Virus record (IMG/VR): IMGVR_UViG_3300030085_000960
Location: 1 to 37,444 of that record
Reading direction: 5' to 3' (one strand)
From: a virus
Length of the DNA stretch: 37,444 nucleotides
Below the pieces are notes generated by a model that saw nothing but the letters and a program-made list of their open reading frames with translations, did not search any database and was not told the origin of the DNA. A program made the translations under genes and the position numbers. Shown in pieces: positions 1 through 37,444 of the stretch. Numbering within the stretch: position 1 is the first letter of the stretch; each line of letters starts with the position of its first letter.

Positions 1-375
1 GTTTACAAACTTAGTAGCAAAACTACCCATAGCTACAGGATGATCTCTAAAGAACTCGAATATTTTTTGCCAATCATGATATTTAGCATGCAACGCAAAA
101 TCTTCGTTACAGCTAATATCATAAGTGGTGTACTCTGCATGGGTCTGATTAGGTTTATCTACTGGTGTAAAGTATGCATGATTATTAATCTCTGTTAATA
201 TATCACCGGTGTTTACAGCAATAGACAAACCTTTATCTTTATGACGTTTCATATAACAGTAAGAACAATTATACAAACAGCCATACCCAAAACTAGGAGA
301 TATAAAATCCGTAGATCTACCCGAAGGCCTTATCGTGAACGTTTTTCGTACATCCTTAGTTATTAGTTTTCCCAT
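1..375 (-). CDS. Radical SAM protein, spore photoproduct lyase-like (C-terminus beyond window)
   Basis: The visible N-terminal 125 residues contain the radical SAM cluster motif CX3CX2C (Cys33, Cys37, Cys40, in GCLYNCSYCY), which binds the 4Fe-4S cluster that cleaves S-adenosylmethionine. Further on, DISCNED followed about 30 residues later by ATKF matches the order seen in spore photoproduct lyase, where a Cys in a similar context donates a hydrogen atom; Cys89 would be its equivalent. Family members repair UV-induced thymine dimers of the spore photoproduct type. A non-sporulating phage host has no obvious need for that substrate, so the true target is open. The start overlaps the end of the rIIA-like gene by 13 bp, which suggests co-transcription and coupled translation. 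The gene runs off the left edge. The radical SAM call is firm; the lyase-like assignment is likely. Confidence 0.8.
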   Translation of the reverse strand, partial: MGKLITKDVRKTFTIRPSGRSTDFISPSFGYGCLYNCSYCYMKRHKDKGLSIAVNTGDILTEINNHAYFTPVDKPNQTHAEYTTYDISCNEDFALHAKYHDWQKIFEFFRDHPVAMGSFATKFVN

Positions 376-3104
376 ATTTCTCTAGATTTAGCTCTTAGAT
401 AAACTCTGATTTCTTTCTCGAGTTCAGGAGACATATCACATTCTCTGTTCTCAAGACATCCTAGCTCATCTAGTAGCGGTTTAACTTCTTCTGCAAATTC
501 TACAATATTATTATACTTAGCTAATATAGTCAAATCTGCGGCTTTAGCCTCACCAATATCTGACAAAACAAACAGTTCTTTAGACTTTTCTTGTATCAAA
601 TCTGGATCATCACACTGTTGTATAAACTGTTGAAACTCAAACAGTTTGTCCATGTGTTTAATTAGATCTGGTGCCATATCACGAGCAGTTCTGTACTCCC
701 ATTCAGAGTAATTATCATTACGTAAATCTAGCAGCTCACAATAGTCTTTTTGTAGCTCAGGATGTATACATCCAAGACCTTGCATAAATCTAAATAGGTT
801 TATCTTTTCTAGTTTATGCGCAGTGTAATATTTAACAAGTGAATTATCCATAGTATATCCGTTTTTATCTGTTAGTTGTAAAAATAGTTCGTCGATGTGT
901 TTGACATTAGGGTTTTGTGTAATAAACTTAACCTTGTTTTGACTAACACGTATAAGTTGTGGTGTATCCCATCCTTGTTTAGGATCAGCAGCCCACTCCT
1001 CATACTCACCTTTCTTATCCCACCTCATAAATCTAACAGGCGGATGCTCATACCAATAAATAGGATAATCACAAGAATTTCTTTGATTACCATTAGCATA
1101 CCAACTAGATTTTGGATAAACTTCTTTAAAACTTGGCACAGTGTTTTTTAGTAACATTGCAGCAACTCTCATTTTATCTTCATCTTCTTTAGTACAATAA
1201 TAGATACGAGTAGAACTAGCCATAAGATCTTTTGCTTTAGGTTCTATCTTCTCTAGTGTAAGTCTATCATCTTTACGATGATCCCACCTAAGAGTATATG
1301 CAACCATTCTTTTCTCTATCTCACGACGTTCTGCAGCTGTTAGATTAGAATACTTAGACTTTTCTTCGTCTTCTAGCTCTTGTTCTTTACAGTCTGCAAT
1401 AAACTCATCAGGAACTACAACACTGTCATAGTCTTTGTACCACTCTGATTGTGTAATAAAATTAAATACCGCTGTACGTTTAGCAAGAACTCTATTCTTC
1501 TCTTTTATAACAAAAGATTTATCTGTAGCTTTTATCAAATCCTCTTTAAAATGCTCGTCTAAGTCTATTCTACTAAATGTTACAACACTATTAAGAGAAT
1601 AGCTATCTTCTGTGTCTTTCTTCATAAGATACAAATCTTTGTATTTACTAAACTGCTCTTTTCTAAAGTATAAATGTTTAGCATCAATACCGTGCCATTC
1701 TTTAACAGGCTCTCTGTCTATCTTACCATTTATTCTTAGAGGCTTCATTAGTTTAAAACCTTCAAATAGTTTATTAGCTGGTCCGTACACAATTCTAGGA
1801 TCAGGCTCAAACCTAGGTTTAATTAGGTCTCTGTCAATGATACGAGCAATTTTATTTAGAACTTTATTTTCATCACTATCACCTGATATAATAGACCTAC
1901 ACTTATCAATCCACTTAAGAAAGTCTTTCTCTTTAAGCTGTTCTTGAACCATGTCACTAGCCTCTTGTGCAGCAGCCATAATAACACTTTTGATGTATTT
2001 CTTAGTAGCCTCATTCCATATAACTTTCTCACGAGATGGAGTAACATCTACACCCTCTTGCAATACAGTCTCTGTACCATCTTCGTTAGTGATCACCTGT
2101 CTAGCGGGACACTTGAAGGCAATAGAACCATACATTTGCTGCATCTCTAGCTCTTTGAAGTCAATATAGCCATAGTTAATACCTGTACTAGCATTCTTAT
2201 CTTTTACAAGAACAATATGCGGCTTACTAAAATAGTAACTATCTGCAACTATAAGATTCTCAGAGTTATGTAATATTTCAGCTTTAAAATGTATATCTCT
2301 ACATTCACCATCTTCGTATTTAATAGTAAAATTAACGTTGTCAAAATACAACAGCTGCTCTTCTACCGCATCTCTAAACTTGCTACGGTTGTGTTTCTTT
2401 ACACCAAAAGATATTGTAGTTTGATTTACCTCACTAGAATGTTCATAGTATACTTTAGTACCATCACTAAACGTTATGAATTTATTTTGCATACCTGTCT
2501 TTGCATTAAATGCTGGTATAATAAAATCAGTTTTGTAGTTGTAACAGTTACATTTAAAACGCATACCATTATATATAGTTTCTATAGTATAGAAATCTAC
2601 ACCTGTAGATAGTGCAGCTTTTGCACCTAGGCCAAAGGCACCGAAGTTCTCGCTTGTGTTACGCTTTGTAGAGTAACCGAGCTCTAGTATACCTTCTAGT
2701 CTTCTACCACCTATACCTACACCATAGTCTGTAACTGAAAATGTATCACAATATCCAACACCTTCGTTCTCTGTGTATAGTAGATCCACATGGTTTTTAC
2801 CATGCTGTAAATGTGCTAGACTATAATAGTTTATATCAAAGTTACTATCTTCATACTGCGCACCATGACGCTCGATGTAATAGTCTTTTACTTGCTTCTT
2901 ACCTGTTATAATCTCCAGTGCTACCTCTTTCTCACGCTGAGAGTCACATGCATTTGTTACAAGCTCCCTAATAGTAGACTGTATTGGCATAGAATACTGT
3001 GTTGACTGTAAAATGTCAAACACCATCTTCTCAGCGCCTTTGTTAATTTTCTTTGCTATGCCGGCGCTACCTTGCATAGGTTTATCAATAGTTTTAATAC
3101 TCAT
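363..3104 (-). CDS. rIIA-like GHKL-family ATPase
   Basis: A 913-residue protein with an N-terminal GHKL (Hsp90/histidine kinase/MutL type) ATP-binding domain. The N box is visible as RELVTNACD (Glu47, Asn51, Asp54), the G1 box as DYGVGIG (126-132) and the G2 box as FGAFGLGAK (154-162). Phage proteins of this kind are annotated as rIIA-like after T4 rIIA, which affects lysis inhibition and exclusion by resident prophages; the biochemical role of the family is poorly known. The remaining ~700 residues show no motif I recognise. It lies at the distal end of the leftward early block, after the small zinc-ribbon gene, and overlaps the radical SAM gene. Its ATG is preceded at 6 nt by the 14-nt leader AACCAATTAAACAC, which also precedes the next gene upstream. 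No rIIB partner is visible. Confidence 0.85.
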   Translation of the reverse strand: MSIKTIDKPMQGSAGIAKKINKGAEKMVFDILQSTQYSMPIQSTIRELVTNACDSQREKEVALEIITGKKQVKDYYIERHGAQYEDSNFDINYYSLAHLQHGKNHVDLLYTENEGVGYCDTFSVTDYGVGIGGRRLEGILELGYSTKRNTSENFGAFGLGAKAALSTGVDFYTIETIYNGMRFKCNCYNYKTDFIIPAFNAKTGMQNKFITFSDGTKVYYEHSSEVNQTTISFGVKKHNRSKFRDAVEEQLLYFDNVNFTIKYEDGECRDIHFKAEILHNSENLIVADSYYFSKPHIVLVKDKNASTGINYGYIDFKELEMQQMYGSIAFKCPARQVITNEDGTETVLQEGVDVTPSREKVIWNEATKKYIKSVIMAAAQEASDMVQEQLKEKDFLKWIDKCRSIISGDSDENKVLNKIARIIDRDLIKPRFEPDPRIVYGPANKLFEGFKLMKPLRINGKIDREPVKEWHGIDAKHLYFRKEQFSKYKDLYLMKKDTEDSYSLNSVVTFSRIDLDEHFKEDLIKATDKSFVIKEKNRVLAKRTAVFNFITQSEWYKDYDSVVVPDEFIADCKEQELEDEEKSKYSNLTAAERREIEKRMVAYTLRWDHRKDDRLTLEKIEPKAKDLMASSTRIYYCTKEDEDKMRVAAMLLKNTVPSFKEVYPKSSWYANGNQRNSCDYPIYWYEHPPVRFMRWDKKGEYEEWAADPKQGWDTPQLIRVSQNKVKFITQNPNVKHIDELFLQLTDKNGYTMDNSLVKYYTAHKLEKINLFRFMQGLGCIHPELQKDYCELLDLRNDNYSEWEYRTARDMAPDLIKHMDKLFEFQQFIQQCDDPDLIQEKSKELFVLSDIGEAKAADLTILAKYNNIVEFAEEVKPLLDELGCLENRECDMSPELEKEIRVYLRAKSREIWEN

Positions 3105-3123
3105 AAATTTGTGTTTAATTGGT

Positions 3124-3336
3124 TTATAATCCTAGACGTCTGTCTTCCATCATTGCTTCTGCTCTATCTTCTGCAATACGAGCTCTATACTCGTAATCCA
3201 CAATAGGCTCATCAAACTCTTCGTTACAAGAGTCACATTCATAGCTTTCGTCTGTTTCTGTGTAATGTGAGCCACAGCACGGGCTCAATAGCTCATCCCC
3301 GTCTGGAGGGGACAGCTTCCAGTTGTCATAATTCAT
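3124..3336 (-). CDS. Small zinc-ribbon protein
   Basis: A 70-residue acidic protein with two Cys pairs (Cys20-Cys21 and Cys34-x2-Cys37 in CDSCNEEF), consistent with a single zinc ribbon like those in small nucleic-acid-binding or adaptor proteins. It ends with a charged helix rich in Arg and Glu. It sits between the resolvase-like and rIIA-like genes in the leftward early operon. The same 14-nt leader found before the rIIA-like gene lies 6 nt upstream of its ATG. Specific function is unknown; zinc binding is inferred from the Cys spacing only. Confidence 0.7.
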   Translation of the reverse strand: MNYDNWKLSPPDGDELLSPCCGSHYTETDESYECDSCNEEFDEPIVDYEYRARIAEDRAEAMMEDRRLGL

Positions 3337-3359
3337 ATTTAAGTGTTTAATTGGTTAAA

Positions 3360-3809
3360 TTATAGTTGCTTAATAAGCTCTATAACCTCATCTACCTGTG
3401 TTTTATTTCTTGGCATAAATAATACATAGTGATGATTATTATCTTTCAAATGTTTTTTAAATAGTTTCCATCTCAACGGAAAAGACTCATTGGCATAGCC
3501 TTTTGTTTCAATGATAAACTTACCATTAGGATCAACAAAATCTGGGGTATAAGTTATAGCCCTTATTTTACTGCCTTTATTATATAGTTTCTTAGCTGTG
3601 CCTTCATAACATGCTTGCGGATATACCAAAGGCTCAAAGATTGTAAATGTGTGCTCTTCATAATCAACGTCAACTTCAGCTTTTTTTAGTCCCTTATAAC
3701 AATAAAGTTCTAAATTAGACTGAAAAGTTTTACCGTCATACGTACTTTTTTTAGCATTTTTTACTTTCTTACGTCCTGGTTTACTTCTAGCTTTCCTCTT
3801 CCACGCCAT
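3360..3809 (-). CDS. T7 endonuclease I-like Holliday-junction resolvase
   Basis: A 149-residue protein with the PD-(D/E)XK arrangement of T7 endonuclease I. Glu34 lies in FQSNLE, Asp90 in YTPDF, and Glu101 and Lys103 in IETKG. The order and spacing match Glu20, Asp55, Glu65 and Lys67 of the T7 enzyme, and the TPDF...NG.F..ETKG stretch is very similar. T7 endonuclease I cleaves branched DNA such as Holliday junctions, debranching replicating DNA before packaging and helping degrade host DNA. A basic N-terminus (about 20 residues rich in Lys and Arg) probably contacts DNA. The gene overlaps the end of the upstream metallophosphoesterase gene by 23 bp, so the two are likely translated together. 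All catalytic residues are present. Confidence 0.85.
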   Translation of the reverse strand: MAWKRKARSKPGRKKVKNAKKSTYDGKTFQSNLELYCYKGLKKAEVDVDYEEHTFTIFEPLVYPQACYEGTAKKLYNKGSKIRAITYTPDFVDPNGKFIIETKGYANESFPLRWKLFKKHLKDNNHHYVLFMPRNKTQVDEVIELIKQL

Positions 3810-4956
3810 AGCTCATTACATTTGTTTGGAGGTACCCTTCCAGCCCTCTGTTCTTATTCCATATAAAAGCTTGGCCACATCTAAGTGTTCCTACATAACC
3901 CTGAGTTTTATGCCAATTGTCATTAGCACAAATACTAGGAATAAATCTAACTTTAGTTCCCATGTATTCATTAAGCATTTCTTTATGCTTATGTCCACAA
4001 TGTACTTCCCTAACTTTACATCTACTCCACATCTCCGGTTGTTCTGTAGCAATTAATAGCGGTAATTCTTGCGCTTTCTCCTTGTCTCCATGCGTAAACA
4101 TAATCATATTTACACCATACTCATAATATTTACGTGTATCTAACGAATTATCTACAGTAATATTTTTATTGTTATGATATAAAGCATTTAAAACTTCTCC
4201 TACATAAAACATGCGCTCAAAGTCATGATTACCTTGCACTACAACTACATCTACCGGGGCATACTGTGCTAAATAATCTATAGCTTTTGTTACTAAGTGC
4301 CAGTATCCTCTAAAAGATTGACGCCATCGCATACTATCTTGTTGAGGTGTACCTTTAGTTGTAGCTCTACTCATACCTTCTGAGTTTAGACCATCATTAC
4401 CTACAGGTAATAAAAATCTATCTATCTCAAGACCATCAGCTTTTCTATGTAAATCTACTATAGCTTTCATATAGTGTTTTTCTATTGCTTCTGGTTCTTC
4501 ATCAGTAATTTTACCATAATGTATATCTGGTAATGATATTTCATACAGCACAGGATCTTTTGGCTTTGTATATTTAATCTTAGCTACTTTAGCAGATCTA
4601 TTCTTTATATAGTCTAATAACTCTTCTTTAACCTGGGGCTGTTCATGCCACTGATTATGTGTTACTATACTATAACGTTGTTCACCATTAAAGTTTTGCC
4701 AAAATTTAACAGACTTTACATCTGCCATTGTTAATCCGTTATCTAATAAATGTTTTGCAAATGCTTGGCTTTGACTAAGCTCATGGCCATTATCATTATT
4801 CATACGTTCTTGTACCCACTCTTCTGAAGTTACAAGCTTTTTACAATCTCTAATAATAGCTATGTCTACATCCCATTTATCAGCTAGGAACTGTGCTCCT
4901 TTTTTTAAGTATCCTTTTTTTGTTCTTAGTTTTTCAATAATTTCATCTCGTGTCAT
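3787..4956 (-). CDS. Calcineurin-like metallophosphoesterase
   Basis: A 389-residue protein with all the motifs of the dinuclear-metal phosphoesterase fold: DIH (Asp144, His146), GND (186-188), GNHD (242-245), HGD (289-291) and GHKH (321-324). The N-terminal ~130 residues are helical and without a motif I recognise; the start of the protein may be a small DNA-binding segment. Relatives include Mre11/SbcD nucleases and many phage phosphoesterases, so the substrate may be DNA ends or a nucleotide, but no SbcC-like partner is visible. It overlaps the primase gene upstream by 14 bp and the endonuclease I-like gene downstream by 23 bp, placing it in the replication and recombination operon. Enzyme class is firm; substrate is unknown. 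Confidence 0.85.
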   Translation of the reverse strand: MTRDEIIEKLRTKKGYLKKGAQFLADKWDVDIAIIRDCKKLVTSEEWVQERMNNDNGHELSQSQAFAKHLLDNGLTMADVKSVKFWQNFNGEQRYSIVTHNQWHEQPQVKEELLDYIKNRSAKVAKIKYTKPKDPVLYEISLPDIHYGKITDEEPEAIEKHYMKAIVDLHRKADGLEIDRFLLPVGNDGLNSEGMSRATTKGTPQQDSMRWRQSFRGYWHLVTKAIDYLAQYAPVDVVVVQGNHDFERMFYVGEVLNALYHNNKNITVDNSLDTRKYYEYGVNMIMFTHGDKEKAQELPLLIATEQPEMWSRCKVREVHCGHKHKEMLNEYMGTKVRFIPSICANDNWHKTQGYVGTLRCGQAFIWNKNRGLEGYLQTNVMSYGVEEES

Positions 4957-5944
4957 TTAATATGTTTTTAAGTTCAATGAACCCGCATGTCTTGCTTACT
5001 AAGTCTGATGGATCTTTAGACTGATAGTAGTCAGGTATGCATATGTTCGTAAAACCATATAAATCACAAATCTTTTTAGCCATAGCTTGGCCAGGGTTTG
5101 TAACCTTGTCGAAATCATTGTCGTATAAAATATCTATCTGGCTAAATCTTTCTTTTAGCTCAGTTACCAATTTAGCTGAAGGTATTTGCATTTCGCTCTG
5201 TAGTGCAATTGCATGATAACCTGCAGCATACAAACACATAACATCTTTGAGCGATGAAGTAATGATAAGTCTCTCACCTTTGTACGGGAGTTGGTTATAG
5301 CCTTGAACATCTGTCTTTTTTGTATTGCTTAACCACTTATTTTGTTCTTCATAAGGAGAATAAATTTTATATCGATTCTTGAATCTAAAAGCGTAAGTAA
5401 TTGATTTACAACTAAATCTGTTACTATTTACCCAGAAATGACTTATAGGTTCGACTCCAAACATAGTTAATATTTTTTTACTAACAAAATATTTCTTCCA
5501 AAAGTTTGCATCGTCTCTAGTCCACGGCCTACGTCGCTTCCTAAGTAATACTTCAGGTTTAATGTAATCTGGTGTTTTATTTTGTCTATAAGCCATTAGA
5601 CCCATAGTAAATTTTATACCAGCTTTCTTAGAACTTAGATTAAGATTGAAATCAGAATCGATAATGTTTAACGCAGAGTAAAAATCACAATTATATTTAA
5701 ACTTTACATAATTAAAGCAATCAAATGTGTGATCAGGAGAACCAAAGTCCTTATATAGTAACTTACCATTATACGGTATTATAGAAACTGTAGGTGAATT
5801 ATCCTTGCGGAGGTCACTCTTAAATTTCTTACCAAGTATTTTAAAGTTTGGGCAATAATACCTAAAAATGTCATACTCAGTAATTTTACTAAGTATGACA
5901 TCGGTATGTAGGTGATCGTTACTATCTCTACGATCAACGGCCAT
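4943..5944 (-). CDS. DNA primase with TOPRIM domain
   Basis: A 333-residue protein. The N-terminal ~115 residues resemble the fold before the TOPRIM domain of DnaG/T7 gp4-type primases but show no CHC2 zinc finger. A TOPRIM domain spans about residues 222-315: ERLIITSSLKD, then the DxD motif in YDNDFDK (about 275-278), then the KDPSDLV ending. In canonical DnaG the first motif carries a Glu; here the position reads Ser-Leu-Lys-Asp, a variant I believe also occurs in other phage primases of this kind. It would make RNA primers for the family A polymerase. It starts within the TAATG junction of the SSB-like gene upstream and overlaps the metallophosphoesterase by 14 bp. The window places helicase and primase in separate genes, unlike T7 gp4. 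Confidence 0.8.
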   Translation of the reverse strand: MAVDRRDSNDHLHTDVILSKITEYDIFRYYCPNFKILGKKFKSDLRKDNSPTVSIIPYNGKLLYKDFGSPDHTFDCFNYVKFKYNCDFYSALNIIDSDFNLNLSSKKAGIKFTMGLMAYRQNKTPDYIKPEVLLRKRRRPWTRDDANFWKKYFVSKKILTMFGVEPISHFWVNSNRFSCKSITYAFRFKNRYKIYSPYEEQNKWLSNTKKTDVQGYNQLPYKGERLIITSSLKDVMCLYAAGYHAIALQSEMQIPSAKLVTELKERFSQIDILYDNDFDKVTNPGQAMAKKICDLYGFTNICIPDYYQSKDPSDLVSKTCGFIELKNILNDTR

Positions 5945-6714
5945 TAGAAAGGAGCGCTCTCCGCTGGCTGTGCTGTAGTCCAGTCTTCTTCCTCACTAAT
6001 AGTGTCAGGAGTAACTAGACTAACGGTAGATACATGCTTACCCCACTTAAGGTCTGCATTGAAATCATGATTCTTAAACTGAGTATACTCATCATTAAGA
6101 GCTTTCATAAATAGATCATCTCTTTGTGGTCTAACTCTACCAAAATAACCAGTGTAAATACCTTGATACTTATCATCTTTTACACCGATCAATACTCTAA
6201 GTTCATTATTCTTAAGCGCCGTTGCTAGGTTCTTGATCTCTGTAACGTTACCGTTAACAATATCAGCCATGGTATCATAGTACACATTAGCACCTGCAGC
6301 AACATTTGCCCAAGCTTTTGTAAACTCAATTAGTTCTCTCTCGCCGTCATAAGCTTTTCTCTCACCGTCTTTCTTCCACCAGTCATAAGTTGGTGCATCA
6401 GCTGACCATGTAGATTGACCTACATTGTTTAGCCATAGAAACTTACCAGTTTGAGATTGTTTATGATTGTTCTTTAGAAACAAATCTAGTTTGAATTTAC
6501 CATCTTCATTTGCAAGCCAGAACGTTACTTTGTTCCATGCTTGATCATTGCTAGTACCTGAGTATGCAGGTTCTTGTTTTACATTTATATCTAGCGCATG
6601 TAATTCTGCCATTGTAGGGTTAACTGCAACAACTTTTACATTTGTTAGACCGGAGTAGAATTCTCTACCACCTCCTGATACCTCTTCGGTACTTGCATTA
6701 CTTTGTATTGCCAT
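5944..6714 (-). CDS. Probable single-stranded DNA-binding protein
   Basis: A 256-residue protein with no catalytic motif. It has many aromatic residues in its middle part (for example FLWLNN and YDWWKKDG) and ends in an acidic tail with a terminal Phe (EEEDW...ESAPF). An acidic tip ending in Phe is a hallmark of SSB proteins, used to recruit helicase, primase and polymerase. It is placed directly before the primase, sharing one base in a TAATG junction, and just after the DnaB/Sak4-like genes. Together these make an SSB role likely, but there is no OB-fold signature I can confirm by eye. An alternative is a gp32-like replication or recombination accessory protein. Confidence 0.6.
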   Translation of the reverse strand: MAIQSNASTEEVSGGGREFYSGLTNVKVVAVNPTMAELHALDINVKQEPAYSGTSNDQAWNKVTFWLANEDGKFKLDLFLKNNHKQSQTGKFLWLNNVGQSTWSADAPTYDWWKKDGERKAYDGERELIEFTKAWANVAAGANVYYDTMADIVNGNVTEIKNLATALKNNELRVLIGVKDDKYQGIYTGYFGRVRPQRDDLFMKALNDEYTQFKNHDFNADLKWGKHVSTVSLVTPDTISEEEDWTTAQPAESAPF

Positions 6715-6733
6715 ATCTATATATATTTAATTA

Positions 6734-7123
6734 TTAAAATTGTGTTAATTGATTATCGTCTGTAGATTCTATAGTATTTATTGTGTTAGCTATAGAGTCC
6801 ATAGCTGCCTCTTCGTTTACTTCAGTTTCTACTGTAGGCACAGGAATACTAGTCTGATTTGTATCATCTACATCTACTTCTGCAAATGTAGTATCATCTA
6901 CAAAAGTAAACGACAGTTTTCTAATCTTTTTAGCTTTCTTACCTTTTAGTGCAGGGTGCTCAAACATTTGTTTTACTTCCCATGCTTGTAAACTATACTT
7001 ATCTCTAATCCCATTACGGTCTATACCGTTATCTAGATCAGCTATAATCATACTAGTAGTTATTCTTGCTGGTGTCTCTTGTTTTACAACCCCACCAGGA
7101 GTTGGTTCATTCGCGTCTATCAT
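6734..7123 (-). CDS. Hypothetical acidic protein with possible N-terminal helix-turn-helix
   Basis: A 129-residue protein of unknown function. Residues about 22-60 (IIADLDNGIDRNGIRDKYSL, then VKQMFEHP) look like a helix-turn-helix of the kind that reads DNA or pairs with a replication protein. The C-terminal half is acidic, low in complexity and probably unstructured. It lies between the Sak4-like ATPase and the SSB-like gene with short spacers, so it is likely part of the replication/recombination operon. I do not recognise a family. Confidence 0.6.
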   Translation of the reverse strand: MIDANEPTPGGVVKQETPARITTSMIIADLDNGIDRNGIRDKYSLQAWEVKQMFEHPALKGKKAKKIRKLSFTFVDDTTFAEVDVDDTNQTSIPVPTVETEVNEEAAMDSIANTINTIESTDDNQLTQF

Positions 7124-7139
7124 AGTTTTCGTGATTTAA

Positions 7140-7862
7140 TTAGTCTATAAAAATTTTATCCCAAGCTAAAGGCATGGTTGCGCCTTTTAAATGTGCACAT
7201 CTAGAACCTGCAGTTACATCATCTAGAGAGTTAAAACTAACCATAGTTTGATCTTCTTCTCTAAATACATAACCTACAGCATCTGCATTAGCACATGTAA
7301 TTTGTTTAATCTTACCTGTAAGGTCAAGGTCTTTTACTGCTACCTCTTTACCTTTCTTCTCTAGCATTTTGTCTTTTAGATGACCTACAAGAATAATATG
7401 ATCTGCTAGTTTGTTTAGCTTATCAATCCATTCTTTGTATGCCATACGTAAATACAAATAACCAGCGCCGTTAGGCAATGACAACACAGACAGTCCTTCT
7501 TTCTTAACGTCAAAGTTCTTGCCCATAGGTGTCTTCTGATATATTGCTTTTGCATACTGCTCACACCACTCTTCTAGTTTAGAAATAGTGTCGATAGCAA
7601 CATACTTGTATGGTCTGCCCTGTTTCATGATCTCACCACCAATAGCTTGCAAGTCCTTAAGACTATTTGCTTTTACTTTTAGTGCATCGACCATATCAGA
7701 ACCATCCTCTAGATCTATAATCAAACAGTTGTCAAGCTGTGACAATACTGTAGTCTTACCGATCTTTGGTGGACCATATATAACCATATTCTTTGGCGAT
7801 TTACGGCTCGCCATAACCTTAACTTTAGGTAATTCCATAGTTTCCATATAATTAGTTTTCAT
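7140..7862 (-). CDS. Sak4-like RecA-fold ATPase (AAA_24 type)
   Basis: A 240-residue P-loop ATPase. Walker A is GPPKIGKTT (30-38). Walker B is the hydrophobic strand ending in YVAIDT (about 87-92). A second strand, HIILVGHLKDK (about 155-165), holds the sensor position. This layout fits phage Sak4-like single-strand annealing/recombination ATPases, which are short RecA-core proteins working with an SSB; an SSB-like gene follows two genes downstream. A second possible start lies at Met6. The first Met is preferred because it overlaps the small upstream gene by 11 bp, typical of the tight coupling in this operon. Other P-loop assignments remain possible. Confidence 0.75.
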   Translation of the reverse strand: MKTNYMETMELPKVKVMASRKSPKNMVIYGPPKIGKTTVLSQLDNCLIIDLEDGSDMVDALKVKANSLKDLQAIGGEIMKQGRPYKYVAIDTISKLEEWCEQYAKAIYQKTPMGKNFDVKKEGLSVLSLPNGAGYLYLRMAYKEWIDKLNKLADHIILVGHLKDKMLEKKGKEVAVKDLDLTGKIKQITCANADAVGYVFREEDQTMVSFNSLDDVTAGSRCAHLKGATMPLAWDKIFID

Positions 7863-7992
7863 ACCACACGCCCCAGATCTTATGTCCGCCTTGTGTAGTG
7901 TTTATTAATACTCTTTTTATTACTTTCTTCTCTTTAGTTTCGCTAGAACTCATATACTTAGGGTTCTTGCTATTTAATTTTCTTTTCTTCAT
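7852..7992 (-). CDS. Small basic protein, 46 residues
   Basis: A 46-codon reading frame starting MKKRKLNSKNP and ending GVWYEN. Its ATG forms an ATGA overlap with the stop codon of the DnaB gene, and its end overlaps the start of the Sak4-like gene by 11 bp. That double coupling fills the only gap between those two genes and is good evidence that it is real despite its length. The N-terminus is strongly basic (Lys and Arg), which hints at nucleic-acid or protein binding. No family is recognised. Confidence 0.65.
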   Translation of the reverse strand: MKKRKLNSKNPKYMSSSETKEKKVIKRVLINTTQGGHKIWGVWYEN

Positions 7993-8945
7993 TGCTTTAC
8001 TCTCTCTTTAATTGTAAATGTTGACATCTCCGCTTCGTACGGTATCATACCTAGCAAACCATCACGGTTTTTCTCCATGTGTACTGCTAGCAGACCAACA
8101 GGATTCTCATTACAGTATGTATCTGTAATCCCATATAAATCATGTGGTCTTTGTAACATCATAACAACATGCGCATCCTGACCAATAGAGTCACCGCCAA
8201 ACAAATCTGTTAGCAGCGGCTGATACTGTGCCTTAGCACGATGTTCTTGTTCTATGTTACGGTTTAACTGAGATAACAAAATGTTTATAGTCCCCATTTT
8301 AGCTTGCAACCACATACATCCTTTTGATACCTCATTTAGTTTCTGTAATTCTTGTTCTCTACTACTTAAGATAAGTCTAGAGTGATCGAATACATTAATA
8401 ATGGTGTAATCAGGCCTCTTATTAGTTATATCTACATTAGCCTCTTTGATAAACTCCATATCCCTAGGTACATTGTTAAAGTATACAGGATAGTTCCCAT
8501 ACTTTAGCACCTCTTCTTTAAATTTTTGATAAGCACTCTGTTCTAATTTCTTTTCTACAGATAACAGCTCACCTACCTGTTTGTTTACGCCTTTTGAACC
8601 TGCACGCAGTATCTGCTGATAACCGGGCATCTCGAAAGTCCAATACAATACAAGCAAATTCTTACCTATATTGTTATCCAATAAATCAAAGATCAATTGG
8701 TTACTAAACGCAGATTTACCTACACCTGGACGACCTGCAATCACATACATCTTACCTGGTTGCAAACCACCTAGTAAGTTTCTGTTTAGTCTTGCCCATT
8801 TGGTAGGATAGACCATACGTCTACCATTCATACCATCAGCTACCTGGTGCAATGATGCACTAATAGCTTTTCTTATGCTCTTGAATCCCTTATCCTTAAA
8901 GGGATCTTGTAATTCTGTTGGTTTCTTGTCTTGTGTCATTTTCAT
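7989..8945 (-). CDS. DnaB-like replicative helicase (RecA-core only)
   Basis: A 318-residue DnaB-family helicase that moves 5' to 3' and unwinds the fork. Walker A is GRPGVGKSA (71-79). The Walker B strand reads TIINVFDH (about 182-189), with the hydrophobic stretch and Asp as expected. Motif H4-like LSQLNR and the Arg-finger region near the end (HMEKNRDG) also fit. The usual N-terminal collar domain of DnaB (about 150 residues) is missing, so the protein starts almost directly at the linker and RecA core. The gene begins within the last 50 bp of the 183-residue gene upstream, which may supply a loader or collar-like partner, and ends in an ATGA overlap with the 46-residue gene. Confidence 0.85.
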   Translation of the reverse strand: MKMTQDKKPTELQDPFKDKGFKSIRKAISASLHQVADGMNGRRMVYPTKWARLNRNLLGGLQPGKMYVIAGRPGVGKSAFSNQLIFDLLDNNIGKNLLVLYWTFEMPGYQQILRAGSKGVNKQVGELLSVEKKLEQSAYQKFKEEVLKYGNYPVYFNNVPRDMEFIKEANVDITNKRPDYTIINVFDHSRLILSSREQELQKLNEVSKGCMWLQAKMGTINILLSQLNRNIEQEHRAKAQYQPLLTDLFGGDSIGQDAHVVMMLQRPHDLYGITDTYCNENPVGLLAVHMEKNRDGLLGMIPYEAEMSTFTIKERVKQ

Positions 8946-9447
8946 CTAAGTTTTCATACTTCTCCCAAGTATGGTTATTAATCCATGTTTCTAAGTTTTG
9001 CATATATGCAAGATTGTGCCTTTCTATTGTAAGTTGTGTATCTAAACACTTCATTATGTGTTTGTGTTTATATAGCTTATCCCCTACTATTTTTTTATAT
9101 TTTGCTTTGCTCTTTGCATTAGCCTTAGAATCTGGATCCTTAGCATGTAACACTCTGACACCACGATCTGTAGTCATTACCTTCATAGGATAATTACCTA
9201 TAAGCTCAGCGAACATCTGATCAAAATTAGAAGAAAAAAGGTCTATGAACTCTTGTCTTATAAAATGTTGATCAGGTGTTTCACCTAGCTTAATATATCC
9301 ATCTTCTTGTAACTTCTCTAGATTTGGTTTTAGATTAAGATTGTTTAAATATGCATAACTCTCCTTGTAAATAACATATAGGTATAGATAATCGTCAGCA
9401 GACATACCTGTCTGTTCTAACACCTCAAAATCTATGTCTACATTCAT
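8896..9447 (-). CDS. Unknown early protein; possible helicase partner or loader
   Basis: A 183-residue, mainly helical protein. Residues about 14-60 (ADDYLYLYVIYKESYAYLNN and following) resemble the start of replication-initiator or helicase-loader-like proteins in other phages, but no motif is decisive. The middle part is basic with a Lys-rich run (KSKAKYKKIVGDK). It is the first gene after a strong leftward promoter at 9500-9530 and overlaps the DnaB gene by 50 bp, so the two are made together. Because this DnaB lacks its N-terminal domain, a partner or loader role is a reasonable inference, not a demonstrated one. Confidence 0.6.
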   Translation of the reverse strand: MNVDIDFEVLEQTGMSADDYLYLYVIYKESYAYLNNLNLKPNLEKLQEDGYIKLGETPDQHFIRQEFIDLFSSNFDQMFAELIGNYPMKVMTTDRGVRVLHAKDPDSKANAKSKAKYKKIVGDKLYKHKHIMKCLDTQLTIERHNLAYMQNLETWINNHTWEKYENLDENDTRQETNRITRSL

Positions 9448-9499
9448 ATGGCAGTAATGGTTATAAAAAGTTTTGTTATACTAATTTTAAATCTAAAAG

Positions 9500-9530
9500 C
9501 AAATATAATAAAATTTGTTATCATCTACAA
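9500..9530 (-). promoter_or_regulatory. Leftward promoter, Bacteroidota-type
   Basis: Read on the minus strand: TTG at 9530-9528, a 20-nt spacer, then TATATTTG at 9507-9500, matching TTG-N19..23-TAnnTTTG of the primary sigma factor of Bacteroidota. It lies 53 nt upstream of the 183-residue gene's ATG, in the only sizeable gap inside the replication block, and would drive the DnaB-to-rIIA genes. Confidence 0.75.
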
Positions 9531-9543
9531 ATAATTTGTATAA

Positions 9544-10713
9544 TTATTCCCAAATAACATTTTTAAGGCTCTTTGTAGCTTTCTTAAGCCACTTTTCTTC
9601 CTGAGAATCAGCAACATAGATAATTACTATCTTACCAATTTTATCCTCCTGGAAACGTATTAATCGTCCCACACGCTGTATCATAGACAAAGCTTTGCTT
9701 GTGATACCACACATAATACCCATATTTGCGTTGGGAACATCAAAGCCCTGATTAAGAGCTTTTGTAGAAAATAACACATTTATATCATCATTTTTAAATG
9801 ATTCTAGTGCTAATTCTTTCTGCTTTTTTGTTTTGTTAGAGTGATATGCCATACCACCTGGTATAGAATCACACAATTGATCTGTAAATGCATTTGCACC
9901 ACCAAATACTAGTATTTTCTTGTCTGTATTTGATGCATATATCTGCTGAAACTTATTTATCTTGTTTTCTGCAAAATCTACAATCTGTTTACGAGCTCTA
10001 ATACATCTATAAAACTGTACCGCTGCTTGTATTTGTACACCACTAGCATTTCTTTTAGCCAAAATTCTTCTAGCCTCATTAAATGCATCAAAGTTACCTA
10101 GTTGCAACTTCCAATAAATATATTTGTTATTTATCTTTTTGTATGTTGCTTTCTCTTCTTCTGTAAGCTCTACAGGTACACATGTAATCTCATACGGACT
10201 AACAATACCTAGTTTTACACATCTATCTAGTGTAATTTTGTACACAGTTGGAGCTATCTCATGCAATAACTCTCTGTATTCTTGCTCTTCTGGCAATGTT
10301 GCAGTCATACACAACAGTCTATCAAAGTGATTATTCTCAAAGAACATACGATACTGTGGTGATAGACCTAGATGTATCTCGTCACACACAACAATATCAT
10401 AAAATAGTCCCTGTAATTTATATGCACTCTGGTAACACATAACTGTCACATTCTCAGACGATACGCCCCATTTATCAAACTCTTCTACAAACTGATCTTG
10501 CAATTGCACAGTAGGTACAAGTATTAATGCATCACCACCATTTTTTAGTGCATGTTCTACAGCTAGTACACCAACTCTAGATTTACCAAAGCCTGTACCT
10601 GCAATAATAGAACCACAAAAATGTTGTGCTGCCCATGCATTTAGGGCCTTTCTTTGTTCTTTATCTCTTATTTTATTTATTTTACTCACAATATCATCAT
10701 CTTTATTTACCAT
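9544..10713 (-). CDS. SF2 helicase (DEAD/DEAH-like)
   Basis: A 389-residue superfamily 2 helicase. Walker A is GTGFGKS (39-45), motif Ia includes LVPTVQL, motif II is DEIH (111-114), motif III TAT (137-139), and the second RecA domain carries VLFSTKALNQGFD and motif VI QRVGRLIR (about 343-350). It is a compact two-domain enzyme, without additional DNA-binding domains, of a type found in several phage replication modules where it probably remodels forks or recombination intermediates. It starts inside the last codons of the 100-residue gene upstream (overlap 7 bp). Its DNA or RNA preference cannot be read from sequence. Confidence 0.85.
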   Translation of the reverse strand: MVNKDDDIVSKINKIRDKEQRKALNAWAAQHFCGSIIAGTGFGKSRVGVLAVEHALKNGGDALILVPTVQLQDQFVEEFDKWGVSSENVTVMCYQSAYKLQGLFYDIVVCDEIHLGLSPQYRMFFENNHFDRLLCMTATLPEEQEYRELLHEIAPTVYKITLDRCVKLGIVSPYEITCVPVELTEEEKATYKKINNKYIYWKLQLGNFDAFNEARRILAKRNASGVQIQAAVQFYRCIRARKQIVDFAENKINKFQQIYASNTDKKILVFGGANAFTDQLCDSIPGGMAYHSNKTKKQKELALESFKNDDINVLFSTKALNQGFDVPNANMGIMCGITSKALSMIQRVGRLIRFQEDKIGKIVIIYVADSQEEKWLKKATKSLKNVIWE

Positions 10714-11009
10714 TTTTTAGTGCCTTTTAATTTAATAATTTTATCTATTCTATCTTTCTCTAGTTTATACTTACTCATATCATTGTACACCGCTAGCTGT
10801 TTTGCTGTTGGCAGAGGTTTATACTCTTCTGGCGCAGCTACAAACTGACTATAGTTTTTACCTTCATATCTATATTTTTTTACTCTAACTTCTATTAGAT
10901 TAGTAGGTTTAAAATAATTATCAAATTCTCTTACTTTGCCTGCATATATCTTATCTAGATATTGTTTCTGTTTTATTTCTGTTATTACATCTCTAGTTTC
11001 CTCCTTCAT
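10707..11009 (-). CDS. Hypothetical protein, 100 residues
   Basis: A 100-residue, very basic protein rich in Lys and Tyr, with a predicted helical C-terminus (VYNDMSKYKLEKDRIDKIIK). No motif is recognised. It overlaps the glycosylase gene upstream by 17 bp and the SF2 helicase gene downstream by 7 bp. Gene order suggests a small accessory factor in DNA repair or replication. Confidence 0.6.
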   Translation of the reverse strand: MKEETRDVITEIKQKQYLDKIYAGKVREFDNYFKPTNLIEVRVKKYRYEGKNYSQFVAAPEEYKPLPTAKQLAVYNDMSKYKLEKDRIDKIIKLKGTKKW

Positions 11010-11721
11010 ACTCTACAATATTTGATGTGTTCCACTCTATAGGCCTATCAAGAAGGGTACTATTAATGATATTAAAATGCCCACAAGTATAAAACCCACT
11101 ATTACCACCAGTGTAAGATTCGCTAGCAGGATGAGCAGCTTTAAGAATAGTTTGATTCCCTCTAATATATTTTTCATACGCTTGTGCTTTTTTACCCCAC
11201 AGTACAAAAACAAGATTAGATTTATTTCTAGATAACATTTCTATAAACATTTTTGTAAAATCTTTCCATAACTCTGTATGTGATCCGGCTTTACCTTTCT
11301 CTACAGTCAATGCTGTGTTAAGTAACAACACACCCTGTCTTGCCCAACTCTCCAATGATACATCTACATCTAATAAACCTTTTACATTTACATTATGCTT
11401 TTTACCATAATCTATTTCTACAGCTGTGATTATATTCTTTAAACTTGGACTAACTTTACGTGTACCTGTACGATTAGCAAACGCTAGTCCTGTTGCGCTA
11501 CCATCATGGTATGGATCTTGCCCCAATATTACAACTCTTACATCTGATAACGGACATAATCTAAATGCCTTAAATGTTCTAGATGTGTCTGGTAATATTG
11601 TTACACCTGCAGCTCTACGATCCCTAATGTAAGCTGCAATTTTTTGAAACGTTTTTGTTTGTAGGATAGGTAACAACATTGGATACCAATCTCCCAATTG
11701 ACTTTTCATTATTTTACTCAT
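10993..11721 (-). CDS. ung: Uracil-DNA glycosylase, family 1
   Basis: A 242-residue enzyme of the usual length for family 1 uracil-DNA glycosylase, which removes uracil from DNA. The water-activating loop is GQDPYHD (67-73, catalytic Asp69), the uracil-binding strand is LLLNTALTV (about 132-140), and the Leu-loop equivalent is AAHPASES (195-202, His197), where the family usually has HPSPLS. The motif variant HPASES keeps the His but changes the minor-groove loop. It is transcribed ahead of the 100-residue gene and SF2 helicase, and downstream of DNA polymerase. Its presence argues that this phage's DNA contains thymine and that deaminated cytosine is repaired. Confidence 0.92.
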   Translation of the reverse strand: MSKIMKSQLGDWYPMLLPILQTKTFQKIAAYIRDRRAAGVTILPDTSRTFKAFRLCPLSDVRVVILGQDPYHDGSATGLAFANRTGTRKVSPSLKNIITAVEIDYGKKHNVNVKGLLDVDVSLESWARQGVLLLNTALTVEKGKAGSHTELWKDFTKMFIEMLSRNKSNLVFVLWGKKAQAYEKYIRGNQTILKAAHPASESYTGGNSGFYTCGHFNIINSTLLDRPIEWNTSNIVEYEGGN

Positions 11722-11746
11722 ATATATATAGTTTTATAAATAAACA

Positions 11747-11812
11747 TGAGTGAGGCAACATTTAATATTAGGGATGTCTCTTAAACACCCGGTTAGATTA
11801 AAACCTCACTCA
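11747..11812 (-). other. Inverted repeat with nested hairpin between polymerase and glycosylase genes
   Basis: TGAGTGAGG at 11747-11755 is the exact complement of CCTCACTCA at 11804-11812. The 48-nt loop contains a second hairpin (GGG-a-TGT at 11771-11777 against ACA-CCC at 11785-11790). It lies just after the polymerase stop codon on the transcribed strand and is followed by T-rich DNA. It could be a weak terminator, or an mRNA processing or stability element. Confidence 0.5.
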
Positions 11813-11815
11813 CAC

Positions 11816-13717
11816 TTATTTCTCCCAGCAATTACTTACTGTTACTTCGGCTTTCAATAAGCCATTATTTACAATCTCCAAAGCTGCCTGTTCCATTAGA
11901 CCTTTCATAGTTTTAGCCCAATCAGACACCTGATCATCTCTGCATATAGTATCTATCTGATCATGCACAGTCATTACCACTTTAACTGGTAAATTAAACT
12001 CTTTAACATAATCACGTATTAATACTAAAGCACGCTTAGTCATATCTGCAGATGCACCCTGTATAGGTGTATTCTTGCTAGCACGCTCGATGCTACCCAG
12101 CTCCATGACTGACGATTTGTTATTCCAAATCTTTGGATACCATGTACTAAACCACCTCTTACGATTATATGGTGGGAAAGTTTTTATGTACCCAAACTTT
12201 TTACCAAAGTTACCTAGCTTATCTAGGAACCCTTTGATTGCTGGGAACGCTTGGAAATACTTTTCGATGAGGACTTTTGCTCCGTCCACACTGATGTTAA
12301 GAGTATCAGCAAGCTTATTAGGGCCCATGCCATAAGCAAGCCCGAAATTAATAGTTTTGACATTTGTTCTCAATTTTTTATGCTTTGGACAATTACATTT
12401 CATTTTAAGTTTCATGTAAGCGCAATCATCCTCTGCTGCATTTAACCATTCTTCTCCATAAACTAACTCTGCACACGTAGAGTGCAAGTCTTCATTGTTT
12501 TGCAATGCTTTTATCCATACAGGATCCTTAGAACCAAATGCAATTACATTTAACTCCTGTGAACTGTAGTCAGCACTAACAAAACTCCAACCATCTGGCG
12601 CAGTAAAGCAGTTCCTGTAAATATTATCTGCAGGTATCTGCTGCATATTAGGTTTACTACTGCTTACACGACCGGTATCTAGTATCTGATGAAAGTTTGT
12701 ATGTATTTTATTATCACTTGATAGGTTTTTAAAGAATGCATCACCATACGATGTGCATAATTTCATAGCCTCTTTATATTTTACATACTTATCAATCAGT
12801 GGATACTGGAATCGATACTTATACATTTGTTTACCATTTACATTATCTAGCTTTGGCACAAGACACTGAAATACTTCCAACACCTGTTTAGGTGATGTCC
12901 ATTTTATATCTATCTTTCTCAAGTCTTCTACCGCTGTAAACAAATCTGCTTGTACATATTTAGATACAAATCTATCTAGACGAGGATCAAGCGTAACCAT
13001 ATGATCTAAGCTATCTTGTAACTCATCAGCTTTATCTGTGTTAACTTTCTCAATCTTCTTCCAACTCTCTGTATCCAAATCCAAACCATTGTACTCGATG
13101 TCTGCAAATGCTAGCACAACTTCATTCTCAAGATCAATAACTCTATTTAATTGGTTTCTATCTACAAGTGGTAATTGATGTATACGTATTTTTATCAAAT
13201 ACTCTACATCTTTTGCACCATACGCAATTTGATTATCTGTAAATGGTTGACTACCTAGTCCTATAAATTTATTACGCACCTCTTTATCTAGATCTACATC
13301 CAAATATCTTTTGCATACATCTTTCAAACCATAACCAAAGTTTTGTTTACCGCAGTGTAGCACACGCTCTACCAAATATGTGTCATAGATACCTTCACAT
13401 ACAATGTTTGACCACTTTTTAATAAACTTATAGTCAAACTTTGCATTATGAAATATCTTTAGAATCCTTTTGGTTTGTAATATATCACGTAATGGTTCAA
13501 TACTAACACGTCTAGTATCGATAACAAACTGGTGATCGTGATCGCCGATCTGAAACATAATCATTTTCTTAGTAGTAAAGTCAAAACCTTCAGTCTCTGT
13601 ATCCACAGCTAGTACATTCTTTGTACTGCAGTAATTCACCACATCATCAATCGTTGCTGGATGATAATATGGTGAAGACACAGTTTTTGATGAACCATCT
13701 ACTAATCCTATACTCAT
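11816..13717 (-). CDS. DNA polymerase I, family A, with 3'-5' exonuclease
   Basis: A 633-residue replicative polymerase. The proofreading domain has Exo I AVDTETEG (Asp39, Glu41), Exo II NAKFD (91-95) and Exo III YGAKD (Tyr166, Asp170). The polymerase domain has motif A SADYSSQE (Asp383), motif B R450-x3-K454-x3-F458-G-x2-Y462 and motif C VHDQ (His585, Asp586). Phe458 in the O-helix suggests good discrimination against dideoxynucleotides. There is no 5'-3' nuclease domain. A short insertion just before the O-helix carries Cys432, Cys441, Cys443 and His446, which may bind zinc. Its ATG overlaps the stop of the 87-residue gene (ATGA). All catalytic residues are intact. Confidence 0.93.
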   Translation of the reverse strand: MSIGLVDGSSKTVSSPYYHPATIDDVVNYCSTKNVLAVDTETEGFDFTTKKMIMFQIGDHDHQFVIDTRRVSIEPLRDILQTKRILKIFHNAKFDYKFIKKWSNIVCEGIYDTYLVERVLHCGKQNFGYGLKDVCKRYLDVDLDKEVRNKFIGLGSQPFTDNQIAYGAKDVEYLIKIRIHQLPLVDRNQLNRVIDLENEVVLAFADIEYNGLDLDTESWKKIEKVNTDKADELQDSLDHMVTLDPRLDRFVSKYVQADLFTAVEDLRKIDIKWTSPKQVLEVFQCLVPKLDNVNGKQMYKYRFQYPLIDKYVKYKEAMKLCTSYGDAFFKNLSSDNKIHTNFHQILDTGRVSSSKPNMQQIPADNIYRNCFTAPDGWSFVSADYSSQELNVIAFGSKDPVWIKALQNNEDLHSTCAELVYGEEWLNAAEDDCAYMKLKMKCNCPKHKKLRTNVKTINFGLAYGMGPNKLADTLNISVDGAKVLIEKYFQAFPAIKGFLDKLGNFGKKFGYIKTFPPYNRKRWFSTWYPKIWNNKSSVMELGSIERASKNTPIQGASADMTKRALVLIRDYVKEFNLPVKVVMTVHDQIDTICRDDQVSDWAKTMKGLMEQAALEIVNNGLLKAEVTVSNCWEK

Positions 13718-13977
13718 GAGTTTAAGTGATTTTCTACGTTTAACCAGTATATTCTTTCCGCTTCTGCTCGATCTGCTTGCTCTTCTAAATACTTATTATA
13801 TTCCTTATTATAGTCATTGATTATCTTAACTGCAGCACCTGCTTTTATAATATCAATGTCCATATTGTCAAACTTAAAGATAAGCAATTTTTTACTAAGA
13901 GCAGTATTATATGCTAGTTTAAATTCATTACCTCGGTCTTCTTCTATCAATGAATAGACCCATTTCATTTGTCCCAT
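13714..13977 (-). CDS. Hypothetical protein, 87 residues
   Basis: An 87-residue, helical, charged protein of unknown function that ends in an ATGA overlap with the polymerase gene, so it is probably translationally coupled to it. A second possible start lies at Met4. The first Met is used here because it overlaps the end of the upstream 43-residue gene by 13 bp. Its C-terminal half (DYNKEYNKYLEEQADRAEAE) suggests a coiled or amphipathic helix. An accessory role with the polymerase is possible but not shown. Confidence 0.6.
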   Translation of the reverse strand: MGQMKWVYSLIEEDRGNEFKLAYNTALSKKLLIFKFDNMDIDIIKAGAAVKIINDYNKEYNKYLEEQADRAEAERIYWLNVENHLNS

Positions 13978-14096
13978 TTGTTTCTATGTTTTATTATCTC
14001 ACATACAATAAATCCTAAGACACCACCAAAGATGAGCCATAGTACTTTTATTTCTGTAAGACTTGTTATTACTAATTCTGTTTCTTGTCCCATCAT
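13965..14096 (-). CDS. Small single-pass membrane protein, 43 residues
   Basis: A 43-codon frame beginning MMGQETELVI with a hydrophobic segment at about residues 17-35 (KVLWLIFGGVLGFIV) followed by a basic tail. Its ATG lies in an ATGA overlap with the stop of the 103-residue gene and its stop overlaps the next gene by 13 bp, which is strong support for such a short gene. A longer overlapping frame in another register covers the same area but is not coupled to its neighbours. It could be a membrane effector or lysis accessory; the function is not known. Confidence 0.6.
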   Translation of the reverse strand: MMGQETELVITSLTEIKVLWLIFGGVLGFIVCEIIKHRNKWDK

Positions 14097-14404
14097 GCTT
14101 TCCCAACTGTATTAGATACTGCTTCTGGCCAAGCCTTTGTAGAATCAAATCTTTCAGTAGATTTATATTCTCTTTTAACTTTTGCCCCTGTTGTATTACT
14201 ATTACCTGGACCAAACGTGCCAAAACCTGTTGGCATTATAGGTTTTTTACGTCTAGTTTTATTTAGTTGATCCTTTTGATCTCTTCTAAATAATCTTTCC
14301 ATCGCTTCTTTGTCTCGTTGTGCTGATGTTTCATATATTACACCAGATACAAAACCAAATCCGTAGGCTGCGAGTATGCCCACAACTAAAAGTACTGTCT
14401 CCAT
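14093..14404 (-). CDS. Membrane-anchored small protein, 103 residues
   Basis: A 103-residue protein with an N-terminal hydrophobic segment at about residues 3-25 (VLLVVGILAAYGFGFVSGVI) and a long charged, soluble C-terminal part. The lack of a cleavage-type Ala-x-Ala motif after the segment favours a membrane anchor over a secreted protein. It is followed through an ATGA overlap by a second tiny membrane protein, so the two form a pair. Such pairs in phages can be lysis accessories (holin or spanin types), but nothing here proves it. No lysis gene is otherwise obvious in the early block. Confidence 0.65.
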   Translation of the reverse strand: METVLLVVGILAAYGFGFVSGVIYETSAQRDKEAMERLFRRDQKDQLNKTRRKKPIMPTGFGTFGPGNSNTTGAKVKREYKSTERFDSTKAWPEAVSNTVGKA

Positions 14405-14422
14405 AATTTATTATTAATTTAG

Positions 14423-14662
14423 TTATCTATTATTTATTTCTATAAAACGTTGTTCAATACCGCTAGATGATTTCCTGTTAGTGTGTACAACACCTGTAAA
14501 TCCAAATTGCATTTGAAATCCTATGTCATCATTTATAATCTTAGGCATTTTAAACGTTTTTACTATTTTTTCCCTGACTATTTTCTTTCCCTGAAAAATA
14601 ATCTCTTCTTCTACCGTTGTACGTTCTATCACAACCGGTATTTTTCTATCATATCGTATCAT
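14423..14662 (-). CDS. Hypothetical protein, 79 residues
   Basis: A 79-residue protein of mixed beta and alpha character with several charged strands (VIERTTVEEEIIFQGKKIV). No motif is recognised. It lies 18 bp upstream of the membrane-protein pair and downstream of an unusual GC-rich leader with a long closing helix (14691-14775), which forms part of its 5' untranslated region. Its codon use is like the neighbouring early genes. Confidence 0.6.
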   Translation of the reverse strand: MIRYDRKIPVVIERTTVEEEIIFQGKKIVREKIVKTFKMPKIINDDIGFQMQFGFTGVVHTNRKSSSGIEQRFIEINNR

Positions 14663-14690
14663 AAACTCATTTTAAATTATGTACAAGACA

Positions 14691-14775
14691 ATGGGAAACG
14701 GTAGGCTCTCTTGCTCCGTTGTTAATAAGGACACCGCGCGCAGTACCTGTTGTCGATTGTTATATCGTCTCCCAT
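14691..14775 (-). ncRNA. Candidate structured RNA or leader element
   Basis: On the minus strand the element opens with ATGGGAGACG (14775-14766) and closes with CGTTTCCCAT (14700-14691): a 10-bp helix with one G-U wobble. Read on the plus strand the same pair has an A-C mismatch, so the minus-strand RNA is the favoured form, matching the transcription direction of the early genes. Inside is a hairpin, ACUG-CGCG-CGGU, and the interior is much richer in G and C than its surroundings. No tRNA features were found (no T-loop or anticodon arm). Confidence 0.35.
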
Positions 14776-14811
14776 TATCTCATACTAATACACAGATTAC
14801 ACTATCTGTTT

Positions 14812-15456
14812 TTACATCATACTCATTTCTTGAGTAGCCTCAGATAGAGACTGCTCAACTGCAACATTAACTCTATCATGTTGCACTAGTGTATGATAAT
14901 CTTTATATCCATCACCTTTAGCATATGTAATGTAATGATGAGAATAAATATGTTTACCATCTTTCATTAAAGCCTCACCTGTTGATGGATTAACTTTGAA
15001 ATCATTATTATTAGCTTGCCAAGTATCTGGTGTTGTGTCTTCATTTAACACAACTCTGAATCTACATCCGTTCTCTACATTAACAGGATTAAGAATGTTA
15101 AGAGTCAAAGCTTGCTTAGTTTTACCACCTTTAGTTGTTATTGTTGTAAAATCTGCATTCTCAATATCTAAGCCAGGTATTTGTAGCTTAGCCTCAAGAT
15201 CTTTTGCAGTTGCCTTTACATACACATGATTTTTACCACCACGTCTGAATCTATCATCGCTGTAGTTTAAATCTGCTAGCACATTAACTGGACGATCAGT
15301 AGTTTCTGTTACTGATGTACCACTAATAATACTACGGTCAATATTCTCCACAAATAATGCTTGATATGAATCATTTGCTGATTTTTGAATGTGAACTAAT
15401 AAAGTTTCGTCTAGTTTTAAAGTGTCTAGACTACCACTATTTAATTGATTTGCCAT
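14812..15456 (-). CDS. Hypothetical protein, 214 residues
   Basis: A 214-residue protein with a beta-rich centre and no cysteines apart from one; no enzymatic motif. Its N-terminus (MANQLNSGSLDTLKLDE) and Asp/Asn/Thr-rich strands suggest a soluble beta-sandwich. It lies after a 418-bp gap rich in inverted repeats and is a large gene close to the early/late divergence, so it may be an early highly expressed protein such as a host takeover or DNA-binding factor. A repeated AACCAATTTAAA-type leader directly precedes the ATG. No family is recognised. Confidence 0.6.
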   Translation of the reverse strand: MANQLNSGSLDTLKLDETLLVHIQKSANDSYQALFVENIDRSIISGTSVTETTDRPVNVLADLNYSDDRFRRGGKNHVYVKATAKDLEAKLQIPGLDIENADFTTITTKGGKTKQALTLNILNPVNVENGCRFRVVLNEDTTPDTWQANNNDFKVNPSTGEALMKDGKHIYSHHYITYAKGDGYKDYHTLVQHDRVNVAVEQSLSEATQEMSMM

Positions 15457-15600
15457 GTTTAAATTGGTTTTAAATTGGTTTATAAATGTGATAATTTGAG
15501 GTATTATCTTGACCTTTTGTAGTTAAAAGACTCTTATCATACACCTATCATCTATCAAAGTAGTAAATAGTATGCAGAGTTTGTGAGTCTTTTTAGAAGT

Positions 15601-15699
15601 TAACTAAGGATAGGCAAACAAGTTATTATGAAAACACACACGTATCACTCGAATTAATTTACGTGTCAATTTAAATTCAAAAAAACCTATCCTTAGTTA
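15601..15699. repeat. 14-bp perfect inverted repeat with nested hairpin
   Basis: TAACTAAGGATAGG (15601-15614) and CCTATCCTTAGTTA (15686-15699) are exact complements and flank a 71-nt AT-rich interval, which itself contains ACACGT/ACGTGT as a nested inverted repeat. The arrangement suits a protein-bound origin, recombination site or stable RNA. Confidence 0.6.
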
Positions 15700-15762
15700 T
15701 TAAGTGTTATATTGTATTATGTAAACAATTAGATTAGTTGTTGATTTACACTAAAATGATGC

Positions 15763-15784
15763 GTGAGCGTGTTAGCATGCGCAC
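15763..15784 (+). other. Stem-loop, favoured in plus-strand RNA
   Basis: GTGAGCGTG-TTAG-CATGCGCAC: eight of nine positions pair (one A-G mismatch, one G-U pair). On the minus strand there would be two mismatches, so plus-strand RNA or the duplex DNA itself is the more likely form. Confidence 0.4.
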
Positions 15785-15850
15785 GTACACCGTAAAATAG
15801 CAAACGTCTTTGACTGCTCGTAACCATGTTGTCATTGATTGCATTACTTA

Positions 15851-15872
15851 AAAAGGGGATTACTCCCCTTTT
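15851..15872 (-). terminator. Rho-independent terminator after the 83-residue gene
   Basis: AAAAGGGGA-TTAC-TCCCCTTTT forms a 9-bp perfect hairpin. Read leftward it begins 2 nt after the stop codon of the 83-residue gene (15875) and is followed by a T run, so it ends that transcript. The symmetric A/T flanks mean it may act in both directions. Confidence 0.75.
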
Positions 15873-15874
15873 GG

Positions 15875-16126
15875 CTACTGCCACTTTAGAAAAGTTAGAG
15901 GTTCTCCACTTTTAGTAGTGAATACCTCTCCTGTTTCTGTATTGGTTTTAGTTCCTCTAATAGGATTAGAAGGTATATCTATATTAGAACCAATTTCAAT
16001 AGACCTATCATTGTCTTCGCAGAAGACATAACCTATTGCACCCTCAGTGCAATATGGGTTAAGACGATAAGAGATTAACATGTGGTTATCAGTGTGCTTA
16101 AGCACAGTAGCTTTTATAGTTTCCAT
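15875..16126 (-). CDS. Hypothetical protein, 83 residues
   Basis: An 83-residue, beta-rich protein (IGYVFCEDNDRSIEIGSNID and following strands), probably a small beta-barrel. It is the first leftward gene beside the early/late divergence point and has its own terminator 2 nt downstream, so it is likely a short, strongly expressed immediate-early transcript. It ends with TAG. No family or promoter motif is recognised. Confidence 0.65.
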   Translation of the reverse strand: METIKATVLKHTDNHMLISYRLNPYCTEGAIGYVFCEDNDRSIEIGSNIDIPSNPIRGTKTNTETGEVFTTKSGEPLTFLKWQ

Positions 16127-16308
16127 AGTGTAAATATGTATTAAGATTTATGCACCCAATACGGGGCATTTCAAATCCTGTACATAGTGGGGGTCATTGA
16201 CTGCACTGGTTCACACGTTCACAAAACCTGTTGAAAAAAAATTTTTTATATTTTAAAATTTAACATTCCGTTAACATTACTAGAGAAGAGTATGTTTATT
16301 TTTACAAT
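16127..16308. promoter_or_regulatory. Early/late divergent intergenic region
   Basis: This region separates all leftward genes from all rightward genes in the window. It holds two copies of TTAACATT (in TTAACATTCCGTTAACATT, about 16260-16278) that may be an operator, and a long A/T tract. I did not find a clear consensus leftward promoter here, so early transcription may start from a variant motif. Confidence 0.4.
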
Positions 16309-16380
16309 ATGAAAAAACAAGACTTATCACCAATAGTATACATACTAATAATGATTTTTGCATTTTTAGTTGGAATGTAA
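16309..16380 (+). CDS. Tiny membrane peptide, 23 residues
   Basis: A 23-codon frame beginning MKKQDLSPIV, then a hydrophobic segment (YILIMIFAFLVG) that would span a membrane. It lies between the divergence point and the rightward promoter, with an A-rich leader typical of this genome, and its last codons overlap the -33 element of that promoter. Too short to judge by composition; its placement after a repeat operator and its hydrophobicity are the only support. Confidence 0.35.
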   Translation: MKKQDLSPIVYILIMIFAFLVGM

Positions 16381-16399
16381 TTAATTTTTATTAATTTTG
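16370..16399 (+). promoter_or_regulatory. Rightward consensus promoter
   Basis: TTG (16370-16372), a spacer of exactly 19 nt, then TAATTTTG (16392-16399): a full match to the Bacteroidota TTG-N19-TAnnTTTG promoter. Transcription would begin near 16405, leaving a ~300-nt untranslated stretch before the GroES-like gene. Confidence 0.8.
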
Positions 16400-16404
16400 C
16401 ACTG

Positions 16405-16660
16405 CAACATTATTCATCCCCCGGTAACCATAAAAGGGATTAGACATCGGATTGTAGTCTCAAATAGAGATAGAGTTTTCTCCGGTAGTTGCAAAAGAGT
16501 TAACGTATAAACTCTAGTTAGGATACAATGCACACAGGTAAGTGCGGTGAATTAACACCAGTTTTAGTATCCTTGGGTCCCGTAAAACGGAGCACTGCTA
16601 GAGTGAAATCACAACTTGAAAGAGAATTCCCAAGGGGGAGAGCTATATTTTCTCCGCAGA
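16405..16660 (+). ncRNA. Structured non-coding RNA or long leader, unidentified class
   Basis: Between the promoter at 16370 and the promoter at 16664 lies about 250 nt without a convincing gene but dense in pairing. Visible stems: ATCCC/GGGAT near 16416-16441; AGAC/GTCT (about 16442-16460); AGAGTT/AACTCT (16496-16501 with 16510-16515); AGGATAC/GTATCCT (16520-16526 with 16567-16573), which encloses GCAC/GTGC (16530 with 16542) and GGTG/CACC (16546 with 16556) as a three-way junction; CCGT/ACGG (16580 with 16587); CACT/AGTG (16593 with 16602); CCTTGGG/CCCAAGG (16571-16577 with 16629-16635); GGAGA/TCTCC (16637 with 16651). Two stems share bases 16571-16573, so they exclude each other. A CCGGTA-N5-AAAAG motif occurs twice (about 16421 and 16482). 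Confidence 0.55.
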
Positions 16661-16663
16661 TAT

Positions 16664-16695
16664 TTGGAAATGTAAAAAAATTGTGTATATATTTG
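16664..16695 (+). promoter_or_regulatory. Second rightward promoter, before GroES-like gene
   Basis: TTG at 16664-16666, 21-nt spacer, then TATATTTG at 16688-16695. It lies 19 nt upstream of the ATG and downstream of the structured region, so the GroES-like gene can be made independently of the structured RNA. Confidence 0.6.
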
Positions 16696-16713
16696 CATAA
16701 AAAGTATATAGAC

Positions 16714-16983
16714 ATGAATTTTAAACCAAGCGGAACCTGGATAGTCCTTCCGGACCCAGTAATTACAGAAACAGAATCAGGAATAATATTAGATGAAGCT
16801 ACGGCTATGGAGAACTCTAAACGATCAAACGTTTTGGAGGCGCTAGCTGTTGGGCCTCATTGTAACTTTGTAGAAAAAGGTGACACTGTAATGGTAGATC
16901 CTAGATCAGAAGCTGCAAGAACAGAAATAGATGGTAAATTATACCTAATTATTTCAGAACATCAAATATTAGGTAAGTGGTAA
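16714..16983 (+). CDS. GroES-like co-chaperonin
   Basis: An 89-residue protein with the GroES fold pattern. It has an N-terminal strand (GTWIVLPDP), a mobile-loop region around residues 17-33 with SGIILDE in place of GGIVLTG, EALAVGP (42-48), GDTVMVDP (56-63) and a closing strand (LYLIISEHQILG). GroES caps the GroEL chamber; phages such as T4 (gp31) and RB49 replace the host cap to fold their capsid protein. It is the first late gene, upstream of the virion genes, and no GroEL is visible, so it probably works with host GroEL. The reading frame continues upstream to 16528 but that stretch covers structured RNA and the promoter; the ATG at 16714 gives the family's usual start and is used here. 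Confidence 0.85.
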   Translation: MNFKPSGTWIVLPDPVITETESGIILDEATAMENSKRSNVLEALAVGPHCNFVEKGDTVMVDPRSEAARTEIDGKLYLIISEHQILGKW

Positions 16984-17213
16984 CAGGACAAGTTACTCTA
17001 AGTTTAGAAGATTACCACACTTTACTAGAGGCATCTAAAAAGGCTGCAGAATTAAGACAAAACACTGAACTGTTATTAAAAGAGTTACAAGTGTTTTTGT
17101 CGTTTATGGCTACACGTGCAGAAATAGAGCCATATATAGTAGAGTTTAACAAGCAATCTAAGACATCTGTTATAGAAATAAACGGAGGTATTGCAAAAAT
17201 TAAAGAAAAATGA
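16977..17213 (+). CDS. Hypothetical coiled protein, 78 residues
   Basis: A 78-residue, mostly helical protein (LEDYHTLLEASKKAAELRQN then ELLLKELQVFLSFMATRAEI) with heptad-like Leu spacing. It starts at a GTG that overlaps the end of the GroES-like gene by 7 bp; no upstream ATG is available in frame. It is followed by the winged-helix-like gene with a 4-bp overlap. Function unknown; a small adaptor or oligomerisation unit fits. Confidence 0.55.
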   Translation: MVTGQVTLSLEDYHTLLEASKKAAELRQNTELLLKELQVFLSFMATRAEIEPYIVEFNKQSKTSVIEINGGIAKIKEK

Positions 17214-17539
17214 AAAGAAAGATAACAGTAACTATGGATACTACGTATAAATACGTACAATTATGGAATGGTATTTTTAATTTAACAGAAAAAGGTCTAC
17301 AAATACTGTCTGCATTTATAGATGTACAGATAATTACAGAAGAAGACAATTTTTGTAGTGTAAAAAACAAGAAAGAAGTAGCAAGAATAGTAGGTATTAA
17401 AGACTACAATACTTTAAATAATTATATTAAGAGATTTAAAGATAAAGGTGTAGTATCTAAAAAAGATAATAATTATAAATTAAATAATTTACTAAATCCT
17501 AATACATCTGCTGTAGAAATCATAATAAATAAAGGATAA
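17210..17539 (+). CDS. Helix-turn-helix protein, possible late regulator
   Basis: A 109-residue basic protein. Residues about 27-43 form a helix, then EVARIVGIKDYNTLNNYIKR (about 56-75) reads like a DNA-recognition helix-turn-helix with a following wing (KDKGVVSKKDNNYKLNN), the layout of MarR/Rep-type winged-helix proteins. It overlaps the previous gene by 4 bp and the next small gene shares its TAATG junction. Its place at the head of the late operon suits a transcription or partition regulator. The DNA-binding assignment rests on pattern only. Confidence 0.6.
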   Translation: MKRKITVTMDTTYKYVQLWNGIFNLTEKGLQILSAFIDVQIITEEDNFCSVKNKKEVARIVGIKDYNTLNNYIKRFKDKGVVSKKDNNYKLNNLLNPNTSAVEIIINKG

Positions 17540-17655
17540 TGAAGATATTTGAGCAGATAGTGCCGTCATATTTTGAGATAGGTGATATGGAGATTATAAT
17601 TTTACAAGATACTATGGGTAATTGTTTAACTATAAAAATTAATTATTATGAGTGA
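17539..17655 (+). CDS. Small protein, 38 residues
   Basis: A 38-codon frame (MKIFEQIVPS...ending KINYYE) that shares its TAATG start with the end of the helix-turn-helix gene and overlaps the following zinc-protein gene by 8 bp. It exactly fills the space between these two genes, which argues that it is translated. No family is recognised. Confidence 0.55.
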   Translation: MKIFEQIVPSYFEIGDMEIIILQDTMGNCLTIKINYYE

Positions 17656-17953
17656 TTCTGAAAAACCAGTAACACCATCATTGTTTAATATGATTAGTTC
17701 TTTTGCTAGAGATTTAAAAGAATATGTAAAACAAGGTGCACCAAATGTTACAACAGAAGATTATATAGAAAGATTAGAAGAATGCAATAGATGTGAGCAT
17801 TTAATAAGAGATAAAATGAGATGTGGATTGTGTGGATGTTTATTAGAACACAAAGCAAAGTGGAAAACAACTAAATGTCCAGACTTAAGATGGAAAACAC
17901 AAATATTAGATGGCGAAAGACAAGAAAGCGATAATACAAACGCTAGCAACTAA
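17648..17953 (+). CDS. Zinc-binding small protein
   Basis: A 101-residue protein with a Cys cluster typical of a zinc ribbon: CNRC (Cys46, Cys49), CGLCGC (Cys59, Cys62, Cys64) and a final Cys77 followed by Pro (KCPDLRW). The pattern CxxC...CxxCxC...CP..W occurs in many phages and bacteria as a small protein of unknown function. It overlaps the HU-like gene by 44 bp. Role unknown; nucleic-acid or protein binding is likely. Confidence 0.7.
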   Translation: MSDSEKPVTPSLFNMISSFARDLKEYVKQGAPNVTTEDYIERLEECNRCEHLIRDKMRCGLCGCLLEHKAKWKTTKCPDLRWKTQILDGERQESDNTNASN

Positions 17954-18131
17954 ATATAATTTACCTTTAAAAAAGGTAGAAGAAATAGTAAACCATCAGT
18001 TTAAGTTTGTAGAAAAGATAATGAAGAATGGAAAGTTTGAGATGGTACGATTACCATATTTTGGTAAATTTTCTGTAAACCCTAAAAGGGTAGAACATAT
18101 AAATAAATTAAAAGATGAGTCTGAGGGATGA
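17910..18131 (+). CDS. HU/IHF-like DNA-bending protein
   Basis: A 73-residue protein with the helical N-terminal dimerisation unit of HU/IHF (residues 1-40) and the start of the beta-saddle (VRLPYFGKFSVNPKRVEHI, about 46-64, matching the GFGTF..R region). The DNA-bending arms that normally follow are absent or very short, so it is a truncated version. Phages of the crAss-like type commonly carry IHF-like genes beside their packaging genes, which suits this location. It may shape DNA for packaging or for late transcription. It overlaps the zinc-protein gene before it and the next gene by 17 bp. Confidence 0.75.
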   Translation: MAKDKKAIIQTLATKYNLPLKKVEEIVNHQFKFVEKIMKNGKFEMVRLPYFGKFSVNPKRVEHINKLKDESEG

Positions 18132-18636
18132 TTTAATACATATAATAGATAACAGAGCTACACCTAGTGCATATGCATTAACTGTAAATGAGTTTAAAGA
18201 TTTAACAGTAGACGAGCTAGCTTTTGTATATTTTACAACAGATCATAAATCACCTTTTTCTGTATATGAGTGGGAACAACGTGTAATTGAAGTAAAAAAT
18301 AGTATATTTGGAAAAAACAATAAATTTAAACCAAGCGCAAAAGTTCTAGCAGCTTGTGAAAAATATGATAAATTAATTGAAACCTCAGCTGTTAGATTAC
18401 TACGAGCAGCAAGAGAATCTGTTATAAAACTAGAGAAGTATTTTAGAGATATAGATTTAACTTTAGTAGATGACAACGGAAGACCTATTTTTCATGCAAA
18501 AGACTTAATTAATAATTTAGAAAAAATGGGTAAAGTAGTAGATGGGCTTAGAAACTTAGAAGAGATAGTAAAGAAAGAAGAACAAGCCGCTAATACTAAT
18601 AGAGGAGGGATTGAAGTAAATAAATATAGTATGTAA
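18115..18636 (+). CDS. Unknown; possible small terminase subunit
   Basis: A 173-residue, mainly helical protein with a central part rich in charge (AAREScaffold-like helices; LRAARESVIKLEKYFRDIDL). It has no catalytic motif. It lies two genes upstream of TerL, where the small terminase subunit is usually found, and is of suitable length (140-190 residues). Position and size are the only reasons for the suggestion. It is coupled to the next gene through a one-base TAATG overlap. Confidence 0.45.
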   Translation: MSLRDDLIHIIDNRATPSAYALTVNEFKDLTVDELAFVYFTTDHKSPFSVYEWEQRVIEVKNSIFGKNNKFKPSAKVLAACEKYDKLIETSAVRLLRAARESVIKLEKYFRDIDLTLVDDNGRPIFHAKDLINNLEKMGKVVDGLRNLEEIVKKEEQAANTNRGGIEVNKYSM

Positions 18637-18935
18637 TGGATTTTTTAGAAGATTTAGCACTTTATGAACGAGCAATGCAAAATGCTTACATGTTGATAAC
18701 TAAGAAAAAAACTATTGATGACTTTTATTATGATTTAGAGAGTGATAGCATAGAGGATTTTCCTTTACCGTTTGATCCTCTAGAAACTGATGGTAGACAC
18801 ACAGATGTAATAGATGTTGTAATAGAATATTTTACAAGCACAGAAGAATATGAAAAATGTGCTGAGTTAGTTAAAATAAAAAATAAATGCTTAAAGAAAC
18901 AGACAGAGTCAGACCAGCCGCCATTAACTTTATAA
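18636..18935 (+). CDS. Hypothetical acidic protein, 99 residues
   Basis: A 99-residue acidic protein with a helical start (MDFLEDLALYERAMQNAYML) and an Asp/Glu-rich middle. Its ATG lies in the TAATG junction of the gene before, and its last 49 bp overlap the TerL start. No family is recognised. Its position between the possible small terminase and TerL suggests a packaging accessory. Confidence 0.55.
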   Translation: MDFLEDLALYERAMQNAYMLITKKKTIDDFYYDLESDSIEDFPLPFDPLETDGRHTDVIDVVIEYFTSTEEYEKCAELVKIKNKCLKKQTESDQPPLTL

Positions 18936-20851
18936 ATAATGGTTACTACACATCTGCACTTCCAGGCACTCGAGAGTACTATGAGTTTTGGGATGAAGAA
19001 CAAAACAGATGTATGTATGGTTATAAAGTAGGAGATTTAGAAATAACTGGATTTCATTACTTTTATCTAAACTATTGTCCTATTGATAGAGCTGTAGATG
19101 AGCTATTACCTGACGGTACAATGCAAGCAAAACGTGAGCGTACATTCCCTAGATTTTATGACGGAGATTATGAATATTTCCACGAGATAGATAAAGCAAG
19201 AGCAGCAAATAAACATATGATAGTTTTAAAAGCAAGACGTAAGGGATATTCTTACAAGGCTGGATCTATGCTTGCTAGAAATTACTTTTTTGTTAGAAAT
19301 AGTAAAAACTTTGTATTTGCATCTTCTAAAGAATTTTTAATTGGTGACGGACTACTCTCAAAAGCTTGGGAGTTTTTATCTTTTATAGATGATCATACTG
19401 CATGGTCTCAACCAAGATTACGAGATAGAGAAATGCACAAAATGTCTGGGTATAAGAAAAAAGTAAATGGAATGGAGATAGAAATGGGTATGAAATCCCA
19501 GATTATAGGTGTATCTCTAAAAGATAATCCAGATAAAGTAAGGGGTAAAGCAGGTGAGCTAGTATTTTTTGAAGAAGCAGGGTCTTTTCCTGGATTACTA
19601 AAAGCATGGGAGGTAACAATGCCAACAATGAGACAAGGTGCTAAAACATTAGGGATGATGGTAGCATTTGGTACAGGTGGTACAGATGGATCTGATTTTG
19701 AAGCTATGGAAGAAATATTTTACAATCCAGCAGCATATGATTGTATGGATTACGAGAATATCTGGGATGAAGGAGCTATGGGTACAAGATGTGGATACTT
19801 TATACCAATACAAAAAAACTTAGATGGATTTATAGATGATCAAGGCAATTCTATAGAAAAAGATGCTATAGAATATGAAGAAGAAATGAGGGAGAAGAAA
19901 AAAGGGGCTGCAGATGCAAAATCTTTAGACCAATATATAGCTGAGCACCCCTTCTCACCTCAAGAAGCAACACTACAAGTAACAGCTAATTTATTTGACA
20001 TTGCATCATTGCAAGAACAATATAATAATGTAAAAGCTAGAAATTTACAATCAATAGGTACTGCAGGGAGACTATATCACAATGAAAAAGGAGAAGTTAA
20101 GTTTAAAATAGATGGTGATCTAAAACCTATAACTAAATTTCCACACAGAAAAGATGATGATAAGACAGGAGCAATTATAATATACGAAGCACCATATAAA
20201 AATCAAGAACAACAAGTACCTTTAAATTTATATGTAATTTGTCATGACCCTTATGGTCAAAATCAATCAGCAGACTCTATGTCATTAGGATCTGCATATG
20301 TATTAAAACGACCAAACAATTTATCACATCCTGATGATATAATTGTAGCGTCATATGTAGGTAGACCACACTCACAAGATGATTATAATAGAAATTTGTT
20401 TATGTTAGCAGACTATTATGGATGTAAAATAGGATTTGAGAATGATAGAGGTGAGGTAATAGCATATGCAAAACGTTTTAGAAAAATGCATAAATTACAA
20501 GAAGAATTTGAGATGTTAGACAAAAAAGAACTAAGAAGTAAGAACGTAAAACGTCAATATGGTATGCATATGACAGAAGCAAGGAAGCGTCAAGGTGAGA
20601 TATATATAAGAGACTGGTTAAACACAGTTAGGAGTACGGATGAAACAGGAAAAAAATTATTAAATTTACATAAGATATATGATCCAGCTTTACTAACAGA
20701 ATTAATTAAATTTAATCACAGTGGTAACTTTGACCGTGTAATGTCTTTAATGATAGGCATGTATCATACAAGGGAATTGTATAACGCTGAAGTAAAAGAC
20801 ATCATAGAAGATAGAGCTACAGATAAGTGGTTCGAACAAAACTATTATTAA
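18887..20851 (+). CDS. Terminase large subunit
   Basis: A 654-residue packaging motor protein. The ATPase domain has a deviant Walker A, LKARRKGYSYK (about 114-124), and a Walker B, ELVFFEEAG (224-232), with the catalytic Glu next to it. The C-terminal nuclease domain has the RNase H-like acidic triad, seen as CHDPYG (Asp454), IGFENDRG (Glu518, Asp520) and a final Asp near DRVMSLMIG (about 633). The ARRKGYSYK-type Walker A agrees with crAss-like TerL proteins. It overlaps the 99-residue gene by 49 bp and is followed at 1 nt by the SET-domain gene. Confidence 0.92.
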   Translation: MLKETDRVRPAAINFINNGYYTSALPGTREYYEFWDEEQNRCMYGYKVGDLEITGFHYFYLNYCPIDRAVDELLPDGTMQAKRERTFPRFYDGDYEYFHEIDKARAANKHMIVLKARRKGYSYKAGSMLARNYFFVRNSKNFVFASSKEFLIGDGLLSKAWEFLSFIDDHTAWSQPRLRDREMHKMSGYKKKVNGMEIEMGMKSQIIGVSLKDNPDKVRGKAGELVFFEEAGSFPGLLKAWEVTMPTMRQGAKTLGMMVAFGTGGTDGSDFEAMEEIFYNPAAYDCMDYENIWDEGAMGTRCGYFIPIQKNLDGFIDDQGNSIEKDAIEYEEEMREKKKGAADAKSLDQYIAEHPFSPQEATLQVTANLFDIASLQEQYNNVKARNLQSIGTAGRLYHNEKGEVKFKIDGDLKPITKFPHRKDDDKTGAIIIYEAPYKNQEQQVPLNLYVICHDPYGQNQSADSMSLGSAYVLKRPNNLSHPDDIIVASYVGRPHSQDDYNRNLFMLADYYGCKIGFENDRGEVIAYAKRFRKMHKLQEEFEMLDKKELRSKNVKRQYGMHMTEARKRQGEIYIRDWLNTVRSTDETGKKLLNLHKIYDPALLTELIKFNHSGNFDRVMSLMIGMYHTRELYNAEVKDIIEDRATDKWFEQNYY

Positions 20852-20852
20852 T

Positions 20853-21188
20853 ATGAACAAAGAAAAAGATTGTAAACCTTATAACCCTCTACCAGAATAC
20901 TTGGCGATTGGACCATCAGATATACACGGGGCAGGGATCCTAGCAAAAGAAGATATTCCGGGAGAGGTTGTTATAGGTATTACACATGTATACGATCCAA
21001 ACTTTCAACACAATTATATTAGAACACCATTAGGAGGATTTATTAATCATAGTGATGATCCTAACTGTGAATTGATGGATAAAGATGAGGATTATCATTA
21101 TAAGGTCATAAAAACAATACGTAAAGTAGAGGCAGGAGAAGAGCTGACTTTAAAATATAGTTTATATGATATATGTAATTATTTGTAG
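20853..21188 (+). CDS. SET-domain protein
   Basis: A 111-residue protein made almost only of a SET domain. The N-terminal IHGAGILAKEDI (24-35), the central GGFINHSDDPNCEL (61-74) with the NHS signature, and the C-terminal GEELTLKYSLY (95-105) with its Tyr are all in the right order. SET enzymes transfer methyl groups from S-adenosylmethionine to lysine in proteins. There is no Cys-rich post-SET region and the domain is close to the minimum length. It sits directly after TerL and before the portal, so it is a late gene and its target could be a virion or host protein. It ends with TAG. Confidence 0.85.
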   Translation: MNKEKDCKPYNPLPEYLAIGPSDIHGAGILAKEDIPGEVVIGITHVYDPNFQHNYIRTPLGGFINHSDDPNCELMDKDEDYHYKVIKTIRKVEAGEELTLKYSLYDICNYL

Positions 21189-21207
21189 TGGTATATTTAT
21201 AATACCA
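21189..21207 (+). other. Hairpin after the SET gene
   Basis: TGGTAT-ATTTATA-ATACCA is a 6-bp perfect hairpin starting right after the TAG stop codon. It is followed by TTGTAATTACTACTATACAA, which can pair with the bases around the stop. It may stabilise the end of the packaging-gene transcript. Confidence 0.4.
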
Positions 21208-21251
21208 ACTTTGTAATTACTACTATACAAAAAACGAGGGGTAAAATTTAT

Positions 21252-21259
21252 TAAATTTG
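21252..21259 (+). promoter_or_regulatory. Late promoter-like TAAATTTG box before portal
   Basis: TAAATTTG followed by TAA, only 7 nt upstream of the portal ATG. It matches the -7 element TAnnTTTG but no TTG lies 19-23 nt upstream. The same TAAATTTGTAA string precedes the scaffold gene, so a phage-modified late promoter is possible. Confidence 0.45.
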
Positions 21260-21266
21260 TAAGATT

Positions 21267-23549
21267 ATGGGATACGATAAAATACCGAGGCAAAAGCTTT
21301 CGATTACTAAAAAAAATAAAAAGTGGGGAGAAGAATGTGTAGAAGCATTTATAGATCTCTCTAGTTCTGGCGCTAGTCATAACAAGCAAAAGGACGATAT
21401 GAAAATATTATATGATTACTATAACGGTGTAATTGACGAGGCAGATTATAAGTACGTATTAAAACCTTACGGCAAGTCCCGTAAGAATTTTCCTTCTGAA
21501 ATGCGTAACTACCCCATTATCAAACCCATAATTGATCTTCTTCTAGGGGAAAAATCTAAAAGACCTCTCAATTATACTGTTACAGTTCAAAACTCAGATG
21601 CTATTTCTATAAAAGAGCAACAAAAATCTGAGGCAATAGCTCAAAATTTAAGACAAAAGTTTTTACAAGAAGTACAAGCTATGGGCGTAGACATAGGTGC
21701 AAACATGGATGAAATACCAACACCTAAACACATAGCTGATATGTTTGAATTAAATTATATTGATAACAGAGCAGTTTTAGGACAACAAGCTATGAATTAT
21801 ATATTTCAAGAACAAGAAGTGTATGATAAAATACAAAAAGCTTGGTTTCATTATTTAGTTACTGGAGAATGTTACACACATAGAGGAGTAAGGAATAATG
21901 AGCCTTATTATGAAATACTAAACCCATTAGATGTAGACTATGACCTTGATCCAGATTTAGAATTTGTAGAAGATGGAGATTGGGCATTAGTTAGAAAATA
22001 CGTACACGCATCTACAGTTATTGACGCATATTATGAAAGTTTATCAGAGCAAGAAATTTTAGAATTAGAAGAACCAAGACATTCTGAAACTGATATTTCT
22101 TTTTTATATGCTAACTCATCAGGTAAAGATGAAAATGCTTATAGAAATAGATTAATAGAAGTTGTAAATGTATATTGGAAATCTAGAAAAAGAATAGGAT
22201 TTTTAACTTATTTAGATCCTGAAACAGGAGAGTTTGAAGAAGTAGAAGTTGCAGATGGATTTAGAATGCCAGCAGAAATAAAAGATTTAGGAGGTAAATT
22301 AGAATTTAAATGGGTTAATGAAGTATGGGAAGGTACAAGAATAGATGGTAGAATATATGTAAATATAAATCCAATACTTAACCAAAGACTATCTTTAGAA
22401 AATCCTTCTAAATGTAAATTACCTATTAATGGTAGAAGATATTCTGATATAAATTCTAAAAATATATCTTTAGTTAAACTAGGTATACCTTATCAATTAA
22501 ATTACAATATTTACAAGTATAGATTAGAACTTGCAATAGCTAGGAGTAAAGATATTATTGCACAGTTTGATATTAATATGATACCTAAAAAGTGGGACAT
22601 GGATAAATTTATGTACTACGTAGAAGGTACAGGTATTGCTTGGGTAGATTATAATAAAGAGGGTATACAACTAAATCCACAACATCAATCTGTTATGGAT
22701 ATGTCTATAAAAACTATAAGTCAGTATATTACTTTACTAGATTCTATATTACAAGAGTGGGAAAAAATATCTGGAGTAAGTAGACAAAGACAAGGTGAGA
22801 TTGGAGCATATGAAGGTAAAGCATCTTCACAACAAGCAATATTACAATCATCACATATTACAGAAGATTTATTTAGAAAGTTTGAAAGAATGGAGCAAAG
22901 AGATTTTCAAGCTCTACTAGACTATTCTAAAGAAGCGTGGCTAGCAGGTAAAAGAGGAATGTTTGTATTACCTGATGGAACAACAGACTTTTTAGATATA
23001 GATAGTTTTGATTATATGGAATCTAACTTTGGATTATTTGTTTCTGATGCAGGTAAAGATCAAGAGAAGTTACAAAATATTAAAGGATTAACACAAGCTA
23101 TGATGCAAAATGGTGCTAAGCCAGGAGATATAGCTGAGATGTTAGATTCTGATAGCTTTACACAAATTAAGAAAAATCTTAAACTTGCAGACAAAGCAAA
23201 TGCTGAATTAGAACAAGCTCAACAAGAAGCACAACAGCAAATGCAACAACAACAACTAGAAGCGCAACAAGTACAACTAGAAGCTGATATGATTGAAAGA
23301 GAAAAAGATAGGCAAAAAGATATTGAGATAGCTTTAATAGCTGCAGAATCTAAAGATCAAACAGATGCTAATTCTCTTAATCTAGAAAAGATGATACAAG
23401 ACTTTGAGCTTAAAAAACGAGAATTAGATATAAAAGAACAAGCACTACAGTTAAAAATGCAAGGCGATATGGAGTCTAATGCAGTTAAAAGAGAAGATAT
23501 AGCAAGTAAAAAAGAAATAGCAAATAATAATGCTAACAAATCAAGATAG
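21267..23549 (+). CDS. Portal protein
   Basis: A 760-residue protein. The size, place after TerL and the general pattern of the portal fold agree: a long N-terminal region of helices and strands, SGVSRQRQGEIGAYEGKASSQQ (about 507-530), which resembles the clip/stem region of phage portals, and a very long C-terminal coiled part rich in Gln (about 650-690), with repeated runs such as QQEAQQQMQQQQLEAQQ. The Gln-rich tail is typical of portal barrel helices in podoviruses. It forms the 12-fold channel through which DNA enters the head. It overlaps the next gene by 20 bp. Confidence 0.85.
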   Translation: MGYDKIPRQKLSITKKNKKWGEECVEAFIDLSSSGASHNKQKDDMKILYDYYNGVIDEADYKYVLKPYGKSRKNFPSEMRNYPIIKPIIDLLLGEKSKRPLNYTVTVQNSDAISIKEQQKSEAIAQNLRQKFLQEVQAMGVDIGANMDEIPTPKHIADMFELNYIDNRAVLGQQAMNYIFQEQEVYDKIQKAWFHYLVTGECYTHRGVRNNEPYYEILNPLDVDYDLDPDLEFVEDGDWALVRKYVHASTVIDAYYESLSEQEILELEEPRHSETDISFLYANSSGKDENAYRNRLIEVVNVYWKSRKRIGFLTYLDPETGEFEEVEVADGFRMPAEIKDLGGKLEFKWVNEVWEGTRIDGRIYVNINPILNQRLSLENPSKCKLPINGRRYSDINSKNISLVKLGIPYQLNYNIYKYRLELAIARSKDIIAQFDINMIPKKWDMDKFMYYVEGTGIAWVDYNKEGIQLNPQHQSVMDMSIKTISQYITLLDSILQEWEKISGVSRQRQGEIGAYEGKASSQQAILQSSHITEDLFRKFERMEQRDFQALLDYSKEAWLAGKRGMFVLPDGTTDFLDIDSFDYMESNFGLFVSDAGKDQEKLQNIKGLTQAMMQNGAKPGDIAEMLDSDSFTQIKKNLKLADKANAELEQAQQEAQQQMQQQQLEAQQVQLEADMIEREKDRQKDIEIALIAAESKDQTDANSLNLEKMIQDFELKKRELDIKEQALQLKMQGDMESNAVKREDIASKKEIANNNANKSR

Positions 23550-25761
23550 AAGAGCAATATTAGAACAAGTAAGAGCTTCTGAATCTCAGGATATAATTGC
23601 AGCGCTTAGAGGTCAGGTTTCTCCTGACAATATGCAATCACCTGTAACTACACCTGAACCTGTAGTTATGCCACAACAACCTCAGCCTATAGATAATATA
23701 AACATGGAAAGTGTTTCAGCAGTACCATCTAATTTAGTAGATAGTACTATATCTGAACCTACACAATTAGCTGCTATGGGTGGTTTTCATGATTTTCCAA
23801 ATATGATAGGTAATGACAATGCTCCTTGGGAACTTAAAAAAGGATTAAGGAGAGTAGAAAGTAGTGATGGTGTTAATATGATAAATCCAAACAGTACTGC
23901 TACAGGTTATTATGGACAATTATATAGTGAGGTAAAAGATTTACCTATACTAGAAAATATAACTAGAGATCAGTTTGCATCAGATACAACTTTACAAAAT
24001 AAAATTTTTGATATGAGGTATAGAGGTGAAATACCAGGTATACCAGGATTAAAAGACAATGCAGAATATTTATCAAAAACATATTCAGATGTTACAGGTG
24101 ATCTTACATTTAATGAGATTGCAGCATTAAGTAATTTAACAGGAAGGCAAGGAGCTATAGATTATTTTAGATCTCTTAGGCATGGAACAGAGTTTAAATT
24201 ACCAGGAGTAAATAAAACACCTGAAGAATATATAGAAACCTATAGATCAGCATTAACTCCTCCAAAGAAAAATGAAATTGATTATTCTATTATGGATTAT
24301 GAAGACGGTGGATTTAAATTAGACGAAAAAAATCAAATAGATACTTATAACATGCAAGGTTATGATGAAACAGAACTTTTTAATTTTATTAAAGATAAGT
24401 ATACAAAAATAGATACATCTAGACAACAACAGGATCTTTTAACTAAATTAGAATCACAAGCATTTAGAGATAGATATAAAAAAAATATTTTTAATATTAC
24501 AGGTGAAAATTTATCCGATGAGGAATTAACATCTAGAATAAGTGATCAAATTGAATTTACTGGTGCAGGAGCACCATTTATGGCAAAGTTTCCATATGTT
24601 ACTAGAACTCCAGAAAATAGAAGGGTAGGGACTACTCCTATGATAAATCCTTTTGGAATTACTAATAAGTTTAGTGGTCCAGAAAAAGCTGATTTAAGTC
24701 ATGGGGCTTTAGGAATGTATAAAGAAAATCCTTATTATGCTAAAAAAGGATCTTTTAATAAAGGGCTGATGAATATACCAGAGTTTGGAAAATATACATA
24801 CTTAGCTCAATTAGCAGATGTTCTAGATACCAACTCAATGCGTGAGAATGATGTATTGCCTAGCCCTAAAGAAGGAAGCACAATAATTCATGAATATGCG
24901 CACTCATACAACACAGATGACTCACCATTATTTAGACCTGCAGGAAGTGATTTTAGAACGTTTGATCGTAAACTTAGCGCGTCAGTGCCTGGTGACAGAT
25001 ATAAATCTTTTTTAACAAAAGTATTTGGTGAAGATTATTTTAATCCAGAAGAAAATAGATATGGTAGATGGTCTATGAGGCCTGAAGAAGTAAGCTCTAT
25101 TAGAGCAGAGAACGAAGCTAAATTAAAAAAGCTTGGTGTATGGGATGCTAATAAAAATGAATTTACTGAAAAGAATCTTGATAAATTACTAAAGACTCCT
25201 TATACAAAAATAACTAAGGTTGATTTAGAGGAAGGTGCACCAGGTTTTCATTTAAACAAATTAGGGTACGGATCTTTAGTTAAATACTCTGATCAAATAA
25301 GTGATTTAAAAGATCTAAAAAAAGAGGTAGCTGAGGAGTTTACTAAAAAAGATCCTGATTTTATAAAATCAAATATAACAGAACATTCATATAGAAAAAC
25401 AGGCAGAAGAAACCCATTAATTGATGAGGAATCTTTTAATACTATATTTAACAACAGTCAAAGTGAATTAAAAGATAGACAAAAATATAATGATTATAAA
25501 TCATTAGTAAGTGACTTTAAAAGTGGTAGTAAACGTGAAAAGAAAAGAGCTTCTAAAATTTTAGATAACATATTTAAAAGTGTAAATGATAAATTAAATA
25601 CAAAGTATGATCTTGAACTAGAAAAACTTCAAGAATTATTTGACCAACAAAAAAAAGAATCATTACCTAAATTTAAAATGTATTTTAATGAGATAGCTAT
25701 GAATGATAATAATAAAACTCAAGTGGCTAGAACTGGAGGCTATAAAAGTAGATATGTATAG
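23530..25761 (+). CDS. Fused lysozyme-like and HExxH metallopeptidase-like virion protein
   Basis: A 743-residue protein. After a Pro/Gln-rich start (about 1-90) comes a region like a transglycosylase/lysozyme domain: RRVESSDGVN (catalytic Glu likely 110), NSTATGYYGQLYSEV (121-135), then helices up to about 240. A second region has a zinc-peptidase motif, IIHEYAHSY (HExxH at 454-458), with a following acidic segment (PEEVSSIRAE, about 518-527) that could provide the third ligand. The C-terminus is Lys/Glu-rich and probably coiled. It lies between portal and scaffold, so it could be an internal or ejected virion protein that cuts cell wall or peptides during infection. I do not recognise the exact family; both domain calls are by motif. 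Confidence 0.65.
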   Translation: MLTNQDRRAILEQVRASESQDIIAALRGQVSPDNMQSPVTTPEPVVMPQQPQPIDNINMESVSAVPSNLVDSTISEPTQLAAMGGFHDFPNMIGNDNAPWELKKGLRRVESSDGVNMINPNSTATGYYGQLYSEVKDLPILENITRDQFASDTTLQNKIFDMRYRGEIPGIPGLKDNAEYLSKTYSDVTGDLTFNEIAALSNLTGRQGAIDYFRSLRHGTEFKLPGVNKTPEEYIETYRSALTPPKKNEIDYSIMDYEDGGFKLDEKNQIDTYNMQGYDETELFNFIKDKYTKIDTSRQQQDLLTKLESQAFRDRYKKNIFNITGENLSDEELTSRISDQIEFTGAGAPFMAKFPYVTRTPENRRVGTTPMINPFGITNKFSGPEKADLSHGALGMYKENPYYAKKGSFNKGLMNIPEFGKYTYLAQLADVLDTNSMRENDVLPSPKEGSTIIHEYAHSYNTDDSPLFRPAGSDFRTFDRKLSASVPGDRYKSFLTKVFGEDYFNPEENRYGRWSMRPEEVSSIRAENEAKLKKLGVWDANKNEFTEKNLDKLLKTPYTKITKVDLEEGAPGFHLNKLGYGSLVKYSDQISDLKDLKKEVAEEFTKKDPDFIKSNITEHSYRKTGRRNPLIDEESFNTIFNNSQSELKDRQKYNDYKSLVSDFKSGSKREKKRASKILDNIFKSVNDKLNTKYDLELEKLQELFDQQKKESLPKFKMYFNEIAMNDNNKTQVARTGGYKSRYV

Positions 25762-25826
25762 TAAGTGCTATATAATAAAGACAAAACTAAAAATATAAAA
25801 AAGTAAAAACCAATTAAATTAAATAC

Positions 25827-25834
25827 TAAATTTG
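25827..25834 (+). promoter_or_regulatory. Late promoter-like TAAATTTG box before scaffold
   Basis: TAAATTTG followed by TAA, 20 nt upstream of the scaffold ATG, without a TTG at the -33 position. Same 11-base string as before the portal. The leader also contains AACCAATTAAA (about 25809-25819). Confidence 0.45.
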
Positions 25835-25854
25835 TAAATTAAAACAATATATAT

Positions 25855-26946
25855 ATGGACCCAAATGAAAAAATACAATTAGACGATATTACCTTTGATG
25901 ATGTCATTGGAGGTGATGGAGTTGACACAGTTGCTGAGATAGAACCTATCGAAGAAGTAGCTGAACAAAAAGAAGAAGTAAAAGAAGAACCACAAGCTGA
26001 GCTTGAAGATATTGATGAAGAAGAAGAGCTTGAGGAAGAAATAGAAGAGGAAGACGAGCAGGAAGAAGTAGAAGAAGAAAAGTCTGACGAAGAAGTTGAA
26101 TCTACTGAAGATTCTACAGTTGTATCAGAAATATTAGATAGCTTAGGTTATGAAGGTGAATATGAAGATACAGCAGAAGGATTAACAGCGATGACTAAAG
26201 ATATAGCTTCTCAAATGGCAGACGAAAGAATTGATGAAGTTCTTGAGAAATTTCCGTTAGTTAAAAAACATATGGAATATGTATTAGCTGGAGGAGAATC
26301 TCAAAAATTTATGAAAGCTTTTGATCCTACTTTAGATTATAATCAAATGGAAATTGCAGAAGATGACTCAAGAAGTCAAAAAGCAATTCTTGCAGATTAC
26401 TTTAATCAAAAAGGACATGATGCAGACTTTATCAAAGAAATGCTAGAAGATTATGAAGATTCTGGTAAATTATTTAAAAAAGCAGAAGCAGCAAAGCAAG
26501 CTTTAGGTAAAGTACAAGCACAGGAAAAAGAGCAATTAGTAGAACGACAAAAAGCAGAACTACAAAAGCAACAAGAACAGCAGGTGGAGTTTTGGAATGG
26601 AGTTCAAGAGACAATTAAAGAATCAAAAGAGTTTGCAGGATTGCAAGTTCCAGAAAGAGAAAAAACAAAATTCTTTAACTATCTCTCGAAGCCGGTAACT
26701 AAAGAAGGTTACACACAGCGTGATTTAGATCACTCTGAAGCTGAAATGGATGTAAAATTAGCTATAGATTATTTAATGTATAAAGGATTTAATCTAGAGA
26801 ATATTATAAACAAGAAAGCAAAGACAACGGCTACGAAAACATTGAGACAAAAAATAGCTCAAAACGAGGAGACTGTAAAAAGTGCTCGTAAAAGATCAAC
26901 ACGAAAGAAAAGTTTTGATTTAGACAATTTAGATCTCAATATTTAA
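25855..26946 (+). CDS. Scaffold protein
   Basis: A 363-residue protein. Residues about 25-80 are extremely acidic (runs such as DEEEELEEEIEEEDEQEE), then a helical region with many Gln and Lys (about 210-260, KEQLVERQKAELQKQQEQQ), and a basic C-terminus ending in LDNLDLNI. Scaffolds are typically acidic, helical, and coded just upstream of the major capsid protein; a basic C-terminus usually docks on the capsid shell. No protease cleavage site can be named. Function is inferred from these features and position. Confidence 0.75.
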   Translation: MDPNEKIQLDDITFDDVIGGDGVDTVAEIEPIEEVAEQKEEVKEEPQAELEDIDEEEELEEEIEEEDEQEEVEEEKSDEEVESTEDSTVVSEILDSLGYEGEYEDTAEGLTAMTKDIASQMADERIDEVLEKFPLVKKHMEYVLAGGESQKFMKAFDPTLDYNQMEIAEDDSRSQKAILADYFNQKGHDADFIKEMLEDYEDSGKLFKKAEAAKQALGKVQAQEKEQLVERQKAELQKQQEQQVEFWNGVQETIKESKEFAGLQVPEREKTKFFNYLSKPVTKEGYTQRDLDHSEAEMDVKLAIDYLMYKGFNLENIINKKAKTTATKTLRQKIAQNEETVKSARKRSTRKKSFDLDNLDLNI

Positions 26947-26976
26947 AGACATACCTTAACAGGGAAATAGGTACCC

Positions 26977-26990
26977 TATAAAATTTTATA
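26977..26990 (+). repeat. 14-bp AT palindrome before the capsid gene
   Basis: TATAAAATTTTATA is a perfect palindrome lying 5 nt upstream of the capsid ATG. Could serve as part of an AT-rich leader that helps high translation, or be a binding site. Confidence 0.3.
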
Positions 26991-26995
26991 ACAAA

Positions 26996-28447
26996 ATGGC
27001 AGTAAATGGAACAAATATAAGCGTTCAAAAGACGTTTTACAATGATTCGCAAATGACTGATATGAACAGTCTAGCAAATGCATTGTTGTCTAAACCTACT
27101 GAACTGTCTCCAATTATTACTCATTTAGCAGGAAAAGACGATAAAAGATTCCCTCTATCTTTCTTAACAGAAGGAGTTGGTAACACTAAGTCTATTGACC
27201 GATTAGAGTATGAGTATCGTGTGGCAACACATAGATTAAGAACGAGACCAGTGGCAACAACAAATGCAAACTCAAACCTAGGATTAGGGGGATCTTCTTT
27301 TACATTAGAATTTCCTGACAAACACTTCGTATTCCCATACGTATTAGTATCTCAATCAGGTGCTCAAGCACGTATTATGAAAGAGCCAGAGCAAGTAGCT
27401 GGTGGTTCTGCATGGAAGTACACTTTACAATTAGTTAACCCTGCAGCTTCTGCATCTCTTGCAGCATCTGACGCAGTACTAGGAGCACTTTGGGCTCAAA
27501 TGTATGCACCTGTAGGAGTTGATTTCTCTAGAGGTAATGCTTCTAACTGGGAAACTCCAGGTACAGTAAGAAACAAACTAACTACAGTTAGAAAATCTTA
27601 CCACATGTCTGGAAACGCTAAAGATTTTGTAGCAGAATTTTCTTTACCAACTAAAGGAGGATCTACTACTAAGCTTTGGATGGACTACGAAGAGTACCTA
27701 CACATGCTTGACTTTAAAGAAGAGTGTGAATTGTACTACTGGTATGGTCAAAAAACTTACGATTCAAACGGACATACTTACATGAAAGATGAGAATGGAC
27801 AACCTGTAATCGTTGGACCTGGTTTATTAGAGCAAATTGTCAATACTGACACTTACTCTGTAATGACTGAGTCAAAATTAAAGAACATCATCGGAGATTT
27901 ATTCTACGGAATGACAGATGCTTCAACTAAACAAGTAACTTTATATACTGGTACTGGTGGAGCAAGAGAATTCGATGAAGCTCTTAAAAGTCACTTTGCT
28001 GGATCTTCTGGATCTTTTAAAGTGGGTGGAGAAAACAGATTTATCACAGGTTCAGGACGTAACCTAGGATTAACTGGATACTTCACTACCTATGAGCATG
28101 TAGATGGACACACGATCAACGTGGTAAAATTACCAATCTTTGATCATGGTGCCGTGGCGCAAGCTCGTGCAAAACACCCTGTAACAGGATACTCTTTAGA
28201 ATCTTACAGAATGGTATTTGTTGATCAGTCTAATTATGATGGACAAAACAACCTACAAATGATTTCTAAGAAAGGTCGTGAGGCAATGAGATGGTGTGTA
28301 GCTGGATCTGTAGTCCCTAGAGGATTCTCAGGATCTGATGCTAGAGCATCTGACATTGACGGGGCGTCTGTGCACATGTTAAAGACAGCAGGTATTGTGT
28401 TAAGAAGATTTGACACATCTATTGATATTACGTGCACAGCATCGTAA
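26996..28447 (+). CDS. Major capsid protein
   Basis: A 483-residue protein following the scaffold and preceding the connector genes, the standard place for the major capsid protein. It has the mixed alpha/beta composition of a HK97-fold shell protein, without Cys clusters or enzymatic motifs, and is about the length expected in crAss-like phages. Its codon use differs from its neighbours: TTC, AAC and TAC appear more often, as expected for the most abundant protein of the virion. A hairpin terminator follows it. No signal of N-terminal cleavage was seen. Confidence 0.82.
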   Translation: MAVNGTNISVQKTFYNDSQMTDMNSLANALLSKPTELSPIITHLAGKDDKRFPLSFLTEGVGNTKSIDRLEYEYRVATHRLRTRPVATTNANSNLGLGGSSFTLEFPDKHFVFPYVLVSQSGAQARIMKEPEQVAGGSAWKYTLQLVNPAASASLAASDAVLGALWAQMYAPVGVDFSRGNASNWETPGTVRNKLTTVRKSYHMSGNAKDFVAEFSLPTKGGSTTKLWMDYEEYLHMLDFKEECELYYWYGQKTYDSNGHTYMKDENGQPVIVGPGLLEQIVNTDTYSVMTESKLKNIIGDLFYGMTDASTKQVTLYTGTGGAREFDEALKSHFAGSSGSFKVGGENRFITGSGRNLGLTGYFTTYEHVDGHTINVVKLPIFDHGAVAQARAKHPVTGYSLESYRMVFVDQSNYDGQNNLQMISKKGREAMRWCVAGSVVPRGFSGSDARASDIDGASVHMLKTAGIVLRRFDTSIDITCTAS

Positions 28448-28493
28448 CATAGGCATTAATTTGCGTCTATATATTGGTTTTTGATTAAGGTTG

Positions 28494-28549
28494 TGGGGAT
28501 TAATTTCCCCATGACTTTAGTCTTTAATCTAACTCCGTTAGGAGAGTTA
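28494..28549 (+). terminator. Tandem hairpins after the capsid gene
   Basis: First hairpin TGGGGA-TTAATT-TCCCCA (28494-28511), second TAACTC-CGTTAGGA-GAGTTA (28530-28549) followed by TTCTTTAT. Together they should end or attenuate the capsid transcript and give more capsid than connector message. Confidence 0.65.
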
Positions 28550-28594
28550 TTCTTTATATCCTAACAACTTAACCTTAAAAAAAAGAACTGAATT

Positions 28595-29407
28595 ATGAGT
28601 AAAAAAGTAACAATTAGACAAAAGGAACTATTAAACCATTTGCCTAAAGCGGTAAGAGCTGAGGCCGTATACAAACTCAGTAGTGTTTATGTAAATAGAC
28701 AACCTTTAAAACCTTTTACCCCTGAAGAAGAAAAGCAATATATGCAAGGTATTCTAGATGTAAATCCAGATCATAATGACTGGCCTAAATACGCTAGAAA
28801 TTACTGGGCAGAAATGTCAATACCTATTGGCTTTACTGGGGTAGAATTAGAAATAGGTATGGATGATAATGATTTTCCTTTACAAATAATGGATTACATT
28901 AAGTATAGGTTTGCATTAAAACATCCACATGTAGCTATGACTAAAGATGAAATGGATGCTGATTTTAACAAAAGATTTTATATCCAAGATTTATCACGAG
29001 ATGATAAAGTTAAGAATAATAAAATACAGATGAAAAAAGATGCAGATAAAGAATTTATAAAACTATCTTCTAATCCAAAATCAATGAAGAGAGTATTAAG
29101 ACTTTTATCTACTGCTAATCCTGATAGGATGACAGAAGATCAAATAGAAAATTCTTTATATGAACTTAAAAATACTAATCCAAAAAAATTCCTTAGAATT
29201 GCTACAGATAAGAATTTAGAACTAAAGTCTGAGATCGAAGAAATGGTAACAGCTGGAGTTCTTAGAAAGATTGGAACACAGATAATTTATATCGATGAAG
29301 TACTTGGTGAAGACATGGACGACACAGTTGTATTTCTAAAAGATAAAAAGAACTCTGGTAAACTAACAGTAATGAGAGCTAAACTTAAAGAATTAGCATT
29401 AGCATAA
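28595..29407 (+). CDS. Putative virion connector or accessory protein, 270 residues
   Basis: A 270-residue, largely helical protein with no catalytic motif. It ends in a strand-turn-helix region (IGTQIIYIDEVLGEDMDDTV). Its place directly after the capsid gene and 1 nt before another connector candidate suggests a head-completion or tail-hub role. The start is preceded by TTAACCTTAAAAAAAA, a leader also found before the 121-residue gene (31521). Family unknown. Confidence 0.6.
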   Translation: MSKKVTIRQKELLNHLPKAVRAEAVYKLSSVYVNRQPLKPFTPEEEKQYMQGILDVNPDHNDWPKYARNYWAEMSIPIGFTGVELEIGMDDNDFPLQIMDYIKYRFALKHPHVAMTKDEMDADFNKRFYIQDLSRDDKVKNNKIQMKKDADKEFIKLSSNPKSMKRVLRLLSTANPDRMTEDQIENSLYELKNTNPKKFLRIATDKNLELKSEIEEMVTAGVLRKIGTQIIYIDEVLGEDMDDTVVFLKDKKNSGKLTVMRAKLKELALA

Positions 29408-29408
29408 T

Positions 29409-30536
29409 ATGAATGTACAAGAAATGCATTTAGCAATACAGCAAGGAGTGGATAAAATAAATTCACTCCAAGCTGATTTGCTTTTACCACAAGAAATAGA
29501 TATAGAATTAAATAAGTCTATGATGAGATTTATTAATACTAAATATGGTAAGAATAATAAATATAGAAAAGGATTTGAGGAGTCACAAAAACGTATTGAT
29601 GATTTAAGATCATTAGTAAGAGAATATGAAGCACCTACACTTTTTAAAGAAGTGTTAGGAGCTAAGTTTAGTGTTGACACTTTTACTTTACCTCCTGACT
29701 ATTTATATTTAGTTAACACATTAGCTAGAGTACACAGAAATAATACCTGTACTGAAGTAGATTATTTTTTAAATGAACCTACACCTTTATTATTTTTTAC
29801 TATTTCTTTAGATGCATTTGTTTGTAATAACAACTCTTCAATTGCAGATTCAATTATAATGTATGAAGATGCAAGTGATTTAACACAAGGATCAGCTATT
29901 GTATGGCAAAATAATAATAGTTATCAATTTCCACAGGATATAAATTCTGTTAGAGGAGATATATTAGATAACCCAGGAACAGGGTTTACAATATACTGGG
30001 AACAGTTTGGAGAACTAAACTATCAAGGACAGTTTATTGTAGTACCAGATCCAAATGTATTTCCTTGGTTAGAGTGGGACGCATCAGTAGGTACAGTAAC
30101 AACTATAGTTAATGTACAATCTGGAGGAGCACATTTACAAAGTAGAGATCCTTATTATTCAGCTGCTAATTTAAAAGAGAAAAGAGTATTAACTGTAGAG
30201 CCTACAGAAGTAACAGTAAGTAGTAAGTTTGTTCAACAAGATGATGTATTTACATTACTAACAGACCCCTTCAACACAACCAAACATACATCACCAATAT
30301 ATACAATACGTGGAAACGCTATAGATATGTATACGAGTGATATATTTATAATAGACGCTTTGAAAATAACTTATATAAGAAAACCCTCTAAGATTTCGTT
30401 ATCTTTGGGGATTAGTTGTGAATTACCTGAACACTGTCATCAAGAGATAGTGGACATGACTGTAAGTAGTATACTGGAAGGGATTTCTGATCCACGGTAT
30501 CAAACTCATCAAATAGAGGTAAACAAAAATGAATAA
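29409..30536 (+). CDS. Putative head-tail connector (ring) protein
   Basis: A 375-residue protein. The N-terminal helix pair (QQGVDKINSLQADLLLPQEI and ELNKSMMRFINTKY) resembles the start of head-tail adaptor proteins in other Bacteroidota phages. The following section is beta-rich (TFTLPPDYLYLVNTLARV), as seen in tail-tube or ring proteins. It begins 1 nt after the 270-residue gene and lies within the virion block. The connector role is inferred from position and pattern; it could also be a tail tube protein. Confidence 0.55.
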   Translation: MNVQEMHLAIQQGVDKINSLQADLLLPQEIDIELNKSMMRFINTKYGKNNKYRKGFEESQKRIDDLRSLVREYEAPTLFKEVLGAKFSVDTFTLPPDYLYLVNTLARVHRNNTCTEVDYFLNEPTPLLFFTISLDAFVCNNNSSIADSIIMYEDASDLTQGSAIVWQNNNSYQFPQDINSVRGDILDNPGTGFTIYWEQFGELNYQGQFIVVPDPNVFPWLEWDASVGTVTTIVNVQSGGAHLQSRDPYYSAANLKEKRVLTVEPTEVTVSSKFVQQDDVFTLLTDPFNTTKHTSPIYTIRGNAIDMYTSDIFIIDALKITYIRKPSKISLSLGISCELPEHCHQEIVDMTVSSILEGISDPRYQTHQIEVNKNE

Positions 30537-30564
30537 AAATTTATTAATTAAAAAATAAAATAAA

Positions 30565-31494
30565 ATGGCAAGACATTTAATGGTAGGTAATGACACTGCA
30601 GTATCTTACTCTTCTGGAGTATTAGCTGATGGTGCCGTTGACATACAAAAATTAAGTGATTCAGGACCAACTAGTATGGTTGCTGGAGACACAATTGCAG
30701 ATTCTGCTCAGTTTAGAATAGTGCAAGGAAATGGAACAACTAATATCGTAAGTCCTTGGATTTATGGTAAAGATGTTATTAACTGGAGTGGTAGATCTCA
30801 TGCTGCACAAACTGCACAAGTTAGAAGAGCTGCATTAGCTACTAACGCAACAGCTGCTGGTGAGCACACTTTAAAAGTTATAAACAAAACTAATGGTAAT
30901 TCTCCATTTGAAATGAAGTCATACACTATTACTGTAGCTGCTGGTGCAACTCCAACTGCTCAGTGTACAGCTTTTACTACAGCTATTAATGCTGACTTAC
31001 CTCACTGGGTAAACAGTATTACTAACAACGGTACAAGCATTGACTTTACAGGATTTAAAAAAGGTGAGTCTAAGGCTGATGGATCTGTACAAGAAGATCT
31101 AGTAGAAATGGATTTATCTTTTGAAGCTATCGATGGTAACGGTAACGGAACTACAATGACTGATTCAGCACAAACTGCTGGAGACAGAGGTTCTGGAGAT
31201 CCTCATTATGTAATCGAATACGAAAAGTCATTAAAAGGTACTCAGTATGGATACTATGAAAGACGTAATTTACCTGTAACGCCAGCTACAACTGCGTTAA
31301 CTTCTGGTACTTACGACATGTATCACATTGCTGCTACAAAAGATGGATCTTCAAGTTCACAAATTCATGGTGTTGATAACCTAATCGAAATAAATATTGC
31401 TTTTGATAATGGTACAGCTGCTCAAACTCAAGCTTTAGAGTCTGTATTAAATGGATATTTAGCAAGTGTAAACTTTGCACCAGTTAACTTATAA
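30565..31494 (+). CDS. Abundant virion protein, probable decoration or tail component
   Basis: A 309-residue protein rich in Ala, Thr, Gly and Ser with short beta strands (KSYTITVAAGATPTAQCTAF), the look of a virion beta-sandwich. Like the capsid gene it uses TTC, AAC and TAC more than its neighbours, which implies high expression. It lies between the connector candidate and the small 121-residue gene. A head-decoration or tail-tube identity is possible; no catalytic motif or recognised family. Confidence 0.55.
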   Translation: MARHLMVGNDTAVSYSSGVLADGAVDIQKLSDSGPTSMVAGDTIADSAQFRIVQGNGTTNIVSPWIYGKDVINWSGRSHAAQTAQVRRAALATNATAAGEHTLKVINKTNGNSPFEMKSYTITVAAGATPTAQCTAFTTAINADLPHWVNSITNNGTSIDFTGFKKGESKADGSVQEDLVEMDLSFEAIDGNGNGTTMTDSAQTAGDRGSGDPHYVIEYEKSLKGTQYGYYERRNLPVTPATTALTSGTYDMYHIAATKDGSSSSQIHGVDNLIEINIAFDNGTAAQTQALESVLNGYLASVNFAPVNL

Positions 31495-31520
31495 TATTAA
31501 CCTTAAAAAAATAAATTAAA

Positions 31521-31886
31521 ATGGGATTATTAAATAAAATAAATGTTGTAAGCGGATCTTCAGGAGCTCTTACATCTACAGGAGACTACTCTTTAGGAGT
31601 AACTCTACCAGCTGGAGCAAAAGTAGTTCATGTATACTTTGATGAGACTACTAATTGCGCAACTTCAGCTTCAGGTACTGTACAATTACAAGCTGCAGGA
31701 GCATCTGGCGATGTTGCTTTAACAGCTGCAATTGCTGCTGGATCTGTAGCAGATGGAGAAGTTGCTGTAACTAACGGTTTCTCTATTGTTGAAGCATCTC
31801 CGCTACAAATTACTGTAGCAACAGGAGCTTTAACTGCAGGAGCAATAACTGCTTACGTAGCTTACATAAACGGACCTGACGCTTAA
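31521..31886 (+). CDS. Small beta-rich decoration-like protein
   Basis: A 121-residue protein with repeated short strands and much Ala, Gly, Thr and Val (YSLGVTLPAGAKVVHVYFD, LQITVATGALTAG). It fits the small capsid-stabilising proteins seen in marine phages, which bind to the shell surface in many copies. The gene has its own strong terminator (31909-31932), and its leader TTAACCTTAAAAAAA is shared with the 270-residue gene. The decoration role is inferred. Confidence 0.6.
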   Translation: MGLLNKINVVSGSSGALTSTGDYSLGVTLPAGAKVVHVYFDETTNCATSASGTVQLQAAGASGDVALTAAIAAGSVADGEVAVTNGFSIVEASPLQITVATGALTAGAITAYVAYINGPDA

Positions 31887-31908
31887 CAGCAGTCAAAAAC
31901 TATAAGAT

Positions 31909-31932
31909 TATAGGGGGCACAGTCCCCCTATA
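31909..31932 (+). terminator. Rho-independent terminator after the 121-residue gene
   Basis: TATAGGGGG-CACAGT-CCCCCTATA, a 9-bp perfect hairpin with a 6-nt loop, followed by a T-rich stretch ending near 31945. It separates the abundant small virion gene from the surface-protein genes. Confidence 0.85.
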
Positions 31933-31963
31933 CATCTTTTTCTAATTTTAAAACAAATAAACT

Positions 31964-32491
31964 ATGGCTTTAACAGTAGCGGCATCACCTACGTGTGAAC
32001 AAATTAATATAGTTGCAGATTATTATAGTGCTAGTACTAGTGCTATTTTAACTTTTGGTGTAGTAAATGCATCAGGATCAAGTGTATTAAATATAACATC
32101 TCCAAATTTTACAGTAACTGCTACAAGCGGTCCTATTACCTATCCTTTATTAGTCTCTGATTTATCTATGTCTAATGGGATTTTTACCATAGTCTCCTAT
32201 ATTGATGGAGCAGAGCAAGACAGAAAATCTGTATTACTAGCATGTGATATTGATTGCTGTTTAGCAAAATTAACCAATGAACTTATAGACTGTGCTTGTG
32301 ACTGTGCAAAATGTTCTACAACTTTAGCAAAAGCTCAAAAAATTATGCTATTACTAAAGTCTTCTGAATATTCACTAAAACAAGGAAATACTGTAGGTAC
32401 AACACTACAAACAGGATACATACAAGACGCAAATAATAAATATACTAAAGCAAGAGAAGTTTGTGACAATAGTTGCGGATGCGATTGCTAA
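31964..32491 (+). CDS. Cys-rich virion-associated protein, 175 residues
   Basis: A 175-residue protein. The first ~90 residues form beta strands; the rest holds 11 of its 12 cysteines in two clusters: CDIDCC (94-99), then CACDCAKC (110-117) and, at the end, CDNSCGCDC (167-175). Between them lies a helix with ILLLKSS-type hydrophobicity. Cys-rich tails like this are also seen in neighbours of tail genes in other marine phages. Disulfides or metal binding are likely; the phage cytoplasmic assembly site favours metal. It is followed at 11 nt by the giant surface-protein gene. Confidence 0.6.
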   Translation: MALTVAASPTCEQINIVADYYSASTSAILTFGVVNASGSSVLNITSPNFTVTATSGPITYPLLVSDLSMSNGIFTIVSYIDGAEQDRKSVLLACDIDCCLAKLTNELIDCACDCAKCSTTLAKAQKIMLLLKSSEYSLKQGNTVGTTLQTGYIQDANNKYTKAREVCDNSCGCDC

Positions 32492-32502
32492 ACAAATAAA
32501 AT

Positions 32503-35500
32503 ATGTTTAAATACTTTCCAATATTTTACTACCCAGACGGAGATTACGGTGATAACCAACAAGGAGGTGGACAAGAAGAACAGGGAGAACAATCTGAGGA
32601 TCAACAAGAAAAAACACAATCTGGTTCTGGAGAATCTGGATCTGGAGCAGATGCTGCTGTAGATTATAATACTGATACAAGAATAGTAGGAGATACGCCA
32701 GATCCTCAAGGAGATGTAGTAGCAGGATCTGGAGAAGAGTATTTAAAAGTACAACCATACACAGGAAAACCTAGCCAACATTCTAGACTTATACAGTTTG
32801 GTGCTCCTCCACCACAAGGATTACCTAAACACATACAATTAACTGCAGGTCCTTATGCACCTAGTATTTCCAACTTGGGGTCTTCAGGATGTACTGTAAG
32901 AATTTATGTAAATGCTTTTGTTACAGCAGAAGATTTTAATACAGGGTCTCTTACTATAGATTCTGCTTTTGATTCTGTTGCATCTATTGATGATATAACA
33001 CCTGTTAATTCAGGTGCTCCTTATTTTACATCACAAGGAAATGCTGATATTATTGATCTTAACAAAGGACTTGGTGGTACTAATACAGTTTATCTTGGTA
33101 GACAATCTGGATCAGAATTATATGATCCTTCTGCACCAGCTTCAAAACAATTTTATTTAGAATATGAAAATAATTCAGGAGCTTTACCTTACTTTCCTTT
33201 TAGACGTTTAATTGAAGTTACATGGGCAAGTGGTGATAGAAGACAATTTCAAGTATTATTACCTGGTTCAGATCATTTAGATGCATATTCAAATGCTGGT
33301 TCATCGTCAGGACTAACTTTTACTAATACCCATAGAGCAGATGGATGTATAGGAGATGGAACTACAGGACATACACATACTTCAATATCACAAAATATTG
33401 TTAGTATGCCAGGAGGTAGTAGTGGTCCGGGTAGTGGTGGATATGGTGCTCGTAGTGATTGGGAAAGATCAGGATTTTTTAAAGTAGTACAGAATAACAA
33501 CATAGGTTTACCAAGTGGCTATCACAATCAAACGTATACTACTAATATAGGTCAACCAAATTTTCCGTATTTTACAGATTTAAGTTTTGATTCTAACGTA
33601 GATTTTGGTTTTAGTAATGCTGGTAACCACGAAGAAAATTTTTCAGGAGAACAATATTATAAAGGTATTATATCTAATTATGATGGTGGATACCAAATAG
33701 GTAGTTTTACAAATGCAAATGATTATTGGGCAGCTAATATAGGAAGTCAAAATGCTTATGATTATGCAGTAGTAGGTTTTGAGGGTACTCCTTTTGGCGG
33801 TTATCAAGGAGCATTTGGTCCTAATAATGGTACGGTTTTTGCAGATGTACATGTGTACTCAGAAAATACTCCAAGCTGTACAGCAGTACCACCAGTAGTA
33901 TCTTTTAATGCATGTTTAGATCCACAGTCTACTGCTTGGTTTCAACTTACAGGAACAGATTGTGATAGCAATAACTTATTAGCTTTTGGAAGTCCTGCAA
34001 TTAATTATGTAGCAAATCCATCATTAGCACAATGGAATGCAGGAGCTTGTTGTCCAGATTGTAATGGTTTAACTATACAAGCAACAGTTAAAGATGTAAC
34101 AGTATTAGGAGGTGATGATGGAGTAATAGAAGTTACAGTTTTAGATGGAGGTTTTTCAGGAGCAACTCCTTCAGGAAATGGTTATGGTATTGGAGGATTA
34201 GGTACAGCTACTGGAACTGAAACAGGTCTTGGTAGATATGCATGGACTATACAAGCATTAAATAATCAAACAATAGGAGGCTTAGGAGCATCAGCAACTG
34301 CTGGTAATACTTTAGGGTATGGATATGCGACACACCCTTCTGGGGTTGGACAAAATGTTAATACTTTTACTTTTGGATTTCAACAAGATTTAGCACAAGA
34401 TGCAGTCACTACTCCACAAACTGCATCATTTACTGCTTTAGGAGCATTAACAGTTACTTTAGGTAGTGTTACACAAACTCTTATTCCAGCTCAAACACAT
34501 GGTGTAGGAGGATCATTTAGTACAGGACTAGTAGCAGGATGTTACAGAATATATGTAAGAGATGAATCTGTAAATGCATCAGGAGTTGTAACACCTTGTT
34601 ATGATTTTATAGATGTGTGTGTACAAGATGGACTTGGTGTTGCAGGATGTACAGATAATGATGCTAGTACAAATGATGGAGTAGCTTTAAACTATAACTC
34701 AAATGCAGTAGTAGATGATGGTTCTTGTTTATACTGTAACGCAACCAACGGAACCTTAATAGATGCTACTTCTAATGTTGCTCCTTCAGCAGGAGAAATA
34801 GCAGTTACTGGAGTAAACTCATTTATAACAACACCTACACTTAGAACAACTTCAACTGACGGAACAGTTCTTTTACAAAATATTCCTGCAACTGGTCAAT
34901 TTCAACAATTTATAAATGATGTTGTAGATGCCAATGGAATGAATAATGCAGATTATACTATACAGTTTTATAAGACTACTAATAAAATTGATTGGGATAA
35001 TGCACAAACTAGTTTAACTCCTAATGATTTAACTAACTTTAGTACAGTAGGTAGTTTAATAAATAATGGACAAGGACAATGGAACGGTACTTTTAATACT
35101 ACAAGTGTAGGTGGAAATTTAACTTATGGTTATTATGCTGTAAAATTAGCAATTAGTGATCCAGACGCTACAGTAGAAATAGAACAATGTTATTCAGTAT
35201 TTTATTTTGTAATACCTATAAATGTATGTGTGCATACGAGTGGTAATTATGCAACAGCTATTACAAATACAAATAGTCCTCCTGGCACATTAATAATACC
35301 AGTAGCAGAAGATATTTTATGGTGGTCTAATCCATCATATTGTACAATATTAAATAACTTTTGTTGTAATGTACCTACGTTAACAAATCCATCACAGCAA
35401 TGTGCAACTAATACATTAGTAGCAGATTTTTATTGTGATCCTGTACCAGATTTATTAACTTTTACATTAGAACATGCAGACTCGCAGGGTACAATAACTA

Positions 35501-37203
35501 CAGTAAATACAAATACTTATACACCTACTAATAACGCTACGTATCAATTTACTTGGACTCAAGGTTCATCTATAACTGGTAATACTTTTGTAGATCCTGG
35601 GTTTTACAGAGTAGTACTAACAAGCTCATATAGTAATTCTGCAGACTGTACACAAACAAGTGCACAGATACAAATTTCAAATCCTACTTTTGGATGTACA
35701 GATAGCACTGCATTAAACTACGACCCAACGGCAGTTTGTGATGATGGATCATGCGTCTTTTGTATTTACGGATGTACTGATTCTACTATGACTAATTATG
35801 ACCCTCTTGCTACTTGTGATGATGGTTCATGTATTCCTTATGTATATGGATGTACTGATCCAACTGCTTTGAATTACGATCCAAATGCTAATACGGATGA
35901 TGGTTCATGTATATATGGAGTTTACGGATGTACTGACCCAACAGCGTATAATTATAATAAAAACTGTTCAGGTGCAACAGTAACTGCAACAGTAGATGAC
36001 GGATGTTGTTTTTATCCATGTAGTCCACGTAATCAAGGACCTCCATCTACTTTTACAACAACTGATGCTACAGGAGGATGTCCAGCAGCTAATAATGATG
36101 GATCATTTACTATTACTGTTCCAATTATGAATACTGGATCAATGTCAGGACAAAGTAAAACAGTACAATTTTTTGACAACTCTAATAATTTAATTTATAC
36201 AGATCCTACTACATATAATAATGCAAATAGTCCTAATCATCAATTTACTTCTACACTTTCTAATGTAGGGCCTGGAGTTTATTTAGCAGTTATAACAGAT
36301 AACTTTGGATGCATAGAAAATGTCTATGGAAATGTAGGTAGTACTACTGCGGCTTGTGGATGTACTGACCCTAACGCTTCAAATTATGACCCTACAGCAA
36401 CTACAGATGACGGCTCATGTTTATATGCAGGATGTATAGATCCTAATGCGTTAAACTATGATCCTAATGCATCAATAGACGACGGTTCATGTCTGTACCC
36501 ACCAGTAGTAAATCCTTGTATACCTGCAAATACTAATTCATTAATTAGTTTATTACAAGCATGTATAGCTAAAAATGGTTTTCAATACTATAACAAATTA
36601 GTTACAGGACAGGCAGATGATTGTTCTATAATGAATGCTTGGAAAGTTATTCTAATAGAATATCTAGTAAGCAAAAGAGGAACAAAGTGTATATATAACT
36701 GTGCAGATTCTGCAACTCCAAATGCATCTACAATTGGAACATGTGCATCATTATGGACAACAGGAGGACCAGTAACAGGACTTAATGATCAAGGGCATGC
36801 AGGATCTAGCATAGCAACAGGTGAAGGAACTACAATAACAGATCCTAGTTTATATTTTGTAGCATCAAATACTTTATATTTAGGAGATGTTATAAAGATG
36901 CCTAGTGGTCTTATCTATCAAGTAGTTCCACCAACAACAAGCATTAGTGCTGTAGGACATAATCCTGAATCAGCTCAAGGAGCAAAATCTGGTGTTTGGC
37001 AACAATGCGTACCAGGTCTACAAATAACTTCATTTCCAGACAGTGTAAATTATTTAGATAAATTTAATACATTTGTTGCTAAGTTCTGTGTAGACTGTAA
37101 TATAGTAGATGAAAAAGTAATTAAAAATGTTAAATCACTACCACCATCAAGAAGAGGTAGAACAAATACAAGTATAGATGGTATCGATGGTTTACAAATA
37201 TAA
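32503..37203 (+). CDS. Giant surface protein with Cys-rich NYDP/DDGSC repeats, probable adhesin
   Basis: A 1566-residue protein, the largest in the window. An acidic, Gln/Gly/Ser-rich start (about 15-60) gives way to a beta-rich region, then seven copies of a Cys-rich repeat, GCTD-x2-A-x-NYDP-x-A-x2-DDGSC, at residues about 715, 1064, 1090, 1116, 1142, 1286 and 1310. Copies 1 and 5 are altered and longer. This repeat, with its Asp-rich loop likely to bind calcium, is well known in secreted and cell-surface proteins of marine Bacteroidota. The C-terminal ~230 residues form a separate domain with its own Cys. No signal peptide is visible. It is placed among the tail genes, so a tail fibre or receptor-binding role is likely, not proven. 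Confidence 0.75.
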   Translation: MFKYFPIFYYPDGDYGDNQQGGGQEEQGEQSEDQQEKTQSGSGESGSGADAAVDYNTDTRIVGDTPDPQGDVVAGSGEEYLKVQPYTGKPSQHSRLIQFGAPPPQGLPKHIQLTAGPYAPSISNLGSSGCTVRIYVNAFVTAEDFNTGSLTIDSAFDSVASIDDITPVNSGAPYFTSQGNADIIDLNKGLGGTNTVYLGRQSGSELYDPSAPASKQFYLEYENNSGALPYFPFRRLIEVTWASGDRRQFQVLLPGSDHLDAYSNAGSSSGLTFTNTHRADGCIGDGTTGHTHTSISQNIVSMPGGSSGPGSGGYGARSDWERSGFFKVVQNNNIGLPSGYHNQTYTTNIGQPNFPYFTDLSFDSNVDFGFSNAGNHEENFSGEQYYKGIISNYDGGYQIGSFTNANDYWAANIGSQNAYDYAVVGFEGTPFGGYQGAFGPNNGTVFADVHVYSENTPSCTAVPPVVSFNACLDPQSTAWFQLTGTDCDSNNLLAFGSPAINYVANPSLAQWNAGACCPDCNGLTIQATVKDVTVLGGDDGVIEVTVLDGGFSGATPSGNGYGIGGLGTATGTETGLGRYAWTIQALNNQTIGGLGASATAGNTLGYGYATHPSGVGQNVNTFTFGFQQDLAQDAVTTPQTASFTALGALTVTLGSVTQTLIPAQTHGVGGSFSTGLVAGCYRIYVRDESVNASGVVTPCYDFIDVCVQDGLGVAGCTDNDASTNDGVALNYNSNAVVDDGSCLYCNATNGTLIDATSNVAPSAGEIAVTGVNSFITTPTLRTTSTDGTVLLQNIPATGQFQQFINDVVDANGMNNADYTIQFYKTTNKIDWDNAQTSLTPNDLTNFSTVGSLINNGQGQWNGTFNTTSVGGNLTYGYYAVKLAISDPDATVEIEQCYSVFYFVIPINVCVHTSGNYATAITNTNSPPGTLIIPVAEDILWWSNPSYCTILNNFCCNVPTLTNPSQQCATNTLVADFYCDPVPDLLTFTLEHADSQGTITTVNTNTYTPTNNATYQFTWTQGSSITGNTFVDPGFYRVVLTSSYSNSADCTQTSAQIQISNPTFGCTDSTALNYDPTAVCDDGSCVFCIYGCTDSTMTNYDPLATCDDGSCIPYVYGCTDPTALNYDPNANTDDGSCIYGVYGCTDPTAYNYNKNCSGATVTATVDDGCCFYPCSPRNQGPPSTFTTTDATGGCPAANNDGSFTITVPIMNTGSMSGQSKTVQFFDNSNNLIYTDPTTYNNANSPNHQFTSTLSNVGPGVYLAVITDNFGCIENVYGNVGSTTAACGCTDPNASNYDPTATTDDGSCLYAGCIDPNALNYDPNASIDDGSCLYPPVVNPCIPANTNSLISLLQACIAKNGFQYYNKLVTGQADDCSIMNAWKVILIEYLVSKRGTKCIYNCADSATPNASTIGTCASLWTTGGPVTGLNDQGHAGSSIATGEGTTITDPSLYFVASNTLYLGDVIKMPSGLIYQVVPPTTSISAVGHNPESAQGAKSGVWQQCVPGLQITSFPDSVNYLDKFNTFVAKFCVDCNIVDEKVIKNVKSLPPSRRGRTNTSIDGIDGLQI
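34645..36492 (+). repeat. Seven Cys-rich protein repeats (NYDP/DDGSC)
   Basis: Repeat starts, in nucleotides: 34645, 35692, 35770, 35848, 35926, 36358 and 36430. Copies 2, 3, 4, 6 and 7 are 21 codons; copies 1 and 5 are 28 codons. Copies 2-5 form a near-regular array with 78-nt spacing and copies 6-7 a second pair 72 nt apart. The repetition suggests growth by unequal exchange. Confidence 0.9.
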
Positions 37204-37212
37204 AAAAATAAT

Positions 37213-37444
37213 ATGGCAAAAATAACAGACTTAGTAACCTTAGCAAAAACAGCTGTAGCAAGCACAGATTTTTTACTTGTTACAAATAGTAGCACAGGTC
37301 AATCTAAAAAATTAACAGTAGAAAGTCTATTTCCAGCTGTATCTACAGCAGGAAGTAGCAGTGAAACATTATATAATAGTGCAACACTAACAAATAAAAA
37401 TCAAATAGCATTTAAAGGTATAAAGAGTGGTGATACAGGGTTGT
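37213..37444 (+). CDS. Fibre-like protein, N-terminal part
   Basis: The visible 77 codons begin MAKITDLVTLAKTAVASTDF and continue with LLVTNSSTGQSKKLTVESLF, a pattern typical of the N-terminal region of phage tail or head fibres that attaches to the virion and is followed by repeats. It starts 9 nt after the giant surface protein and runs off the right edge, so length and binding domain are unknown. Confidence 0.6.
   Translation, partial: MAKITDLVTLAKTAVASTDFLLVTNSSTGQSKKLTVESLFPAVSTAGSSSETLYNSATLTNKNQIAFKGIKSGDTGL

Follow-up and report, generated by a model that had tools for sequence, protein, structure and literature searches.

Positions 16404 to 16649 on the + strand of IMG/VR virus record IMGVR_UViG_3300030085_000960, a marine phage sequence of 37.4 kb that was analysed as a whole and is here called the window, encode a structured non-coding RNA, as confirmed by homology and covariation. 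The RNA is a new class: it has no Rfam family, and no description of it was found in the open-access literature searched. Few viruses of the human gut are more abundant than crAss-like phages, and little is understood of how they switch from early to late genes. An undescribed conserved RNA gene exactly at the early/late boundary, with a likely relative in the cultured phage crAss001, makes this question directly testable, and it illustrates how well-sampled phage genomes can conceal structured RNA in 'empty' intergenic DNA.

The terminase, portal and major head protein of the window match crAss-type families, the nearest named relatives of the terminase being crAss-like phages with at most ~42% identity. 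Replication genes (polymerase, helicases, primase) occupy the - strand and structural genes the + strand. The RNA sits within the strand switch at ~16.1-16.7 kb, which is visible in GC skew too, and the first gene 3' of it is GroES-like (PHROG 3188; 16714..16983, +). A palindromic terminator-like hairpin, AAAAAGGGGATTACTCCCCTTTT, lies on the early side of the boundary (~15851-15874). The earlier note on this DNA had described a structured RNA of unknown class that is driven by a promoter and placed upstream of the late operon, with a separate promoter for GroES, and this description is borne out. Promoter P1, TTG-N19-TAATTTTG of the Bacteroidetes house-keeping type, is present as claimed at 16370-16399 (+) and is placed to drive the RNA. 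Upstream of the RNA, a -7 box TAnnTTTG occurs in 117 of 124 distinct homologues, 82 of which share one 5-nt spacing, and the full promoter pattern is found in 50 of the 124 compared with 1% of random windows. The second promoter, P2 (TTG-N21-TATATTTG; 16664..16695, +), belongs to the GroES-like gene, which has its own promoter no more than 75 nt upstream in 76/76 testable loci. Because of this promoter, much GroES mRNA can be made without the RNA.

A search with the GroES-like protein returned 80 viral loci (59-100% identity). An iterated nucleotide profile of 16400-16665 located the RNA upstream of GroES, always in the sense orientation, in 72 of them, at distances of about 64 to 2096 nt; in the other eight the contig ends too near GroES, leaving at most 370 nt of DNA before it. 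Two DNA-pattern scans enlarged the set, so that at least 125 distinct full-length sequences were aligned; the 5' pattern-scan loci L198, L214-L215, L217-L218, L220-L222, L226, L229 and L247 were discarded as chance matches in apparently coding DNA. A model of the 5' domain trained on marine sequences only (R1) recovered five distant members that were not in its training set (L206, L210, L223, L258 and L259; E 1e-12 to 1e-7), two of which, L210 and L223, have a gene for a crAss-type terminase further downstream. Run over whole records, R1 gave one strong match per large marine contig. When the RNAs of the window, L210 and L223 were compared with annotated phages by plain blastn, no homologue came up, and two exact-pattern scans of 84,980 bacterial and archaeal GTDB genomes found no copy of the RNA. 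The sole GTDB match, L260 in a Gammaproteobacterial MAG, is a chance match, and, as far as exact patterns reach, a host-derived RNA was rejected; a diverged host relative could escape such scans.

The statement that these ~250 nt hold no convincing gene also stands. In the window, the GroES frame also contains an ATG at 16528, which could be read as the start of a protein-coding upstream extension of that gene. Of 36 distinct loci, only 5 keep this 62-codon extension open and the other 31 break it, and the substitution pattern is that of RNA pairs; the coding reading is refuted, and its probability is close to nil.

The conserved core of the RNA (16404..16649) consists of two domains and a 3' tail that is likewise conserved, all on the + strand. 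The 5' domain (16404..16492) is a three-way junction formed by helices P1 (16404-08/16488-92), P2 (16417-20/16436-39) and P3 (16446-51/16481-86), with helix P4 and its AAATA loop (16458-61/16467-70) seated on P3. The 3' domain (16497..16617) is closed by helix P5a (16497-500/16614-17). Within it, helix P5b (16513-18/16597-602) closes helix P6 (16520-26/16567-73), which bears hairpins P7 (16530-33/16542-45) and P8 (16546-49/16556-59), and helix P9 (16576-81/16589-96) carries two bulges. The tail, AAGGGGGAGAGCTATATT at 16632..16649, has the consensus AAGGGGGA-A-CTATATC. About nine helices had been proposed from the window alone, including an AGGATAC/GTATCCT junction enclosing GCAC/GTGC and GGTG/CACC; ten, with this junction among them, are backed by the comparison of 46 homologues, which supplies the covariation in related phages that the earlier note had set as a check. 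The CCGGTA-N5-AAAAG motif that the note had recorded twice fared less well: its first copy is present but unconserved in relatives.

Across 46 aligned marine sequences the fold, with 50 pairs, is intact in 98.7% of cells, and 24 of the 50 pairs, including all pairs of helices P1 and P4, have changed on both sides. Both sides have changed in 217 cells, whereas shuffles give 61 such cells and slid partners 9-33, the slid control being partly favoured in that the fold was derived from the same sequences. A self-programmed tree-aware null, in which substitutions among 64 sequences were re-dealt along the tree, left eight pairs at E<0.05, all canonical and located in helices P2, P4, P6, P7 and P9. 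RNAalifold predicted 40 pairs for a mixed set, 20 of them with compensatory changes. A second subfamily has a 5' hairpin in place of helix P1 and an extra hairpin in helix P2; helix P3 runs through the series ATCGGA/TCCGGT, GTTGGA/TCCAAT and GTGGGA/TCCCAT. It should be noted that the folding energy of the window RNA alone is only modestly better than that of shuffles (z = -2.2); it is the comparative evidence that is decisive for the fold, and energy alone would be weak. In five loci (L072, L096, L132, L158 and L166) an insertion of ~50-70 nt replaces hairpin P4 and has conserved motifs of its own, GGTCAT-TGGCC and ACGCT...AAACG.

The suggestion of a switch operating through mutually exclusive stems did not survive this comparison. 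The window sequence does allow alternative stems, as a riboswitch or other conditional switch would need. However, the stem proposed to exclude another at 16571-16573, CCTTGGG/CCCAAGG (16571-16577/16629-16635), is paired in 84.5% of cells compared with 84.8% in shuffles, and its covariation is no better than that of shuffles. Only 74% of cells keep a local hairpin, GAGTT/AACTC, compared with 98.7% for the static fold. A conditional switch is therefore considered highly improbable.

Likely relatives of the RNA also occur in gut crAss-like phages. The marine-trained R1 matches cr118_1 (E 3e-4) and cr111_1 (E 1e-3), in both cases in the intergenic DNA that leads into the first + strand (late) gene. 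A putative chaperonin comes after this first late gene in cr118_1, which parallels GroES in the window. A second model, R2, includes both phages, so that its strong scores there are circular, whereas those of R1 are not. R2 in turn matches cr128_1 (E 7e-3), which is absent from both training sets and whose hairpin TTCC-AAATA-GGAA is identical to hairpin P4 of some marine members. The cr111_1 RNA is 77% identical to that of cr128_1 over 79 nt and 91% identical to crAss001 over 34 nt only, at the crAss001 boundary just upstream of gp3. Motifs resembling the 3' tail were found by motif scan at the RNA 3' end in cr128_1 and crAss001. A gut pattern scan added members L300 and L301, and its hits L296, L298, L299 and L302 were rejected as chance matches. 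A TTG-N-TAnnTTTG promoter stands immediately upstream of the RNA in cr111_1, cr128_1, crAss001, L300 and L301; in crAss001 (MH675552) the scan places it at 627-658. Judged by these sequence matches, the RNAs of cr118_1, cr111_1 and cr128_1 are likely homologues; that of crAss001 is graded only as probable because no model, R2 included, matches crAss001 directly. No such RNA was recognised at the early/late boundary of p-crAssphage ZA or DAC15, or by model in phi14:2, cr60_1, Fpv1 and others, although a more diverged version may have escaped these searches. Near its boundary cr60_1 (NC_055891.1) has 1.5 kb of unannotated DNA (16800-18350) and an intergenic stretch (18922-19304) that R2 does not match; the unannotated stretch may hold other RNAs.

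What follows the RNA differs between lineages and bears directly on its function. No intrinsic terminator was found within 200 nt downstream of it at any of 124 main-family loci, and read-through into the late genes is therefore likely. The distant members L206, L223 and L258 have the order promoter-RNA-terminator-new promoter, and in L210 a terminator after the RNA was seen by eye. At 11 loci the RNA is separated from GroES by a gene of about 240-350 residues; many such genes directly after the RNA (L036, L045, L031, L039, L048, L074) begin MLGLG and appear LamG/surface-like by eye. A small Cys-rich ORF, zinc-ribbon-like by eye, occupies the same interval in L017, L019, L023, L027, L030, L054 and L059. 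L127 and L151 instead have a small Cys-rich ORF that ends just 5' of the RNA, and a -7 box was not found there, so that in these two loci a longer transcript may be processed to yield the RNA. Among the gut members, cr111_1, cr128_1 and crAss001 have their first late start codon within tens of bases after the RNA, and a scan found no second promoter or terminator after it.

The reading we favour, with a confidence that is evenly balanced, is that of a non-coding RNA of fixed fold, which host polymerase makes where the late region begins and which acts in trans on a protein or machine. Host RNA polymerase would transcribe it at the early/late boundary from the house-keeping-type promoter, which is identified by sequence and conservation; production by this enzyme is suggested because it is believed to transcribe the middle and late genes of crAss001 (PMC8375218). 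The transcript, which carries no protein, folds into two rigid domains, as covariation shows, and this fixed shape would then bind a host or phage protein or machine in middle or late infection, polymerase and ribosome being the obvious candidates. Action in trans is inferred because GroES transcripts can bypass the RNA and because in several lineages it is set apart by a terminator or by whole genes. Further, its loops and joints hold long invariant stretches, which suggest a fixed three-dimensional shape for binding a protein or machine rather than pairing with variable targets, and inspection by eye showed no hypervariable stretch of the guide type. The RNA occupies a fixed site in one copy per genome, with a conserved fold, a conserved host-type promoter and no conserved frame; riboswitch, antisense RNA and pure GroES cis leader are all unlikely descriptions of it. 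The regulatory or host-targeting role in early-to-late control put forward in the earlier note would be compatible with the position and promoter. More tentatively, the RNA may be ancient and widely shared among crAss-like phages, crAss001 included, and may run the late programme by acting in trans on the host transcription or translation machinery. If this is true, viral regulatory RNAs would gain a new class.

The main competing explanation is a cis leader, in which the nascent RNA makes host polymerase resistant to termination along the late operon in the manner of the HK022 put RNA, or controls translation of the first late genes. In every case the RNA lies in the sense orientation on the 5' side of the late region, which a cis element would need, the main family lacks a terminator downstream, and the gut members cr111_1, cr128_1 and crAss001 have a leader layout; each of these observations counts against action in trans. 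Strong terminator-like hairpins lie within the late region of the window at 28483-28522 and 31909-31932 and bear on any antitermination model; the former, directly 3' of the major head protein gene, speaks for this one. However, the conserved second promoter yields GroES transcripts free of the RNA, and the late genes of L206, L223 and L258 are cut off from it by a terminator with a new promoter after it, even if an antiterminator could precede a terminator. The RNA is also much larger than put. A cis leader is accordingly regarded as rather unlikely, if a serious contender.

The put RNA of coliphage HK022, which works as a structured antiterminator (PMC9378689), shares with the present RNA its phage origin, its place at the 5' end of a transcription unit, a host-type promoter and a structured fold. 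The present RNA differs in being ~250 nt long and built of two domains, and in having a second promoter after it and, in some lineages, a terminator as well; no resemblance in sequence was seen. A put-type element is an upstream RNA acting in cis with no promoter that bypasses it, and the GroES promoter in every testable locus lowers the case for membership, while remaining compatible with a put-like action.

The comparison with known RNA families returned nothing at a significant level. Rfam 15 gave no match over the window at gathering thresholds and only chance-level ones at E<=10, and five marine homologous loci together with L210, crAss001 and cr118_1 gave none at E<=1; the Rfam covariance search that the earlier note had asked for thus leaves the class undescribed there. 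No tRNA or tmRNA was detected in the window by ARAGORN or Rfam. Resemblances to rRNA and SRP RNA noticed by eye (GGATTAGA...GTAGTC; GGTC-hairpin-AGCAC) were dismissed as unconserved or without Rfam support.

GOLLD and ROOL have been linked to phages. A further alternative is that the RNA forms an RNA-only or RNP particle with a structural, packaging or decoy role, comparable to GOLLD/ROOL/OLE or the phi29 pRNA. RNA-only complexes of large structured RNAs are known (PMC12286853), and the strong conservation of sequence and fold, as well as synthesis beside head and packaging genes, would suit such a particle. GOLLD, ROOL and OLE are likewise large, ornate, structured non-coding RNAs (PMC12286853); the present RNA is smaller, matches neither their family models nor any other in Rfam, and is confined to crAss-like phages among the genomes searched. 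As it is also unrecognised in several related crAss-like phages, a particle is deemed improbable.

A Y RNA bound by Ro60 was considered because crAss001 carries a TROVE-domain early gene (PMC8375218). The idea was abandoned: PF05731 was found in 0 of 17 IMG/VR records searched, marine contigs that carry the RNA, 12 of which are 80-93 kb long, and there was no Rfam match. TROVE (Ro60-like) genes are present in two gut crAss-like phages, cr111_1 (MT774387.1, 77241-78038) and PhiCrAssBcn1 (OQ221536.1, 71373-71846).
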